From Moraxella haemolytica (GTDB lineage: Bacteria; Pseudomonadota; Gammaproteobacteria; Pseudomonadales; Moraxellaceae): a stretch of 64,000 nt of DNA. The notes beneath the pieces were generated by a model that made no database searches, was not told the DNA's origin, and was given only the letters and a program-made list of their open reading frames with translations. Numbering within the stretch: the stretch's first letter is position 1; each line of letters begins with the position of its first letter. Of the stretch, positions 1 to 64,000 are shown piece after piece. The stretch is taken from positions 248,001-312,000 of the forward strand of contig NZ_CP089974.1 in assembly GCF_030177935.1 (NCBI RefSeq), given 5' to 3'. Made by a program: the position numbers and the translations under genes.

Positions 1-391
1 TAAAAAAATCTGGCAGGCTTGCCAATAAGGTACTGTGCTTATCTGCATAAAAGTTTAAGCAAAGCATTGTACAATCGGTCTGATTGCTAATTTGATTGAC
101 CAAAAACGCCCCTGACATACTTTGAATGGCACAAGTGGTATCAACCAAACGATGCGTACCAGTATTGACATTTTGTATGCAGTGGTTTATTCCACAAAAT
201 AAGGCGATATCACCAGCTTTTAAGATATAAGTTTTGTTTTTTACCACAAGCTGTACTGTGCCTTTGGTTACGATGTGTAGCATGGTTTGCCCTGCTGTGG
301 GCTGTTGTTCTATTTGCCACTCACCCCCCAAACGACAATCTATATGTACGCCTGCATGAAGTTGTGCCAGCGTTAATAAGCTATCTAACAT
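1..391 (-). CDS. AraC-type regulator, N-terminal cupin part (partial)
   Basis: The gene runs off the left edge, so only the first 130 codons are visible, starting at the ATG whose complement ends at 391. The visible part begins MLDSLLTLAQL and continues with a cupin-like sensor pattern (HAGVHIDCRLGGEW, then GDIALF and GTHRLVD). By recollection this resembles the Cupin_6/AraC_binding domain found ahead of an AraC DNA-binding domain, which would lie outside the window. It is transcribed away from the AhpD-like and isochorismatase-like genes, the usual arrangement for an AraC regulator and its targets. No DNA-binding domain can be seen, so a stand-alone cupin protein remains possible. Confidence 0.7.
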   Translation of the reverse strand, partial: MLDSLLTLAQLHAGVHIDCRLGGEWQIEQQPTAGQTMLHIVTKGTVQLVVKNKTYILKAGDIALFCGINHCIQNVNTGTHRLVDTTCAIQSMSGAFLVNQISNQTDCTMLCLNFYADKHSTLLASLPDFF

Positions 392-540
392 AAACCTTCC
401 TAATGAATTAATTGTACTATTTTTTGAAACAAAAAGATAAGTACAACAAATAAATATCTTTATAATAGCACCATCGCAACGCAATTATACTTTAATATTG
501 CGACCAATCAAAAACTAATTTTTAATAAAGGAGACTGCCC

Positions 541-879
541 ATGTCTTTTGCTGACTGGAAACACATCACCAACCACACCAAACAATCTTTTGGCAAACTG
601 GGTAAAACCAACCCAAAAATGCTAGAAGCCTATCAGGTTTTAGATAGTGCAGCTGCCGCTGAAGCTCTGGACGAAAAAACTCGTGAGCTCATCGCAATCG
701 CTGTTGCCATAACCACTCGTTGTGAAAGCTGTATTGGTGTACACGCTCAAAAAGCTCTAGCTGCAGGAGCAACTGATTCGGAAATTGCAGGGGCATTGGC
801 AACAGCCATCTCATTGAATGCAGGTGCTGCTTATGCTTATTCACTGCGAGCCTTAGAAGCGATAGAATCCCACAAATAA
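541..879 (+). CDS. Carboxymuconolactone decarboxylase / AhpD-like protein
   Basis: A 112-residue all-helical protein of the carboxymuconolactone decarboxylase/AhpD superfamily. The family signature is clear: EKTRELIAIAVAI at 45-57, then CESC at 61-64 with His68. The CxxC-x3-H arrangement is the redox or proton-relay centre of AhpD-type proteins, which act as peroxidase partners or general oxidoreductases in the cytoplasm. The start is supported by AAGGAG about 7 nt upstream of the ATG. It is followed 69 bp later by a Tat-type isochorismatase-family gene and is divergent from an AraC-type regulator, suggesting one small regulon. The physiological substrate cannot be read from sequence. Confidence 0.9.
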   Translation: MSFADWKHITNHTKQSFGKLGKTNPKMLEAYQVLDSAAAAEALDEKTRELIAIAVAITTRCESCIGVHAQKALAAGATDSEIAGALATAISLNAGAAYAYSLRALEAIESHK

Positions 880-948
880 GATGTCTTGTCATTGATTGTT
901 TTCTATCAACATTGTTTAATTTAAAAAGTAGTTATTTTAGAGGTAGTC

Positions 949-1812
949 ATGCAAAATACAGACATCAACCAATCGCAATTACCAGATGATGGAGCAAAAA
1001 TTGATCAAAACCGCCGTGATGCGTTGGGTTTTGGTACAGTCGCAATGGCAGCTGGTGTGATGGGTGCATTGGGTATTGGTGGTCATGCTCACGCCAAAAC
1101 AGCTGCGACAATAGTGGCCGACCCTTATGCTGAACCAAAGCAGTATGGGCTAGAGCGATCTGGTATGACCATCAATCCTAAGCGAGTAGCTTTGGTGGTT
1201 GTGGACCCACAAAATGATTTTTTGAGCCCAAATGGTGTCATGTGGGAAGTCTTAAAAGACAGTATCCAACAAAACAACACCGTAGAAAATATTGAAGCTC
1301 TGTTTCAGGCTGCAAAAAAGGTTGATATGCCTGTCTTTGTTTCGCCACACTACTATTACCCCACCGACCATCAGTGGCAGTTTATGGCACCGGGCGAAAA
1401 TTTTATGCACACAACCAATATGTTTGCTCGCAAAGGTGCTTATACCATGGAAGGTTTTGAAGGTTCTGGTGCTGATTTTGTTGAGCGCTATAAAAAATAT
1501 ATCTATGACGGCAAAACTGTCATCGCATCGCCACACAAAATTTTTGGTCCAGAGACTAATGATGTGGTGTTGCAATTACGCAAGCATAAAATTGACCAAG
1601 TCATTTTGGCGGGCATGGCAGCAAATTTATGCATTGAATCGCATTTGCGTGAACTTGTAGAGCAGGGTTTTGAGGTCGCTGTTGTTAAAGATGCTACCGC
1701 AGGACCACGCATTCCTGAAGGTGATGGTTATTTGGCGGCATTAATTAATTATCGTATTATTGCCAACGACCTTTGGACAACCAAAGAAGCTGTTGCCAAA
1801 ATGGGTGCATGA
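949..1812 (+). CDS. Isochorismatase-family cysteine hydrolase with probable Tat signal
   Basis: A 287-residue cysteine hydrolase of the isochorismatase superfamily (nicotinamidase/isochorismatase fold). The catalytic triad is present: Asp86 in DPQNDF, Lys197 in HKIFG and Cys228 in AANLC. Unlike typical cytoplasmic family members it has an N-terminal extension with twin arginines (NRRDALGFG at 21-29), a Gly/Ala-rich hydrophobic stretch (about 30-45) and a cleavage-like HAHAKT, so export by the Tat pathway is inferred. It lies just downstream of the AhpD-like gene and is followed by a strong terminator at 1825-1854, so the two probably form a transcription unit. The substrate is unknown. Confidence 0.88.
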   Translation: MQNTDINQSQLPDDGAKIDQNRRDALGFGTVAMAAGVMGALGIGGHAHAKTAATIVADPYAEPKQYGLERSGMTINPKRVALVVVDPQNDFLSPNGVMWEVLKDSIQQNNTVENIEALFQAAKKVDMPVFVSPHYYYPTDHQWQFMAPGENFMHTTNMFARKGAYTMEGFEGSGADFVERYKKYIYDGKTVIASPHKIFGPETNDVVLQLRKHKIDQVILAGMAANLCIESHLRELVEQGFEVAVVKDATAGPRIPEGDGYLAALINYRIIANDLWTTKEAVAKMGA

Positions 1813-1824
1813 TATTCTTTTATC

Positions 1825-1854
1825 AAAAACGCACAAATCTTTTTGTGCGTTTTT
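1825..1854 (+). terminator. Intrinsic terminator after the isochorismatase-family gene
   Basis: A perfect 13-bp stem (AAAAACGCACAAA paired with TTTGTGCGTTTTT) with a 4-nt loop, followed by more T. It ends the AhpD/isochorismatase unit. It also shows that a possible TTG start at 1843 for the next gene is not real, because that codon lies inside the stem. Confidence 0.9.
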
Positions 1855-1887
1855 GTTTTTGGGTTATTGGCTAATAAAGAGAAGTGT

Positions 1888-2826
1888 ATGCACACCAATC
1901 ATGGGTTTTTTGATAAGTTATTGCTACCACCTATCGCTTTTTTTGGCATACCAATGGGTCTAGGGGCGTTAAGTATTGCGTGGTATCGTGCCGAAAATGT
2001 ATTTTTGGTTAGTCATTATGTTAGCGCTGCATTAGGTTTGGGGGCGTTTGCCATTTGGCTGTTTTTATTCATTTTATATGTTTGCAAAGCAGTTTCTTCT
2101 CCCAAGCATTTTTTGGGTGAATTGCATTATTCAGCACGATTGTCATTGCCAGTGCTGATACTAATTGGTGCAATGGTTGTGGGTGAAATTTGGGTTTTAT
2201 GGGGATATGTTAATATTGGTCAAGCGTTTATTGTTGCTTCAATTCTACTACAGCTAAGCTACAATGTTTGGCAGATTGGCTCTTTATGGCGTGGCGATAC
2301 ATTTACTCAAAATACCACACTGCCACATTTTTATTTGCCCACCATTGCAGGTAATTTTATTAGTGCTAACGCATTAGCATTACTGGGTTACAAGGATTTG
2401 GCATTGCTATTTTTTGGTGCAGGTATGTTTGCATGGATGATGTTTGAGCCTGTGCTATTGCAACATATTCGCACTCAAAGTGTTGTGAAAGAATTGCGTG
2501 CTACTTTTGGTATTATTTTGGCCCCTGCTTTTGTAGGAGCAAGTGCCTACATATCGGTGGTGGGCACGGTAGATATTTTTGTAAAAATGTTGTTTGGTTA
2601 CGGTATTTTGCAGTTGTTGTTTTTGTTGCGATTATTACCATGGATTGCTAAAGGAGGTGTAGGACCAAGTTTTTGGAGTTTTTCATTTGGTTTGGCATCT
2701 ATGGCTAATGTCTCGGTATTGCTTTATCAGCACCAAAGTTTGTATTTTCTTGATATGGTATTATTTGCATTTGCCAATATGGTTATATTAATACTGATGG
2801 GAATTAGCATCAGGGCGTATCGGTAA
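1888..2826 (+). CDS. TDT-family transporter (TehA/SLAC1-like)
   Basis: A 312-residue integral membrane protein with about ten hydrophobic segments throughout its length. The N-terminal segment FFGIPMGLGALSIAW matches, by recollection, the first helix of the tellurite-resistance/dicarboxylate transporter family (TehA, Mae1 and plant SLAC1 anion channels). It probably moves small anions across the inner membrane. The start is the ATG at 1888 (MHTNHG), with AAAGAGAAG upstream; an upstream in-frame TTG lies in the terminator of the preceding gene. The nearby regulator and hydrolase genes suggest, but do not prove, a shared role. Stop at 2824-2826, then a long non-coding region. Confidence 0.82.
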   Translation: MHTNHGFFDKLLLPPIAFFGIPMGLGALSIAWYRAENVFLVSHYVSAALGLGAFAIWLFLFILYVCKAVSSPKHFLGELHYSARLSLPVLILIGAMVVGEIWVLWGYVNIGQAFIVASILLQLSYNVWQIGSLWRGDTFTQNTTLPHFYLPTIAGNFISANALALLGYKDLALLFFGAGMFAWMMFEPVLLQHIRTQSVVKELRATFGIILAPAFVGASAYISVVGTVDIFVKMLFGYGILQLLFLLRLLPWIAKGGVGPSFWSFSFGLASMANVSVLLYQHQSLYFLDMVLFAFANMVILILMGISIRAYR

Positions 2827-3155
2827 TTTATAAAAAAAGGTCTGTAAATTTGACCGGTAAATCTGGTAATCTGGTAATCTTGTGCTTGTGGTGTTTTTAT
2901 GGTCGTTGGGGTGTTTTATAGCTTCTTTTAATAAAGTTGTGGCGATTTAACATTGATAAGTTTCAACCAGTATATCCTAATGGTTTTTGGTTTTGAAGCG
3001 TGCGTGTACTGATGGTAAATTGGTTGGTGGGTTCTTGATAGGGATTATTAAGTTGTGCTAATGTCGTTTGTTGGTGGCTTTGCGAGTATGCCATAGAGCG
3101 AGTATGCCATAGAGCGAGTATGCCATAGACCTGATGGTGTGTTTTTTTGGTATAT
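2827..3155. other. Intergenic region without a recognisable gene
   Basis: Between the TDT transporter and the terminator of the Ala-rich lipoprotein gene, no plausible gene is seen on either strand. It holds a short direct repeat (TCTGGTAA twice, around 2866-2882) and three perfect 16-bp tandem repeats at 3082-3129. Confidence 0.7.
3082..3129. repeat. Three perfect 16-bp tandem repeats
   Basis: GCGAGTATGCCATAGA occurs three times head to tail with no spacer (3082-3097, 3098-3113, 3114-3129). It is non-coding and lies downstream of both flanking genes. The copy number is likely to vary between strains. Confidence 0.97.
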
Positions 3156-3185
3156 AAAAAAGAGCCTAAAATTAGGCTCTTTTTT
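3156..3185 (-). terminator. Intrinsic terminator of the Ala-rich lipoprotein gene
   Basis: A 13-bp perfect stem (AAAAAAGAGCCTA / TAGGCTCTTTTTT) with loop AAAT, 17 bp beyond the lipoprotein stop codon. A and T runs on both sides mean it could work in both directions. Confidence 0.9.
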
Positions 3186-3201
3186 ATAGAGAAAAGAGAG
3201 A

Positions 3202-3522
3202 TTATTTCTTTTCTGCAGCATCAGCAGCGTCTTTTGCAGCGTCAGCAGCCTCTTGTGCATTTTCAGCAGTAGCTTCAGCTTGTTCGCCAGCACCAGCTTG
3301 TGCATTAGCGGCAGCAGTAGCAGCGGTTTCAGCAGCTTGTTCTGCAGTAGCAGCAGCTTCTTGTGCAGCAGCGTCAGCAGGAGCTTCAGCAGCGGCTTCT
3401 TGTGCTTCTACAGCAGCTTCTTGTGCAGCAGCGGCAGCGTCAGCAGCTTCTTCAGCAGGCTTTGAGCAAGCAGTTAGAGCTAGAGAAGCGATAAGAGCAG
3501 TTAGAGCTAGTTTAGTTTTCAT
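3202..3522 (-). CDS. Alanine-rich lipoprotein, coiled-coil-like
   Basis: A 106-residue predicted lipoprotein. It starts MKTKLALTALIASLALTAC: a positively charged start, a hydrophobic core and a lipobox (LTAC) with Cys19 as the lipidated residue. The mature part is almost entirely Ala, Glu, Gln and Asp in AAEAA- and EAADAA-like runs, which should form an acidic alpha-helical or coiled-coil rod. The start at 3522 is favoured over an ATG four codons upstream because GGAG sits 6-7 nt before it. A hairpin in its leader (3583-3606) may affect expression. The function is unknown; Lpp-like or stress-related envelope lipoproteins are similar in composition only. Confidence 0.88.
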   Translation of the reverse strand: MKTKLALTALIASLALTACSKPAEEAADAAAAAQEAAVEAQEAAAEAPADAAAQEAAATAEQAAETAATAAANAQAGAGEQAEATAENAQEAADAAKDAADAAEKK

Positions 3523-3534
3523 GGTAGTCTCCAT

Positions 3535-3891
3535 AGATTAAGTGAGTTGGCAATCGTATGAATGAAATATTTAGAAAAATCTAGGCAAGTGCAAATACAC
3601 TTGCCTTTCAGTTCCATATATCTTAGCATACTTTGTTGTAAAGTGAATTATATAGTAATTTTGCAAAAATAAAAAACAATATTCTTTGAGAATTGTTGTA
3701 AAAATGTAACAAAATATTTCTACAACATTGCCTTAAAGGGTTTGTCTCTCATTGAGCTAAAAATATACCATATAGATGCTTGTTTTCTTGCATCAATAGA
3801 ATCTATACGGCTGTTTATAATAACACAAAGCCCACTCAATCGCAAATATCCTGTATTTATCTAACGACATGATGGGCAGATTGTGGTGTTT
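3535..3891. other. Intergenic leader region between the lipoprotein gene and rho
   Basis: A 357-bp AT-rich stretch without a credible gene. On the minus strand it holds the probable lipoprotein promoter, an extended -10 TGCTAAGAT at 3620-3628, and a leader hairpin. The part next to rho (about 3640-3890) lies downstream of the rho stop codon; I see no clear rho terminator in it. Confidence 0.6.
3583..3606 (-). promoter_or_regulatory. Leader hairpin of the Ala-rich lipoprotein gene
   Basis: A perfect 9-bp stem (AGGCAAGTG / CACTTGCCT) with a 6-nt loop. It lies about 8 nt downstream of the transcription start predicted from the extended -10 at 3620-3628. On the transcribed strand it is followed by AGATTTTTC, so it could act as a weak terminator or attenuator, or as a 5' stabiliser of the mRNA. 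Confidence 0.55.
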
Positions 3892-5166
3892 TTAAGATGA
3901 GTTTGATGCTTTTTTGGTCATGTTGCTAAAAAATTCATCGTTGGTCTTTGAGTCTTTTAGGCGATCAATCAAAAACTCAACGGCTTGCGAATCATCCATT
4001 GGTTGTAGCAGTTTTCTAAGCACCCAAACTCGTCTGAGCGTCTCTTCATCAAGCAGTCTTTCCTCACGGCGAGTGGATGACTTTTTGATGTTGATGGCAG
4101 GGAATATACGGCGTTCAGCAAGGTCTCGCTCAAGGGTGATTTCTTGGTTACCTGTGCCTTTAAACTCTTCAAAGATGACGCTGTCCATCTTTGAGCCTGT
4201 GTCAATTAGGGCGGTTGAGATGATGGTTAAACTGCCACCTTCTTCAATGTTGCGTGCCGCACCAAAAAAACGCTTAGGGCGTTCTAGGGCGTTGGCATCC
4301 ACACCACCTGTTAGGACTTTACCACTTGAAGGAATGACAGTATTATAAGCACGAGCCAAACGGGTAATGCTATCTAATAGAATAACGACATCCTGCTTAT
4401 GCTCGACCAAGCGTTTTGCTTTTTCGATGACCATTTCAGCGACTTGAATATGACGCTGTGGCGGTTCGTCAAAGGTAGAGGCGACCACCTCGCCACGCAC
4501 GGTACGCTGCATTTCGGTAACCTCTTCAGGGCGTTCATCAATAAGCAATACGATTAGATAGCACTCTGGATGGTTTTTGGCGATGGCTTGGGCGACATTT
4601 TGTAGTAGTACTGTCTTACCTGCTTTAGGCGGAGCGACGATGATGGAACGCTGACCTTTGCCGATGGGGGCAATTAAGTCAATCAAGCGACCTGTTAGGT
4701 CTTCTGTTGTACCATTGCCTTGTTCTAGCGTTAGCTGTTTGGTGGGGAAAAGGGGGGTTAAGTTCTCAAAGATTAGCTTGTGGCGACTGCGGTCTGGCGT
4801 ATCAAAGTTAATCTCACTCACCTTTAAAAGAGCAAAATAGCGTTCTTGTTCTTTGGGTGGGCGGATTTGCCCTGCGATGGAGTCGCCTGTTTGTAAGTTA
4901 AAACGGCGAATCTGACTTGGGCTGACATAGATGTCGTCAGGACCTGCCAGATATGAACCCTCTGATGACCGCAAAAAACCAAAACCGTCAGGCAAAATCT
5001 CTAGCACGCCATCTCCATAGATGGGCTCGCCATTGCGGGCGTGGGTTTTTAAGATGGCAAAAATGATGTCTTGTTTACGGCTGCGTGCCATGTTCTCAAG
5101 CCCCATTTGCTCGGCAATGGATAATAGCTCGGCAACGGACTTTCTTTTAAGTTCGGTTAGGTTCAT
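3892..5166 (-). CDS. rho: Transcription termination factor Rho
   Basis: A 424-residue Rho hexameric RNA helicase, close to the usual 419 residues. The N-terminal helical domain ([20 protein letters not shown]) is followed by the RNA-binding cold-shock-like domain ([15 protein letters not shown], about 53-67). The ATPase core has Walker A APPKAGKT at 178-185 and Walker [11 protein letters not shown] near 265, and a Q-loop/R-loop region around [13 protein letters not shown]. It ends transcription of untranslated RNA. It lies downstream of trxA on the same strand, as in Escherichia coli, but trxA has its own terminator and a promoter for rho is visible at 5274-5302, leaving a leader of about 100 nt. 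Confidence 0.98.
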
Positions 5167-5273
5167 GGGTAGGTCTTTGGGGATTTGTCATAAAAGAGAT
5201 GGTCAAATAGTATGGCGACCAAAAAATATGAAAAGTATAGAGAATGTCGCTAGATGTGTGCGACTGGTGCATA

Positions 5274-5302
5274 ATAATACGAGTTTTTTGTCATAAAATC
5301 AA
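5274..5302 (-). promoter_or_regulatory. Probable rho promoter
   Basis: On the minus strand: -35 TTGATT (5297-5302), a 17-bp spacer and -10 TATTAT (5274-5279). It is located just downstream of the trxA terminator and gives a leader of about 100 nt before the rho ATG, consistent with the autoregulated long leaders known for rho. Confidence 0.6.
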
Positions 5303-5315
5303 GGGGCGAATAAAA

Positions 5316-5340
5316 AAAGACCTGCAAAAAGCAAGCCTTT
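5316..5340 (-). terminator. Intrinsic terminator of trxA
   Basis: On the minus strand AAAGGCTTGC pairs with GCAGGTCTTT (10 bp, two G-U pairs) around a 5-nt T-rich loop and is followed by a T run. It lies 17 bp past the trxA stop. Confidence 0.8.
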
Positions 5341-5357
5341 CTTTTTTCTTTGGAAGT

Positions 5358-5678
5358 TTATAGATGCTTATCAAGCAAATCGGCAAGTTCTGATTTTGGA
5401 CGACTGCCAACGATGGTATCTACTTTTTCGCCATTTTTAAAGACAAATAGGGTAGGAATACTACGAATGCCATAGCGTGCAGCAGTTTCTGGGTTGTCAT
5501 CAACATTGACTTTAACGATGCTGACACGACCTTCATAGTCTGTCGCTAAGTCTTCTAGGGTTGGAGCGATGGCTTTGCATGGACCGCACCAAGGTGCCCA
5601 AAAATCTACAAGCACAGGATTTTTAGATTCTAAAACATCTTGGTTAAAGTTGGCGTCAGTGGTGTTAATGATAGACAT
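5358..5678 (-). CDS. trxA: Thioredoxin
   Basis: A 106-residue thioredoxin of standard length. The active site WCGPC is at 30-34 and the cis-proline loop RSIPT is around 72-76. It is the cytoplasmic dithiol reductant for ribonucleotide reductase and other targets, recycled by thioredoxin reductase; a trxB gene is present at 12420-13358. It is upstream of rho but separated from it by a terminator and a new promoter. Confidence 0.98.
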   Translation of the reverse strand: MSIINTTDANFNQDVLESKNPVLVDFWAPWCGPCKAIAPTLEDLATDYEGRVSIVKVNVDDNPETAARYGIRSIPTLFVFKNGEKVDTIVGSRPKSELADLLDKHL

Positions 5679-5779
5679 AATTAAGCCCTTTTTTTGGGTG
5701 AATGTAAGTAGTAAATGGTGTGTATGGCAAATTTTTCAAGTTTGGTGGTTGCGAAATTTGCAATGCTTTTGGGTGCATA

Positions 5780-5827
5780 CGATACTTGGATAATGCCAAG
5801 TATCGCAGTCATTGAATGTGCTATAAT
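5780..5827 (+). promoter_or_regulatory. Extended -10 promoter with upstream inverted repeat (rluA-like gene)
   Basis: A perfect 10-bp inverted repeat CGATACTTGG / CCAAGTATCG (5780-5789 and 5796-5805, loop ATAATG) covers the place where a -35 element would lie. Downstream is an extended -10, TGCTATAAT at 5819-5827. There is no T run, so this is more likely an operator or a structured DNA site than a terminator. Confidence 0.6.
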
Positions 5828-5918
5828 AACAAAAATCTACCAAAAAGGCAGTGTTTTTGCCATTAAATTTGTCAATAATCAACATTAACTTCACCAAACC
5901 AATCCTAATAATGTACCG

Positions 5919-6671
5919 ATGAATCAAATTACTAAGAAGCATGACCGCCTAAGCGATGATAAAATCATTGCCATGAATGCCCAAGAGACGAGTTTTAATG
6001 ACGGATTTTTTCAAGATTTTATTCAATCCATCACCGTTTATGAAGATGAAGATATTTGGGTGGGTAATAAGCCAGCGGGACTGCTGAGCGTTGATGGGCG
6101 AGTGCTGAAAGTTAGCCTACAATCACGGCTACTTAGGGTCTATCCAAACATCAAGCTGATTCATCGGCTGGATATGGATACCTCAGGGCTTATCATTTTT
6201 GCCAAACATGAGCAAGCCCAAAGCCATATCTCAAAGCAATTTATAGACCGCATTCCCACCAAAGAATATCAAGCGGTGGTGTTTGGTACGGTGCTAATGG
6301 ATGATAAACAAGGCGTAATTGATGTGCCTGTGCGTTATGAACCAAGCACTAAGCCACGCCATATTGTTGATACCACATGGTCAAAAAATGCTCTGACGCA
6401 TTATCAAGTACTGCATCATGAACTGCGTACTGACAACAAGGGCGATGTGTATCCTGTTACACGAGTTGCCCTAAAACCCATCACAGGGCGTAGTCATCAG
6501 CTACGAGTACACATGGTGCATATTGGTCATGTGATGATAGGCGACCCTATCTATGCTGAGAGCGTGGCCTTAGAGCTTGCTCCACGCCTAAACCTGCACG
6601 CCCACAAGCTTCGCCTAAAACACCCAGTGAACGGGGCGTGGATGAACTGGCAAAGTGAAGTGCCATTTTAA
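5919..6671 (+). CDS. rluA: RluA-family RNA pseudouridine synthase
   Basis: A 250-residue pseudouridine synthase. The catalytic motif HRLDMDTSG is at 82-90, with Asp85 as the expected nucleophile, and the family C-terminal motif GRSHQLRVHMVHIGHVMIGD is intact. There is no S4 domain before the catalytic domain, which fits the RluA branch (23S rRNA U746 and tRNA U32 in Escherichia coli) better than RluC or RluD. The specific target is inferred. The N-terminus is about 30 residues longer than in E. coli RluA, and an alternative ATG at 5973 could be the true start; neither has a convincing ribosome-binding site. Confidence 0.88.
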   Translation: MNQITKKHDRLSDDKIIAMNAQETSFNDGFFQDFIQSITVYEDEDIWVGNKPAGLLSVDGRVLKVSLQSRLLRVYPNIKLIHRLDMDTSGLIIFAKHEQAQSHISKQFIDRIPTKEYQAVVFGTVLMDDKQGVIDVPVRYEPSTKPRHIVDTTWSKNALTHYQVLHHELRTDNKGDVYPVTRVALKPITGRSHQLRVHMVHIGHVMIGDPIYAESVALELAPRLNLHAHKLRLKHPVNGAWMNWQSEVPF

Positions 6672-6770
6672 TGGTGCGACTGATACAAATAAAACCCACA
6701 TTCATGCGAGTTTTATTTGTATATGAACTTTTTATTTGTATATGGGCTGTAGTATCTGGGCGAACAAGTT

Positions 6771-7100
6771 TTATAATAGACCGCTGACTATTGCACTTTG
6801 ATATAGTCTTTTGGCACGGCTACCTGTGCCACAAAAGACCATCACAGGGCTAGGTAGCTCACCTAGTATCTTGGCAAACTGCGTTACCATATCAAAAGAC
6901 AAACTTTCTCCATCAATCGGTAAATGACGGTACGCCAACCCTGTGCTGTTGGCACTTTTTTCCAGTTCGTCTGCTGTCGGTTGATTGCTACATTCGTCAT
7001 CAAAACGAAGATTGATGATGCTTTTAAAGCCAAGATTGGCAATAGCTTGGCATTGGCAAGGATAGATTTGTTTATATAGGGTGATGGTGTTGGTGTTCAT
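6771..7100 (-). CDS. DUF442/TIGR01244-type phosphatase-like protein
   Basis: A 109-residue protein resembling the DUF442/beta-lactamase-hydrolase-like family, which has a dual-specificity-phosphatase or rhodanese-like fold. Features are GFKSIINLRFDDE near the N-terminus and the Cys loop VFCGTGSRAKRLY near the C-terminus, giving the C-x4-R pattern. The start at 7100 (MNTNTITLYKQ) is preferred over one 25 codons upstream because the family begins with this segment. Relatives take part in sulfide oxidation or detoxification, but the role here is not established. It is followed, 84 bp after its right-hand end, by the stop of the SulP gene on the same strand. Confidence 0.75.
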   Translation of the reverse strand: MNTNTITLYKQIYPCQCQAIANLGFKSIINLRFDDECSNQPTADELEKSANSTGLAYRHLPIDGESLSFDMVTQFAKILGELPSPVMVFCGTGSRAKRLYQSAIVSGLL

Positions 7101-7259
7101 GTTATTATCCGTATAAATGGTTGTCAAGCTATCAAAAGATGTGCCTATCTTAGCGAAGTTTTTACCATGATTCAATGTTAATTTCGCATAAGGTTATTCC
7201 AAAAAAATAAAAATTAGCAAAAATTTTATCAATTAGGAATAAAAGCTCGCCGACCAATA

Positions 7260-8969
7260 TTACATACCACCCCAGTCATCGCCCTTGTATTTTAGAGTAT
7301 CAAAGGCAAGTTTGGTGCTTAAAAATATCTTGCCAGACAGATTGTTTAATAAGTCGCTGTCTTTTAGAATGTCCATGACAGGACCTTTAACTTCAGCAAA
7401 ATGCAGGCGTTTGCCTTGATTTTTGATTTCTTGATTAAAAGACAACAGCATCTCTTGTGCGGTTAAATCAATGTGATTAACCGCAGTCATGATAATGATG
7501 ACATTACGGCAGTCTGGGTGTGCGTAGTAGAGCTTACGCAGGGTATCGTGAATGGTAATGGCGTTGCCAAAATATAGGCTTTCATCAATGCGTACCATCA
7601 GTAAATCATCAAAAGTAGTGGCCTTGTGCCGAGCAATGTCTCGAAAATGACCACTATCGCCAATTTGCCCAATGATGGCGATATTCACACGATGCGAGCG
7701 ATAAATCATCAAAATAAAGCTCATCAAAAGACCGGCAATCAGCCCAATGTTCAACCCAAAGATAATCGCTGTAAAAAAACACAACACAAAGCAAATAGCG
7801 TCTGCCTTGCCGTGTTTTAGGGCGGATTTTAGGGTGCTGATATCCACCATGGAGATGACGGAGCTTACGATGATGGCAGAGAGAACCGCATAAGGCAAGC
7901 CTGTAAGGTATTGCCCAACAAATACCAAAATCATCAAAATGCCAATCGCACACACCACTGATGCAAAAGGTGTTTTTGCCCCCAGTCCTATATTTAAGCT
8001 GGTTCGAGAGATACCGCCTGCCACTGTAAAGCCACCCGATAGACTGCTGGCAATATTGGCAAAGCCAAGCCCTAGTAGCTCTTTATTGTTATCAAAGGGT
8101 TGTTCATGAATGCGGGCGTAGTTGCTAGCAACTGCTGAACTTGAGATGAAAGCCACCAATGCGATGAGCAGTGCTGACGGCAAAAGGTCAATCAAGACGC
8201 TAAAAGATAAGATGGGAACACTCAGCTTTGGTAATCCTGTGGGCAGCGGCTCAAGCAGTCGTAAATCTAAGGCTTGCCAGTTGAACTGATTTGCCAAGAT
8301 GATGGACAGTATGGTGATGACAAAGACCGTCATTCGTTTGGCGAAATCTGCTTTGGACTTGGGTAGCCATGCCCATAGTATGCTAACATAGCGGTTTGCT
8401 AGCAAGATGATGAGCGTGCCAATGCCAAGTAATACGGTGCTTGATTTGAAGTGAAAATCACTTCCTTGTAGGTTGCCAATGATGTCAATAAGGCTACCAC
8501 CGATGATGGGCAATCCTGTGATGTTTTTTATTTGGCTAATGACAATCAAGACTGCCGCCGCACTGACAAAGCCACTTGATACACCACGACTGACAAATTG
8601 CATGATCCAACCAATTCTAAACAAACTGGCAAAGCATAAAATCATACCAACCATCATCGCCAAAGTGATGGATAATGCCAGATATTCGGTTGTATTTGGG
8701 GTGTAGCCTGATAAGGCACTGGCGGTCATGATGGCGGTTACTGCCACCGGTCCGACCGCACTGACATTGCTTGAGCCGATATAGGCATAGACCAAAGTGG
8801 GGACGATGGAAGCGTATAACCCTATGATGGGCGGTAAGCCCGCTAAAGTAGCATAACCAAGACTTTGGGGAATGACAAGTACCGCCATCATTAAGCCTGC
8901 AATTAAGTCATTGTTGATGAGTTGTGGGCGTTGTTTTAGAGTATTAAACCAAGCAGGAATGATAAACAT
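7260..8969 (-). CDS. SulP-family anion transporter with STAS domain
   Basis: A 569-residue inner-membrane anion transporter. The N-terminal family signature is present (NDLIAGLMMAVLVIPQSLGYATLAG written in pieces: NDLIAGLMMA at 20-29, IPQSLGYA after it, then LPPIIGLYAS), followed by about 12 hydrophobic segments. The C-terminal STAS domain (about 440-560) has VRIDESLYFGNA and NVIIIMTAVNHID. Bacterial SulP proteins carry sulfate, bicarbonate or dicarboxylates; the substrate here is not determined. The ATG lies only 3 nt after the T run of a terminator hairpin and has no visible ribosome-binding site, so expression may be controlled at this leader. Confidence 0.92.
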   Translation of the reverse strand: MFIIPAWFNTLKQRPQLINNDLIAGLMMAVLVIPQSLGYATLAGLPPIIGLYASIVPTLVYAYIGSSNVSAVGPVAVTAIMTASALSGYTPNTTEYLALSITLAMMVGMILCFASLFRIGWIMQFVSRGVSSGFVSAAAVLIVISQIKNITGLPIIGGSLIDIIGNLQGSDFHFKSSTVLLGIGTLIILLANRYVSILWAWLPKSKADFAKRMTVFVITILSIILANQFNWQALDLRLLEPLPTGLPKLSVPILSFSVLIDLLPSALLIALVAFISSSAVASNYARIHEQPFDNNKELLGLGFANIASSLSGGFTVAGGISRTSLNIGLGAKTPFASVVCAIGILMILVFVGQYLTGLPYAVLSAIIVSSVISMVDISTLKSALKHGKADAICFVLCFFTAIIFGLNIGLIAGLLMSFILMIYRSHRVNIAIIGQIGDSGHFRDIARHKATTFDDLLMVRIDESLYFGNAITIHDTLRKLYYAHPDCRNVIIIMTAVNHIDLTAQEMLLSFNQEIKNQGKRLHFAEVKGPVMDILKDSDLLNNLSGKIFLSTKLAFDTLKYKGDDWGGM

Positions 8970-8972
8970 GAC

Positions 8973-9006
8973 AAAAAAATAAGCCGTAAAAAATGCGACT
9001 TATTTT
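8973..9006 (-). terminator. Terminator hairpin immediately before the SulP start codon
   Basis: On the minus strand AAAATAAGTCG pairs with CGGCTTATTTT (11 bp, one G-U) around a 9-nt loop, followed by T7, then GTC and the SulP ATG. It ends the small lipoprotein transcript. A consensus -35 TTGACA at 9025-9030 suggests a SulP promoter whose transcript would start in or near the hairpin. Confidence 0.8.
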
Positions 9007-9058
9007 GGGGGATTTTTATGCACTTGTCAAAATTTTATTGTTTTATATGGTTTTTGTG

Positions 9059-9454
9059 TTATTTTTCGCCATAGATTTTGATGTTTTGGGCAAAAGCACA
9101 ATTTTTTTGACGAGCAGCGATGAGCATTGCATCATGTTCACCATAAAGCCGAGCAAGAGTATTGGTGCGTGCAGTGCGAGCTGATGAACCAGAGCCTACG
9201 CCAAAACTGATGGTTGGATAAATACCACTATGACCGCCAGTAATACCGATACCGATTCCTGTTGATGATAATGAAATCTGCTGATTTTGGGTTTTTTCAG
9301 CAAGTATGCTAACACGAGCCACTTCACTTTGTAGGTAATGACAATCATGGGTAGTGTAGTTATTTGGGCTGATATATTGGGGTACAATGTTGGTGGTGGC
9401 ACAGCCTGTCAAAGTTACGGCGAGTATTGTTAGAGTAATGCTTATTTTTCTCAT
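9059..9454 (-). CDS. Small lipoprotein of unknown function
   Basis: A 131-residue predicted lipoprotein: MRKISITLTILAVTLTGC gives a lipobox LTGC with Cys18 as the first mature residue. The mature domain has a Ser/Gly-rich middle (GIGIGITGGHSG) and a conserved-looking tail LYGEHDAMLIAARQKNC. It probably sits in the inner leaflet of the outer membrane. I do not recognise a named family. It is followed by a terminator directly in front of the SulP gene, so the two are probably separate transcription units. Confidence 0.82.
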   Translation of the reverse strand: MRKISITLTILAVTLTGCATTNIVPQYISPNNYTTHDCHYLQSEVARVSILAEKTQNQQISLSSTGIGIGITGGHSGIYPTISFGVGSGSSARTARTNTLARLYGEHDAMLIAARQKNCAFAQNIKIYGEK

Positions 9455-9583
9455 GGTTGGTATTTTATATTTGTGGTTGGTTTTGATTACTCAAAAGGCG
9501 ATAAGTGTTATTTGCTGAGTTGGCGGTAGTGACATCTATTTGGTTTAGATGGTTGGTTATTTACAGGTTAATATCCATTCAAG

Positions 9584-9910
9584 TTAATGTAGATGTTGTC
9601 CTGCACAGTTGGGGCTATTGGGGGCTCGACCTAATGCTGCCCATTCATCTGGTGTATAGGCGTGAATGGCGAGTGCGTGAATGCTACCGCCATTTGCCAT
9701 CAAAAGTGGTTGAACTGCCAAATACACCATCTGATGTCTTGCCACCAAGCGTTTGTCAATAAAACCTTGACTGACTACCACTAGCTTAAAATGGCTTTCT
9801 TTGCCCTCAAAATAACCTGCGTGTTTGTGGCTTTCGTTCTCAAGCGACAGATGGGTGGGTAGTAGGGTTTGCATGGCTTGGATGATGGCATCTTGGGTGG
9901 GTGTGTTCAT
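9584..9910 (-). CDS. bolA: BolA-family protein
   Basis: A 108-residue BolA-like protein with the family core ENESHKHAGYFEGKESHFKLVVVS and the invariant histidine in IHALAIHAYTPDEW. The start at 9910 (MNTPTQDAI) is preferred over an in-frame one 8 codons upstream. BolA proteins bind monothiol glutaredoxins with a [2Fe-2S] cluster and affect cell shape and stress responses. The conserved His and the loop containing SHKHAGY match the BolA branch rather than the shorter IbaG branch. It is a single gene, with convergent or divergent neighbours. Confidence 0.9.
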   Translation of the reverse strand: MNTPTQDAIIQAMQTLLPTHLSLENESHKHAGYFEGKESHFKLVVVSQGFIDKRLVARHQMVYLAVQPLLMANGGSIHALAIHAYTPDEWAALGRAPNSPNCAGQHLH

Positions 9911-10059
9911 TATAACTCTTACTGATCGCAACAAAAGACGGTGGATAAAAGACAGTAGGTGCGTTTTTATGTCAATTCAATTATAATAAAAGCCAATCAA
10001 AATACAAGTACCAGCTACAAAAAAGCACAAAACTTCTCATGATTTTTAAAGGTAATCCC

Positions 10060-10233
10060 ATGACAGATATGATTGATATTCCGCCACCGCCAGAGCCACC
10101 AGAAGATGATGAATGTTGCAACAGTGGTTGTGAGGAGATGTGTGTGTTTGAGATTTATCGTCGTGAAAAGTTGGAGTACGATGCCAAATACGATATGCTA
10201 ACACGCACCACAAATGACAATCGCCATGACTAA
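10060..10233 (+). CDS. Oxidoreductase-like small Cys-rich protein
   Basis: A 57-residue protein with a proline-rich start (IPPPPEPPEDDE) and a cysteine cluster CCNSGC...C followed by VFEIYRREKLEYDAKY. This matches, by recollection, the short oxidoreductase-like domain family (PF09791). The start at 10060 is chosen because AAAGG lies about 7 nt upstream; an ATG at 10039 has no such site. Its end overlaps the start of the YhiN-like flavoprotein gene by 8 bp, suggesting translational coupling and perhaps joint function. The biochemical role is unknown. Confidence 0.82.
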   Translation: MTDMIDIPPPPEPPEDDECCNSGCEEMCVFEIYRREKLEYDAKYDMLTRTTNDNRHD

Positions 10234-11461
10234 GTTGGCTGATGAATATATAGATGTTGTCGTCATCGGAGCAGGGGCATCAGGATTGTTTTGTGCATTT
10301 CAGACTGCACTTTATGGTAAGCGAGTGCTGGTACTAGACCATGCCAATAAAGCAGGTAAAAAGATTCTCATGTCGGGCGGTGGGCGATGCAACTTCATCA
10401 ATCGTCATGTGTCTGCTAATGAATTTATCGGTCAAAATCGCCACTTTGTCAAATCTGCCCTTAGTCGTTATACGAGTGATGATTTTATTAAATTGGTGGA
10501 AAAACATGGCATCACCTACCACGAAAAGGCACGAGGCGAGCTGTTTTGTGATAATTCGTCTAAAGATATTTTAAATCTACTGCTTAATGAATGTAGCACG
10601 GCAGGCGTGGAGATTCGCTTAAACACAGCAATACAAAACATTAAAAAAGACACTGATTGTGATGACTTTCATCTGAGCGTATCGACAAAAGCTGGTAAAT
10701 CTTATGAGATTGGTTGCCGTTCGTTGGTGATTGCCACAGGAGGGTTGTCGATTCCAACTCTAGGGGCAAGTGGCTTTGGTTATCAAGTTGCCACGCAGTT
10801 TGGACATACGATTATGCCTACTCAGGCTTCACTTGTGCCATTTACCTTTACTGACCAGTTGGGTGAGTTGATGAAGACGCTAGCAGGACTTAGCCTTGAG
10901 GTTACTGCTTTTAATGATAAGGCGAGCTTTCAGTTACCCATGCTCTTTACTCATCGTGGGTTGTCAGGGCCTGCCATGCTACAGTTATCAAATTATTGGC
11001 AGTTGGGCGAGATGATTGGCATTGATTTGTTGCCATCTTGTGATGTATCGGAGTTGCTGATTACCGCCAAAAAGATGTGTCCAAAACAGCACATTCGTAC
11101 CGTGCTTGCACTACATTTTCCAAAAAAGCTGTTAATGGTACTACAAGCCATCTTTTGGGAGAAATTTTGCGATATTGAGCTGGCTAATATTAAAGATAAG
11201 GACTTAATTGATATTGCTAAACGCATCAACGCATGGCAGATTAAGCCTTCAGGCACAGAAGGCTATCGTGTGGCGGAGGTTACTCGTGGTGGTGTGAGTA
11301 CTGATGAGGTTAAGGGCAAGACAATGGAGAGCAAATTATGCAATAGGCTGTATTTTATTGGTGAAGTACTTGATGTAACAGGGCATTTGGGTGGTTTTAA
11401 CTTCGCATGGGCTTGGGCGAGTGCTTATGTGTGTAGTGAGGCGATAGGAGTGGATTGGTGA
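10226..11461 (+). CDS. YhiN/HI0933-family flavoprotein
   Basis: A 411-residue NAD(P)/FAD-dependent oxidoreductase of the HI0933/YhiN (BaiN-like) family. The N-terminal dinucleotide fold VVVIGAGASGLFCAF is followed by KKILMSGGGRCNF, and the C-terminal FAD motif is GEVLDVTGHLGGFNFAWAWASAY. The start at 10226 (MTKLADEYIDVVV) gives an 8-bp overlap with the preceding small gene; an ATG four codons earlier is possible. Members are thought to reduce unsaturated or quinone-like substrates in the cytoplasm, but the substrate here is unknown. Confidence 0.93.
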   Translation: MTKLADEYIDVVVIGAGASGLFCAFQTALYGKRVLVLDHANKAGKKILMSGGGRCNFINRHVSANEFIGQNRHFVKSALSRYTSDDFIKLVEKHGITYHEKARGELFCDNSSKDILNLLLNECSTAGVEIRLNTAIQNIKKDTDCDDFHLSVSTKAGKSYEIGCRSLVIATGGLSIPTLGASGFGYQVATQFGHTIMPTQASLVPFTFTDQLGELMKTLAGLSLEVTAFNDKASFQLPMLFTHRGLSGPAMLQLSNYWQLGEMIGIDLLPSCDVSELLITAKKMCPKQHIRTVLALHFPKKLLMVLQAIFWEKFCDIELANIKDKDLIDIAKRINAWQIKPSGTEGYRVAEVTRGGVSTDEVKGKTMESKLCNRLYFIGEVLDVTGHLGGFNFAWAWASAYVCSEAIGVDW

Positions 11462-11524
11462 TGGTTACTAAGACCAAAAAGTAAATAACCACTGCAGATT
11501 TTATTGCCTAAGAAGTGCGTTTTT

Positions 11525-12286
11525 TTATTGCGTTGTTATGAGTGTTACTAAGTCGTTGACCGCCATACTTCCTGTCATATGGGGTGTGTCGGTGTGGTTT
11601 AAGGTGGTAAGCCTATCAAGAAAATCAGATTTTTGAATCAAATATGCCCCAAGGCTGATTAGATGGGGGTTTTCAAGTTGGCAATCAATCAGTTTAACAT
11701 CTGCTTGTTTTGCCAATATCGTCATTGCCCAAAAAGCAATCTTGGAGGCATCGGTGCGAGTATGAAACATACTCTCGCCACAGAATATTGCCCCAAACTG
11801 CAAGCCATACAGTCCGCCAATCAGCTCACTGTCTTTTGGTACACCTTCCCAAATCTCTACGCTGATTGCCACACCAAGTTCATGTAAGCGTGCATAGGCA
11901 TCTAGCATCTCATCGTTTATCCAAGTGTCGTTAGTATAGCTTCTTGGAGCTGCACAGGCACGCATAACTTGCCTAAAAGCAAGGTTGGTGCTGATTTGCC
12001 AAGCATTCTTTTTGGCGGTGCGAATGAGTGATTTTGTTGGGTAGAATTCATCTGGGTATAGCACACAGCGAGTGGGCGGACACCACCAACAAATAGGGTC
12101 GCCATCTGAATACCAAGGAAATACCCCTGTGCGGTAGGCATTGAGCAGGGTGGCGGTGGATAAGTCTGCCCCTGCACCCACAAAACCATTTTCATCAGCC
12201 ATATCTACCACGCTATTAAAATCAAAGGCAGAGCGATCAGCAATGGCGTGTAAGTCAGTAAGGCTTGGGAGGTGCATGGAGGTCAT
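11525..12286 (-). CDS. aat: Leucyl/phenylalanyl-tRNA-protein transferase
   Basis: A 253-residue Aat protein, slightly longer than the usual 230-240. Family motifs are AYRTGVFPWYS, ICWWCPPTRCVL and GGLYGLQFGAIFCGESMFH, the last being the core of the aminoacyl-tRNA-binding active site. It adds Leu or Phe to N-terminal Arg or Lys of proteins, marking them for ClpAP degradation by the N-end rule. Two ATGs three codons apart (MTSMHLP) could serve as starts. It faces trxB on the same strand, separated by the trxB terminator. Confidence 0.97.
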   Translation of the reverse strand: MTSMHLPSLTDLHAIADRSAFDFNSVVDMADENGFVGAGADLSTATLLNAYRTGVFPWYSDGDPICWWCPPTRCVLYPDEFYPTKSLIRTAKKNAWQISTNLAFRQVMRACAAPRSYTNDTWINDEMLDAYARLHELGVAISVEIWEGVPKDSELIGGLYGLQFGAIFCGESMFHTRTDASKIAFWAMTILAKQADVKLIDCQLENPHLISLGAYLIQKSDFLDRLTTLNHTDTPHMTGSMAVNDLVTLITTQ

Positions 12287-12358
12287 TGTTGGGTTGGTTT
12301 GACTGGCGATATTAAGACTTTAAAATAATAACACAAAATTGGTGTGCTTAGAATCACT

Positions 12359-12387
12359 AAAAAGGCGAGTTAAAAACACGCCTTTTT
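12359..12387 (-). terminator. Intrinsic terminator of trxB
   Basis: AAAAAGGCG and CGCCTTTTT form a 9-bp stem with an 11-nt loop. A and T runs on both sides allow bidirectional use. It lies 33 bp beyond the trxB stop. Confidence 0.85.
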
Positions 12388-12419
12388 TGGTTATTTGTTA
12401 GTGATTAAGATGTCGGTAA

Positions 12420-13466
<1,047 letters not shown>

Positions 13467-13569
13467 TCATGAAATTTGCTGATTTATTGGCAAAAATGAG
13501 CAAATGATACATTAGAACCTGCGTTGTTGGGGGTGTTGTGAGTGCTTTTGTAAAATGGTGTGAAATATT

Positions 13570-13599
13570 TTGCGATATCAAGCAGTTATCCTATATAAT
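13570..13599 (+). promoter_or_regulatory. Probable ftsK promoter
   Basis: TTGCGA (13570-13575), an 18-bp spacer and TATAAT (13594-13599), about 34 bp upstream of the ftsK ATG. The -10 is a perfect match to consensus. Confidence 0.6.
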
Positions 13600-13632
13600 A
13601 TCTGGTTTATTCATCTATCATCATTTTTTGCC

Positions 13633-16392
13633 ATGAAAATAAATCAGCTGTTACAAAATGAGTCCATCAATCAACTCTTAGGTAGGTTGCCTTTGGTACA
13701 GCGTCTGCTGTTTAGTGTGGTTGGTATGGCAATCTTGGCATTTTTGTTCATCTCTTTGTTGTCTTACAACCCAACCGATCCTGCATGGTCGCATATGGGT
13801 AGTAGCCAAGAGGTTAGCAATGTGGGCGGTCGTTTGGGGGCCTGGCTTTCTGATATTTTATTGTCATTTTTTGGTTTTGGGGCGTGGTTTTTATTGCTTG
13901 TGCCAGCTTATGAACTTGCCAAGCTGTGGTGGGGTCGTAATTCTGTTGTATGGGTTTTGCGTGTATTGGCTTATGCGTTTTTGTTGGCGTGTATCAGTGG
14001 TATTGCCGCACAGCTAGGTGCATGGTGGCAAGACAAGGCGGCAGACTTTGGTGGTGTTTTAGGGTATGAGTTCATGGCATCGCTGTCAAGTGTGCTAGGC
14101 GTGCCAGTATCGGTGGGCTTTTTGGTGTTGATGGCATTGCTTGTGGCAACTTTAACCTTTGATATTCATTGGTTGTCTTTGTGGCGACAATTTCGCAATA
14201 CCCCAAGTAATGATGACATGACAGATGAATCATCGCCACAGACAGACGAGGGTTGGGGTGATGATGAACTGATTATTAGTCAAGTAAAACCAAAAGTACC
14301 AGCCTATCAACCACATAATCACGAGGGGGCACTTGAGAGCTTCTTGGTAAATTCTGGGCTGCGTGATGAGCTACTGGCAAAAAAACAAGCCGAAGAGGAA
14401 GCGAAAAAACAAGAAGAAGCTAAAAAACAAGAAGAGATTCAAAAGCAGGCAGAGGCTCAAAAACAAGCCGAGTTTGCTGTACAAGACTATGGTAGTATCG
14501 ATGGTATTGAGCAAACTCAAGATGAACAAGATGATGTTTTTGTTCAGGATGTGCAGATAGATTCTCAAGCTGGTGATGCGATGGATTCTCCATCTGATCC
14601 ATTAGAGTATCAGCCTTATAATGATACAATCCATCAAGCCGATGATCAGCTTGACCGGCAAGACATTTATAGAAATAATGCTGATGCTGATGCTGTGGCA
14701 ACAATTGAGCATATTGATTACAATGCTATTGGTGTCATAGAGCGGTCAGATGAACCCACCGCTTTTGGCGGAGTGGACATGGCTTCTTTGACCAGTTTAC
14801 ATGACACCCCTGATGACAAAGATGAATCAGAACCTGCCAAACCGTTGGTGAATAAAATGGCAGGCGTGGCGTCAGGTACGGTACGACCGAAGTCGCACGC
14901 CATGAGCGAGCTTGAATATCGCATGAGCCTAAGTCCTGTGCCATCTCTTGATATCTTGGATCCAAGATCTCAAAAAATCATCACCTATACGCAAGAAGAG
15001 TTGCAACAGCTTTCTGAGTTGCTAGAGATTAAAATGCAGGAATTTAATATTAAAGCCAGCGTTGTCTCGGCGATGGTTGGTCCTGTAGTAACTCGCTTTG
15101 AGGTGGATTTGGCACCAGGGGTTAAGGCAAGTCGTGTGATTAAAATTTCGCAGGATTTGGCACGCTCCATGCGAATGACTTCTTTGCGTGTGATTCCTGT
15201 GATTGCAGGCAAATCATACATCGGCATTGAAGTGCCAAATCGCAAACGCCAAATCGTTGGTTTGATTGAGTTGTTAGATACCAAAGAGTATCAAGATCCA
15301 GAAGCAGGCATTAGTATCGCCATTGGTGCAAGCATTAGCGGAAAACCGATTATTGCGGATCTTGCCAAAGCACCGCATATGCTGGTTGCTGGTACGACAG
15401 GCTCTGGTAAATCGGTACTGGTGAACTCATTTTTGATGTCCATGTTATTAAAATATACGCCAGATGAGTTAAAACTGGTGCTGATCGACCCAAAACAGCT
15501 TGAGCTTGCCAACTATGCTGACATTCCGCATCTGCTTACGCCTGTGATTACCGATATGACAGAGGCAACCGCTGCATTGAACTGGTGTGTTACTGAGATG
15601 GAGCATCGCTATCGACTGATGAGTAAGTTGCGTGTGCGTAATATTGCTGCTTTTAACCAAAAAATCATCGAAGCTGAAAGACTGGGCGAGCCTATCTTAG
15701 ATCCATTATGGAGTGCGTCCGAGCATATAAGTGGTACTGTGCCACGCCAAAAGCCGCTACCAAAAATTGTCGTTGTGGCAGATGAATTTGCTGATATGAT
15801 CATGCAGTTAGGCAAAACTGCTGAAGAGCCGATTGTTCGCCTTGCCCAAAAATCTCGAGCTGCAGGCATTCATCTGATTTTGGCGACACAGCGACCTGTG
15901 GCGACGGTTGTTACCGGTCTTATCAAGTCCAACATTCCTGTGCGTGTTGCTTTGCGTGTCAACTCGGCAACAGACAGTCGCATCATCATCGAGGAGTCTG
16001 GTGCTGAGAATATGCTTGGACATGGTGATATGATGTTTTTAGCACCTGGTGCGATTGAGACAGAGCGTGTACACGGAGCGTATGTTAAAGACGATGAGGT
16101 CAATCGTGTTACTGATGCTTGGCGTGAGCGAGGTGTGCCAGATTATATTGACCTTAGCCAAAGTTATACTTTTGAAGGTGAAGGGTCTGGCGATAGTGGC
16201 AGCGGCATTGATGATGAGTATTTTGATTTGGCGGTGGCACACATTTTGGATACTCGCAAGGTTTCTATCTCTGCATTACAGCGTAAATTTAGCATCGGCT
16301 ATAACCGTGCTGCTCGCATCGTGGATATGATGGAGGAGCGAGGTGTGGTAAGTGCTGCTGATAATACCGGCAAACGCCAAATTCTCATGTAG
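13633..16392 (+). CDS. ftsK: DNA translocase FtsK
   Basis: A 919-residue septal DNA translocase. About four to five hydrophobic segments occupy residues 20-180, anchoring it at the division site. Next comes a low-complexity acidic linker (about 190-440) with a Lys/Gln/Glu-rich run (AEEEAKKQEEAKKQEE) likely to be helical. The RecA-like motor follows, with Walker A AGTTGSGKS at 586-594 and Walker B KIVVVADEFADM. The C-terminal winged-helix gamma domain (RKFSIGYNRAARIVDMMEERGVVS in two parts) recognises polar KOPS sites. FtsK links chromosome segregation at dif to division. The start at 13633 is preferred; a TTG 21 codons upstream falls in the promoter. Confidence 0.97.
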   Translation: MKINQLLQNESINQLLGRLPLVQRLLFSVVGMAILAFLFISLLSYNPTDPAWSHMGSSQEVSNVGGRLGAWLSDILLSFFGFGAWFLLLVPAYELAKLWWGRNSVVWVLRVLAYAFLLACISGIAAQLGAWWQDKAADFGGVLGYEFMASLSSVLGVPVSVGFLVLMALLVATLTFDIHWLSLWRQFRNTPSNDDMTDESSPQTDEGWGDDELIISQVKPKVPAYQPHNHEGALESFLVNSGLRDELLAKKQAEEEAKKQEEAKKQEEIQKQAEAQKQAEFAVQDYGSIDGIEQTQDEQDDVFVQDVQIDSQAGDAMDSPSDPLEYQPYNDTIHQADDQLDRQDIYRNNADADAVATIEHIDYNAIGVIERSDEPTAFGGVDMASLTSLHDTPDDKDESEPAKPLVNKMAGVASGTVRPKSHAMSELEYRMSLSPVPSLDILDPRSQKIITYTQEELQQLSELLEIKMQEFNIKASVVSAMVGPVVTRFEVDLAPGVKASRVIKISQDLARSMRMTSLRVIPVIAGKSYIGIEVPNRKRQIVGLIELLDTKEYQDPEAGISIAIGASISGKPIIADLAKAPHMLVAGTTGSGKSVLVNSFLMSMLLKYTPDELKLVLIDPKQLELANYADIPHLLTPVITDMTEATAALNWCVTEMEHRYRLMSKLRVRNIAAFNQKIIEAERLGEPILDPLWSASEHISGTVPRQKPLPKIVVVADEFADMIMQLGKTAEEPIVRLAQKSRAAGIHLILATQRPVATVVTGLIKSNIPVRVALRVNSATDSRIIIEESGAENMLGHGDMMFLAPGAIETERVHGAYVKDDEVNRVTDAWRERGVPDYIDLSQSYTFEGEGSGDSGSGIDDEYFDLAVAHILDTRKVSISALQRKFSIGYNRAARIVDMMEERGVVSAADNTGKRQILM

Positions 16393-16509
16393 TGCTATCT
16401 GTATGCACAAATGCAGTCCCATCGTAAATAAGTGTTGTGGTTGGCTGACCTTTGTGATTAAAAATTTTTTGGGCGGTCTTGATAAATAAAAGGTTGGTTT
16501 GGAGTAAGG

Positions 16510-17055
16510 ATGGATTTGCAAGGTTATTTACCGCTCATTGTGGTGCTTGGTGTGGCTGGGTTTTTACTTGGCAATATATTTGCCTTAAAGCCGAAGGCAG
16601 GAGAGGTGCGAGTGGCGGATTTTCGTCTGCTAGCAAGAACATATGGCTTTAACCCTAAATTGATTCCTAGACCAGATTGGCTGCCCACCAGAGTACAACA
16701 ACACAGTCATCATGCTCCAAAAAATGATTTGGTGGTCAGTTATGGTGTTGTTTGTGATGAGTGGCGATTGTCTTTTGTGCGACTGATTGTCAAAGATGGT
16801 AAGTGGTGCGTGGTGGATGCTGACAAGGGGATTCTTTATGATAAAGCCGATGGCGTGACACTTCCAGTAGAGATAATGAGCCACGCTTTAGGACTACAGG
16901 TTAAAGCGAACAGTGTTGTGCTGTATTGGCAAGATGTTCATTATCAATCATCAAGAGGGGTACAAAAACTAGATAAAAAGCTAGCCCAAGCTGACTTACA
17001 AACACTCAAGCAAGCCCTGCTAGATTTTGGCAATCAACTCAATCAGCGTGCATGA
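16510..17055 (+). CDS. Single-pass membrane protein of unknown function
   Basis: A 181-residue protein with one N-terminal hydrophobic segment (YLPLIVVLGVAGFLLGNIF, about 6-24), so probably anchored in the inner membrane with a soluble domain. Recognisable pieces are VRVADFRLLARTYGFNPKLIPRPDWL and EWRLSFVRLIVKDGKWCVVD. By composition and position it looks like a conserved protein of this lineage, but I cannot name a family. AAGG lies just before the ATG. It sits between ftsK and topA on the same strand with gaps of 117 and 223 bp. Confidence 0.85.
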   Translation: MDLQGYLPLIVVLGVAGFLLGNIFALKPKAGEVRVADFRLLARTYGFNPKLIPRPDWLPTRVQQHSHHAPKNDLVVSYGVVCDEWRLSFVRLIVKDGKWCVVDADKGILYDKADGVTLPVEIMSHALGLQVKANSVVLYWQDVHYQSSRGVQKLDKKLAQADLQTLKQALLDFGNQLNQRA

Positions 17056-17278
17056 TAGATAAGATATCAAAACATAGATAATCAAAACCTAAAAGACCAA
17101 CAGCAATTAGGATAAGCGATACAAATTACGCTGCCATCTTGTCATGATGGGGAATTGTGTGTTATTTTATAAAAAACGATACTTGGGCATCGTGCCCACA
17201 GATAAACGCTTAATTTTAAACACATCATCAAGCCAAGACAGTTTGGTTTATTTTATAAAAAAGTTTAAAAGGTAACTC

Positions 17279-19915
17279 ATGGCATCATCCACCAAAAAAA
17301 CCACAAAATCCAGTCAGACCGCCCCAAAAGTCTCTTCCAAAGGTAAATCACTGGTTATTGTGGAGTCGCCCGCCAAAGCCAAAACAATCAATAAGTATCT
17401 GGGCAATGATTTTATTGTGCGTTCTAGCGTGGGTCATGTGCGAGATTTGCCTGTAAGTGGTACAGATAAGACCAAAAAAACCAAAAGCGATGAGACAGGA
17501 TTGTCTCGTGAAGAAAAGTCGCAGCGAGCCTTGGTTAGACGCATGGGGGTGGATCCAGAGCATGATTGGGCGGCGGTCTATGAGATTTTGCCCAACAAAA
17601 CCAAAGTAATCAAAGAGCTAAAAGCACTGGCTAAAGATGCAGATGCCATCTACCTAGCAACCGACTTGGACCGAGAAGGAGAAGCGATTGCGTGGCATCT
17701 AAAAGAAGTCATCGGCGGTAGTGATGACAAATACAGTCGTGTGGTGTTCAACGAAATTACTAAAGCTGCTGTACAAAACGCCTTTGAACGCCCAGACAAG
17801 CTGAATATTGACCGTGTTAACGCTCAGCAGGCAAGACGCTTTTTGGATCGTGTGGTCGGCTTTATGGTATCGCCGTTGCTGTGGGCGAAGGTGGCTCGTG
17901 GATTGTCAGCAGGGCGTGTCCAAAGCGTGGCAACTCGTCTGGTGGTTGAGCGAGAGCGAGAAATTCGTGCCTTTGTTCCTGTGGAATATTGGGAGATTCA
18001 TACCAATAATCAGGCAGGTGGCGAGACTTTGCGATTAGAGGCAGTCAAGCATCAAGGTAAGACCTTAAAACTTGCCAATGAAGATGAGACGACCGCCATC
18101 GTTAATCTGCTATCTTGTGCCGACTTTACCGTCTCTGCCATTGAAGAAAAACCTACGCAATCAAAGGCATCTGCACCGTTCATCACATCAACTTTGCAGC
18201 AGGCAGCAAGTACTCGCTTAGGCTTTAGCGTCAAAAAAACGATGATTTTGGCTCAGCGTTTGTATGAAGCAGGTTTTATTACCTATATGCGTACTGACTC
18301 AACTTTTTTGAGCCAAGATGCGTTGATGGCAGTGCGTGGCTATATCCAAGAGAATTTTGGGTCGGCATATCTGCCAGACAAGCCTAATTTTTATAGCAAT
18401 AAGCAAAATGCTCAAGAGGCACACGAAGCGATTCGTCCTTCTAATGTCGCCATCAAAGCAAGCCAACTGACGGCGATGGAAAGAGACGCTCAGCGTCTAT
18501 ATGAGCTGATTTGGCGACAATTCGTGGCGTGTCAGATGACGCCTGCTCGCTATCGTTCGGTAAATCTACTGGTGGACGCCGGCGGTGTGGAACTAAAAGC
18601 AAAAGGGCGAACGCTTGTTTTTGATGGCTACACCAAAGTTCAGCCACCTGCCAAAAGTGATGATGTGTTGTTGCCAAATGTGCAAGTAGGTGAAAAACTG
18701 CCACTCATCAACATTGAACCCAGTCAGCATTTCACCAAGCCACCTGCTAGATATTCTGAAGCCAGTTTGGTTAAAGAGCTTGAAAGTCGTGGTATTGGGC
18801 GACCATCAACTTATGCGTCCATCATTTCTACCATTCAAGAGCGTGGCTATGTCCGCCTTGAAAATAAACGCCTATATGCCGAAAAGATGGGTGATATTGT
18901 TACTGAAAGATTGATTGAGAGTTTTCCTGATTTGATGGACTATGCGTTCACTGCAGGATTAGAAGATAAACTTGATGAAGTGGCTCAGGGTCATCAAGAC
19001 TGGAAGGTGGTGCTTGATGCGTTCTATGGTGATTTTAAGGGCAAACTAGATACTGCCAAAGGCAAAGACGGCATGCGTCCGAACAATCCAACTAATATTC
19101 CAGATGTACATTGTGATTTGTGTAGTCGTCCTATGCAGATTCGCACGGGGTCAACAGGGGTGTTTTTGGGCTGTACAGGCTATAATCTACCCCCTAAAGA
19201 ACGCTGTAAAGGCACAAAAAATCTCATGCCAACATCGGCACTTATCTTTGATGCTGATGATGAATCAGCAGAGGTCAATGCTCTGATGGAGAAAAAACGC
19301 TGTCCTAAATGTAATGCGGCGATGGAGAGCTATATTGTTGATGGCGGTCGTAAGTTACATATTTGTGGCAATAACCCTGACTGTGATGGCTATGTACTTG
19401 AACATGGTGTTTTTGAAGTGGCTGGTGCGGATAATAATCAAGCGGCACCGACCATTGACTGCGATAAATGTGATGGGCATATGACGCTAAAGACAGGGCG
19501 TTTTGGGGCATATTTTGCGTGCAATCAATGCGATAATACCAGAAAGGTGTTAAAAAATGGTGAAGCGGCTCCGCCACGCATGACGGCGATTAGTATGCCA
19601 AACCTGCGTTCTCAAAAATTTGATGATCATTATGTGTTGCGTGAAGGAGCGGCGGGACTGTTTTTGGCAGCAAGTAAATTCCCAAAAATCCGTGAAACCC
19701 GTCCGCCAAAATTAAGTGAGCTTCGCCCCATCAAAGATGAGCTTGAGCCAAAATTTGCTTATCTGTTTGACGCTCCTGATGTTGATGATGTAGGCAACCC
19801 AACCATTCTTCGCTGGTCTCGCAAAAATGCTGAACAATATATCGGTTCAGAAAAAGATGGCAAGGCAACTCGCTTTGCTTTGGTGTGGCGTGATGGCAAG
19901 TGGGTACAAGATTAA
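17279..19915 (+). CDS. topA: DNA topoisomerase I
   Basis: An 878-residue type IA topoisomerase. The TOPRIM domain starts at [14 protein letters not shown] (about 24-37), with the metal-binding acidic motif TDLDREGEA near 127-135. The catalytic tyrosine is Tyr336 in TYMRTDS. The C-terminal region (after about 600) has several four-cysteine zinc ribbon repeats (CDLCSRPM...C...C, CPKCNAAM...C...C, CDKCDGHM...C..C) and then a tail without cysteines. It relaxes negative supercoils. AAAGGTAA lies 5 nt before the ATG. A basic Lys/Thr-rich N-terminal tail of about 20 residues precedes the TOPRIM domain. Confidence 0.98.
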
Positions 19916-19984
19916 TCATCATCTATCAAGATAACCTACCAAAGATGTTTTGTCCAAGACGGTCAAGCATAATAAAAAACCAAC

Positions 19985-20014
19985 AAAAAGCCAATCTGTT
20001 CTGATTGGCTTTTT
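19985..20014 (+). terminator. Intrinsic terminator of topA
   Basis: A perfect 12-bp stem (AAAAAGCCAATC / GATTGGCTTTTT) with a 6-nt loop, 70 bp past the topA stop. A and T runs on both sides make it potentially bidirectional. Confidence 0.9.
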
Positions 20015-20124
20015 GTTTTATTGGGCTATCGGCTTACTGTCTTTATACCAAAATCTCATATCTTTTAGGTAATGGGGATAAAAAATAAGACAACCTAATG
20101 ATTGTCTTATTGTGATGCTATTTT

Positions 20125-20952
20125 TTAGGATTTTTGAAAAAGATATAAACAAAATGAGGCGGTAACCTCAAAATTATTTTGGGTTTTTAGGGTGGTTTTT
20201 TTGTCTAATTTGGCCTTGTAGGTGTAGGGAGTCATGTCTATCAAATCAGATAGACTTTGGCTGTCCAAGCATAGCGGTGCGTCAATCTGCCACTCATCAA
20301 TCAGCGTAAACTCTGGCGATAATTCTGCGATAAATTTGGTGGGCTCATGTAGATTGACACGCTCAAACAACTGCTGACGCATGGCGTACAGATGGTGTGG
20401 GGCGGGCGTAGCGATGAGTAAATAACCGTTTGGTTTTAGCACTCTTGCCATCTGACTTTTTGGTAAAGGGCTAAACAGACTTGTGCAAATATCCATGCTT
20501 TCATCTGCTACAGGCAACACTGCACCTGTACCCACCACCCAGTTGATATACTTACCTACTGCTTGGTTTTTATAAGTTTTTGAAGCGGTGATGATGGCTG
20601 TTTTGGCGATGTCAAGTCCGATGACTTGACGCTCATGATTGGCAAAAACGCTAGTATAGTAGCCCTCGCCACAGCCGATGTCTAGCACACGATTGGGTGC
20701 AAGTTCATTGATGATTTTTCCCACTTTATCTCTTAATGGTTCATAAAATCCACCTGACAAAAAGCGTCTGCGTGCCTGCACAGACTCTGGCGTATCGCCT
20801 GCGGTATGACTGTTTTTGTGCTGAACCACATGTAAGTTAACATAGCCGTCCTTGCTGATGTCATAGCAATGACCCTGATGGCAAATATAACTGTTGGTTT
20901 TTAAAATAAGATCGGTACGGCAAATGGGGCAATTTAGCATAAGGTGGCTCAT
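20125..20952 (-). CDS. rlmA: 23S rRNA (guanine-N1)-methyltransferase RlmA-like
   Basis: A 275-residue methyltransferase. The N-terminal zinc ribbon CPIC (8-11) with C24 and H28 precedes DISKDGYVNLHVVQHK, and the SAM-binding motif is VLDIGCGEGYY (89-99). This layout is that of RlmA, which methylates G745 of 23S rRNA. The start is uncertain: ATG at 20952 (MSHLMLNC) or 20940 (MLNC) are both plausible and neither has a good ribosome-binding site. The upstream in-frame extension is not part of rlmA: it is the decayed remains of a DUF2493 gene on the same strand. Confidence 0.9.
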   Translation of the reverse strand: MSHLMLNCPICRTDLILKTNSYICHQGHCYDISKDGYVNLHVVQHKNSHTAGDTPESVQARRRFLSGGFYEPLRDKVGKIINELAPNRVLDIGCGEGYYTSVFANHERQVIGLDIAKTAIITASKTYKNQAVGKYINWVVGTGAVLPVADESMDICTSLFSPLPKSQMARVLKPNGYLLIATPAPHHLYAMRQQLFERVNLHEPTKFIAELSPEFTLIDEWQIDAPLCLDSQSLSDLIDMTPYTYKAKLDKKTTLKTQNNFEVTASFCLYLFQKS

Positions 20953-21195
20953 ACTGGCAAACAAGAACGATTTTACCCTTTTTGTGGGCGTAGTCAAGCG
21001 TGTATAGCGTCTTTGAGTGTGCCGCAAAAACGCCAAATCAATGTGGTATTCGCTAGCATATTACTCGGCAAGTGCGTCCGCTCCTTTTGCTCCACCGCTG
21101 ATAATCGTGGTAGGTTTGGCAGGCAAACTATTGATGGCTTGGCAAAGACTCTTATAATCATCAAGGCCTTGTGAGCCGATGATGGCAAGGTTCAT
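20934..21195 (-). pseudogene. Decayed DUF2493 (SLOG/YspA-like) gene
   Basis: A good start (AGGAGC before ATG at 21195) opens a frame reading MNLAIIGSQGLDDY...TTIISGGAKGADALAE, the N-terminal half of a DUF2493 SLOG-like nucleotide-binding protein. It is cut after 44 codons by TAA at 21061-21063. The same frame continues with YASEYHIDL, as expected for the family. Downstream pieces in other frames read GTLKDAIHA and then DYAHKKGKIVLV, matching the family C-terminus. Together they indicate a nonsense mutation, an internal deletion and at least one frameshift. The remnant overlaps the region just upstream of rlmA and marks the left border of the restriction-modification island. Confidence 0.8.
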
Positions 21196-21242
21196 TTTGC
21201 TCCTGGTGTTTTTTGCTAATCAGTGCGTAAAGCATTGATACT

Positions 21243-22886
21243 TTAACTTATACTTGAGTCTTGAAAAATTACCGTTTTCAAAGAATCTTTAATTTGCTTT
21301 TCTAATATTTTACTTTGCTCAAACAAATCACCCAGAGTTTGTTCAAAATCTTGCATTTTGGCATTGAATTCACTCTCGCTAATATCCACATAGTCAATTT
21401 TAATATCAAAATATTGCCCCGCACTTAGACTGCAATTTTTACTGGCAATTTCATCATAACTCACCACCACACTAAAATCTTCTACTGCTTGTTTATTGGC
21501 AAAAGTTTCACAAATTTTATTTTCTTCATCAATGCTAAGTACCGTTTTTTGATTTTTGCCATCTTTGATTTTTTCGCCCAAATTGGACGCATCAATCAAA
21601 ATCACTTTATCTTTATTGCTTTTATCCAAAAATAAAATAGACACATTGGTGCCAGTGTTCGCAAAAATATTAGACGGCATAGACACTACGCCAGCTAGCA
21701 TTCTATTTTTTACCAAATATTCACGGATTTTTTTATCAATACCACTTTGGGCGGTAATAAAGCCAGTTGGCAATACAATCGCCGCTTTTCCTGTGTCTTT
21801 TAGGCTAGCGATAATATGCTGAATAAATAGCTGATAAATCTCCATTTTATTCTTGTTTTTTGTCTTAGTTTTCGGAATCCCTGCAAAAAACCGTTCTTTA
21901 TTTTCTTTGCTGTCTAGTTGCTCTCTAAAATCACTAAAATCCAATTTAAAGGGTGGATTAGACACAATGAAATCAAACTTTTTAAGCCCGCCATTTTCTT
22001 TATGCTGTGGATTTAATACAGTATTACCTTGAATGACATTGCCAATAGAATGGGGTAGATTATTTAGAATCAAATTTAAACGCAATAAATTGGACGATTT
22101 TTGGGAAATATCTTGGGTATAAATTGCACATTTATCCTCGCCAATGATATGCGCCACACTCATCAAAAGAGAACCAGAACCTGCGGACGGGTCATAGACA
22201 CTTTGACTTTTTAATTGCCCTCTTTGGTCGTATGGCACAAGGATTTGTGCCATAATTGACGCAACGGCATTTGGCGTATAATATTCGGCATATTTTCCGC
22301 CTGAATTACTGTTATAATCTTTGATAAGATATTCAAAAATATCGGCATAAAAATCATATTTTTGATTAAAAATATGTTCAAAACTAAATCCACTAATTTT
22401 ACCTATAATCGCACGGCAAAAATCATCTCGTTTGCTTGGGTCGGAAATATATTGGCTTAATCGCTCAAATAACACTACTTTTGCACCGCCATCGGTTTTT
22501 ACAGCGTATAATTCGGCATTCTTAGTCGCAATATCAAATAGCGTATCATCAAATAAATTGGCAAAGCCCGCTTCATTTTGGCGAACGGATAAATAAGAAA
22601 TGAGATGGTGCGGCTTTAAAATTGCTGTATTGGGTAATTGTAGATACAATAGCTCCTGTTCATCATCGCTCATTTGGGTATAATAAGCCTGCCAGTCGTT
22701 ACCATAGTTTGCCAATGTTTTATCAATGGCTTTAACATCATAAGCAAATTTATCATTAAGATATTTGTACAAAAATACTTGGGTAATGATTTTAAATTCA
22801 TTACCATCATTGCCCAATCCAAAATTAGCACAAATGGTTTTTAGACTGTCAATCATTTGATGGGTTTTTACTTTTAGGTCGGTCAT
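21243..22886 (-). CDS. hsdM: Type I restriction-modification DNA methyltransferase HsdM
   Basis: A 547-residue N6-adenine methyltransferase subunit. The N-terminal HsdM bundle (FLYKYLNDKFAYD) is followed by GGKYAEYYTP, the SAM motif DPSAGSGS (about 232-239) and the catalytic SNPPF (about 308-312). With HsdS it forms the modification enzyme and with HsdR the restriction complex. It is the last gene of the leftward locus and overlaps the abi gene by 4 bp (ATGA), so it is translationally coupled to abi rather than to hsdS. Type I modification genes usually neighbour hsdS directly, so having abi between them is unusual. Confidence 0.96.
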   Translation of the reverse strand: MTDLKVKTHQMIDSLKTICANFGLGNDGNEFKIITQVFLYKYLNDKFAYDVKAIDKTLANYGNDWQAYYTQMSDDEQELLYLQLPNTAILKPHHLISYLSVRQNEAGFANLFDDTLFDIATKNAELYAVKTDGGAKVVLFERLSQYISDPSKRDDFCRAIIGKISGFSFEHIFNQKYDFYADIFEYLIKDYNSNSGGKYAEYYTPNAVASIMAQILVPYDQRGQLKSQSVYDPSAGSGSLLMSVAHIIGEDKCAIYTQDISQKSSNLLRLNLILNNLPHSIGNVIQGNTVLNPQHKENGGLKKFDFIVSNPPFKLDFSDFREQLDSKENKERFFAGIPKTKTKNKNKMEIYQLFIQHIIASLKDTGKAAIVLPTGFITAQSGIDKKIREYLVKNRMLAGVVSMPSNIFANTGTNVSILFLDKSNKDKVILIDASNLGEKIKDGKNQKTVLSIDEENKICETFANKQAVEDFSVVVSYDEIASKNCSLSAGQYFDIKIDYVDISESEFNAKMQDFEQTLGDLFEQSKILEKQIKDSLKTVIFQDSSIS

Positions 22887-23803
22887 TTTATTTTCTCCAA
22901 AATTTTTAAACTATCTTTATCAATTCCCATTGATGTTAATTTGACATTCGGTAGCGTTGGAAAATCATTATCAATTAAATCAATAATCTTTTTATGCCAC
23001 TGATAATGCAAAGTATATTGAGAAACCAAATACCAAATTACGATAATTCTTGCAAACAGTCGTTCTTGCTGATGTTTTTGTAATTGAAATTGCTTAAAAT
23101 AATCAGCGTTTAACTGATTGATTGGATTGTATTTTCTATTCCAAATACGGCTATGATGAGCAGATTGATTTCTAATGATATTGATTTGTTCAAGCCAATT
23201 TTTTAAAACTCTTTGATTGTTAATATTAAATTGCCTAGCAATCAGTTTTTGATAACGCCCCTTTAACAAAGAATAATATTTTGACAGCATACCAAAATCC
23301 CAAGTTTCAATTACCACCCAAAAAGGCAAAGGTTTATTTGTTGTATTATGCCATATCACAAAATCATCACGACTTTTGTTGATTTTATCATTTAGTTTGT
23401 TTTTCCATTCTTGATAAGAAGTCATATATTTTGGGTCAATGTATTGGCTATCCAAATAAGCCAATGGGTCAAAACGAGCCATTTCGTGAGCAATAATAGA
23501 ACGCAAATTAATTTCTAGTCGCTCTATTGCGTCCAATAATAGAATGCGTAATTTTTTATCAAAAATATAAAGCTGATACACTTGATGAAAGTCGGTATTT
23601 GGCAAAAAATCATCACTCAATGTGTTATCTACATTTGGCTTACGGCAAATATGCCAAAATCCAGACAGGCGATAATAGCCAACTTGGGTGAGTTTTTTGA
23701 GAGTGTAATCGGTATCGGTCATTTGCATTTGACGCAGACGAAGCAAATCAACCAATTCGTGATATTCTTTAAAAGGTTTGGTTGGGGGGTTAGCTTGGGT
23801 CAT
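22883..23803 (-). CDS. Abi_2/AbiF-like abortive infection protein with HEPN motifs
   Basis: A 306-residue protein of the Abi_2 family (AbiD/AbiF-like). The N-terminal family signature is KLTQVGYYRLSGFW (37-50). Two Rx4H motifs of the HEPN RNase type are visible: R101-H106 (RSIIAH) and R211-H216 (RNQSAH). Family members are phage-triggered RNases that cause abortive infection; AbiF relatives have been proposed as ancestors of Cas13 and to work with a small RNA encoded beside them. Here the gene lies between hsdS and hsdM. The ATG is 3 nt after a T6 run and has no clear ribosome-binding site, and an RNA-like element sits immediately upstream. Overlap with hsdM is 4 bp. Activity is inferred. Confidence 0.88.
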   Translation of the reverse strand: MTQANPPTKPFKEYHELVDLLRLRQMQMTDTDYTLKKLTQVGYYRLSGFWHICRKPNVDNTLSDDFLPNTDFHQVYQLYIFDKKLRILLLDAIERLEINLRSIIAHEMARFDPLAYLDSQYIDPKYMTSYQEWKNKLNDKINKSRDDFVIWHNTTNKPLPFWVVIETWDFGMLSKYYSLLKGRYQKLIARQFNINNQRVLKNWLEQINIIRNQSAHHSRIWNRKYNPINQLNADYFKQFQLQKHQQERLFARIIVIWYLVSQYTLHYQWHKKIIDLIDNDFPTLPNVKLTSMGIDKDSLKILEKIK

Positions 23804-23806
23804 TAT

Positions 23807-23886
23807 AAAAAATCATAGACAAAACAAGGGGCTAGTATGATTGCCCACCCAAAAAAGAGTAAACAAACAGAGACTAACCCACGATT
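23807..23886 (-). ncRNA. Candidate AbiF-associated structured RNA
   Basis: An approximately 80-nt segment between hsdS and abi, starting where the promoter at 23893-23921 should initiate. Reading the minus strand: AATCGT (23886-23881), GGGTTAGT (23880-23873), a 30-nt T/G-rich stretch, AATCAT (23842-23837), ACTAGCCC (23836-23829), a 12-nt link, ATGATT (23816-23811) and T6 (23812-23807). GGGTTAGT pairs with ACTAGCCC (8 bp, one G-U). ATGATT can pair either with AATCAT, giving an H-type pseudoknot, or with the 5' AATCGT, giving nested stems. The T run makes the 3' end terminator-like. I recall an abiF RNA motif described upstream of such genes; the match could not be tested. Confidence 0.65.
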
Positions 23887-23892
23887 AAGATC

Positions 23893-23921
23893 ATTATAAC
23901 ACAAATTGTGTATCCGAGCAA
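23893..23921 (-). promoter_or_regulatory. Promoter of the candidate RNA and abi, with operator palindrome
   Basis: On the minus strand: TTGCTC (23916-23921), a 17-bp spacer and TATAAT (23893-23898), starting 4 nt after the hsdS stop. The spacer contains a perfect inverted repeat ACACAA-A-TTGTGT (23899-23911), placed as a repressor site would be. It uncouples abi and hsdM transcription from hsdR-hsdS. Confidence 0.75.
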
Positions 23922-23924
23922 CCA

Positions 23925-25175
23925 CTAAGCGTTGCCTTGTCCATCACCAATCCCCACCTGCCCATTCATCAGCATTGGTAATAAAAAATCTCGTAATTGG
24001 GTGAGTTGCTGGTTTTGAATAGAATTATTTTTAATTTTTTCAAAAAAATACTTTATCTTTAAATGGTATTCTTTTAATAAATCCAACTTAGGATATAAGA
24101 CAATAATACTCTCAAAATCCGCCTTATTCATATTTGCAAATGTATTGCCAGTTTTTGCCTTACCTTTTACAAAAAAGTCATTTAAAGCAAAATACAAAAA
24201 ATACATATTATAATCATTATTAAAAACAATTGAGTTAATTTGTTGATTTGTTTGAGACCTTTCTGTGCTAAAACCAATCAAACCAATTGTTGCAATACAA
24301 GATACACACAAACTATCTTTTGGAATATATTTTTTGCTTTGGCTATTAGCCCCTAATATTGATAATTTTTGTTCTACATTAACAATAAAAGCATTATTCC
24401 TAATATCGCCTATTGTAATAAACGGAATATCATTACCAAAATTATTTTCATTTTGAGTTGAGGGCGTTTTGCCTGTAATAATATTTTGTTCAATATCCCC
24501 CAATTTCTTAACCCCCCAACCCTTAGGAATTTCCCTTTTTAACACTTCATTATAAATCATCTCTCCGCCAGACGATTGATAGGGTTTGCCATTTTCATCA
24601 GGAAAATCAAACTGCACAAACCAATAATCATAAATCGTTTTTGCCATCTGCTCTAGTTGGACATTGATTTGATTGTTTAGGGCGATTTTTTGGTCTAATT
24701 GGGATAGAATTTTGGCAATAGATTGTTGGGTTTTTAGGTTTGGAATGGATAATTCCATCATATCAAAAGTTGATAAATTGATAGAACCAAAAACTGAACC
24801 TTGACTTTTAACTTGTAGATTTCTAACATAATTTTTTAAAATGTAATACAAAAAATCTTCGTTAATAATATCTTTTTTCGCTCTTAATCCAAAACAGGAT
24901 TGATTAAAAGCCATTGGTTTTCCAATTTGTGATAAAGCTCCAACTGTTCCTCTTGCTGAAATAATTGTATCACCTATATTCAATATCTTTGTACTACTTT
25001 CTTTTAATCCTTTTTCGGTAATTGTTTTTTCTGAATGATAAACAAATCTATCATCATTATTAAAATCCGCAACTGATAGCCAACCAATATTACCATTCCA
25101 ATATTCATTATTATTTGTTGCTGGTGTACCGCCACTAATAATATCAATAATATTACTTAATTTAACCACTTTCAT
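23925..25175 (-). CDS. hsdS: Type I restriction-modification specificity subunit HsdS
   Basis: A 416-residue specificity subunit with two target recognition domains separated by conserved coiled coils. The first domain begins near VVKLSNIIDIISGGTP and ends at QQSIAKILSQLDQKIALNNQIN (written in parts: SIAKILSQLDQKIALNN). The second begins at GWGVKKLGDIEQNIITGKTPST and ends with a shorter helix NQQLTQLRDFLLPMLMNGQV. It recognises a bipartite DNA target that cannot be predicted by eye. Its start overlaps the hsdR stop by one base (TAATG), so the two are coupled. The target recognition domains are AT-rich, typical of exchanged specificity modules. It is followed by the abi promoter. Confidence 0.95.
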   Translation of the reverse strand: MKVVKLSNIIDIISGGTPATNNNEYWNGNIGWLSVADFNNDDRFVYHSEKTITEKGLKESSTKILNIGDTIISARGTVGALSQIGKPMAFNQSCFGLRAKKDIINEDFLYYILKNYVRNLQVKSQGSVFGSINLSTFDMMELSIPNLKTQQSIAKILSQLDQKIALNNQINVQLEQMAKTIYDYWFVQFDFPDENGKPYQSSGGEMIYNEVLKREIPKGWGVKKLGDIEQNIITGKTPSTQNENNFGNDIPFITIGDIRNNAFIVNVEQKLSILGANSQSKKYIPKDSLCVSCIATIGLIGFSTERSQTNQQINSIVFNNDYNMYFLYFALNDFFVKGKAKTGNTFANMNKADFESIIVLYPKLDLLKEYHLKIKYFFEKIKNNSIQNQQLTQLRDFLLPMLMNGQVGIGDGQGNA

Positions 25176-28100
25176 TACAATTCCTCCAATCTATTCGCCA
25201 TATATTCTTTGACCAATAATCCATTGATTTGGTTAATAAGTGGTGCGGTAATGTTCAGTGATTTTTCTTTAAATTCCCCAATCAAAATCGCCCCTGATTG
25301 TTTGCTAAAATAAGCCTCATTATCCAGCATTTGCTCCAAATTTAATACTTTTTCGTCAAGCCCCTCTTTGGTATTTAATAACACTTCACGCAGGGCGAGT
25401 TTATCGGTGTTTAGCGTTGGCAATATATTTTGTTCGTTTAGGCGTTTTTCTATTCGCACATATTTTTTATCGCCATTGTATTTGGTACGGATTAGCTCAT
25501 TTTGGCGATTTAATTCTTTCATTTGTTTGTATAAATCATCAAGCAATGAAATGTTTTCGCTCATTTGTTCTTGCCCAACTTCGGATAGGTTTTTCTTGGC
25601 AAAAATGCGTTCTAGCTCCTCTTTTAGAGCGATAAATTTTGGGTCTTCTTGGTCAAAATTATCATTAAAAACGCCTTGTGTGCGAACAAAACTGTCTTTT
25701 AAATCTTCGGCAAGACGCAGTTCATTTTCGCCCACTTTCACAAAGCTAAAATACACATCTTCCAATGCCAAATTGAGTAGATTGCTATTATCGCCTTGTT
25801 CTAATTTTTCTTTTAGGTTTAATAAATCAATGCGATTAGCGGTCTCTTTATACAAATCATTTAATTTATCAAAATCCAGTAAAGACAATTTGTCATAATC
25901 GCCTTGAAAACGAATGATATTATAAAGCTGTCTGGATAATTCAAGGGATTTTTTGAGTGTGTGTAATGTGTCTTTATTGTCTATTTGATTGATTTGCTGA
26001 CTAAAAATCTCGGCATTGTCCGTATCATAATCCGCCAATGTATTTTTGATAAAATGAATGTCGGCGATAATTTCATCGTCATTTTTAAACATTTGTGAAT
26101 AATGGGTAAAGTCATCGCCAAGCTCACTTTGCAATTCATCAAAATAGGCTTTATTGGTTTTGTCAAATTCTTTACTAATATCAGCAAAATCTACAATATA
26201 GCCGTATTTATAGTCTTTATAAGTGCGATTAACCCGTGTAATGGCTTGTAATAAATTATGCTCTTTGATAATCCGCCCAAAATACAGTTTTTTTAGGCGT
26301 GGTGCGTCAAATCCTGTTAAAAGCATATTATAGACAAACAGAATGTCTATCTTACCTGCTTTATAGTCATCAACCCGATCTTTGCGAGTGGATTTATCGC
26401 CAATATCATGCAAGATTAACGCACAAGTATGTTTGCTTGCATATTTTTGATTAAATAACTCAAACATCATTTTGGCTTGTTCGCTACTATCGCAAATAAC
26501 CATTGCTCCAAGTGTGTCATCATTATTGAGTTGACGAAAACGCACAAAATCCTTAATAATATAATCCAACATTGGCTCTACAAATCGTCTGTGAGCATAG
26601 ACTTGTTTTTTATCAAAACTACCTTGTTCTATTTGCCACTGTTTTATGGCTTCTTGCATTTGCTCTTTAAATTGGCTTTCAATATTTTCACGAATGAGCC
26701 TCAGTGTATAACCATCTGCAATAGAATCATTATAATAATATTTATGAATATAATCGCCAAACAGTTTTTTGGACGATGAATTACCCAACAATGGCGTGCC
26801 TGTTAAGCCAATTTTTATGGCATTTTTATCTGACTGGGTCAAATTTGCCAAAAAAGACCCTGTGGGATTATAACTTCTATGCACTTCGTCCAAAAAATAA
26901 ATGCGTTGTATGTTTAGATTATAATCATTTTGACTGGTTGCTTTGGCATCATCGGCAAATTTTTGGATATTCACCACGGTAATTTCATTTTTGCCTTGAT
27001 GATTATGGCTAATATCGGATTTAATAGAACGAGTAAATTCATCTTTTGAATCTACTGTATGCACAAGTAGCCCACGAGCGGTAAATTCTTTTTTGGCTTG
27101 TTCTAATAAATCCAATCTATCCACAATAAAATAAAATTTTGGCACAATATGTTGTTTGGCATAATAATCGGTCAAATGACGCACATTATAAAAACTAAGT
27201 GCAGTTTTTCCACTGCCTTGTGTATGCCAAATAATACCGCTTTTTTTACCTTGTTCTAAGGCGTGTTTAATGGCAAAAGAGGCAAATACTTGCGGATAAC
27301 GCATAATGTGTTTTTGATAAGGGGTATTACCACTATGATTTTGCACATAAGCAATGCTATAGCGAAGCATGAATGCCAATCTCTCACGGCTTAATAACTG
27401 CGTACATAATTGATTGGTGGGCGTATCGGCTGATTGGTTGGCAATAAACTCTTTATTATGCAATAAAGCAGGTTCATTTACATCTTTTAAGATCGTGATT
27501 TTGTCATCAGTGGTCAGATCAGATAAAATTGAAGCGGTATTTTGAGCAAACGGTTTGTCTTCTTTAAAAAAATGAAGGGTGATTTGGGTATTGGGTGTGC
27601 TATAAAATGCTCCTGTTAATTGGCTTTCTGGCATATTATTGGAACATAAAATTAGTTGGGTAATATTCATAAATGATTTAAAGCGTTGGTTTTTGATACG
27701 CTCATTCATTCTGTGTTGTTCTGCCAAAATGCCTTGTTGATTATTTGGTTTTTTGACCTCAATAAATATTAGCGGCAAGCCGTTAATCAGTAGGGTAATA
27801 TCAGGGCGAAATTCATCATCGCCATTTTGATAAGTTAATTCGGTTACTACATTAAATTGATTATTATGAAAATTATCAAAATCTATGAGTTTTGGGCGGT
27901 CAATGCTAGATGATTGGTCAATTAAGCGTTCATAAAACACTTTGCCCAAATCATCATAATTTAACTCCAAATAAATATCCATCAATACTCTATCTATATC
28001 GCTATCTTGTAGATTGAGTGTTGGGTTTATTTTGTCAATGGATTGCTTGAAAATATCCGTAAAAATATTGCTCTTTTTATCCCAAACGGCATCTTTTAAA

Positions 28101-28183
28101 GACAGATATTGATAGCCGAGTCGCATTAAATGCAAAATGGCAGGGATTTTAACACGGGTGTTTTCATTAAAAATTTGGGACAT
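25175..28183 (-). CDS. hsdR: Type I restriction enzyme endonuclease/translocase HsdR
   Basis: A 1002-residue restriction subunit, of normal length. The N-terminal nuclease domain has the PD-ExK-like FRPDITLL...FIEVKKP (about 128-146). The SF2 motor follows with Walker A HTQGSGKTALSF (about 316-327) and the DEAD-like box LDEVHRSY. The helicase C-terminal half includes QAITRVNRTYKDYKYGYIVDF, and an HsdS/HsdM-binding helical tail ends the protein. It translocates and cuts unmodified DNA. It is the first gene of the leftward locus, with its own promoter at 28232-28260, and is intact, so the R-M system is probably functional. Confidence 0.96.
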   Translation of the reverse strand: MSQIFNENTRVKIPAILHLMRLGYQYLSLKDAVWDKKSNIFTDIFKQSIDKINPTLNLQDSDIDRVLMDIYLELNYDDLGKVFYERLIDQSSSIDRPKLIDFDNFHNNQFNVVTELTYQNGDDEFRPDITLLINGLPLIFIEVKKPNNQQGILAEQHRMNERIKNQRFKSFMNITQLILCSNNMPESQLTGAFYSTPNTQITLHFFKEDKPFAQNTASILSDLTTDDKITILKDVNEPALLHNKEFIANQSADTPTNQLCTQLLSRERLAFMLRYSIAYVQNHSGNTPYQKHIMRYPQVFASFAIKHALEQGKKSGIIWHTQGSGKTALSFYNVRHLTDYYAKQHIVPKFYFIVDRLDLLEQAKKEFTARGLLVHTVDSKDEFTRSIKSDISHNHQGKNEITVVNIQKFADDAKATSQNDYNLNIQRIYFLDEVHRSYNPTGSFLANLTQSDKNAIKIGLTGTPLLGNSSSKKLFGDYIHKYYYNDSIADGYTLRLIRENIESQFKEQMQEAIKQWQIEQGSFDKKQVYAHRRFVEPMLDYIIKDFVRFRQLNNDDTLGAMVICDSSEQAKMMFELFNQKYASKHTCALILHDIGDKSTRKDRVDDYKAGKIDILFVYNMLLTGFDAPRLKKLYFGRIIKEHNLLQAITRVNRTYKDYKYGYIVDFADISKEFDKTNKAYFDELQSELGDDFTHYSQMFKNDDEIIADIHFIKNTLADYDTDNAEIFSQQINQIDNKDTLHTLKKSLELSRQLYNIIRFQGDYDKLSLLDFDKLNDLYKETANRIDLLNLKEKLEQGDNSNLLNLALEDVYFSFVKVGENELRLAEDLKDSFVRTQGVFNDNFDQEDPKFIALKEELERIFAKKNLSEVGQEQMSENISLLDDLYKQMKELNRQNELIRTKYNGDKKYVRIEKRLNEQNILPTLNTDKLALREVLLNTKEGLDEKVLNLEQMLDNEAYFSKQSGAILIGEFKEKSLNITAPLINQINGLLVKEYMANRLEEL

Positions 28184-28231
28184 TGTGTGGCTCGCTTAAT
28201 CATCAGTGTTACTTTGGAACACTTTTATTTA

Positions 28232-28260
28232 ATATCACATTTGTTTGTACCAAACATCAA
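28232..28260 (-). promoter_or_regulatory. Probable hsdR promoter with inverted repeat
   Basis: On the minus strand: TTGATG (28255-28260), a 17-bp spacer and TGATAT (28232-28237). The spacer holds TGTTTG-GTA-CAAACA (28242-28256), a perfect inverted repeat placed like a repressor operator. Confidence 0.5.
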
Positions 28261-28261
28261 A

Positions 28262-29845
28262 TCAATGCTCTCTAGTCGCCCTAAATTCCACTTCAGGATA
28301 CCGCTCTTGCATGAGCTGTAAATTGACACGGCTTGGGGCAAGGTAAGTCAAATAACCACCACCGTCCACCGACAGCTGGTCGTGAGCCTTTTTCTTGAAT
28401 TTCTCAAACGCCACTTTATCATCACAATGTACCCAACGCACCGTTGCGATAGAAATCGGCTCAAACGCACATTGTACTTTGTATTCTTCAGCCAAGCGAT
28501 GAGCCACTACTTCAAATTGTAGCACGCCTACCGCACCCAAAATAAGGTCGTTGTTGATTTGGGGCATAAATACTTGTGTTGCTCCTTCTTCGGAGAGCTG
28601 TTGCAAGCCTTTTTGTAATTGCTTGGATTTTAGGGGGTCTTTTAGCACCACACGGCGGAATAGTTCAGGAGCGAAGTGTGGAATGCCTGTAAAATTTAAG
28701 GTCTCGCTACTGGTGAAACTATCGCCAATCTGGATTGTGCCGTGATTGTGCAGACCGATAATATCGCCTGCGTATGCTTCTTCTAGGCTTTCACGGTCGC
28801 CTGCTAGGAACATCAATGCGTCCGAGACACGCACCTCTTTGCCAATGCGTACATGATTCATTTTCATGCCTCTTTCGTATTTGCCAGAGCAAATTCGCAT
28901 AAAGGCGATACGGTCTCGGTGTTTGGGGTCCATGTTGGCTTGAATTTTAAAGACAAAGCCTGTAAAACTTGGCTCATCGGCACGAACAATTCTCTCTACA
29001 GCGGTATGGTCTTTTGGGGCTGGAGCATATTTGGTTAGGGTATCTAGCACCATATTGACGCCAAAGTTACCCAGTGCTGTACCAAATAGCACTGGCGTTT
29101 GTCGTCCTGCCAAAAACTCCGCTTCGTCCCAATCACCGAATGCCATTTCAGCAAGCTCTACTCCCTCAACAAACTCATTCCACAAAAGCTCACCCAGACG
29201 GTTTTTGATACTGTCGTGGTTATAACCGTCCAAACTTTCAATGGCGGTGATTTGTGTGCCAAAGCCTTTTTTATAAAGATAAGTTTTGCCGTCCAAAAAG
29301 CTGTACACACCGACAAAATCCTGCCCCATGCCAATAGGATAGCAAAATGGCACGCATTTGATTTTTAGTACGCTTTCAATCTCATCAAGCAAGGCAAGTG
29401 GATTTTGGATTTCACGGTCCAGCTTATTAACAAAGCTGATGATCGGTGTGTCTCGCATGCGACAGACTTCCATCAGCTTGATGGTGCGTTCTTCCACACC
29501 TTTTGCCCCATCAATGACCATCAAGGCAGAGTCTACAGCCGTCAGCGTGCGATAGGTGTCTTCACTAAAATCAGCGTGTCCGGGTGTATCTAGTAAATTT
29601 ACCATGCAATCAGCATAAGGAAACTGCATGACCGATGTGGTGATAGAGATACCACGCTCTTGTTCCATGCTCATCCAGTCTGAGGTAGCGTGTTTGTCGG
29701 TTTTGCGAGATTTGACCTCGCCTGCACTTTGAATGACCTGTCCCCACAATAGCAGTTTTTCGGTCATTGTGGTCTTACCTGCGTCAGGGTGACTAATAAT
29801 AGCAAAAGTGCGTCGTTGTTGGATCTGTTCTAGTGTTTTTTTCAT
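28262..29845 (-). CDS. prfC: Peptide chain release factor 3
   Basis: A 527-residue translational GTPase, close to the usual 529. G1 is [12 protein letters not shown] (about 14-25), G3 [15 protein letters not shown]4 FVNKLDRE. The C-terminal half carries RF3 domains II and III. RF3 removes RF1 or RF2 from the ribosome after peptide release. The start at 29845 ([12 protein letters not shown]) is preferred; the upstream in-frame extension overlaps the promoter. Its promoter is the extended -10 at 29883-29891. Confidence 0.97.
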
Positions 29846-29882
29846 AAAAATTACCAAAAAAATAATGCGATTGATTTGGGCA

Positions 29883-29891
29883 ATTATAGCA
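29883..29891 (-). promoter_or_regulatory. Extended -10 promoter of prfC
   Basis: TGCTATAAT on the minus strand, a perfect extended -10, about 38 bp upstream of the prfC ATG. The DNA where a -35 would lie is occupied by a terminator-like hairpin. Confidence 0.65.
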
Positions 29892-29896
29892 CAGCT

Positions 29897-29927
29897 AAAA
29901 AAAACCTGCATTTGTGGTGCAGGTTTT
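29897..29927 (-). terminator. Terminator-like hairpin upstream of prfC
   Basis: On the minus strand AAAACCTGCA pairs with TGCAGGTTTT (10 bp, 7-nt loop), followed by a T run of eight. It has every feature of an intrinsic terminator, but no coding gene lies upstream on this strand (dgkA is on the plus strand). Confidence 0.8.
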
Positions 29928-29972
29928 AGATGAAATAAGATGGTTCTGGCTAAATATCATAACTGTGGCTAA

Positions 29973-30013
29973 TCACTTAGCATCACCCAATGATTTTGGG
30001 TGATGCTAAGTGA
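29973..30013. repeat. Perfect 18-bp inverted repeat without T run
   Basis: TCACTTAGCATCACCCAA (29973-29990) and its exact complement (29996-30013) flank a 5-nt loop. It is too long and too perfect for chance, and there is no T run on either side. It sits in the divergent prfC/dgkA intergenic region together with the hairpin at 29897-29927. Confidence 0.9.
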
Positions 30014-30101
30014 TGGGTGGCTCCCTTTGCCTTTTTTATCAAAGCCAAAAAACCGCTCCAGATGAACACGAAAAAATCATCTTATACTTCAGATGTTGGC
30101 T

Positions 30102-30129
30102 TTGTGATAGAATTGATCGGTGCTATAAT
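30102..30129 (+). promoter_or_regulatory. Probable dgkA promoter
   Basis: TTGTGA (30102-30107), a 16-bp spacer ending in TGC and TATAAT (30124-30129), 27 bp before the dgkA ATG. Confidence 0.6.
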
Positions 30130-30155
30130 CAGCCATTATCTCATAGGAAAAGTTC

Positions 30156-30521
30156 ATGTCCGAATTCAACAAAACCAAAGGTATAAAACGCATCATCAAA
30201 ACCTTATCTTATTCTAAAGATGGTTTTAAAGTTGCTTTAAAAGAACCTGCTATTTTTCAGCTCTTGTTGTTACATTTGCCCCTAGCAGGCTTGGCACTGT
30301 TGCTTGATTTTACTTTGGCGGTCAAGATGGTATTAATCGTTGGTTCGTTTTTGTCGCTCATTGTGGAGTTTATTAACACCGCTGTGGAAGCTGCCGTTGA
30401 CCATACTTCCATGGAAATCCACCCCCTTGCCAAAATCGCCAAAGATGTTGGTTCGTCAGCTCAGTCTTTGGCACTCATACTGGTGGCGGTGCTGTGGGGT
30501 ATGGCGGTTTTTGGTACTTAA
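30156..30521 (+). CDS. dgkA: Diacylglycerol kinase
   Basis: A 121-residue prokaryotic diacylglycerol kinase, of standard length, with three transmembrane helices. Catalytic and metal-binding residues sit in EFINTAVEAAVD (71-82), including Glu71, Asn74 and Glu78, and in the conserved MEIHPLAKIAKDVGSSAQS. It recycles diacylglycerol released by membrane-derived oligosaccharide or lipopolysaccharide modification to phosphatidate. AGGAAAAG precedes the ATG. Confidence 0.97.
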   Translation: MSEFNKTKGIKRIIKTLSYSKDGFKVALKEPAIFQLLLLHLPLAGLALLLDFTLAVKMVLIVGSFLSLIVEFINTAVEAAVDHTSMEIHPLAKIAKDVGSSAQSLALILVAVLWGMAVFGT

Positions 30522-30616
30522 AAAAGTCATTGTGTTTACTGTTGGCTTATCAAAAGTTGCCATCACGGTAGAAATTTTGGGTATAATAGAATAAATTCTT
30601 CCTATGTTTAATACCC

Positions 30617-33514
30617 ATGACCTACACCACCATTCCAAATCTTGCCACCTTTGACACCACAAACATTGACAAAAACCGTCCCCCTGTGGTGTTGGTGGAT
30701 GGCTCGTATTACCTGTTTCGTTGCTTTCATGGTTTGCCACCGCTTGCCAACAAAAACGGCTTGCCCACCAATGCCATTCGTGGCGTCCTAAATGCTTTAG
30801 GCAAACTCATCAAAAGATATCATCCTACTCACATGGCAGTCGCCTTTGACACCAAAGCACCTACCTTTCGTCATGAGTTGTCGCAAGCCTATAAAGCTCA
30901 CCGTCCGCCGATGGATGACGACTTGCGAGTGCAGATTCCTTATGTTCATCAGATGATTGAAAAATTGGGCATACCGCTCATCAAAATTGATGGTTTTGAG
31001 GCAGATGACATCATCGGTACGCTTGCCCACACTGCTTGTCAGAACGGCTATCCTGTGATTATCTCCACAGGTGATAAGGACATGGCACAGCTTGTGAACG
31101 ATTGCGTGATTTTGGAGGATAGTTTTAAGGATAAAATCACCGATGTGGCAGGCGTGCTTGATAAGTTCGGTGTACACAACACCCAAATCGCCGACTATCT
31201 AACACTCATGGGCGATGCCTCAGATGGTATTGCAGGCATTCCTAAAGTTGGGGCAAAAACCGCCAGTAAGCTACTTACCGATTATGGTGATATTGATGGT
31301 ATTTTGGCGAATTTGGCAAACATTAAAGGCGTGGTTGGCAAGAACATTGCCGAACATCAAGACGACATTCCCCTAAATCGTACGCTTGCTACGATTGTTA
31401 CTAATTTAAAGTTGCCTGTGTCGTTTGATGAATTAAAGTTGGACGATAGCCAAAGTGCCAGCTTAGGACGAGCCAAAGCACTGTACCAATTATTCAATGA
31501 GCTAGAATTTAAAAAAGAAATGGCGGAGCAAGCGGCGTTATTAAGATTGGCTGATGAATCTGTCAAGAAAGATGTACTGGTCAGCACTGATAATGATTTT
31601 GGCAATCATCAATCAAATGATGACGCATTAACCCGTGATTTGTCAGATGGACTGGGCGTTAAGCCTTTGCCCATCAAAGATGGTGGGTATCGCACCATTA
31701 CTACTCTTGATGATTTTAATGTCTTGATTGGTCAATTAAAATCCAGTCCTTATTTTGCCATTGATACCGAAACCACCGACATTAACTGGCAAAAGGCGAA
31801 GTTGGTTGGCATTAGCATTGCCACCGCCAATTATGAAGGTTATTATATCCCTGTGGGGCATACGGGTGATTTTGATATTTTGATAGACAGTCAATTAGAC
31901 ATAGCATTTGTGCTAAATGAGCTAAAGCCTATTTTACAAGACCCTAAGATTGGTAAAATCGGTCAGCACATCAAATACGACAGCCACATCTTTAAAAAAT
32001 ACGGCATTGAGATTATTAACTGGCAGATGGATACCATGCTGGCCAGCTATGTGATTAACAGTGTCGCCACTCGGCACAACATGGATGATTTGGCAAGTCA
32101 TTATCTGGGTGTAAATACCACCACTTTTGAGGAGGTGGCAGGCAAGGGGGCAAAACAGATTAGTTTTGATAAGGTAGCACTGGACAAAGCAAGCGACTAT
32201 GCTTGTGAAGATGCGGACATTACTTATCGTTTATTTAGTGTGTTTGATGAATATCTACAGCAAGATAAAAATGCTAAAGATTTGCTTGAAAAATTAGAAA
32301 TTCCCACCGCCCAAATACTTGCCCAAATGGAATATGACGGCATTTTAATTAAGCCTGAATTTTTAAATCAGTTGTCATTGACATTTGATAATCAAATTTA
32401 TGGCTTGGAGCAAAAAGCCCATGAGTTGGCAGGGGAGGCTTTTAACCTTGCCAGTCCAAAACAGCTTGGAGAAATTTTGTTTGGTAAATTGGGCATATCA
32501 GGTGGTAAAAAAACCAAAACAGGGCAATATTCTACTTCAGAGGCGACCCTTGCCAAGATAGATCATCCACTTGTAGAGATTGTGCTAGAACATAGAAGCT
32601 TGTCCAAACTCAAAAGCACCTATACAGATGCACTCATCAAGGCTTGCGATGAGAGTGGGCGAGTGCATACCAGTTATCATCAGGCTTTGACGAGTACAGG
32701 GCGGTTGTCATCATCAGATCCTAATTTACAAAATATCCCCATTCGTACGGAGACAGGTCGGCAGATTCGTAAGGCCTTTGTTGCACCAAAGGGGCGTGTG
32801 ATACTGGCGGCGGATTATTCACAAATTGAGCTTAGGCTTATGGCTCATTTTAGTGGCGATGAGAGTCTGATTAGTGCTTTTAATAATAATTTAGACATTC
32901 ACACTGCCACCGCTGCTGAGATTATGGGTAAAAATCTAGATGAGGTTACATCCATTGAGAGGCGTTCGGCTAAGGCGGTGAATTTTGGGCTACTGTATGG
33001 CATGGGTGTGTTTGGGCTTGCCAAACAGCTTGGCGTAACCAATGATGTGGCTAAAGATTATATCCAACGCTACTTTGCCAGATATCCTGCGATTAATGAC
33101 TACATGGACAACACAAAAAATCATGCCAAAGAGATGGGCTATGTTACCACAATCTTGGGTCGTAAACTCTACACCCCTGATATCAACTCATCTAATGCAA
33201 TGATAAGACAAGGGGCGCAGAGAGCCAGTATTAACGCCCCCTTGCAAGGCAGTGCTGCCGAAATCATCAAACTTGCGATGATTGCGGTCAATCAGACTCT
33301 ACCCAAAGACCATGCCAAACTGCTACTCCAAGTCCACGATGAGCTTGTCTTTGAGGTGGATAGTGATAAGGTAGATGAGATTGGAGAGCTGATTAAAACT
33401 GCCATGCAAAATGTGCTAACCGACACCGCCCAAAAGTTGGGTTGGGTGGTGGATTTTGCCGTACCACTTGTGGTGGAGATTGGTGTGGGGCAAAATTGGG
33501 ACGAGGCTCATTGA
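30617..33514 (+). CDS. polA: DNA polymerase I
   Basis: A 965-residue family A polymerase with three domains. The 5' nuclease part has VVLVDGSYYLFRCFHGLPPL (VVLVDGSYYLFRCF near 25-38), GFEADDIIG and STGDKDMAQL. The 3'-5' exonuclease part has the acidic motif YFAIDTETTDIN and later YACEDADITYRL, so proofreading residues appear intact. The polymerase palm and fingers have AADYSQIELRLMAH, RRSAKAVNFGLLYG and QVHDELVFEV. It fills repair gaps and removes RNA primers. A terminator follows at 33577-33607. Confidence 0.98.
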   Translation: MTYTTIPNLATFDTTNIDKNRPPVVLVDGSYYLFRCFHGLPPLANKNGLPTNAIRGVLNALGKLIKRYHPTHMAVAFDTKAPTFRHELSQAYKAHRPPMDDDLRVQIPYVHQMIEKLGIPLIKIDGFEADDIIGTLAHTACQNGYPVIISTGDKDMAQLVNDCVILEDSFKDKITDVAGVLDKFGVHNTQIADYLTLMGDASDGIAGIPKVGAKTASKLLTDYGDIDGILANLANIKGVVGKNIAEHQDDIPLNRTLATIVTNLKLPVSFDELKLDDSQSASLGRAKALYQLFNELEFKKEMAEQAALLRLADESVKKDVLVSTDNDFGNHQSNDDALTRDLSDGLGVKPLPIKDGGYRTITTLDDFNVLIGQLKSSPYFAIDTETTDINWQKAKLVGISIATANYEGYYIPVGHTGDFDILIDSQLDIAFVLNELKPILQDPKIGKIGQHIKYDSHIFKKYGIEIINWQMDTMLASYVINSVATRHNMDDLASHYLGVNTTTFEEVAGKGAKQISFDKVALDKASDYACEDADITYRLFSVFDEYLQQDKNAKDLLEKLEIPTAQILAQMEYDGILIKPEFLNQLSLTFDNQIYGLEQKAHELAGEAFNLASPKQLGEILFGKLGISGGKKTKTGQYSTSEATLAKIDHPLVEIVLEHRSLSKLKSTYTDALIKACDESGRVHTSYHQALTSTGRLSSSDPNLQNIPIRTETGRQIRKAFVAPKGRVILAADYSQIELRLMAHFSGDESLISAFNNNLDIHTATAAEIMGKNLDEVTSIERRSAKAVNFGLLYGMGVFGLAKQLGVTNDVAKDYIQRYFARYPAINDYMDNTKNHAKEMGYVTTILGRKLYTPDINSSNAMIRQGAQRASINAPLQGSAAEIIKLAMIAVNQTLPKDHAKLLLQVHDELVFEVDSDKVDEIGELIKTAMQNVLTDTAQKLGWVVDFAVPLVVEIGVGQNWDEAH

Positions 33515-33576
33515 TGGGCTAGATTGATGGTTGGTGGAATGCAAGACCATTGAGAAAGATTTGATGAAATAGCCAT

Positions 33577-33607
33577 AAAAAACCTTATTTGCCAATAGGG
33601 CTTTTTT
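33577..33607 (+). terminator. Intrinsic terminator of polA
   Basis: CCTTATT / AATAGGG (7 bp, one G-U) extended by A5/T5 after one mismatch, with a 4-nt loop, followed by T. It lies 62 bp after the polA stop. Confidence 0.75.
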
Positions 33608-33704
33608 ATTTTCAAATCGCAACCTTAGTAGATTTATGATAAAATAGCCATCAAACACCGCCATGATGCACGATTAACAACAAAAATTCATTCAAGGACT
33701 TATC

Positions 33705-35210
33705 ATGATTAGCCAACACAAGTTTGATTGCTTAGCAGAGCAGGGCTATACGCACATTCCCCTTGTCAAAAAACGCCTGATGGATGATGCAACCCCTGTG
33801 TCAGTCTTCGCTAATTTGCGTAAATTTTTTACATCAGCGTATTTGTTTGAGTCGGTGGTGGGCGGTGAACGCTGGGCAAGATATTCGATGATTGGATTGG
33901 GCTCAGATATTATCATTGAATACCTTGATGATAAGGTGGTATTAAAAGACACTCGTGCTGATACTGTTAGTACCTACGATGAAAATCCTTTTGATTTTAT
34001 TCGTCAATTTATGGCAAATTACCAAACACCAAGCCAAAACGAACTGCCCGAATTACCTGCATTCAGCGGAGGGCTTGTGGGCTATTTTGGTTATGATATG
34101 ATACGAGTGATTGAGCCGTCTGTAGGAGCGTCTCACGCCCCAAATCCCTTGCAGTTGCCTGATATGTGGTTGACTTTATCATCATCGGTGGTGGTTTTTG
34201 ATAATCTAGAGCATACTTTATCCATCGTTGTTTACGCCGACGCCAAAGCCAAAGATGGCTACAAAAAAGCACTAAGACACCTAGATGTCATTGAAAACTT
34301 GCTTTCGCATAAACCTGATTTGTCGGTAAAAAAACAACCGTTGCCACACTTTATTTCACAAACTGGGCAAAATAAATTCTGTACCGATGTGGATCGCATC
34401 AAAGAATACATCAAGGCAGGCGATGTCATGCAGGTTGTACCCGCTCAGCGTTTGTCAGGTGAGTTTGATGGCGACCCATTGGCGGTGTATCGAGCTTTGC
34501 GTTATCTAAATCCATCGCCTTATTTATTTTTAATTGAGGCTCAGACTTCTGGTGATGAGTCATTTGCCATTGTGGGTGCATCGCCTGAGATTTTGTCTCG
34601 CATTGAGACAGTGGGTGATGAACGCAAAGTAACAGTAAGACCGCTTGCGGGTACTCGTCGGCGTGGCGTGGATTTGGCGGAAGATTTGGCGTTGGAAGCA
34701 GAGCTTTTAGCTGACCAAAAAGAGATTGCTGAACACTTGATGCTCATTGACTTGGGGCGTAATGACATTGGGCGAGTGTGCGACATCGGCACGGTAAAAG
34801 TTACAGATAAAATGTTCATCGAACGCTATTCGCAAGTCATGCACATCGCCAGCAATGTTGAGGGCGTGGTATCGGCGGATAAAGATGCGTTAGATGTGTT
34901 CTGTGCTACCTTTCCTGCCGGTACGCTCTCAGGGGCTCCCAAGATTCGTGCCATGCAAATCATAGATGAGGTTGAGCCTGTTCGCCGTAGTGTATTTGGT
35001 GGTTCGGTCGGTTATTTGGGTTGGTCTGGCAACATGGATACTGCCATTGCCATTCGTACTGCTGTACTAAAAGACGGTCAAGTCCATATTCAAGCAGGGG
35101 CAGGGGTGGTCGCTGACTCCAACCCTGCGGCTGAGTGGGACGAAACCAACAAAAAAGCCTTGGCCATCGTCAAAGCGGTTGAGATGGCGTGTGGTGGGCT
35201 TGCGGTTTAA
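33705..35210 (+). CDS. trpE: Anthranilate synthase component I
   Basis: A 501-residue chorismate-using enzyme. The N-terminal tryptophan-binding domain contains SAYLFESVVGGERWARYS, with LFESV as the feedback-site motif. The catalytic domain has RPLAGTRRRG, LIDLGRNDIGRV and GTLSGAPKIRAMQIID. It makes anthranilate from chorismate with ammonia or glutamine supplied by TrpG. No trpG follows: the next gene is a convergent YkgJ-like gene whose stop codon abuts the trpE stop. No trp leader peptide was found upstream. Confidence 0.97.
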   Translation: MISQHKFDCLAEQGYTHIPLVKKRLMDDATPVSVFANLRKFFTSAYLFESVVGGERWARYSMIGLGSDIIIEYLDDKVVLKDTRADTVSTYDENPFDFIRQFMANYQTPSQNELPELPAFSGGLVGYFGYDMIRVIEPSVGASHAPNPLQLPDMWLTLSSSVVVFDNLEHTLSIVVYADAKAKDGYKKALRHLDVIENLLSHKPDLSVKKQPLPHFISQTGQNKFCTDVDRIKEYIKAGDVMQVVPAQRLSGEFDGDPLAVYRALRYLNPSPYLFLIEAQTSGDESFAIVGASPEILSRIETVGDERKVTVRPLAGTRRRGVDLAEDLALEAELLADQKEIAEHLMLIDLGRNDIGRVCDIGTVKVTDKMFIERYSQVMHIASNVEGVVSADKDALDVFCATFPAGTLSGAPKIRAMQIIDEVEPVRRSVFGGSVGYLGWSGNMDTAIAIRTAVLKDGQVHIQAGAGVVADSNPAAEWDETNKKALAIVKAVEMACGGLAV

Positions 35211-35468
35211 TTATAATTTTTCACAGATTTGTAAATTTGGCTGAACAAAGTCGTCCCAAGCGATGTATTTGGCTAAATGTTCTTTATAATAATTTTCTAC
35301 CTGACAAATAAGCGGGCGATCGTCGTAAATTAAACATAAATTGGTGCCATCATCAAAATGCCGACAAGCACCATCGCCACGATTCAAATAAGCGGTATGC
35401 TCACTTAAATTGACATGGCGACAGCATTTGCCACAGGAAGTGCATGGAAAAGGCGTAAGATTATCCAT
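35211..35468 (-). CDS. YkgJ-family cysteine cluster protein
   Basis: An 85-residue protein with eight cysteines (9, 12, 15, 16, 35, 45, 55, 82), including the family motif CTSCGKCC and ICQV. YkgJ-type proteins probably bind zinc or an Fe-S cluster; the function is not known. The start at 35468 (MDNLTPFPCTSCG) is chosen because the cysteine motif then begins the protein. The start overlaps the end of the decayed HNH-like membrane gene by 8 bp, and the stop directly abuts the stop of the convergent trpE. Confidence 0.88.
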   Translation of the reverse strand: MDNLTPFPCTSCGKCCRHVNLSEHTAYLNRGDGACRHFDDGTNLCLIYDDRPLICQVENYYKEHLAKYIAWDDFVQPNLQICEKL

Positions 35469-37126
35469 GTAATTTTTTAGCTTTGTTGTGTAGCCATGAC
35501 ATGGTACTGGCACTATCTCCCATTTTATAGGGTAGGTCTATGCCACGCCTATCTACTTCGGCTTGCAAGATTTGCCCTTTTTCAGTTTCATTGCTAGCGT
35601 AGCTAAGAGCATTGGATAGATCTTTTAGTTCCTGAGGGTTGAGATTGAACTCTATTTTAGCAAGATTGGCAACATAGATGTTTAGTTTGGCATTGATTTC
35701 TTTCATATGATCCAAAAAGGCATCGTATTTATTTTTGAAACCATTTAAATATTGCCACACTTTCTGCATGATGGGGCTGTGATAAATCAAGTAACGAATA
35801 CCCATCATTAAAAGACCTGTGAATAACGCACTAATAAAAGCGGCAACCTCTGTGCCAAAAGGGAAGGTTAAGATTGTTGCCAATTTCTGATGAAGCATAA
35901 CGCCTAGTATGGTAGCAATGCTTGCAAGGATAAGTTGGGTAATCTCTCTCCAAATCGCCAAATGTTAACCGTTGAGGGTTCAACACCAAAAGTTTGACGA
36001 TCTGTACTAAGTTGCTAAAAGATTCACGAATGAGCTTTCCCACCAGTTTTGTACTGGTTGAAAAAAATATTTAAAACAGTTTTGGTGATGCTATTTAGGA
36101 TGCCAGCAATAAAATTATCTTTAAAGGCATTCAATACATCTTGAAATCTTAATTTGACTCTGTTGAAAATACTCTTCAAGGCACTCTTTAATTTACCCCA
36201 AAGCATCTCAAGGCTGAAATCTGTTTAGCATTTCTTTAAAATATCTGGTATAGCTTTTCGTAATTCAAACCAAATTTCTGCCAGTATTAGTCCTATAGCC
36301 TGCCTTGCCCCCATGCGAAATCCTTGGCTAATGGCGGTTTGCCCTGCATTTTTAAGAAATTTGCTACTGGTATAATAAGCCTTATTAATATCTTTATTAT
36401 ATACACGGCGTGCTTGTTTATCAGCCTCCATTATTGCGTTTTTATCAACACTTTTTAGGGCTTTGAGATGTTCTTCATTCTTGCGTATTTCTTGTTTTAA
36501 ATCTAAGACCTCCTGACCATGAGCATCCGGTGGTAGGCTAGCCAATTTTTTTGTTATCTTGGATTTTTTTGCTCGCAATTCTTGATGGTTTTAGGGAAAG
36601 TTTCATTCAAATATTTTTCAATAGAATGTTGGCTTTTGGTAATATTAATTTTGTCATATGTGGACTGAAAATTGCTATTTTGATTGGCAAGATCTGGACC
36701 ATCTAGACCTGCCAAAACTCTGCCTGTGTCATCATGAACTTCTTTGGCAGATATAATATGGTCAAGATGACGCTTCTCACCTTGTTTCATTGTTGTATTG
36801 CGATAGGCATCATGCAATTCACCTGATTGATGTTTTTGCTTATCTTCTCTGCCTTTGTTGATATAATTTTTATGTGAATGATAAGCATGAGCATCATAAT
36901 CTCCCCGATTTTCATAGGTAGACCGAGCTTCATCAGTTGCCCATATGCCTTGACGGGCATTGTGAATGGTATCTACATCACCGCCTTTTTTATCTTCAAA
37001 TAGTAAAAAATCCAAGCCAAAAGTGGTTACAAGGCTATGAGTAACAGTCCTGTTCAGCTCGCCTGTCCAATCAAACTTTTCTGTTGTTATCATTGCTACC
37101 TGCCAAATTAAGGTGCCATCAGTCAT
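35461..37126 (-). pseudogene. Decayed HNH-like nuclease/membrane protein gene
   Basis: One long gene broken into at least five pieces. Piece 1 (from 37126, MTDGTLIWQVAM) holds an HNH-like segment RHLDHIISAKEVHDD...LANQNSN. It leaves frame near 36580-36586, where restoring one A gives KTIKELRAKKS. Piece 2 ends at an in-frame TAA (36225-36227) and continues in the same frame as LWGKLKSALKSIFNRVKLRF. Frameshifts follow near 36030-36045 (piece VGKLIRESFSNLVQIVKLL) and 35945-35960. The last piece (WREITQLILASIATILGVML) has two hydrophobic segments and ends at 35461. The intact protein would be roughly 550 residues: an HNH-like N-terminal domain, a helical middle and a membrane C-terminus. The family name is not known to me. 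It follows the Gly/Ala-rich gene by 47 bp. Confidence 0.8.
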
Positions 37127-37173
37127 TTTAAATGTATCCAAAATGACTGATGGATGATAGAGATTGAGTATTT

Positions 37174-38247
37174 TTATGATGCGTATTGCTTACTGGCTAT
37201 GACTGCTTCATCCATAACCTCTTGCATTTGCTCATCATTTAGGACATTGAACCCATCTTCTTGTTGTAATACAGGCGAGCCGTTTTCATTATAGATGATC
37301 TCGCCATCGCTTGTTTTGATTTTAAATATGGGTATGGTCATGACATCTGCTAGTATGCTAGCAAGGGTATAACCATTTTCAATTTCTCGATGAATAGCCT
37401 TGTCTTGTTCAATGATGTCAAGCCTGTCGGTTTTCACGAGTTCTGCTACGGCTTTTAAATCATCTAAGTAATATATAAACTCTCCATAAATGTCATCAAC
37501 ATTTTTGGTGATAACTTCGACATAGCTAGTTAAATTTTTTAAATAAGCACATGATTTATTTACTTGTTCGGTGTAGTCTCTTACTTCCTGTCTGATTGAC
37601 CTTGCTTTTTCTAAAGCGTCTTCGGCATGGGAGGCAAAAGCCCAACCTGTTATGGCAATCACAGGTGCTGCAACCACGCCACTTAGAATCATAGGGCCTC
37701 CAGTTATACCTAAGCCACCTGCTGCCAATGAACCACCACCAATGGCTGCCATGGTTGCATTGTAAGCTGCTACACCTGATAGAGCGGCTATCGGTGTGCC
37801 TGTAGAAGCTGCTGCCAATGCCATGGTGCTACCATAAACAGCGTAAGCTGCTGCACTACCACCTGCTACACCGCCAACAAGTTTGCCTGCATAAGCAATG
37901 GTGTTCATAGAGATGGCTTCAATTTTTTGTAATTCTAACTCTGGAAGATCAATAGTCAAGGGTTGCTTCTTATTGCTGTTGATTTTACCCAATAGCTCAT
38001 CTGCAATTTCTTGAAACTGATGTATGTCCTGCCCAATTTTCAAGTAAAGCTCACCTAGATCGTCCAATCTTTTTTTAGCACGCTTATCGGCTTTTTCTAG
38101 TTGGGCTTTCTTAGACTCATATTGATCTTTGGCACGCTCAAGAATCTCATCGGCGGTGTTTTTGTCTTGATAGCCGTCTTAGGCTTTTTTAGCACCATAA
38201 ATAGTACTTGCCGCAGCAAGACCGCCTAGAATAAGTGGTAATGGCAT
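37174..38247 (-). pseudogene. Gly/Ala-rich hydrophobic coiled-coil protein, broken by an in-frame stop
   Basis: An excellent ribosome-binding site (AAGGAGA) precedes ATG at 38247, which opens MPLPLILGGLAAASTIYGAKKA and then hits TAA at 38179-38181 (codon 23). The frame continues without interruption for 334 codons: a charged coiled coil (DEILERAKDQYESKKAQLEK), then a long Gly/Ala-rich hydrophobic stretch (about residues 110-205 of the reconstructed 357) with patterns such as GGVAGGSAAAYAV, and an acidic helical tail. It could be a membrane-active or pore-like protein. The stop may be a true nonsense mutation or an error. It follows the WYL regulator by 48 bp on the same strand. I do not recognise the family. 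Confidence 0.78.
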
Positions 38248-38295
38248 GGTTCGTCTCCTTAAAAAATGCTGATAATCAGCGGGTTTAAAATAAAT

Positions 38296-39171
38296 TTAAT
38301 TTAAATATGACCTTAATTCACTCTCAAGCCTATCTTGCCATTCTTTTGGCTCGATAATGGTCAAATGCGGTATCCAACATCGTATAATGGGCGATAATTC
38401 GTCATAATGCCAAACGGTGCTTTGTACGAGCCAGTTGCCACCGGCTTGCTCAGAGATGATGGATTGTTTGGGTAAAATTTGCCTTTGCTGAAAATAGGAT
38501 ATGACCTTTTGACTAACATTGATCAGAACGGTTATTTCTTGTTGCCCAAGCCAAATACTAGCATCGCTTCTAATAATTGCTTCAATGTTGCCATGTTTGA
38601 CAAAGTGGTCTGTGCTGATACTTAAACTGTGAATTTTGCCCAATCGATAGTTTTTTAATTTTTCATTTTCCATGCCTACTAAGTACCAATACCCTTCTTT
38701 AAAAATCAGTTTATAGGGATGGATACTGCGTTCTTTGTTGTCATAATGACAGTGGATGATTTGGCGATGGATAATGGCATGATCTAGCTGTTTCATCATT
38801 TCATTGAGCGTTTGACTGTTTTCATAGGAATGATGATGAATGTGATATGGGCTGTCTGAATTCTGCCGAATCAGTTCTCTTAAAAACCCAATATCCATAT
38901 TTGGTAGCAGGTTGTGAACACCGATGAGTTTTAAAAGCTCGCTCAATTCTTTGTGAGTTAAATTAAACCGTCGTGTATTATCCAGATAAACGACTCCTCG
39001 CTCACGCACAAGAGGTAGGTAACATTCCATGCGATTCAAATCACGGCGAATGGTCTTATCACAAACATCGTATTCTTTCGCTATCGCTTTAGTGCTTAGC
39101 TTCTCGTTGCTGTTTAGACGGATAAAAATATCGGCAAATCTGTCTGCCAATCGTTCGTGTTTATTGCTCAT
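38296..39171 (-). CDS. WYL-domain transcriptional regulator
   Basis: A 291-residue regulator. The N-terminal helix-turn-helix region (STKAIAKEYDVCDKTIRRDLNRME) resembles DeoR-type domains. The middle WYL domain (HRQIIHCHYDNKERSIHPYKLIFKEGYWYLVGM) has the ligand-binding pattern, here YWYLVG, followed by a WCX-like C-terminal part (about 200-291). Such proteins (BrxR/CapW type) commonly repress phage-defence operons until infection. The start at 39171 (MSNKHERLADRF) is preferred over 19 codons upstream because the longer version would run through the promoter. It heads the leftward unit containing the two broken genes, and its -35 overlaps a palindrome. Confidence 0.9.
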   Translation of the reverse strand: MSNKHERLADRFADIFIRLNSNEKLSTKAIAKEYDVCDKTIRRDLNRMECYLPLVRERGVVYLDNTRRFNLTHKELSELLKLIGVHNLLPNMDIGFLRELIRQNSDSPYHIHHHSYENSQTLNEMMKQLDHAIIHRQIIHCHYDNKERSIHPYKLIFKEGYWYLVGMENEKLKNYRLGKIHSLSISTDHFVKHGNIEAIIRSDASIWLGQQEITVLINVSQKVISYFQQRQILPKQSIISEQAGGNWLVQSTVWHYDELSPIIRCWIPHLTIIEPKEWQDRLESELRSYLN

Positions 39172-39201
39172 GTGTTTTATAATCGTTTGTTGCCTTGTTA
39201 A

Positions 39202-39264
39202 TATATAGCAAAACGCCAATAATTGCATGAAAAAATTGTACTCATTTTGAGTAAATCATGCAAT
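39202..39264. promoter_or_regulatory. Divergent promoter region with nested palindromic operator
   Basis: Two palindromes are nested: ATTGCATGA (39222-39230) with TCATGCAAT (39256-39264), and inside them TACTCA-TTT-TGAGTA (39239-39253). The leftward WYL promoter has an extended -10 TGCTATATA (39202-39210, minus) and its -35 position lies on the left outer arm. The right outer arm covers the start codon of the XRE gene. A dimeric repressor bound here would block both genes. Confidence 0.75.
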
Positions 39265-39524
39265 ATGATGTAAATAAGTCGGCTATGACTAAAAGTATTC
39301 ACACCGCTCAAATGATGAGTCTGCGAACATGGTTGTATCATGAACGCAAAGCTCAAAACCTATCCATGCGTACACTTGCTCAACGATTGGGTCGTCCTCA
39401 CTCCTTCGTCCAACGGGTAGAGAATGGCGATCGTCGTCTGGATATGGTTAAATTTGTTCAATATTGCCAAGCTCTCAATGTTGACCCTAGGGTAGGGCTT
39501 AAACTGATTCTTTGTATAGAATAA
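39258..39524 (+). CDS. XRE-family DNA-binding protein
   Basis: An 88-residue protein made mostly of one XRE/Cro-type helix-turn-helix: LRTWLYHERKAQNLSMRTLAQRLGRPHSFVQRVENGDRRLDMVKFVQYCQAL, with the recognition helix in RPHSFVQRVE. No other domain is present. Several ATGs (39258, 39285, 39312) could be the start; the first has GAGTAAA upstream but overlaps the operator. It is divergent from the WYL regulator, so it probably controls the same intergenic region and perhaps the broken two-gene unit. Confidence 0.85.
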   Translation: MQYDVNKSAMTKSIHTAQMMSLRTWLYHERKAQNLSMRTLAQRLGRPHSFVQRVENGDRRLDMVKFVQYCQALNVDPRVGLKLILCIE

Positions 39525-39812
39525 ATCATATGATGGACAGGTTGTGTTCGTAATAATAAGATTTGTTCTTTAAATTAAAAATTAATTGATGACAACCTTA
39601 TCATCATTAAAATGGGACGATTACCCATAAAAAATACAGATATGGTGGTGGCAGTGAAATACCTGACATTGAAACATGATTTGGATATTAAGAATCTTTG
39701 ATAAAATAAATCAATAAAAAACAATAGCTTATAAAATTATTTTAAAATTAATAAAAAAATAACTTGCACAATATGAAATTTATGTTATTATACGCACCAC
39801 TTAGGAAACACC
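39525..39812. promoter_or_regulatory. Intergenic region with tRNA cluster promoter
   Basis: About 290 bp, very AT-rich, no gene seen. The probable tRNA promoter is TTGCAC (39764-39769), a 16-bp spacer and TATTAT (39786-39791), about 20 bp before the first tRNA. Confidence 0.6.
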
Positions 39813-39888
<76 letters not shown>

Positions 39889-39971
39889 CTCCTAAGAAAT
39901 CTTTCAGATATAGCCCTGTTGTTAGGCTTAATCTTTTAAATGACCATTAAAAGATATATCTGTACCAAATT

Positions 39972-40055
39972 GGTGGGGTTGGGGAGCGGTCAAACCCAAC
40001 AGACTGTAACTCTGTCGCGAAAGCTTCGAAGGTTCGAATCCTTCCCCCACCACCA
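39972..40055 (+). tRNA. tRNA-Tyr (GTA)
   Basis: An 84-nt class II tRNA with a long variable arm (TCGCGAAAGCTTCGA). The acceptor GGTGGGG pairs with CCCCACC, with encoded CCA. The anticodon loop CTGTAAC gives GTA. Confidence 0.97.
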
Positions 40056-40084
40056 TATTTATACTACCTTATATTTACTGCCCT

Positions 40085-40158
40085 GCGGGTGTAGTTTAGT
40101 GGTAGAACCTCAGCCTTCCAAGCTGATGGTGCGGGTTCGATTCCCGCCACCCGCTCCA
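40085..40158 (+). tRNA. tRNA-Gly (TCC)
   Basis: A 74-nt tRNA with acceptor GCGGGTG / CACCCGC, then T and an encoded CCA. The anticodon loop CTTCCAA gives TCC. Confidence 0.97.
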
Positions 40159-40162
40159 TTTT

Positions 40163-40237
<75 letters not shown>

Positions 40238-40972
40238 TATTTATTAGCTTTTTAATAAGTTTGTCCGTTAGATTTACTTGTCATTTAGATTTTTATTTTC
40301 TGTATTCTTAGCTAGAATATGGATTTTTTTGTATTTAAAAAATCCATATTGCCAACTTTATGCCAGAGGTAAATTTTGGCAAATGATGGTAATTATTGGT
40401 GAGACAAGAACCGTCATTCATGCAGATGAAAGCCTACAATAAAGCAATACCGCTTATTGGTGTTGGGTTTGTCTTTTGATGGCGATTATACTAAGTGTAT
40501 GTTGGCTGTATGCCCATCTTATTCTATGACTTTAGAACAGTTCTCCTGTAGTTTTGCACCAAATGGGTGTATATGTGCAACAAAATGGCTATCAAAGCAT
40601 GCAATGATGACAACCAAAAACAGCAAATATTGACTAACTTCTGAATGCACAAAGGATGTTAAATTGATATTTGGCTTGACTGTTTATTGGTGATGATGTT
40701 TTATTTAGTAGGTGTGCTGATTGCTTGTGAGAAATGATGATGTGGGGGTTTTATGGGGCATCTTTGCTGTTGCTGACTGATATACAGATTGGGCGATGGT
40801 GATTTTTGTGAGCTACGCCATGCGAAGAAAAGCCATGTAAAACCTGTTTGATGGTTGCAAACACTTGGTTGTGTGTTATAATAGAAGAGATATAGCAAAT
40901 AATTTGCTAGATGGCTCGATAGAATAATGGGCAATCATTATTTTATTTTTTAAACAACATGAGGATATACTT
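40238..40972. other. Long intergenic region between the tRNA cluster and tuf
   Basis: 735 bp without a recognisable gene or repeat family on either strand. It holds a perfect 14-bp inverted repeat (40316-40329 and 40337-40350, AATATGGATTTTTT and complement) and, near tuf, the tuf promoter and two small leader hairpins (AGCAAATAATTTGCT at 40894-40908; AATAATG/CATTATT at 40923-40942). Confidence 0.6.
40855..40882 (+). promoter_or_regulatory. tuf promoter
   Basis: TTGCAA (40855-40860), a 16-bp spacer and TATAAT (40877-40882), giving a leader of about 85 nt with two small A/T-rich stem-loops. Confidence 0.75.
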
Positions 40973-42163
40973 ATGGCCAAAGCCAAGTTCGAACGTAACA
41001 AACCACACGTAAATGTAGGCACCATCGGTCACGTTGACCACGGTAAAACCACACTAACTGCTGCTATCGCTACTGTTGCTGCTAAGCACCACGGTGGTGA
41101 AGCTAAAGACTATGCTGCTATTGACTCAGCTCCTGAAGAAAAAGCACGTGGTATTACCATTAACACTTCTCACATTGAATACGACACTCAAGCTCGTCAC
41201 TACGCACACGTAGACTGCCCAGGCCACGCTGACTATGTTAAAAACATGATCACTGGTGCAGCTCAAATGGACGGTGCTATCTTGGTTGTTGCTGCAACTG
41301 ACGGCCCAATGCCACAAACTCGTGAGCACATCCTACTATCTCGTCAGGTTGGCGTACCATACATCATGGTATTTATGAACAAGTGTGACCTTGTTGATGA
41401 CGAAGAGCTACTAGAGCTAGTAGAAATGGAAGTGCGTGAACTTCTATCTGACTACGACTTCCCAGGTGATGACACACCAATCATCAAAGGTTCTGCACTA
41501 CTAGGTCTAAACGGTGATCAAGGTCAATATGGCGAACCAGCTATCCTTGAGCTACTAGACACTCTAGACAGCTATATCCCAGAGCCAGAGCGTGACATCG
41601 ATCGTCCATTCCTAATGCCAATCGAAGATGTATTCTCAATCTCTGGTCGTGGTACTGTTGTAACTGGTCGTGTTGAGTCTGGTATCATCAAAGTTGGTGA
41701 TGAAGTTGAAATCGTTGGTATCAAAGACACTGCTAAGACTACCTGTACTGGTGTTGAAATGTTCCGTAAGCTACTAGACGAAGGTCGTGCTGGCGAGAAC
41801 TGTGGTGTACTACTTCGTGGTACTAAGCGTGAAGAAGTTCAGCGTGGTCAAGTACTTGCTAAGCCAGGTTCAATCACTCCGCACACTCAATTTGACGCAG
41901 AAGTATACGTACTATCAAAAGAAGAAGGTGGTCGTCACACGCCATTCCTAAATGGCTATCGCCCACAATTCTACTTCCGTACTACTGACGTAACTGGCGC
42001 CATCACTCTACAAGAAGGTACTGAAATGGTTATGCCTGGCGACAACGTTGAGATGAGTGTCGAGCTTATCCACCCAATCGCTATGGACAAAGGTCTACGC
42101 TTCGCTATCCGTGAAGGTGGTCGTACTGTAGGTGCTGGTGTTGTTGCTAATGTTAAAGGCTAA
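40973..42163 (+). CDS. tuf: Elongation factor Tu
   Basis: A 396-residue EF-Tu of standard length. G1 is [14 protein letters not shown] (about 19-32), G3 [13 protein letters not shown]4 NKCDLVDD. Domains II and III follow to the conserved end [10 protein letters not shown]. It delivers aminoacyl-tRNA to the ribosome. Codon use is strongly biased compared with neighbouring genes (many CTA leucine and GGT glycine codons), consistent with very high expression. This copy is the tRNA-linked tufB-type gene; a second tuf in the str operon would be expected elsewhere. GAGGAT precedes the ATG. Confidence 0.99.
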
Positions 42164-42210
42164 TCTTTAACAAACCAACACAAACCAAAACAAAGCATCA
42201 GCTTTAACCC

Positions 42211-42241
42211 AAAACCCCTGCCAGAGATGGTGGGGGTTTTT
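42211..42241 (+). terminator. Intrinsic terminator of tuf
   Basis: AAAACCCCTGCCA pairs with TGGTGGGGGTTTT around GAGA (a mismatched GC-rich stem), followed by T. It lies 48 bp after the tuf stop. Confidence 0.85.
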
Positions 42242-42271
42242 GGTTGGGTGGTAAAAAATTATAATTAAGAC

Positions 42272-42299
42272 TTGTATTTTTAAAAAAACCTGCTATAAT
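42272..42299 (+). promoter_or_regulatory. Promoter of tRNA-Trp and secE-nusG
   Basis: TTGTAT (42272-42277), a 16-bp spacer ending in TGC and TATAAT (42294-42299), 18 bp upstream of the tRNA. Confidence 0.75.
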
Positions 42300-42317
42300 A
42301 GCAGTCCTTAACACCTT

Positions 42318-42393
42318 AGGCGATTGGCTCAATTGGTAGAGCATCGGTCTCCAAAACCGAGGGTTGGGGGTTCGAGTCCCTCATCGCCTGCCA
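42318..42393 (+). tRNA. tRNA-Trp (CCA)
   Basis: A 76-nt tRNA with acceptor AGGCGAT / ATCGCCT and an encoded CCA. The anticodon loop CTCCAAA gives CCA. It is 63 bp upstream of secE, the common proteobacterial arrangement. Confidence 0.97.
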
Positions 42394-42456
42394 TCTTATC
42401 TTTCCATACCATTCTTTTAATCATAAAAAATTGGTCACTCCAAGGCAATCTTCTGC

Positions 42457-42933
42457 ATGAGCGATAATAAACATTTTGATTCACAAGCTGAAACTGTGGC
42501 GTCAAATAGCTCAGGCCAGCAAAAAAAACCAATTATCATATCCAAAGAAAATGTTGTCGAAGTTGCAAAAAAGCGTTCGGGAACAGACTACATTCTTTGG
42601 CTTTTAGCGATTGTTGTGTTGATTGGTGCAACCCTTGCTCCTGAATATTTGCCAAGATACTGGGTTTATGCAAATGACATTTGGATTCAGCTTGGAATTA
42701 CGGTGGTTTTGGTTGTTTTTGCTATTGTGTGTTTAGCACTTACTCATCAAGGCAGAGCTTTTAAGACCTTGCTAAAAGATGCAGGCATTGAGCTAAGACG
42801 AGTAACTTGGCCAAGTAAAGACGAAACCATTCGCTATACTTGGCAGACAGTTTTGGCAATAATTATTTTTGGGCTAGTCATTTGGCTTTTAGATAATGTT
42901 TTTAACAAAATTGTTGGTTTTATTTTAAATTAA
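42457..42933 (+). CDS. secE: Preprotein translocase subunit SecE
   Basis: A 158-residue SecE, somewhat longer than the 127 residues of Escherichia coli. It has a hydrophilic Ser/Gln-rich N-terminus (about 1-40), two hydrophobic segments (about 45-62 and 72-92), and the conserved C-terminal part ELRRVTWPSKDETIRYTW followed by the essential third membrane helix (about 130-152). It is a core part of the SecYEG channel. It is co-transcribed with tRNA-Trp and with nusG, 31 bp downstream. Confidence 0.96.
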   Translation: MSDNKHFDSQAETVASNSSGQQKKPIIISKENVVEVAKKRSGTDYILWLLAIVVLIGATLAPEYLPRYWVYANDIWIQLGITVVLVVFAIVCLALTHQGRAFKTLLKDAGIELRRVTWPSKDETIRYTWQTVLAIIIFGLVIWLLDNVFNKIVGFILN

Positions 42934-42964
42934 TTCATTTTTAAATTGATTCAAGGGTGATGCG

Positions 42965-43495
42965 ATGCGTTGGTATATTATCCAAGCATTTTCAGGTTAT
43001 GAAAAGCAAGTACAAAGGTCTTTGATTGAGCGTATCAAACGCAGTGAATTTGCTGAATCTTTTGGTGATGTGCTTGTGCCAACCGAAGAAGTTATCGAGA
43101 TGCGTGACGGTAAAAAACGCACAGTTGAGCACAAGCTGTTCCCTGGTTATGTCTTGATTAATATGGAGATGACCGAAGATACTTGGCATATCGTTAGAAG
43201 CTGTCCGAATATCACAGGTTTTATCGGAGGCACTCCAGAAAACCCAGCACCTATTACCAAAGCTGAAGCTGACCGTATCTTAAACCGCATTCAAAAGGGT
43301 AACGATGCCCCTCGTCCAAAAACCATGTTTGAACCTGGCGAAGAAGTGCTGGTGATTGATGGTCCATTTACCGACTTTAAAGGCTTGGTTAAAAAAGTTG
43401 ATTACGATAAATCAAAATTACATTTGACTGTCAGCGTGTTCAATCGCCCAACGGAAGTTGAGCTTGAGTTCACTAAAGTTGAAAAGATTAATTAG
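42965..43495 (+). CDS. nusG: Transcription elongation/antitermination factor NusG
   Basis: A 176-residue NusG. The N-terminal NGN domain begins RWYIIQAFSGYEKQV and contains HKLFPGYVLI. The C-terminal KOW domain is PGEEVLVIDGPFTDFKGLV. It binds RNA polymerase and links it to Rho and to the ribosome; rho is also in this window. AGGGTGATGCG precedes the ATG. Confidence 0.98.
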   Translation: MRWYIIQAFSGYEKQVQRSLIERIKRSEFAESFGDVLVPTEEVIEMRDGKKRTVEHKLFPGYVLINMEMTEDTWHIVRSCPNITGFIGGTPENPAPITKAEADRILNRIQKGNDAPRPKTMFEPGEEVLVIDGPFTDFKGLVKKVDYDKSKLHLTVSVFNRPTEVELEFTKVEKIN

Positions 43496-43619
43496 TTTTG
43501 ATATAATTTAATTTTTGCTCTAGGCGTTGCTTAGGGCTTTTCGTTGAATTAAATATTGATTTAATTCTTAACCCTGGGGAGCTATTTTAGCGTTATTACC
43601 CACCATTGGAGAGAATCTC

Positions 43620-44051
43620 ATGGCAAAGAAGATTGATGGCTACATCAAGCTACAAGTGCCTGCTGGTAAGGCAAACCCATCACCACCGATTGGTCCAGCT
43701 TTGGGTCAAAAAGGTGTGAATATCATGGCTTTTTGTAAAGAGTTTAATGCAGCATCTGCAAACTTTGAGCCAGGCTTGCCAATCCCAGTTGTTATCACTG
43801 TTTTTAACGACAAGTCTTTCACTTTCATCATGAAGTCGCCACCTGCGGCAGTCCTACTGCGTAAAGCAGCTGGCATTGCTAAAGGTTCTAGTGTACCTAA
43901 CAAAGACAAAGTTGGTACAGTAACTCGTGCACAACTAGAAGAAATCGTAAAAACCAAAGAGGCAGACCTAACCGCTGCTGAACTTGAAGCGGCAATTCGT
44001 ACTATTGCAGGTACTGCTCGCTCAATGGGTCTAAATGTGGAGGGTGTATAA
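43620..44051 (+). CDS. rplK: 50S ribosomal protein L11
   Basis: A 143-residue L11 with the N-terminal PxxP region [22 protein letters not shown] and the C-terminal 23S-binding domain ending [13 protein letters not shown]. It forms the GTPase-associated centre stalk base. Its stop overlaps the rplA start (TAATG, one base). GGAGAGAATCTC precedes the ATG. rplA, the known autoregulator of this unit, lies immediately downstream. Confidence 0.98.
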
Positions 44052-44752
44052 TGGCTAAGCTAACTAAGCGTCAAAAGCTAATCAACGAGAAAGTTGATAC
44101 TAAAAAACTATACACCATCGAAGAAGCAGTTGCGATTTTGAATGATTTGCCAGCAGCAAAATTCAAAGAGTCTATTGATATCGCCATCAATCTAGGTGTT
44201 GACCCTCGTAAGTCAGACCAAGTTGTTCGTGGTGCTACCAATCTACCTGCAGGTACTGGTAAAACTAAGCGTGTTGCAGTATTTGCTCAAGGTGCGGCTG
44301 CTGAAGCTGCTAAAGAAGCTGGTGCTGATGTTGTTGGTTTTGAAGACTTGGCAGAAAGCATTAAAGCTGGCAACCTTGACTTTGATGTGGTAATCGCATC
44401 TCCAGACGCAATGCGTGTGGTTGGTCAATTGGGTACTGTACTTGGTCCACGCGGTCTCATGCCAAACCCAAAAGTTGGCACAGTAACTGCCGATGTTGCT
44501 ACTGCGGTTAAAAACACCAAAGCAGGTCAGGCACAATACCGTGTTGATAAAGCAGGTATTATCCATGCTTCTATCGGTCAAGTTGGTTTTACTGGTGAGC
44601 AAATCGAACAAAACGCAACTGCTTTATTGAACGATTTAAAGCGTGCTAAACCAGCGACCTCTAAAGGTATTTATATTAAGAAAATTACCTTGTCTAGCAC
44701 CATGGGTCCTGGCATCGCCATCGATCCAGTACCGCACCGTGCGAACAAGTAA
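44051..44752 (+). CDS. rplA: 50S ribosomal protein L1
   Basis: A 233-residue L1 of normal length (signature [11 protein letters not shown] after LGPRGLMPN). It forms the mobile L1 stalk that moves deacylated tRNA at the E site, and usually represses its own operon by binding the mRNA leader; the 124-bp rplK leader upstream may contain that site. The start is the ATG overlapping the rplK stop. Confidence 0.98.
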
Positions 44753-45063
44753 GAGATAATTGTGGCGGACGCTTAGTCAGATAATTCTTGATTTTTTCGG
44801 CGTTTTGCTTATAATACTCAATTTCGTTGCTAGTTTTCCCGTTATCAAAATTAGCAACGCCATATTTTTAGTTCAGCACAGCGGGTTGTGCTGTCTAAGA
44901 CCGTAGGTGTGATTGATTGTTTTCAAGCAATTACCTAAATTATGAATAAAACCATAAGCCTACGCAGACGGAAAGACGATAAGTCGCCGTATTTTGGTGT
45001 AGATTTTTTAAATCTATAAAACTTGCTTATTATCCGCATGGATAATAAATATGGAGACAACCC
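44753..45063 (+). promoter_or_regulatory. rplJL promoter and L10 leader
   Basis: A promoter is seen at 44788-44815 (TTGATT, 16 bp, TATAAT). The following leader of about 240 nt is structured: GTTGCTAG pairs with a downstream TTAGCAAC, and CGTAGG (44902-44907) pairs with CCTACG (44959-44964), followed by CAGACGG. The last element matches, by recollection, the L10-binding leader of gammaproteobacterial rplJ mRNAs, through which L10(L12)4 represses translation. Confidence 0.75.
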
Positions 45064-45567
45064 ATGGCACTAAATCTTCAAAACAAACAAGCAATTGTTG
45101 CTGAAGTAAATGAAGCTGCCAAAGGTGCGCTCTCTGCTGTTGTTGCCGATTCTCGTGGCGTAACAGTAGCACAGATGACCGAACTTCGTAAATCGGCTCG
45201 TGCAGCAGGTGTTGATATGCGTATCGTGCGTAATACTTTATTACGCCGTGCCCTAGAAGATACCGATTTTGCTTGCATGAACGATACATTCGTTGGTCCT
45301 ACTCTAATTGCATTTTCAAATGAACACCCAGGTGCAGCAGCACGCTTGTTCAAAGAATTTGCAAAGGGCAACGACAAGTTCGAAATCAAAGGCGCAGCTT
45401 TTGAAGGCGAATTTATTGATGCAAAATCAATCGATAAACTTGCAACACTACCAACCTACGACGAAGCTATTGCTCGTTTGATGGGTACAATGAAAGAAGC
45501 GGCAGCTGGCAAACTTGCGCGTACTTTGGCTGCACTTCGAGACAAACTGCAAGCAGAAGCGGCTTAA
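45064..45567 (+). CDS. rplJ: 50S ribosomal protein L10
   Basis: A 167-residue L10. The N-terminal rRNA-binding part includes [18 protein letters not shown] and [13 protein letters not shown], and the C-terminal helix (about 140-167) binds L7/L12 dimers. It forms the stalk base and is the autorepressor acting on the leader upstream. GGAGAC lies 6 nt before the ATG. The final helix [17 protein letters not shown] is typical. Confidence 0.98.
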
Positions 45568-45636
45568 TTTTTCCAAATATTTTAAAAATTATCCGTTTAA
45601 TTTATTTTATACTCTTATTTCATAGGAACAATTGCT

Positions 45637-46008
45637 ATGTCACTAACTAACGAACAAATTCTAGATGCAATCGCAGAAAAATCAGTAATGGAAATCGTTG
45701 AGCTTATCTCTGCGATGGAAGAAAAATTCGGCGTGTCTGCAGCAGCTCTAGCAGCAGCTCCAGCAGCTGGCGGCGAAGCAGCAGCAGCTGAAGAAAAAGA
45801 CGACTTCAATGTTGTTCTAACTTCTGGCGGCGACAAGAAAGTAGCTGTTATTAAAGTAGTTCGTGAAGTAACTGGTCTAGGTCTAAAAGAAGCTAAAGAC
45901 CTAGTTGAAGGTGCTCCACAAACTATCAAAGAAGGTGCATCTAAAGCTGAAGCTGAAGAGCTTAAGAAGAAACTTGAAGAAGCTGGCGCAAGCGTTGAGC
46001 TTAAGTAA
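45637..46008 (+). CDS. rplL: 50S ribosomal protein L7/L12
   Basis: A 123-residue L7/L12. It has an N-terminal dimerisation domain, an Ala/Gly hinge ([15 protein letters not shown], about 40-54) and the factor-binding C-terminal domain [28 protein letters not shown]. It recruits translation GTPases. Highly biased codon use. A terminator-like hairpin follows, which in this operon usually reduces but does not abolish readthrough to rpoB. Confidence 0.99.
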
Positions 46009-46060
46009 TTTTAGTCATCAGTTGCCATTGATGATTTAATGGTCTGATTAAAATGATTTA

Positions 46061-46097
46061 AAAAAGCCAATTTTGCATTTGCAATTTTGGCTTTTTT
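46061..46097 (+). terminator. Terminator/attenuator after rplL
   Basis: AAAAAGCCAA-TT-TTGC-ATTT-GCAA-TT-TTGGCTTTTTT: a stem with a symmetric internal TT/TT loop and a T run. It sits between rplL and rpoB, where partial termination sets the ratio of ribosomal protein to polymerase subunit expression. Confidence 0.85.
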
Positions 46098-46641
46098 ATT
46101 GGTTTTAAATCAAGGTTTGGTATATATACCAAATCTATCATGCGTTATCTTGCTTTGGTTCATCTGATGGCAAGTGGTTTTGTCATACTTGACAATAATT
46201 TGTATTGTGAAATATGTAGTATTTTAGACAACGACTGTTTGATTGATATATTTGCAGATTGTTAGATTGGCTACCTAGCTGGATTATCCCAAATTGATGC
46301 AAATTATTTATGTTATGCTTGCTTTTTATGATTATTTTTGTTAGAATTTATTATTTGACCTTTTGTGTTAGTTGTTCTTGTCAAGCAGAAAACACAAACT
46401 AAAAGGACAAACATACCCTATGCAAAACGACTTAATTTGTAATTAACCAAAGAAATAGCTAAATATCGCTTGGTATTTGGCATTTTGTCGTGTTTGTTTG
46501 ATATGCAGTAGGGGCGTATCTGACAAATTGCGTGGGTTTTATGGGCGTTTGACAGCCGTCCCTTTATTGACAGTATTTCATTTTTAAAGGTTGGCTCTTG
46601 TTTTTGCAATGGGCTTTTCCAAATTAACGTAAGGAATCTTA
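46098..46641 (+). promoter_or_regulatory. rplL-rpoB intergenic region with possible rpoB promoter
   Basis: About 540 bp without a credible gene. It contains a perfect 18-bp palindrome TTTGGTATATATACCAAA (46116-46133) and a possible promoter, TTGACA (46189-46194), an 18-bp spacer and TATGTA (46213-46218). The rpoB start is preceded by AAGGAATC. Confidence 0.5.
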
Positions 46642-49600
46642 ATGGCTTATTCTTATACCGAAAAGAAACGCATTCGTAAAAGTTTTTCTAGACTTCCAGA
46701 CGTCATGGATGTACCGTATCTATTGGCAATCCAAGTAGATTCTTACGAGCAGTTCTTACAAGAACACAAAAAGCCAAAAGAGCGTGCTAATGTTGGTCTG
46801 CAAGCTGCTTTTTCATCAATTTTCCCAATCGCTAGCCACTCTGGTAACGCTGAGCTTCAGTTTGTTGAGTATTATTTGGGTGAACCTGAATTTGATGAGC
46901 GTGAGTGTATCATGCGTGGCTCAACTTTTGCTGCACCACTGCGTGTAAAAATTCGTTTGGTCATTAAAGATAAGGACAGCAAAGATAAAGATAGCAAGGC
47001 GGCAATCAAAGACATTCGTGAGCAGAGTGTCTTTATGGGCGAAATTCCGCTGATGACAGACAATGGTACTTTCATCATCAATGGTACCGAGCGTGTCATC
47101 GTATCGCAGCTGCATCGTTCGCCAGGTGTTTTCTTTGACCATGATAAGGGCAAATCGCATTCAAGTGGTAAGGTGCTTTATAATGCTCGCATCATTCCTT
47201 ATCGTGGTTCTTGGCTTGACTTTGAGTTTGATGTTAAAGATTTGGTGTATGTGCGTATTGACCGTCGCCGTAAGTTGCTTGCCACCATTATTTTGCGTGC
47301 AATCGGTATGGAGACAGCAGACATTCTATCTACCTTCTTTGAAACGGTTGAGGTTTATAAAGGTGATGAATCGTTTGAAATTGAGCTGATTGCTGAACAC
47401 TTGCAAGGTGAAATGGCTCAATTTGACATTGTATCGCCTGAAGGTAAGGTCATTGTTGAGCAAGGTAAGCGTATTAATGCTCGCCGTATCAAGGAAATCC
47501 AAGCATCCGGTATGACAAAACTTGCTGTGCCTGATGAGTATCTGTATGAGCGTATTTTAGCAGAGGATATTGTTTATCACGATGAAGTGATTGCCCGTGC
47601 CAATACCTTAATCAACCATGATCTTTTGGTAAAATTGGCGGACAAGAGCATTAAAGGCTTTAAGATTTTATTCACTAACGACATTGACCATGGTGCGTAC
47701 ATTGCCGATACCTTGCGTGCTGATACCGTGATGTCTCGTGAAGAGGCATTGATTGAGATCTACAAGGTGATGCGTCCAGGTGAGCCGCCAACGCTAGAAA
47801 CTGCTGAAAAATTGTTTGAACAAATGTTCTTTAGCCAAGAGCGTTACGATTTGTCCAATGTCGGTCGCATGAAGTTCAATCGCCGTTTGGGTCGTGATTT
47901 TATCGATACTGATGACATTGATGTACAGCGTGAACAAGGCGTACTATCTAATCAAGACATCATTGATGTACTAAAAGAGCTGATTGAAATTCGCAACGGT
48001 CGTGGCGAAGTGGATGATATTGATCATCTGGGCAACCGCCGTATCCGTTCAGTGGGCGAGATGACAGAGAATCAATTCCGTATTGGTTTGGCTCGTGTGG
48101 AGCGTGCAGTTAAAGAGCGTCTGACAACTGCAGAGTCAGATAGCCTATCGCCACAAGATTTAATTAACTCAAAACCTGTGGCAGCAGCGATGAAAGAATT
48201 CTTTGGTTCATCGCAGTTATCGCAGTTTATGGATCAAAACAACCCGCTTTCAGAGATTACCCATAAGCGTCGTGTATCAGCACTTGGTCCTGGTGGTTTG
48301 ACTCGTGAGCGTGCAGGCTTTGAGGTGCGAGATGTGCATAATACGCACTATGGTCGTGTCTGTCCGATTGAGACACCTGAAGGTCCAAACATTGGTTTGA
48401 TTAACTCTTTGGCAGTATTTGCTAAGACCAATAACTTTGGCTTTTTGGAGACGCCGTATCGCCGTGTTATCGATGGCAAGGTAACTGACGACATTGAATA
48501 CATGTCAGCCATTGAAGAGGTGGGTTCGGTGATTGCACAGGCAGACTCGCCAATGAACGAAAATGGCGAACTGACCGAAGAGATGGTCATGGTGCGTTAT
48601 CAGGGTGAATCGGTGCGTATGGGTGTGGATAAGGTTACCCATATGGATGTATCGCCACGCCAAGTTGTCTCGGTGGCAGCGTCTTTGATTCCGTTCCTTG
48701 AACACGATGATGCTAACCGTGCCTTGATGGGTGCGAACATGCAGCGTCAAGCTGTACCGACTTTGCGTTCTGATAAACCGCTTGTGGGTACTGGCATGGA
48801 GCGTCATGTGGCTCGTGATAGTGGTGTGTGTGTGGTCGCTAAGCGTGGTGGTGTGATTGAAGAAGTTGATGCCAGCCGTGTCATCGTGCGTGTTAATGAG
48901 AGCGAGATGACCGTTGGTGAAGCGGGCATTGATATTTATAATTTGATTAAGTACACCCGTTCCAACCAAAATACCTGTATTAACCAACGCATTATTGTCA
49001 ACGAAGGCGATGTGATTGCTCGAGGAGACATCTTGGCTGATGGACCATCGACCGATTTGGGTGAATTGGCACTTGGTCAGAACATGCGTGTGGCGTTCAT
49101 GCCGTGGAATGGCTATAACTTTGAGGACTCCATCTTATTGTCCGAGCGAGTGGTACAAGAAGATCGGTTTACTACCATTCATATCCAAGAGCTAACCTGT
49201 GTGGCTCGTGATACCAAGCTAGGCCCCGAAGAAATCACTGGCGATATTCCGAATGTGGGTGAGGCAGCGCTTGCCAACCTTGATGAGGCAGGTATTGTCT
49301 ATATCGGTGCTGAAGTGGATGCGGGTGATATTTTGGTCGGTAAAGTAACACCAAAAGGCGAAAGTCAGCTAACCCCAGAAGAAAAGCTACTTCGTGCCAT
49401 CTTTGGTGAAAAGGCAGCCGATGTTAAAGATACTTCACTTCGTGTACCATCATCAACTAAGGGTACAGTAATTGATGTGCAGGTATTTACTCGTGATGGT
49501 TTAGAAAAAGACAGTCGTGCCAAAGCCATTGAAAAGGCAATGTTGGACAACTATCGCAAAGACTTAAAAGAAGAGTTGGTGATTTTTGAAGCGGCGGCTC

Positions 49601-50751
49601 GTGGTCGTATCGTACATCTGCTTGATGGCGAGGTAGTAAGTGGCGGTGCAGGCTTTAAGGCAGGTACAGTATTGACAGCAGTGGATATGGAGCATTTATC
49701 TCTTGAAAGTTTGTTGGACATTCAACCCGCCAAAGAGGAAGTCTCTGAGCGTTTGACCCAAATCTCTGAATATCTGACTGACAAGCAAAAAGAGATTGAT
49801 AACAAATTTGCTGAGAAAAAACGCAAATTGACCGCAGGCGATGATCTGGCACATGGTGTACAAAAAATCGTTAAGGTGTATTTGGCAGTGAAACGCCGTA
49901 TTCAACCTGGTGATAAGATGGCAGGTCGCCATGGTAACAAAGGTGTTGTTTCTCGCATCATGCCTGTTGAGGACATGCCGTATGATGAAAAAGGCAATCC
50001 TGTTGATATCGTACTAAACCCACTGGGTGTACCTTCTCGTATGAACATCGGTCAGGTGCTAGAGACGCATTTAGGTATGGCGGCTCGTGGTCTTGGCGAC
50101 AAAATCAATGAGATGATGCGTGCTCAGGCAGCTGTAGGCGAACTTCGTGAATTCTTGGATAAGATTTATAACAAAGTTGGCGGCGAGCAGGTGGATTTAG
50201 ACAGCTTGTCAGATGAAGATATCTTGGCAATGTCTGAGAACCTGCGTGCTGGTGTGCCGATGGGTACAGCCGTCTTTGATGGTGCTAAAGAGAGTCAAAT
50301 CAAAGAGCTTTTAGAGTTGGCAGGTCTTGATAAATCAGGTCAGCAAACACTGTATGACGGAAGAACGGGCAAGAAATTTGACCGTCCTGTTACGGTGGGC
50401 TATATGTATATGCTTAAATTGAACCACTTGGTTGATGATAAGATGCACGCTCGTTCAACAGGTTCATACTCACTAGTAACACAACAACCACTTGGTGGTA
50501 AAGCACAGTTTGGTGGTCAGCGTTTTGGTGAGATGGAGGTTTGGGCACTTGAGGCATACGGTGCAACTTATACTTTACAAGAGATGTTGACTGTGAAGTC
50601 GGACGATGTTGAAGGTCGTACACGCATGTATAAAAACATCGTTGACGGTGAGCAATACATGAACCCAGGTATGCCAGAGTCGTTTAATGTATTGACCAAA
50701 GAAATTCGCTCACTGGGCATTAACATTGACTTAAAAGAAAAGAAAAAATAA
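46642..50751 (+). CDS. rpoB: RNA polymerase beta subunit
   Basis: A 1369-residue beta subunit, near the usual 1342-1370. The rifampicin region around residues 510-570 is wild-type-like: [31 protein letters not shown], shown here as [20 protein letters not shown]. The catalytic-core motif [13 protein letters not shown] and the C-terminal beta anchor [23 protein letters not shown] (as [18 protein letters not shown]) are intact. It forms the polymerase active centre with beta prime. Residues known for rifampicin resistance look unmutated by eye. Confidence 0.99.
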
Positions 50752-50831
50752 GCCAAGCCTAAAAGATGAGCATTAATCCAGACACAAGGGTGTCTGGATT
50801 ACCGAATTGACGAATATAACGGAGAATCCTT

Positions 50832-53800
50832 TTGAAAGATTTATTAGACATCATGAAAGGCCCTGCCGATACAGGCATCAAAGAGTTTGACAGTATTCAG
50901 ATTTCTTTGGCAAGTCCTGATACCATCAAATCTTGGTCGCATGGCGAAGTTAAAAAACCTGAAACCATCAATTATCGTACCTTCAAACCTGAGCGTGATG
51001 GTCTATTCTGTGCCAAAATCTTTGGGCCTGTCAAGGATTTTGAATGTCTGTGTGGTAAATACAAACGCCGCAAATTCCAAGGCATCATCTGTGAAAAATG
51101 TGGTGTAGAAGTTACTGCCGCTAAAGTGCGTCGTGATCGCATGGGTCATATTGAGCTTGCCAGTCCTGTGGCTCATATCTGGTTCTTAAAATCACTACCA
51201 AGTCGCATCGGTCTATTACTTGATATTACGCTTCGTGATATTGAGCGTGTTCTATATTTTGAAAGCTATATCGTTACTGATCCTGGCATGACTGCTCTTG
51301 AAAAGTATCAGTTGCTTGATGATGAAGAATATTTTACCGCACTTGAACAATATGGCGATGAATTCATTGCTAAAATGGGTGCAGAAGCGGTTCAAGACCT
51401 ATTAAAAGATATTGATGTTGATGGTGAGATTGATGAGTTGCGTGCGGAGATTCCACAAACCAGCTCTGAAACCAAGCTAAAAAAGATGGCAAAACGCTTA
51501 CAGCTACTTGAATCATTCCGTGATTCTGGCAACAAGCCTGAATGGATGGTAATGACCATTTTGCCAGTATTGCCACCTGATTTGCGTCCGCTTGTGCCAC
51601 TTGAAGGTGGTCGCTTTGCTACCTCTGATTTGAACGACTTGTATCGCCGAGTTATTAACCGTAATAACCGTCTAAAACGCCTACTTGAGCTAAACGCCCC
51701 TGATATTATCGTGCGTAACGAAAAGCGTATGCTACAAGAAGCAGTGGACGCATTACTTGATAATGGTCGTCGTGGTCGTGCAATTACTGGCTCAAATAAA
51801 CGCCCACTAAAATCACTTGCTGACATGATTAAAGGTAAGCAAGGTCGCTTCCGTCAAAACCTATTGGGTAAGCGTGTAGACTATTCTGGTCGTTCGGTGA
51901 TTGTGGTTGGTCCTACTCTTCGTCTGCATCAGTGCGGTCTGCCTAAGAAAATGGCACTTGAGTTGTTCAAACCATTTACTTACGCCAAGCTACTACAAAA
52001 TAATATTGCTCAGACTATTAAAGCCGCCAAGAAAATGGTAGAGCGTGAAGAGCCTGCGGTTTGGGATATGTTGGCGAGCGTGATTCGTGAACACCCTGTA
52101 TTGCTCAACCGTGCACCAACGCTACACCGTTTGGGCTTGCAAGCATTTGAACCTGTGCTGATTGAAGGTAAAGCAATTCAGTTACACCCTCTTGTCTGTG
52201 CGGCATTTAACGCCGACTTTGACGGTGACCAGATGGCGGTGCATGTGCCATTGACATTAGAAGCTCAGCTTGAAGCCCGTGCACTGATGATGTCAACGAA
52301 CAACATTCTATCGCCAGCTAATGGTGAGCCAATTATCGTACCGTCTCAGGATGTGGTCTTAGGATTGTATTATATCAGCCGTAGCCATATCGGTGCTAAA
52401 GGCGAGAACATGGTGTTTAGTACGGTCAATGAAGCACTGCGTGCGATTGGCTCAGAAGATTTGTCGGTCAATGCTAAAATCAAAGTTCGTGTTACTGAGA
52501 CCATCATTGATGAAAGAACCGGTGAAAGAACCACCAAAACCGAAATTAAAGACACTGTTGCAGGTCGTCTTTTGATTTGGAATATCATGCCAGAAGGTAT
52601 GGCATTTAGTGAATGCAACCTTGAGATGACCAAGAAAAACATCTCTAAGCTACTTAATTCATGCTATCGTAAACTGGGTGTGAAAGAGTCGGTTCTTTTT
52701 GCTGACCATTTGATGTATCTAGGTTTTGCCCAAGCGACCTTGTCGGGCATTTCTATTGGTATGGAAGACATGGTCATTCCACCAACCAAAAAAGAGATCA
52801 TGGATGCTGCCGATTCAGAAGTGCGTGAGATTGAACAGCAGTTTGAACAAGGCTTTGTCACTGCAGGTGAACGCTATAACAAAGTCGTTGATATCTGGTC
52901 TAGAACTTCTGATAAAATCGCCAATGCGATGATGGATAACCTATCAACCGATGAAGTTGTGAACAGCGAGGGTGAAGTTGAGCGTGAAAAATCTTTCAAC
53001 TCAATTTATATGATGGCGGACTCTGGTGCTCGTGGTAGTGCCACGCAGATTCGTCAGCTTGCTGGTATGCGTGGTCTGATGGCAAAACCAGATGGTTCGA
53101 TTATTGAGACACCAATTAAAGCAAACTTCCGTGAAGGTCTGACGGTACTTCAGTACTTTATCTCAACGCACGGTGCGCGTAAGGGTCTTGCTGATACCGC
53201 ACTTAAGACAGCGAATTCTGGTTATCTAACCCGCCGTTTGGTTGATGTGGCACAAGACTTGGTCATTACCACTGATGACTGTGGCACGCAGGCAGGTCAG
53301 CGTATGACTCCTGTTATTGATGGTGGTGAGATTGTTGAGCGTCTAGGCGACCGTGTATTGGGTCGTGTTATTGCCAAAGATGTGCTTGATGCTGACAATC
53401 AAGTGATTGCAGAGGCAGGTACTTTGATTGATGAGCGTATGGTTGAAAAGTTAGATGCCAATGCCATTGATGAAGTTTATGTGCGTTCGGTGATTACCTG
53501 TGAGTCAGGACATGGGGTGTGTGCTAAGTGTTACGGTCGTGATCTGGCTCGTGGACACCTTGTGAATATCGGCGAATCTGTGGGTGTCATGGCGGCACAG
53601 TCTATCGGTGAACCTGGTACACAGCTGACCATGCGTACATTCCACGTGGGTGGTGCGGCATCGGCAGCAGCTGTTGATAACAGTGTATCGGTAGGTAGCA
53701 ATGGTTCTGTGCGTTTCCATAACATGAAGACTGTTGAGCATGCTGATGGTCATCTGGTGGTTGTTTCTCGTTCAGCTGAAATCGGTGTGGCAGACAGTCA

Positions 53801-55061
53801 AGGTCGTGAGCGTGAACGCTATAAAGTGCCTTATGGTTCAAATATCTTGCTTCGTGATGGTGCAGAAGTGGCTGCAGGCGATGTCATTGCCAAATGGGAC
53901 CCACACACCCACCCAATCATCACCGAGTTTGCAGGTACAGCACGCTTTAGCGACATCACTGATGGCATGACCGCTACTGTAAAAGTGGACGAAACCACCG
54001 GTATGAGCTCTTTTGAAATCTTGGCAAGTAAAGACCGCCCAAGTATTGCCAAAGACTTGCGTCCTGCGATTATCTTGGATACTAAAGAAGGCAAAGAAGT
54101 GGTTTATTTCCTGCCTGCCGAGACGGTTATCCGTGTATCAGAAGGTGAGCAAGTAACAGCAGGTTCGGTGCTTGGTCGTGTGCCACAAGCCACTTCTGGT
54201 ACTAAAGATATTACTGGTGGTCTGCCACGAGTTGCCGACCTATTTGAAGCACGCCGTCCAAAAGATCATGCAATCATGGCAGAAATGAGTGGTGTGGTGT
54301 CATTTGGTAAAGAAACTAAAGGCAAAAACCGCTTTATCATCACCGATGAAGATGGCAATGTCCATGAAGAGCTGATTCCAAAATGGCGTCAAATCAATGT
54401 GTTTGAAGGTGAAACGGTTGAGCGTGGCGAGGTGGTATCTGATGGTCCGCTAAATCCCCATGACATCTTACGCCTAAAAGGTGAAACAGCACTTGCGAAC
54501 TACATTGTAAATGAAGTGCAAGAAGTGTATCGCTTACAAGGTGTTAAGATTAACGATAAGCACATTGAAGTTATTGTGCGTCAGATGTTGCGTAAAGTTG
54601 AGATTGTTGATGGCGGTGATTCTAGCTACTTTAAAGGCGACCAAGCTGAATATACCAAGATTCGTGCTCTCAATGAGGAATTGATAGCCAATGACAAGTT
54701 CCCAGTACAGTATGAGCGTCAGCTATTAGGTATTACCAAGGCATCGCTTGCAACGGAGAGCTTCATTTCAGCAGCGTCGTTCCAAGAGACTACCCGTGTC
54801 CTAACAGCAGCAGCAACAATGGGCAAAGTCGATGACCTAGCAGGTCTAAAAGAGAATGTCGTGGTTGGTCGTCTGATTCCGGCAGGTACAGGTTTGGCAT
54901 ATCATCAAAACCGCCAACGCAAAGCACAGCTAGAAAAAGAGGCTGAGATGGCAAGTGCAGATATTGGCTTGAGCGATGAACTGCTCACTCCTATTGAAAC
55001 TTTGCCAACAGAAGACAGCTTTGCTAAAGCCTTCGCTGATGAATTGGGACAAAACAGCTAA
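50832..55061 (+). CDS. rpoC: RNA polymerase beta prime subunit (TTG start)
   Basis: A 1409-residue beta prime subunit. The N-terminal zinc ribbon is CLCGKY...CEKCGVEV and the catalytic motif [10 protein letters not shown] is present. The jaw and C-terminal zinc site ([13 protein letters not shown]) follow. The start codon is TTG at 50832: it lies 8 nt after GGAG and gives MKDLLDIMK, aligned with the N-terminus of other RpoC proteins. The next ATG, at codon 8, would remove a conserved part. It is 80 bp after rpoB, so the two form one unit. Confidence 0.98.
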
Positions 55062-55071
55062 TCAGCTCATC

Positions 55072-55101
55072 AAAAAGCTCATCATATGTGGTGGGCTTTT
55101 T
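55072..55101 (+). terminator. Intrinsic terminator of rpoBC
   Basis: AAAAAGCTCA / TGGGCTTTTT (10 bp, one G-U) with a 10-nt loop, followed by GTTT. It lies 10 bp after the rpoC stop. Confidence 0.85.
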
Positions 55102-55249
55102 GTTTATGACGGTATTTAAGGCGGTATCACAAGTTGGAATTATCTGAATTAGTATCGCCAGTTTTATGGATATTTAAGCGAAGATAATTTGCAATCAATA
55201 TCTGATGTGTGACATACTTTTTGCTTACCTTATTAGTTGAGAGTTTTTT

Positions 55250-56476
55250 ATGACCTTATCACTCCAAAAAGACAAAATTCGCTTCTTATTATTAGAAGGT
55301 GTGCATGAAAATGCCCTAAAGGTGCTAAATGATGCAGGCTATACGAATATTGAATACATTAAATCAGCACTTGATGAAGCCGTTTTGATTGAAAAAATCA
55401 AAGATGTGCATTTCATTGGTATTCGTTCTCGCACACAGCTGACTCGTCAGGTGCTAGAATCTGCCGAAAAGTTGATTGCAATCGGCTGTTTTTGTATCGG
55501 TACCAACCAAGTGGATTTGGATGCAGCTCTTGAGTTGGGTATTCCTGTGTTTAATGCACCATATTCAAATACGCGTTCGGTTGCAGAACTGGTACTTGCC
55601 GAGACCATCATGCTCATGCGTGGCATTCCTGAAAAAAATGCAGTTGTGCATCGTGGTGGTTGGAATAAGTCTGCCAAAGACAGTTATGAAGTGCGTGGAA
55701 AGACGATGGGTATTGTCGGCTATGGTTCTATCGGCTCACAACTGTCTGTGCTGTGTGAGGCACTGGGAATGAAAGTGATTTATCATGATGCGGTTACCAA
55801 ACTTCCGTTGGGCAATGCTTCGCAGGTGGGTAGTTTTGATGAACTGCTTGCTCAAGCAGATGTTGTTACCCTGCATGTCCCTGATTTGCCAAGCACTCGC
55901 AACATGATGACCAAGACAGAATTTGCCAAGATGAAAGACGGTGCGTTGTTTATCAATGCGGCTCGTGGCGGATGTGTGGATATTGATGCATTGGCTGATG
56001 CACTAACCAGCGGTAAAATCTTAGGGGCGGCGATTGATGTTTTCCCAAAAGAACCAAAGTCAGCTGATGAAGAGTTTGCCTCGCCACTGCGTAAGTTTGA
56101 TAATGTTATCTTAACTCCGCATGTGGGTGGATCAACCCAAGAAGCACAGGCGAACATTGGTCTTGAAGTAGCCGAAAAATTCGTGAAGTATTCGGATCAA
56201 GGCGACACCACCAGTGCGGTGAATTTCCCGAATGTTTCTATCCCATTCACCACAGGTACGCACCGCCTATTACACATTCATCGCAATGTTCCAGGCGTAT
56301 TGTCTCAGATTAACGCATCATTTGCTGATGCAGGCATTAATATCGCCGCACAGTCTTTGATGACTAAAGGCGATATCGGTTATCTGGTGATGGATGTCGA
56401 TGACAACGATTCATGCAAGGCAATGGAGCGTCTGCGTGCTGTGCCTGAAACCATTAAGGTGCGTGTTTTATTCTAA
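55250..56476 (+). CDS. serA: D-3-phosphoglycerate dehydrogenase
   Basis: A 408-residue dehydrogenase of the length seen in Escherichia coli (410). The NAD-binding motif is MGIVGYGSIGSQL and the substrate signatures are NAARGG and HVGGST. The C-terminal ACT domain (about 335-408, RNVPGVLSQINASFADAGINIAAQ in pieces) is the serine feedback site. It catalyses the first committed step of serine synthesis. The start at 55250 (MTLSLQKDK) follows GAGAG. Confidence 0.97.
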   Translation: MTLSLQKDKIRFLLLEGVHENALKVLNDAGYTNIEYIKSALDEAVLIEKIKDVHFIGIRSRTQLTRQVLESAEKLIAIGCFCIGTNQVDLDAALELGIPVFNAPYSNTRSVAELVLAETIMLMRGIPEKNAVVHRGGWNKSAKDSYEVRGKTMGIVGYGSIGSQLSVLCEALGMKVIYHDAVTKLPLGNASQVGSFDELLAQADVVTLHVPDLPSTRNMMTKTEFAKMKDGALFINAARGGCVDIDALADALTSGKILGAAIDVFPKEPKSADEEFASPLRKFDNVILTPHVGGSTQEAQANIGLEVAEKFVKYSDQGDTTSAVNFPNVSIPFTTGTHRLLHIHRNVPGVLSQINASFADAGINIAAQSLMTKGDIGYLVMDVDDNDSCKAMERLRAVPETIKVRVLF

Positions 56477-56557
56477 ACGCAGACTTAGAAGATTGCTTTT
56501 ATTTTATAGTACTTTTCTTGGTAAAATACAAAGAAGATGATTTAGATGGAGAGTATC

Positions 56558-57937
56558 ATGATAACTGATTTTGATGTGCAATTTGATTATGATTATATCG
56601 CTATTGGTGGTGGGTCTGGTGGCATTGCCTCTGCCAACCGTGCAGCAATGTACGGACAAAAAACCGCCATTATTGAAAGTACGCACATTGGCGGTACTTG
56701 TGTGAATGTCGGCTGTGTACCAAAAAAAGTCTTGTGGTATGGAGCGAATCTAGCGGAGCATATCCATAAATACGCACCCGATTATGGCTTTGGGTTAACT
56801 GTAAAAGAGTTTAATTTTAAAACTTTGGTGGATAATCGCACCGCTTATATCAATCGCATTCATAAATCCTATCAAAAAGGCTTTGATAAAAACAATGTTA
56901 CCGTCATTCGTGGCTTTGCTAAATTTATTGACAAGCACACTCTTGAGATTGATAAGGGTAATGGTGAAAAAGAGACGGTTACCGCTCGCCATATTCTCAT
57001 TGCCACAGGGGGTAAGCCGATGGTTCCCAATATTGATGGAGCTCAATTTGGCGAGACTTCTGATGATTTTTTTGAATGGGAAAATTTACCAAAATCAGTT
57101 GCAATCGTTGGTTCTGGCTATATCGGCGTAGAGCTTGCAGGAGTGTTAAATGCTCTTGGGGTAGAGACGCATTTGATTGTGCGAGGCGATCGAATCTTAA
57201 AGAATTTTGATGAAGCAATCATTGATGAACTTGGTCATATTATGCAAAATGATGGCATTATTTTTCATTATCAAAAAGAACCAAGTAAGATTGACAAGAA
57301 TGATGACAATTCATTAACCATTCACTGTGGCGATACAATCATTACAACTGAAAAACTTATCTGGGCAACAGGGCGAAAAGCCAATACGGATCAGTTGAAT
57401 TTGGATAAAGTTGGGGTAAAAACCAATAATAAAGGCGAAATCATTGTAGATGAATATCAAAACACAAGCGTAGATAATATCTTTGCGGTGGGCGATATCA
57501 TACAAAATGGCATACAGCTTACCCCCATAGCGGTGGCGGCCGGACGCAGACTGTCTGAGCGACTATTTAACAACAAACCGAACGAGCGTTTGGATTATCA
57601 TAATGTCCCTAGCGTAATTTTTAGTCATCCGCCTGTTGGTACAGTGGGCTTGTCTGAAAAAGAAGCAAAAGCCCAATTTGATGATGTTAAAGTCTATACC
57701 TCTACCTTTACACCAATGCTATCTGCCATCACCAGTCATCGTCAACCTTGCAAAATGAAGCTTATCTGTGCAGGTGATGATAAAAAAGTCGTAGGACTGC
57801 ACGGCGTGGGCTTTGGGGTGGATGAGATGATTCAAGGCTTTGCTGTGGCGATCAAGATGGGAGCAACCAAGGCAGACTTTGATGATACTGTTGCCATTCA
57901 TCCGACAGGGAGTGAAGAGTTTGTAACAATGAGATGA
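56558..57937 (+). CDS. gor: Glutathione-disulfide reductase
   Basis: A 459-residue NADPH-dependent disulfide reductase. The FAD motif is [14 protein letters not shown] and the redox pair lies in [13 protein letters not shown], the pattern of glutathione reductase rather than lipoamide dehydrogenase. The NADPH-binding motif is [14 protein letters not shown], and the C-terminal catalytic His is in [15 protein letters not shown] (HPT). The start at 56558 (MITDFDVQF) is favoured because GGAGAG lies just before it; an ATG four codons upstream has a weaker site. It keeps glutathione reduced in the cytoplasm. Confidence 0.94.
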
Positions 57938-57952
57938 GTTAGACTTACCATA

Positions 57953-57986
57953 AAAAAGACAAATCATATTGGTGATTTGTCTTTTT
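57953..57986. terminator. Bidirectional intrinsic terminator between gor and bioD
   Basis: A perfect 14-bp stem (AAAAAGACAAATCA / TGATTTGTCTTTTT) with a 6-nt loop, placed between the convergent gor and bioD genes and suited to both. Confidence 0.9.
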
Positions 57987-58030
57987 CTTATTTGCGTAAA
58001 GCGTGTATCTGTGTTTTAATTCAGTTTAAT

Positions 58031-58699
58031 TTATTTTCCTATCACTCTCTCAAATCCAATCATCTGCCCATCAATCAGTCGCATGAATAGGGTGTCTGGG
58101 TAATTATCCGCCACATATTTTTGTAAAAATGCTAAAGTGTCACTACTGATGTCTGGGTCGGTGTCAAAGTGATGGTTAAACACCATGCCAAACAGAGTAA
58201 GTCCACGAGAGCGTATCGCTTCAAGGGTCAATAGTGTATGATTGATACTGCCTAAGCGTGCCGATGTTACCACGATGACAGGATAACACTGTGTGGCAAT
58301 GTAGTCTAGTGTGAGCAGATTATCGGTGATTGGTGCAAGCACACCACCTGCTCCTTCTAGTAGTACGATGTCAAAGTGAGTGTGTAGTTTTTTGGTGGCG
58401 TGTGTGATGATGTCGGTATTTAAAGAGCGGTTTTCTAGGCGTGCTGAGAGATGCGGACTGGCGGGCTTGGTCAGGACAATGGGGCAAGTTGTGCCGTCTA
58501 TGTCAAGCTCGTGCAGTTTTATGCCCATCAGCTTTCGATGAGTTATGATGTCATCAGCAATGTCGCCTGTTACACCTGTTTGGATTAATTTTTGGGTGAT
58601 GACAGAGTTGCCATGTAACATGAGGTGGCGAGCCAGTATGCCTGTGGCATAGGTTTTACCAATATCTGTATCTATGCCTGTGATGAAGTAGGTGGTCAT
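58031..58699 (-). CDS. bioD: Dethiobiotin synthase
   Basis: A 222-residue ATP-dependent carboxylase with the N-terminal P-loop TGIDTDIGKTYATG and the substrate motif VLLEGAGGVLAPI. It closes the ureido ring of biotin. It lies 8 bp downstream of bioA on the same strand, so the two steps are made together. No bioB, bioF or bioC is in the window. The start is at 58699 (MTTYFITGIDTD). Confidence 0.97.
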   Translation of the reverse strand: MTTYFITGIDTDIGKTYATGILARHLMLHGNSVITQKLIQTGVTGDIADDIITHRKLMGIKLHELDIDGTTCPIVLTKPASPHLSARLENRSLNTDIITHATKKLHTHFDIVLLEGAGGVLAPITDNLLTLDYIATQCYPVIVVTSARLGSINHTLLTLEAIRSRGLTLFGMVFNHHFDTDPDISSDTLAFLQKYVADNYPDTLFMRLIDGQMIGFERVIGK

Positions 58700-58707
58700 G
58701 ATTAACC

Positions 58708-60030
58708 TTATCTTTGGTGGTTAAAATATTCGTGCAGTAACTTGATGAGATTGGCACATAACATCTTTAAGTCCTCATCGCTTATAATATAAGCAGGCAT
58801 GAGATAAACGAGTTTGCCAAAGGGTCGCACCCAAATGCCATATTTGGGCAATAGTCGCTGAAAGGTTGGCATATCTATCATCTGCTTCATCTCAATGACT
58901 GCAATTGCTCCAAGTACTCGCACATCATAGACCTCCTTCCATGAAATTAGCTGTTGTAGGTGGGTGTTTAGTTTGTTTTGCATTTTCTGTGCTACATAGG
59001 CACTGTCGTGCTGCCATACTAGGTCAATGCTGGCAGAAGCAATCGCACAAGCAAGCGGATTGCCCATAAAAGTTGGGCCGTGCATGAGTGCAGGGTAGGG
59101 GCTATTGTGTAGAGTGTCGGCGATTTTGGCTGTACTCATTACTGCTCCAAAACTCATATAACCCCCTGTCAATGCTTTACCCAGTGTCATGATATCAGGG
59201 CAGATATTAGCGTGGCTGACAGCGAACATCTGTCCGCTTCGTCCAAAGCCTGTGGCAATCTCATCGCAGATGAGTAATACATCGTAATACTGACACAAGG
59301 CGTGCAGATGTGCTAGATATTGGGGTGAATAAAACCGCATACCGCCTGCACCTTGCACGATAGGCTCGATGATGAACCCTGCTAGCTTGTCATGATACCG
59401 CCCAAAAAAATTATCCATCTGTAAGCGAGTATCATCATCTAGGGGTGTATCAAATCCCATCGGCGGTGCTGGCAAAAAGTACTGTACAGGTAATTGACTA
59501 CCATACAGGGTGTGCATGCTGTTCACAGGGTCGCAGACGCTCATGGCGTGCCAAGTATCGCCATGATAGCCAGAGTGTGTGCTACCGAAAGCATTTTTAT
59601 GTGGTGTGCCACGAGCCATTTGATATTGTAGTGCCATTTTTAGGGCGACTTCTACCGCCACGCTACCACTATCAGCATAAAAAATTTTGGTTAGGTTTTT
59701 TGGGGTGATGCCAAGCAGTTTTTGCCCAAGCTCTATGGCGGGCGTATGAGTCAGCCCACCGAACATTACATGGCTCATTTTACCGATTTGCTCTGTTACG
59801 GCTTGGTTTAAAATAGGGTGATTGTAGCCGTGAATGCTTGCCCACCATGATGACATGCCGTCAATCAGTGATGTGCCATCAGCCATATACAGACGCACGC
59901 CGTTGGCATGGCTAATGAGATGATTGTCATAGCTTGGTGGTAAGCTGGCGTATGGATGCCATAGATGTGTACGGTCAAAGGTGGTTAATTGGTCTAAGAT
60001 GTCAGGGTTGGTCAAATCATAAAGATTCAT
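58708..60030 (-). CDS. bioA: Adenosylmethionine-8-amino-7-oxononanoate aminotransferase
   Basis: A 440-residue class III aminotransferase. It has HLWHPYAS at the start, the catalytic Lys in MTLGKALTGGY and the Asp of DEIATGFGRSG. It converts 8-amino-7-oxononanoate to 7,8-diaminononanoate using S-adenosylmethionine as amino donor. It is first in a bioA-bioD unit. No BirA-like operator could be identified by eye in the upstream region (60031-60130). Confidence 0.97.
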   Translation of the reverse strand: MNLYDLTNPDILDQLTTFDRTHLWHPYASLPPSYDNHLISHANGVRLYMADGTSLIDGMSSWWASIHGYNHPILNQAVTEQIGKMSHVMFGGLTHTPAIELGQKLLGITPKNLTKIFYADSGSVAVEVALKMALQYQMARGTPHKNAFGSTHSGYHGDTWHAMSVCDPVNSMHTLYGSQLPVQYFLPAPPMGFDTPLDDDTRLQMDNFFGRYHDKLAGFIIEPIVQGAGGMRFYSPQYLAHLHALCQYYDVLLICDEIATGFGRSGQMFAVSHANICPDIMTLGKALTGGYMSFGAVMSTAKIADTLHNSPYPALMHGPTFMGNPLACAIASASIDLVWQHDSAYVAQKMQNKLNTHLQQLISWKEVYDVRVLGAIAVIEMKQMIDMPTFQRLLPKYGIWVRPFGKLVYLMPAYIISDEDLKMLCANLIKLLHEYFNHQR

Positions 60031-60136
60031 TTACATCTGCCCTAAAATATGTGTGGATTTGGGGTATTATAAAGGATTTACTAACTGTGGAACAATCTTT
60101 TTGGCAATCGGTCAAACCAAACAGACCGATCAATAA

Positions 60137-60162
60137 AAAAACCGCTCATCAAGAACGGTTTT
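60137..60162 (-). terminator. Intrinsic terminator of rsfS
   Basis: AAAACCG / CGGTTTT with an 11-nt loop. On the minus strand it is followed by a T run and lies about 50 bp after the rsfS stop. Confidence 0.75.
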
Positions 60163-60213
60163 ATCTATGATTTAAGCATGATGTATCTTAAAGCAGTTTG
60201 ACTGAAAGTCAAA

Positions 60214-60597
60214 TCATGCTTTTTGTACAGCCAAAGCTTGCAGTGCTTCGGGCGATGACCATAAGCCTTCTAGGTCATAGAATTCACGGGCTTCACGAGT
60301 CATGATATGCACGACTACCGCTCCTAAGTCCACAAGCGTCCAATCGCTGTCTTTGTCGCCTTCACGACCTAGTGGCATAAGCCCTGATTCCTTGGCTTTT
60401 GCTCCGAGCTTATCCGCCAGTGCTTTAACATGGCGTTTGGAGGTGGCATTGGCGATGATGATGCGTTCAGCTACTTCGGTTAAATGCTCTACTGTCATCA
60501 CGGTGATTTCGGTAGCTTTTAGGTCGTCTAGTGCTTCGGTAGCAAGGGCGACTTGTTCATCTAAAGTCAGTTTTTGGGTGTTGGTTTGGTTTGTCAT
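60214..60597 (-). CDS. rsfS: Ribosome silencing factor RsfS
   Basis: A 127-residue RsfS/Iojap protein. It has the core VALATEALDDLKATEITVM, a family signature ANATSKRHVKALAD and the tail WTLVDLGAVVVHIMTREAREFYDLEGLW (as VDLGAVVVHIM and REFYDLEGLW). It binds L14 and blocks subunit joining in starvation. It follows nadD by 50 bp, the common rsfS-nadD pairing. Confidence 0.96.
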   Translation of the reverse strand: MTNQTNTQKLTLDEQVALATEALDDLKATEITVMTVEHLTEVAERIIIANATSKRHVKALADKLGAKAKESGLMPLGREGDKDSDWTLVDLGAVVVHIMTREAREFYDLEGLWSSPEALQALAVQKA

Positions 60598-60647
60598 TGT
60601 AGATACTTTAAAATTTTTACCAGATAAACTGATTATTATAGCACATT

Positions 60648-61292
60648 TTAATCAGTTTCGCCATAAAGTGCGTTGCGGTAAATATAATCTAGCACACTGG
60701 GGGCTAAGCCCTCGCCTGCTTTTGGGTCTTTTTTGGCAATCTGTGTCCGAATTTGGCCAGATGACATGGCATAAATGGGGGTGTGGTCTTGATAAATTTT
60801 ACCGTTGTTATCCAAAAAATCACCCAGATTATCGGTTAAATTCTCCAAAATCTGTGGGCTAAATTCGCCATGTTGGATAAAATCACCACGCCAAAATGCC
60901 CAAATTTTGACAAAATCTAAAATCTCATTGCTATCTTTCCAAGTCGGTAGAGTGTACAGGCTGTCTTGCCCTAGGATAAAAATCAGTTGGTCGTTAGGGT
61001 GGGCTTGCCTAAGTAGTCGCACGGTATCAATGGTGTAGATGGGCGGTGTGCGGTCAAGTTCGCAGGTCTCAATGCCAATCGGCGTGCCATCGGTGGCAAG
61101 GCGTAACATGGTAAGGCGATGCTCATCAGTCGTAGGCTTACCCTTAAATGGGTTACCCTTGGTGGGCATGAGCGAGACGCTGATGGGGTCGGTGGCAGCC
61201 TGACTTAAAGCATGATGCACGCTCATTGCCATTGATAGATGTGATGAATGCACAGGGTCAAAGGAGCCACCAAGAAAGGCACGAATGGTCAT
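60648..61292 (-). CDS. nadD: Nicotinate-nucleotide adenylyltransferase
   Basis: A 214-residue nucleotidyltransferase. The ATP-binding motif GGSFDPVHSSHLSMA is near the N-terminus (residues 8-22), FILGQDSLYTLPTW is the middle motif, and MSSGQIRTQIA is the C-terminal one. It makes nicotinate adenine dinucleotide in NAD synthesis. It is first in a two-gene unit with rsfS. Confidence 0.97.
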   Translation of the reverse strand: MTIRAFLGGSFDPVHSSHLSMAMSVHHALSQAATDPISVSLMPTKGNPFKGKPTTDEHRLTMLRLATDGTPIGIETCELDRTPPIYTIDTVRLLRQAHPNDQLIFILGQDSLYTLPTWKDSNEILDFVKIWAFWRGDFIQHGEFSPQILENLTDNLGDFLDNNGKIYQDHTPIYAMSSGQIRTQIAKKDPKAGEGLAPSVLDYIYRNALYGETD

Positions 61293-61619
61293 GGCTGATT
61301 GGGTAAATGGATTTGTGCTAGTGTAGCAGAAGTTGGTTAGAGTGGCAAATGACCTAGCTTTCCGTCTTATTATGAAAGGAAAAAAAGAGAGGTTAATCTT
61401 TGATGGGCTTTGTAACTAGCCTTTGAATGTTGAAAAAGAGCGATAAATTAACAAAATGATAAAAACGATGAACATAACCTGTGTGATGATTGCCCATCGC
61501 CTAAGCAATCATCAGTGCTGATGAGATAATTTGTTTAAATAAACCTTAATGTTGCTTTAAAAATCACATCTTTACCCCATTAAGTCAATATCAATCAGAT
61601 AATCCATCAAAGGCAACCT
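61293..61619. other. Intergenic region between nadD and uvrA
   Basis: 327 bp without a credible gene. It contains a 9-bp inverted repeat GATGATTGC / GCAATCATC (61485-61493 and 61505-61513). No SOS-box-like site was recognised near uvrA. Confidence 0.55.
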
Positions 61620-64000
61620 ATGGCACACGAATTTATCAGCATTAAAGGTGCTCGTACGCACAACCTAAAAAATATCGATGTGGACATTCCACGAGATAAG
61701 CTTGTGGTGATTACAGGTCTTTCAGGTTCTGGAAAATCATCACTCGCTTTTGATACGCTTTATGCTGAAGGGCAACGCCGTTATGTCGAAAGTTTATCCG
61801 CTTATGCTCGCCAATTTTTAAGTCAGATGGATAAGCCTGAGGTGGATAGTATTGAGGGTCTTTCTCCTGCCATCGCCATTGAACAAAAATCCACCAACCA
61901 CAACCCTCGTTCTACCGTTGGTACGATTACCGAAGTCTATGATTACCTACGCCTACTATTTGCAAGAGTTGGTACACCCCATTGTCCAGAACATGACTTG
62001 CCAATGGTCGCCCAAACGGTCAGTGAAATGGTGGATGATATTCTTGCTAAACCTGATGGCACAAAACTGATGCTTCTAGCACCTGTTGTGCGTGAACGAA
62101 AGGGCGAGCATCTTGCCCTGTTGGAGAGGTTGCAGGCACAAGGTTTTACCAAATTTCGCATTGACGGTGCGGTCTACGATGTGGACGAGCTACCCACTCT
62201 TGCTAAGACGCACAAACACACCATTGAGGTGGTGGTGGATAGATTTAAGGTGCGAGATGATTTGGGTAATCGAGTGGCAGAAAGTTTGGAGACTGCCTTA
62301 AGATTGGGTAATGACATTGTCATCGTCCATCATATGGACGGGGCTGATGAAGCTGTTTTGTCCGCCAAGCATTCTTGTCCTGTCTGTGATAGGGTGGTTA
62401 GTGAGTTAGAGCCACGCCTTTTTAGTTTTAATAATCCTGCTGGGGCTTGCCCATCGTGTGATGGTCTGGGCAAGCGTCAGTATTTCTCTGCCGAGCGGAT
62501 TGTTGCCGAGCCTGCAAAATCCATCAATCAAGGGGCAATACATGGTTGGGACAAACGCCATGCTTATTATTTTGGGCTGTTGACCACAGTCTGTACGCAT
62601 TTTGGTATTGATATGGATAAGCCGTGGCAGGAATTACTCAAAAAAGAGCAAAACATCATCTTAAACGGTTCTGGCAAAGAAAAGATTGTCTTTAATTTTA
62701 CCGATGAAAGGGGGCGTAAGACAACTAAGACCGTACCGTTTGAGGGGATTTTACCTTATCTAGAACGCCGTTATCATAGCACTACCAGTAACATTGTGAG
62801 AGATGAGCTGGCTCAATACCTTTCGGATACTACTTGTAATGTCTGCAATGGTGTGCGTCTAAACGACATTGCTCGTCATGTCAAAGTGGACGGTCGTGGC
62901 GTGGGGGATATCATTCATCTTCCCATCGGTCAGGCATGGCAATATTATGAAAATCTGCACATTAGCGGACTTAAAGGCGAGGTGGCGGATAAGATTTTTA
63001 AAGAAATTCGTGAACGGTTGGGATTTTTGACTAAGGTGGGCTTAGAATATCTAACCCTTGCTCGTTCTGCTGAGACATTGTCAGGAGGTGAGGCACAGCG
63101 AATCCGTTTGGCAAGTCAAATCGGTGCAGGGCTCATGGGAGTCATGTATGTGCTTGATGAGCCGTCCATCGGACTGCACCAAAGAGATAATGACCGTTTG
63201 TTATCCACTCTAACGCATCTTAGGGATTTGGGCAACACGGTTATTGTCGTGGAGCATGACGAAGATGCCATCTGTATGGCAGATTATATCATTGATATTG
63301 GTGTGGGAGCAGGCGTGCATGGCGGAAGAGTGATTGCTGCAGGAACGGCAGATGAAATTGCCAAAAATAATGACTCCTTAACAGGGCAGTATTTGTCAGG
63401 TAAAAAACGCATTGAAGTCCCTAAAGTTCGTCATACTGCCAAGATGGGTGAGGTCAAAAAAGGCAAAAAGACGGTATCTGAACCTTTATATATCCGTCTA
63501 GAAGGAGCAAAAGGCAACAACCTAAAAAATGTTAATCTAGAAATTCCCATCGGTGTGATGACCTGCATCACAGGTGTGTCAGGCTCTGGCAAATCTACGC
63601 TCATCAATCGTACGCTCATGCCACTATCTGCCACATACCTAAATAATGCCACGACATTAGTACCCGAAAGTTACGATAAAATCACAGGGCTTGAGCATCT
63701 TGATAAGATGGTGGATATAGACCAAAGCCCCATTGGTCGTACCCCTCGTTCTAATCCTGCTACTTATACAGGGGTGTTTACGCTCATACGAGACCTATTC
63801 ACCCAAACGCCTGAGGCAAGAGCTAGGGGATATAAAGCAGGGCGTTTTAGCTTCAATGTTAAGGGTGGTCGCTGCGAGGCTTGTCAAGGCGATGGCATGA
63901 TTAAGGTGGAAATGCACTTTTTACCCGATATGTATGTGCCGTGCGATGTCTGTGATGGTAAACGCTACAATCGTGAGACGCTAGAGGTGCATTATAAAGG
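61620..64000 (+). CDS. uvrA: Excinuclease ABC subunit A (partial, 5' part)
   Basis: The first 793 codons of UvrA (normally about 940), open to the right edge. It has Walker A GLSGSGKS (33-40) and the second Walker [10 protein letters not shown] near 651-659, ABC signature [19 protein letters not shown] with the Walker [16 protein letters not shown], and zinc-finger cysteines in CPVCD...CPSC, CNVC and CEACQGDG...CDVCDG. It is the damage sensor of nucleotide excision repair. One oddity: the usual DIGPGAGxHGG segment reads [16 protein letters not shown] precedes the ATG. Confidence 0.97.

What the first reader, a model, noticed from the sequence alone, without database searches (positions are those of the whole stretch)
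35461..39524. WYL/XRE-controlled two-gene system, decayed here, of unknown function
Seen: a WYL regulator, then a Gly/Ala-rich hydrophobic coiled-coil protein (stop at codon 23) and an HNH-like protein with membrane C-terminus (about three frameshifts and a stop), tightly spaced on one strand, with a divergent XRE gene, next to a tRNA cluster. Known: WYL regulators often control phage-defence operons. Inference: this was a two-component effector system of a pore-like protein plus a nuclease-like membrane protein, and I cannot match it to a named defence system. Both effectors are broken while both regulators are intact, as if the effectors became costly.
Basis: partly seen in the sequence, partly recalled or inferred. 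Interest (0 to 1): 0.62.

Follow-up and report, generated by a model that had tools for sequence, protein, structure and literature searches.

The report
Decayed WYL-controlled membrane nuclease operon
This Moraxella locus is a recently broken copy of a widespread, mobile and still uncharacterised gene set (a WYL switch, a glycine-rich membrane coiled-coil protein, a membrane-linked HNH nuclease and a small cysteine-cluster protein) that most likely helps bacteria destroy phage or other foreign DNA; intact copies sit in about 7% of complete E. coli genomes, so its function can be tested easily.

Summary
On the minus strand lie an intact WYL regulator, gene A (Gly/Ala-rich coiled-coil, TAA at codon 23), gene B (HNH-like with helical membrane C-terminus, at least three frameshifts and a stop), and a divergent intact XRE gene. 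Among 80 B loci from many phyla, A is beside B in 79 and Y in 77. Proteobacteria use WYL-A-B-Y order; other phyla use B-Y-A or B-A-Y. The module is on plasmids and tRNA islands, in 425 of 5,426 complete E. coli genomes, and as an A-B pair in Aeromonas jumbo phages. HNH residues D-H...N...N are invariant in 50 of 50 sequences, and the 92-residue Gly/Ala block of A is nearly fixed in length. PADLOC lists relatives of A (PDC-M09A) and B (PDC-M40B) separately as unvalidated defence candidates; I found no description of the A-B-Y operon. Best reading: an inducible, membrane-anchored HNH nuclease system against incoming DNA. Defence is inferred from context (about 0.7); the mechanism is inference (about 0.4). 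Decay is recent, and A is broken independently in three Moraxella copies.

The parts
35211..35468 (-). Gene Y: intact CxxCxxCC (YkgJ-type, putative Zn/Fe-binding) protein, about 85 aa, third member of the module; start overlaps the 3' end of gene B
   Evidence: 46% identical to the Allochromatium plasmid copy, with cysteines and the RGDG...C..C.IY..RP..C core conserved; intact, 0 indels against M. caprae; Pfam CxxCxxCC on the orthologue L026
35461..37093 (-). Gene B (pseudogene): HNH-nuclease-like N-terminal half plus helical, membrane-like C-terminal half; at least three frameshifts and one in-frame stop
   Evidence: pieces; PADLOC PDC-M40B E=4e-14 and 2e-7; intact 544-aa orthologues in L012/L013; indels
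36554..37093 (-). HNH part of gene B; motif LDHIIS...N...N still readable in the remnant
   Evidence: translation; D111, H112, N141, N150 invariant in 50/50 relatives; Foldseek/VIA matches to Cas9 HNH
37174..38247 (-). Gene A (pseudogene by a TAA at codon 23): hydrophobic N-terminus, long helix, about 92-residue Gly/Ala block, long helix
   Evidence: PADLOC PDC-M09A E=1e-20; alignments A1/A5; AlphaFold2 model of the intact M. caprae copy
38296..39171 (-). WYL regulator (HTH-WYL-WCX), intact, likely start MSNKHERL; first gene of the operon
   Evidence: Pfam; orthologues of 291 aa in M. caprae and M. lacunata; WYL at 49 of 80 B loci
39239..39253 (.). TACTCATTTTGAGTA palindrome just upstream of the XRE gene, probable operator
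   Evidence: only match in the window, 0.08 expected; related box in four other Moraxella XRE-WYL intergenic regions
39258..39524 (+). XRE regulator, divergent, intact; found with this module only in Moraxella here
   Evidence: HTH_3; similar to solved XRE 3f6w and restriction-modification controller C.AhdI; 58-67% identical copies next to WYL in M. caprae, M. lacunata, G007 and G006

Best explanation
The locus is a recently inactivated copy of a mobile three-gene module, A-B-Y, under a WYL switch. In intact copies the WYL protein most likely represses or times the operon and responds to a ligand made during attack. B is a Cas9-type HNH DNase fused to a helical membrane-embedding domain. A is a membrane-associated coiled-coil protein whose conserved Gly/Ala (glycine-zipper-like) block packs in or inserts into the inner membrane and pairs with B to sense or gate DNA entry. 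Y is a small metal/Cys-cluster protein, translated with B, needed to mature or control A/B. Together they would cleave phage or other foreign DNA at the membrane. Shown: gene content, conservation, co-occurrence, mobility and decay. Inferred: defence function, membrane site, DNA target, and the roles of A, Y and WYL.
For: A in 79 and Y in 77 of 80 B loci across phyla with permuted order, B-Y usually overlapping by about 4 nt. HNH catalytic residues invariant in 50/50; Cas9 HNH fold matches; HNH_4 in a distant member at 21.8 bits, cut-off 22; weak endonuclease VII match for the phage copy. Helical, hydrophobic C-terminal half of B. Gly/Ala block of A about 50% G+A and nearly fixed at 92 residues. 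WYL at 49/80 loci, mostly first gene, same strand; WYL regulators of the BrxR family co-localise with defence systems (PMC9122601). Patchy distribution: B model in 6/369 and A in 11/369 Gammaproteobacteria. On plasmids, on E. coli tRNA islands often near type I restriction genes, on a spot also holding Zorya II. Flanking BrxL, GmrSD, HsdR, PD-(D/E)XK and dynamin genes. A-B pair in jumbo phages. PADLOC candidate families.
Against: No experiment or paper shows phage protection. The PADLOC PDC families are unvalidated. A random-gene control also gave many PADLOC matches (48 families against 77), so the flank enrichment is modest. Membrane topology was not measured and the key block of A has pLDDT below 50. 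Fold matches for B's HNH are weak as scores (E 1.5, prob 0.82). Phages lack Y, so Y may be dispensable.
Confidence: 0.5

Rival explanations
1. Abortive infection: A is an alpha-helical pore former (glycine-rich hairpin between two long helices, as in ClyA/XaxA-type proteins) that kills or depolarises the infected cell when B/Y sense infection; B's nuclease adds DNA damage.
For: Architecture of A (75-residue helix, Gly-rich hydrophobic block, 65-residue helix). Sub-threshold matches to xenorhabdolysin A and NheB profiles and ClyA (Z 6.3). Independent damage to A in three Moraxella copies would fit a toxic component.
Against: All pore-toxin matches are below cut-offs or in the noise for helical bundles. 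Intact A is retained widely.
Confidence: 0.25
2. Exclusion device of mobile elements: plasmids, islands and jumbo phages use A-B(-Y) to block competing phages or plasmids at the membrane (superinfection or entry exclusion) rather than to protect the host as such.
For: On conjugative plasmids, on integrase/tRNA islands, and as an A-B pair in jumbo phages LAh10 and D6, with the B relative also in D3 and D9.
Against: Many copies are plain chromosomal genes, e.g. beside trpE in Moraxella. Exclusion and host defence are not separable by sequence.
Confidence: 0.2
3. Stress-response or metal/redox system, or a maintenance (toxin-antitoxin-like) cassette, unrelated to phages; Y binds Fe or Zn and TerB neighbours hint at a Ter-like stress role.
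For: Y is a CxxCxxCC protein. TerB-like genes lie near 7 loci and an Hsp70 gene lies upstream in Vibrio. The island and plasmid spread fits maintenance modules too.
Against: An invariant HNH nuclease site is hard to explain in a metal-stress system. TerB is a minority neighbour. Gene order and WYL control resemble defence operons.
Confidence: 0.15

Closest known systems
PADLOC candidate PDC-M40 (component B)
   Same: Gene B matches the PDC-M40B profile over its HNH and following region (window 4e-14, intact copies 1e-30 to 1e-31)
   Different: PDC-M40B's best match here is a distant relative (L014, 1.5e-55) with a different small A-like partner; no Y was seen in the stretch held for it; PDC-M40 is an unvalidated candidate without a described mechanism
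PADLOC candidate PDC-M09 (component A)
   Same: Gene A matches PDC-M09A (1e-20 to 2e-24), sharing the STGT..LSGAAA.NA..GGG.LA.GG core
   Different: PDC-M09 pairs A with PDC-M09B (found here in L028 and L030); this module pairs A with an HNH protein and Y
Zorya type II (ZorA2-ZorB2-ZorE)
   Same: Membrane/coiled-coil component plus an HNH nuclease; found on the same kind of E. coli island spot
   Different: No MotA/MotB-type profile matched in A or B of this locus; the nuclease is fused to a membrane-like domain; Y and WYL added
Eleos / LeoABC (LeoBC)
   Same: A has a weak match to part of LeoBC (3.6e-8 for M. caprae A)
   Different: No dynamin GTPase in the module (dynamin LeoA only as an occasional neighbour)
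BrxR/CapW-type WYL regulators
   Same: HTH-WYL-WCX regulator upstream of, and co-directional with, the controlled genes (PMC9122601)
   Different: Family membership by sequence to BrxR was not demonstrated; a second XRE regulator is present in Moraxella

Membership tests
PDC-M09 (PADLOC candidate system) | component A profile match | tested here: met
   PDLC04407 E=1.1e-20 for the window remnant, 2.1e-24 for the intact M. caprae protein
PDC-M09 (PADLOC candidate system) | component B profile match in the neighbour | tested here: not met
   the neighbour matches PDC-M40B, not PDC-M09B; PDC-M09B found only in other Moraxella loci L028 and L030; profile comparison of B with L030 M09B inconclusive
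PDC-M40 (PADLOC candidate system) | component B profile match | tested here: met
   PDLC04630 E=4.4e-14 and 1.8e-7 for two pieces, 1e-30 to 1e-31 intact
PDC-M40 (PADLOC candidate system) | component A of that system | tested here: inconclusive
   no PDC-M40A match was reported for A; the definition of PDC-M40A was not available
HNH nuclease (Cas9/HNH_4 type) | catalytic D-H ... N ... N signature | tested here: met
   D111, H112, N141, N150 invariant in 50/50; present in the jumbo phage copy
HNH nuclease (Cas9/HNH_4 type) | beta-beta-alpha-metal fold | tested here: inconclusive
   Cas9 HNH matches at Foldseek prob 0.82, E 1.5 and VIA Z 4.3-5.0; Pfam HNH_4 21.8 bits against cut-off 22 in L014 only
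HNH nuclease (Cas9/HNH_4 type) | DNA cleavage activity | not testable with these tools
   needs a biochemical assay
Zorya | ZorA/ZorB MotA/MotB-like proteins | tested here: not met
   no MotA/TolQ/OmpA-type family among the Pfam or PADLOC matches of A or B; only the distant L030 A gave a weak ZorA2 match, E=0.005
Alpha-pore-forming toxins (ClyA/XaxA/HBL) | profile or fold match | tested here: inconclusive
   NCBIfam xenorhabdolysin A 16.7 bits against cut-off 125; ClyA Z 6.3 within helical-bundle noise
WYL regulators of defence operons | HTH + WYL + WCX and co-directional position upstream | tested here: met
   Pfam above cut-offs; W-A-B-Y order in 37 loci
WYL regulators of defence operons | repression relieved by a ligand | not testable with these tools
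   needs reporter and binding assays
CxxCxxCC (YkgJ) family | Pfam PF03692 match with conserved cysteines | tested here: met
   E=1.6e-7, 32.3 bits against cut-off 23 for the orthologue L026; window cysteines aligned
Anti-phage defence system | measured protection | not testable with these tools
   no experiment; no paper found in the held library

The most novel reading that the evidence does not exclude
A-B-Y is a new class of envelope-anchored immunity. An HNH nuclease built into the inner membrane is gated by a glycine-zipper coiled-coil protein and by a metal/redox CxxCxxCC protein, and cuts DNA as it enters the cell. A and Y are shared parts combined with exchangeable partners (HNH-membrane protein, PDC-M09B, or a 140-aa coiled protein), and jumbo phages have adopted the A-B core against competitors.
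Probability: 0.3. Interest if true: 0.78.

Novelty: new variant of a known kind. Interest (0 to 1): 0.58.

Why it matters
B relatives are annotated in public records as 'cobalamin adenosyltransferase' or 'ATPase' and A as 'chemotaxis protein', names that hide a conserved operon spread over several phyla, plasmids, about 7% of complete E. coli genomes and jumbo phages. If it is a defence system, one of the commoner unnamed modules in E. coli islands would be explained, two separate PADLOC candidates (PDC-M09A, PDC-M40B) would be joined into one logic, and an orphan protein family (YkgJ-type CxxCxxCC) would gain a role. The Moraxella copy adds a natural example of recent loss with the regulators and Y kept.

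Tried and rejected
Single-protein viral-contig scan with B: nothing; with the B alignment: 20 pattern matches, none a relative; with A: three weak matches. Foldseek of A against solved structures: no match below 0.001, only long coiled coils; VIA best Z 7.8, within helical-bundle noise. Profiles of A, B and Y against PDB sequences: nothing beyond coiled-coil noise for A. Idea that A's Gly-rich block is an ISG12/Ifi-6-16 domain: the Pfam model did not match it, dropped. Idea that flanks prove a defence island: a random-gene control also matches PADLOC models, so kept only as weak support. Papers on PDC-M09/PDC-M40 and on the gene combination: none in the held library; DefensePredictor's main text does not mention it (supplements not readable here). 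PDC-M09B as a homologue of B: probability 47%, inconclusive.

Full report
What is in the sequence. The window is part of a single-contig 2.12 Mb genome whose nearest relatives in the search include Moraxella caprae and M. lacunata (contigs of G018/G002 match the named records L069/L070 in length). On the minus strand, between trpE and a tRNA-Thr/Tyr/Gly/Thr cluster, lie WYL (38296-39171), A (38247-37174), B (37093-35461) and Y (35468-35211). XRE (39258-39524) diverges from WYL. WYL, XRE and Y are open. A has a TAA at codon 23. B is split by at least three frame changes and an in-frame stop. Compared with intact M. caprae B, differences still concentrate at third codon positions (108/42/195 at positions 1/2/3), so the gene was under selection until recently. 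Neighbouring housekeeping genes are intact, so general sequencing error is an unlikely cause.

Intact relatives define the unit. Searches of 57 relatives gave intact copies in G018 and G002 at the same trpE site. tblastn with B found 69 plasmid records; annotated contexts show WYL, A ('chemotaxis protein'), B ('ATPase' or 'cobalamin adenosyltransferase') and Y ('YkgJ family cysteine cluster protein') in a row. A scan of one genome per species gave 135 relatives, of which the best 80 were kept. HMM searches of their flanks found A in 79, Y in 77 and WYL in 49. Orders were W-A-B-Y 37, A-B-Y 21, W-B-Y-A 7, B-Y-A 5 and others, with B and Y often overlapping by 4 nt. Permutation of order in Firmicutes and other phyla, with the same three genes kept, argues strongly for a functional trio.

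What the proteins are. B: PADLOC PDC-M40B; residues D111, H112, N141 and N150 are invariant in 50/50 relatives; the one nuclease fold I recognise among its structural matches is the Cas9 HNH domain (8f43, prob 0.82 but E 1.5; Cas9 chains Z 4.3-5.0). A distant member reaches Pfam HNH_4 at 21.8 bits against a cut-off of 22. The C-terminal half is all helix with several hydrophobic stretches. A: PADLOC PDC-M09A; the AlphaFold2 model has a 75-residue helix, a Gly/Ala block with low confidence, and a 65-residue helix. The block is about 50% Gly+Ala, has 0-4 charged residues, and is exactly 92 residues in nearly all proteobacterial members. No significant fold match exists. Y: Pfam CxxCxxCC on the orthologue.

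Modularity. In other Moraxella loci the same XRE-WYL-A arrangement carries a different middle gene of about 140 aa before Y (G007 and G006, with a similar set in G015), or A pairs with PDC-M09B, with or without Y (L028, L030). So A is the common platform and the partner is exchangeable. The 140-aa variant also sits directly beside a type I restriction system on a Vitreoscilla plasmid and among toxin-antitoxin genes on an Acinetobacter plasmid. Aeromonas jumbo phages LAh10, D3, D6 and D9 hold a B relative at 31% identity over 98% of the query, and the two read in detail carry an A gene directly in front of it.

Mobility and neighbourhood. In E. coli the module, almost identical, is on the chromosome of 425 of 5,426 complete genomes (365 with at least 80% of the query). 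In the seven complete contexts read it lies near integrases and tRNA-Phe, selC or another tRNA gene, with type I restriction genes or their remnants close by in five. One truncated copy lies next to Zorya II. Immediate neighbours in other species include BrxL, GmrSD/SspE-like, HsdR, PD-(D/E)XK and LeoA-type dynamin genes. A control of 119 random genes also gave PADLOC matches (48 families against 77 for 131 flanking genes), so this association is suggestive only.

Regulation. WYL is HTH-WYL-WCX. XRE resembles restriction-modification controller proteins such as C.AhdI. A palindrome TACTCATTTTGAGTA lies 4 nt before the annotated XRE start and is the only such site in the window (0.08 expected). 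Related boxes occur in four other Moraxella intergenic regions. This looks like an XRE operator (inference).

Decay. A is damaged in three Moraxella copies by different events: a stop (window), loss of the Gly/Ala block (M. lacunata, 22 instead of 92 residues), and an insertion (G006). This fits a costly A, but the numbers are small and WYL, B and Y are also sometimes broken or missing elsewhere.

Verdict. The best-supported account is a WYL-controlled, mobile, membrane-anchored HNH nuclease system for defence against, or exclusion of, foreign DNA. Gene set, conservation and mobility are shown; function and mechanism are inferred. It overlaps two unvalidated PADLOC candidates (PMC12988326 describes PDCs as mostly unvalidated), but the A-B-Y operon with its exchangeable partner and phage-borne form was not found described in the library searched. 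The window copy itself is dead, which is why intact E. coli copies are the right test objects.

Noticed in passing
window 21243-28183: Intact type I restriction-modification operon (HsdM 21243-22886, HsdS 23925-25175, HsdR 25175-28183; HsdR PADLOC REase_I E=1e-45; HsdM and HsdS named from sequence) with an embedded Abi-like gene at 22883-23803 (named from its sequence only).
   Followed up: partly
window 39239-39253: TACTCATTTTGAGTA palindrome before the XRE gene; a variant box TTGTACyyATTTTrrGTAA recurs in four other Moraxella XRE-WYL intergenic regions.
   Followed up: partly
L032 5973-8569 and L033 5973-8569: Aeromonas jumbo phages carry the A-B pair without Y or WYL next to it, annotated 'chemotaxis protein' and 'cobalamin adenosyltransferase' in LAh10.
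   Followed up: partly
L026, L027, L029, L165, L166: A is also followed by an unnamed ~140-aa coiled protein instead of B; on a Vitreoscilla plasmid this pair adjoins a type I restriction operon.
   Followed up: partly
L141 6001-11517: E. coli island where the module is truncated in WYL and Zorya II (ZorE-ZorB2-ZorA2) lies 2 kb away; possible exchange of defence genes at one spot.
   Followed up: no
L015 832-7967: Vibrio plasmid: a divergent Hsp70 + WYL pair upstream, and a TerB-like gene inserted between WYL and A; TerB-like genes recur near 7 of 80 loci.
   Followed up: no
L023 10159-11028 (M. lacunata): A lacks the whole Gly/Ala hydrophobic block by an in-frame loss while B and Y are intact.
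   Followed up: partly
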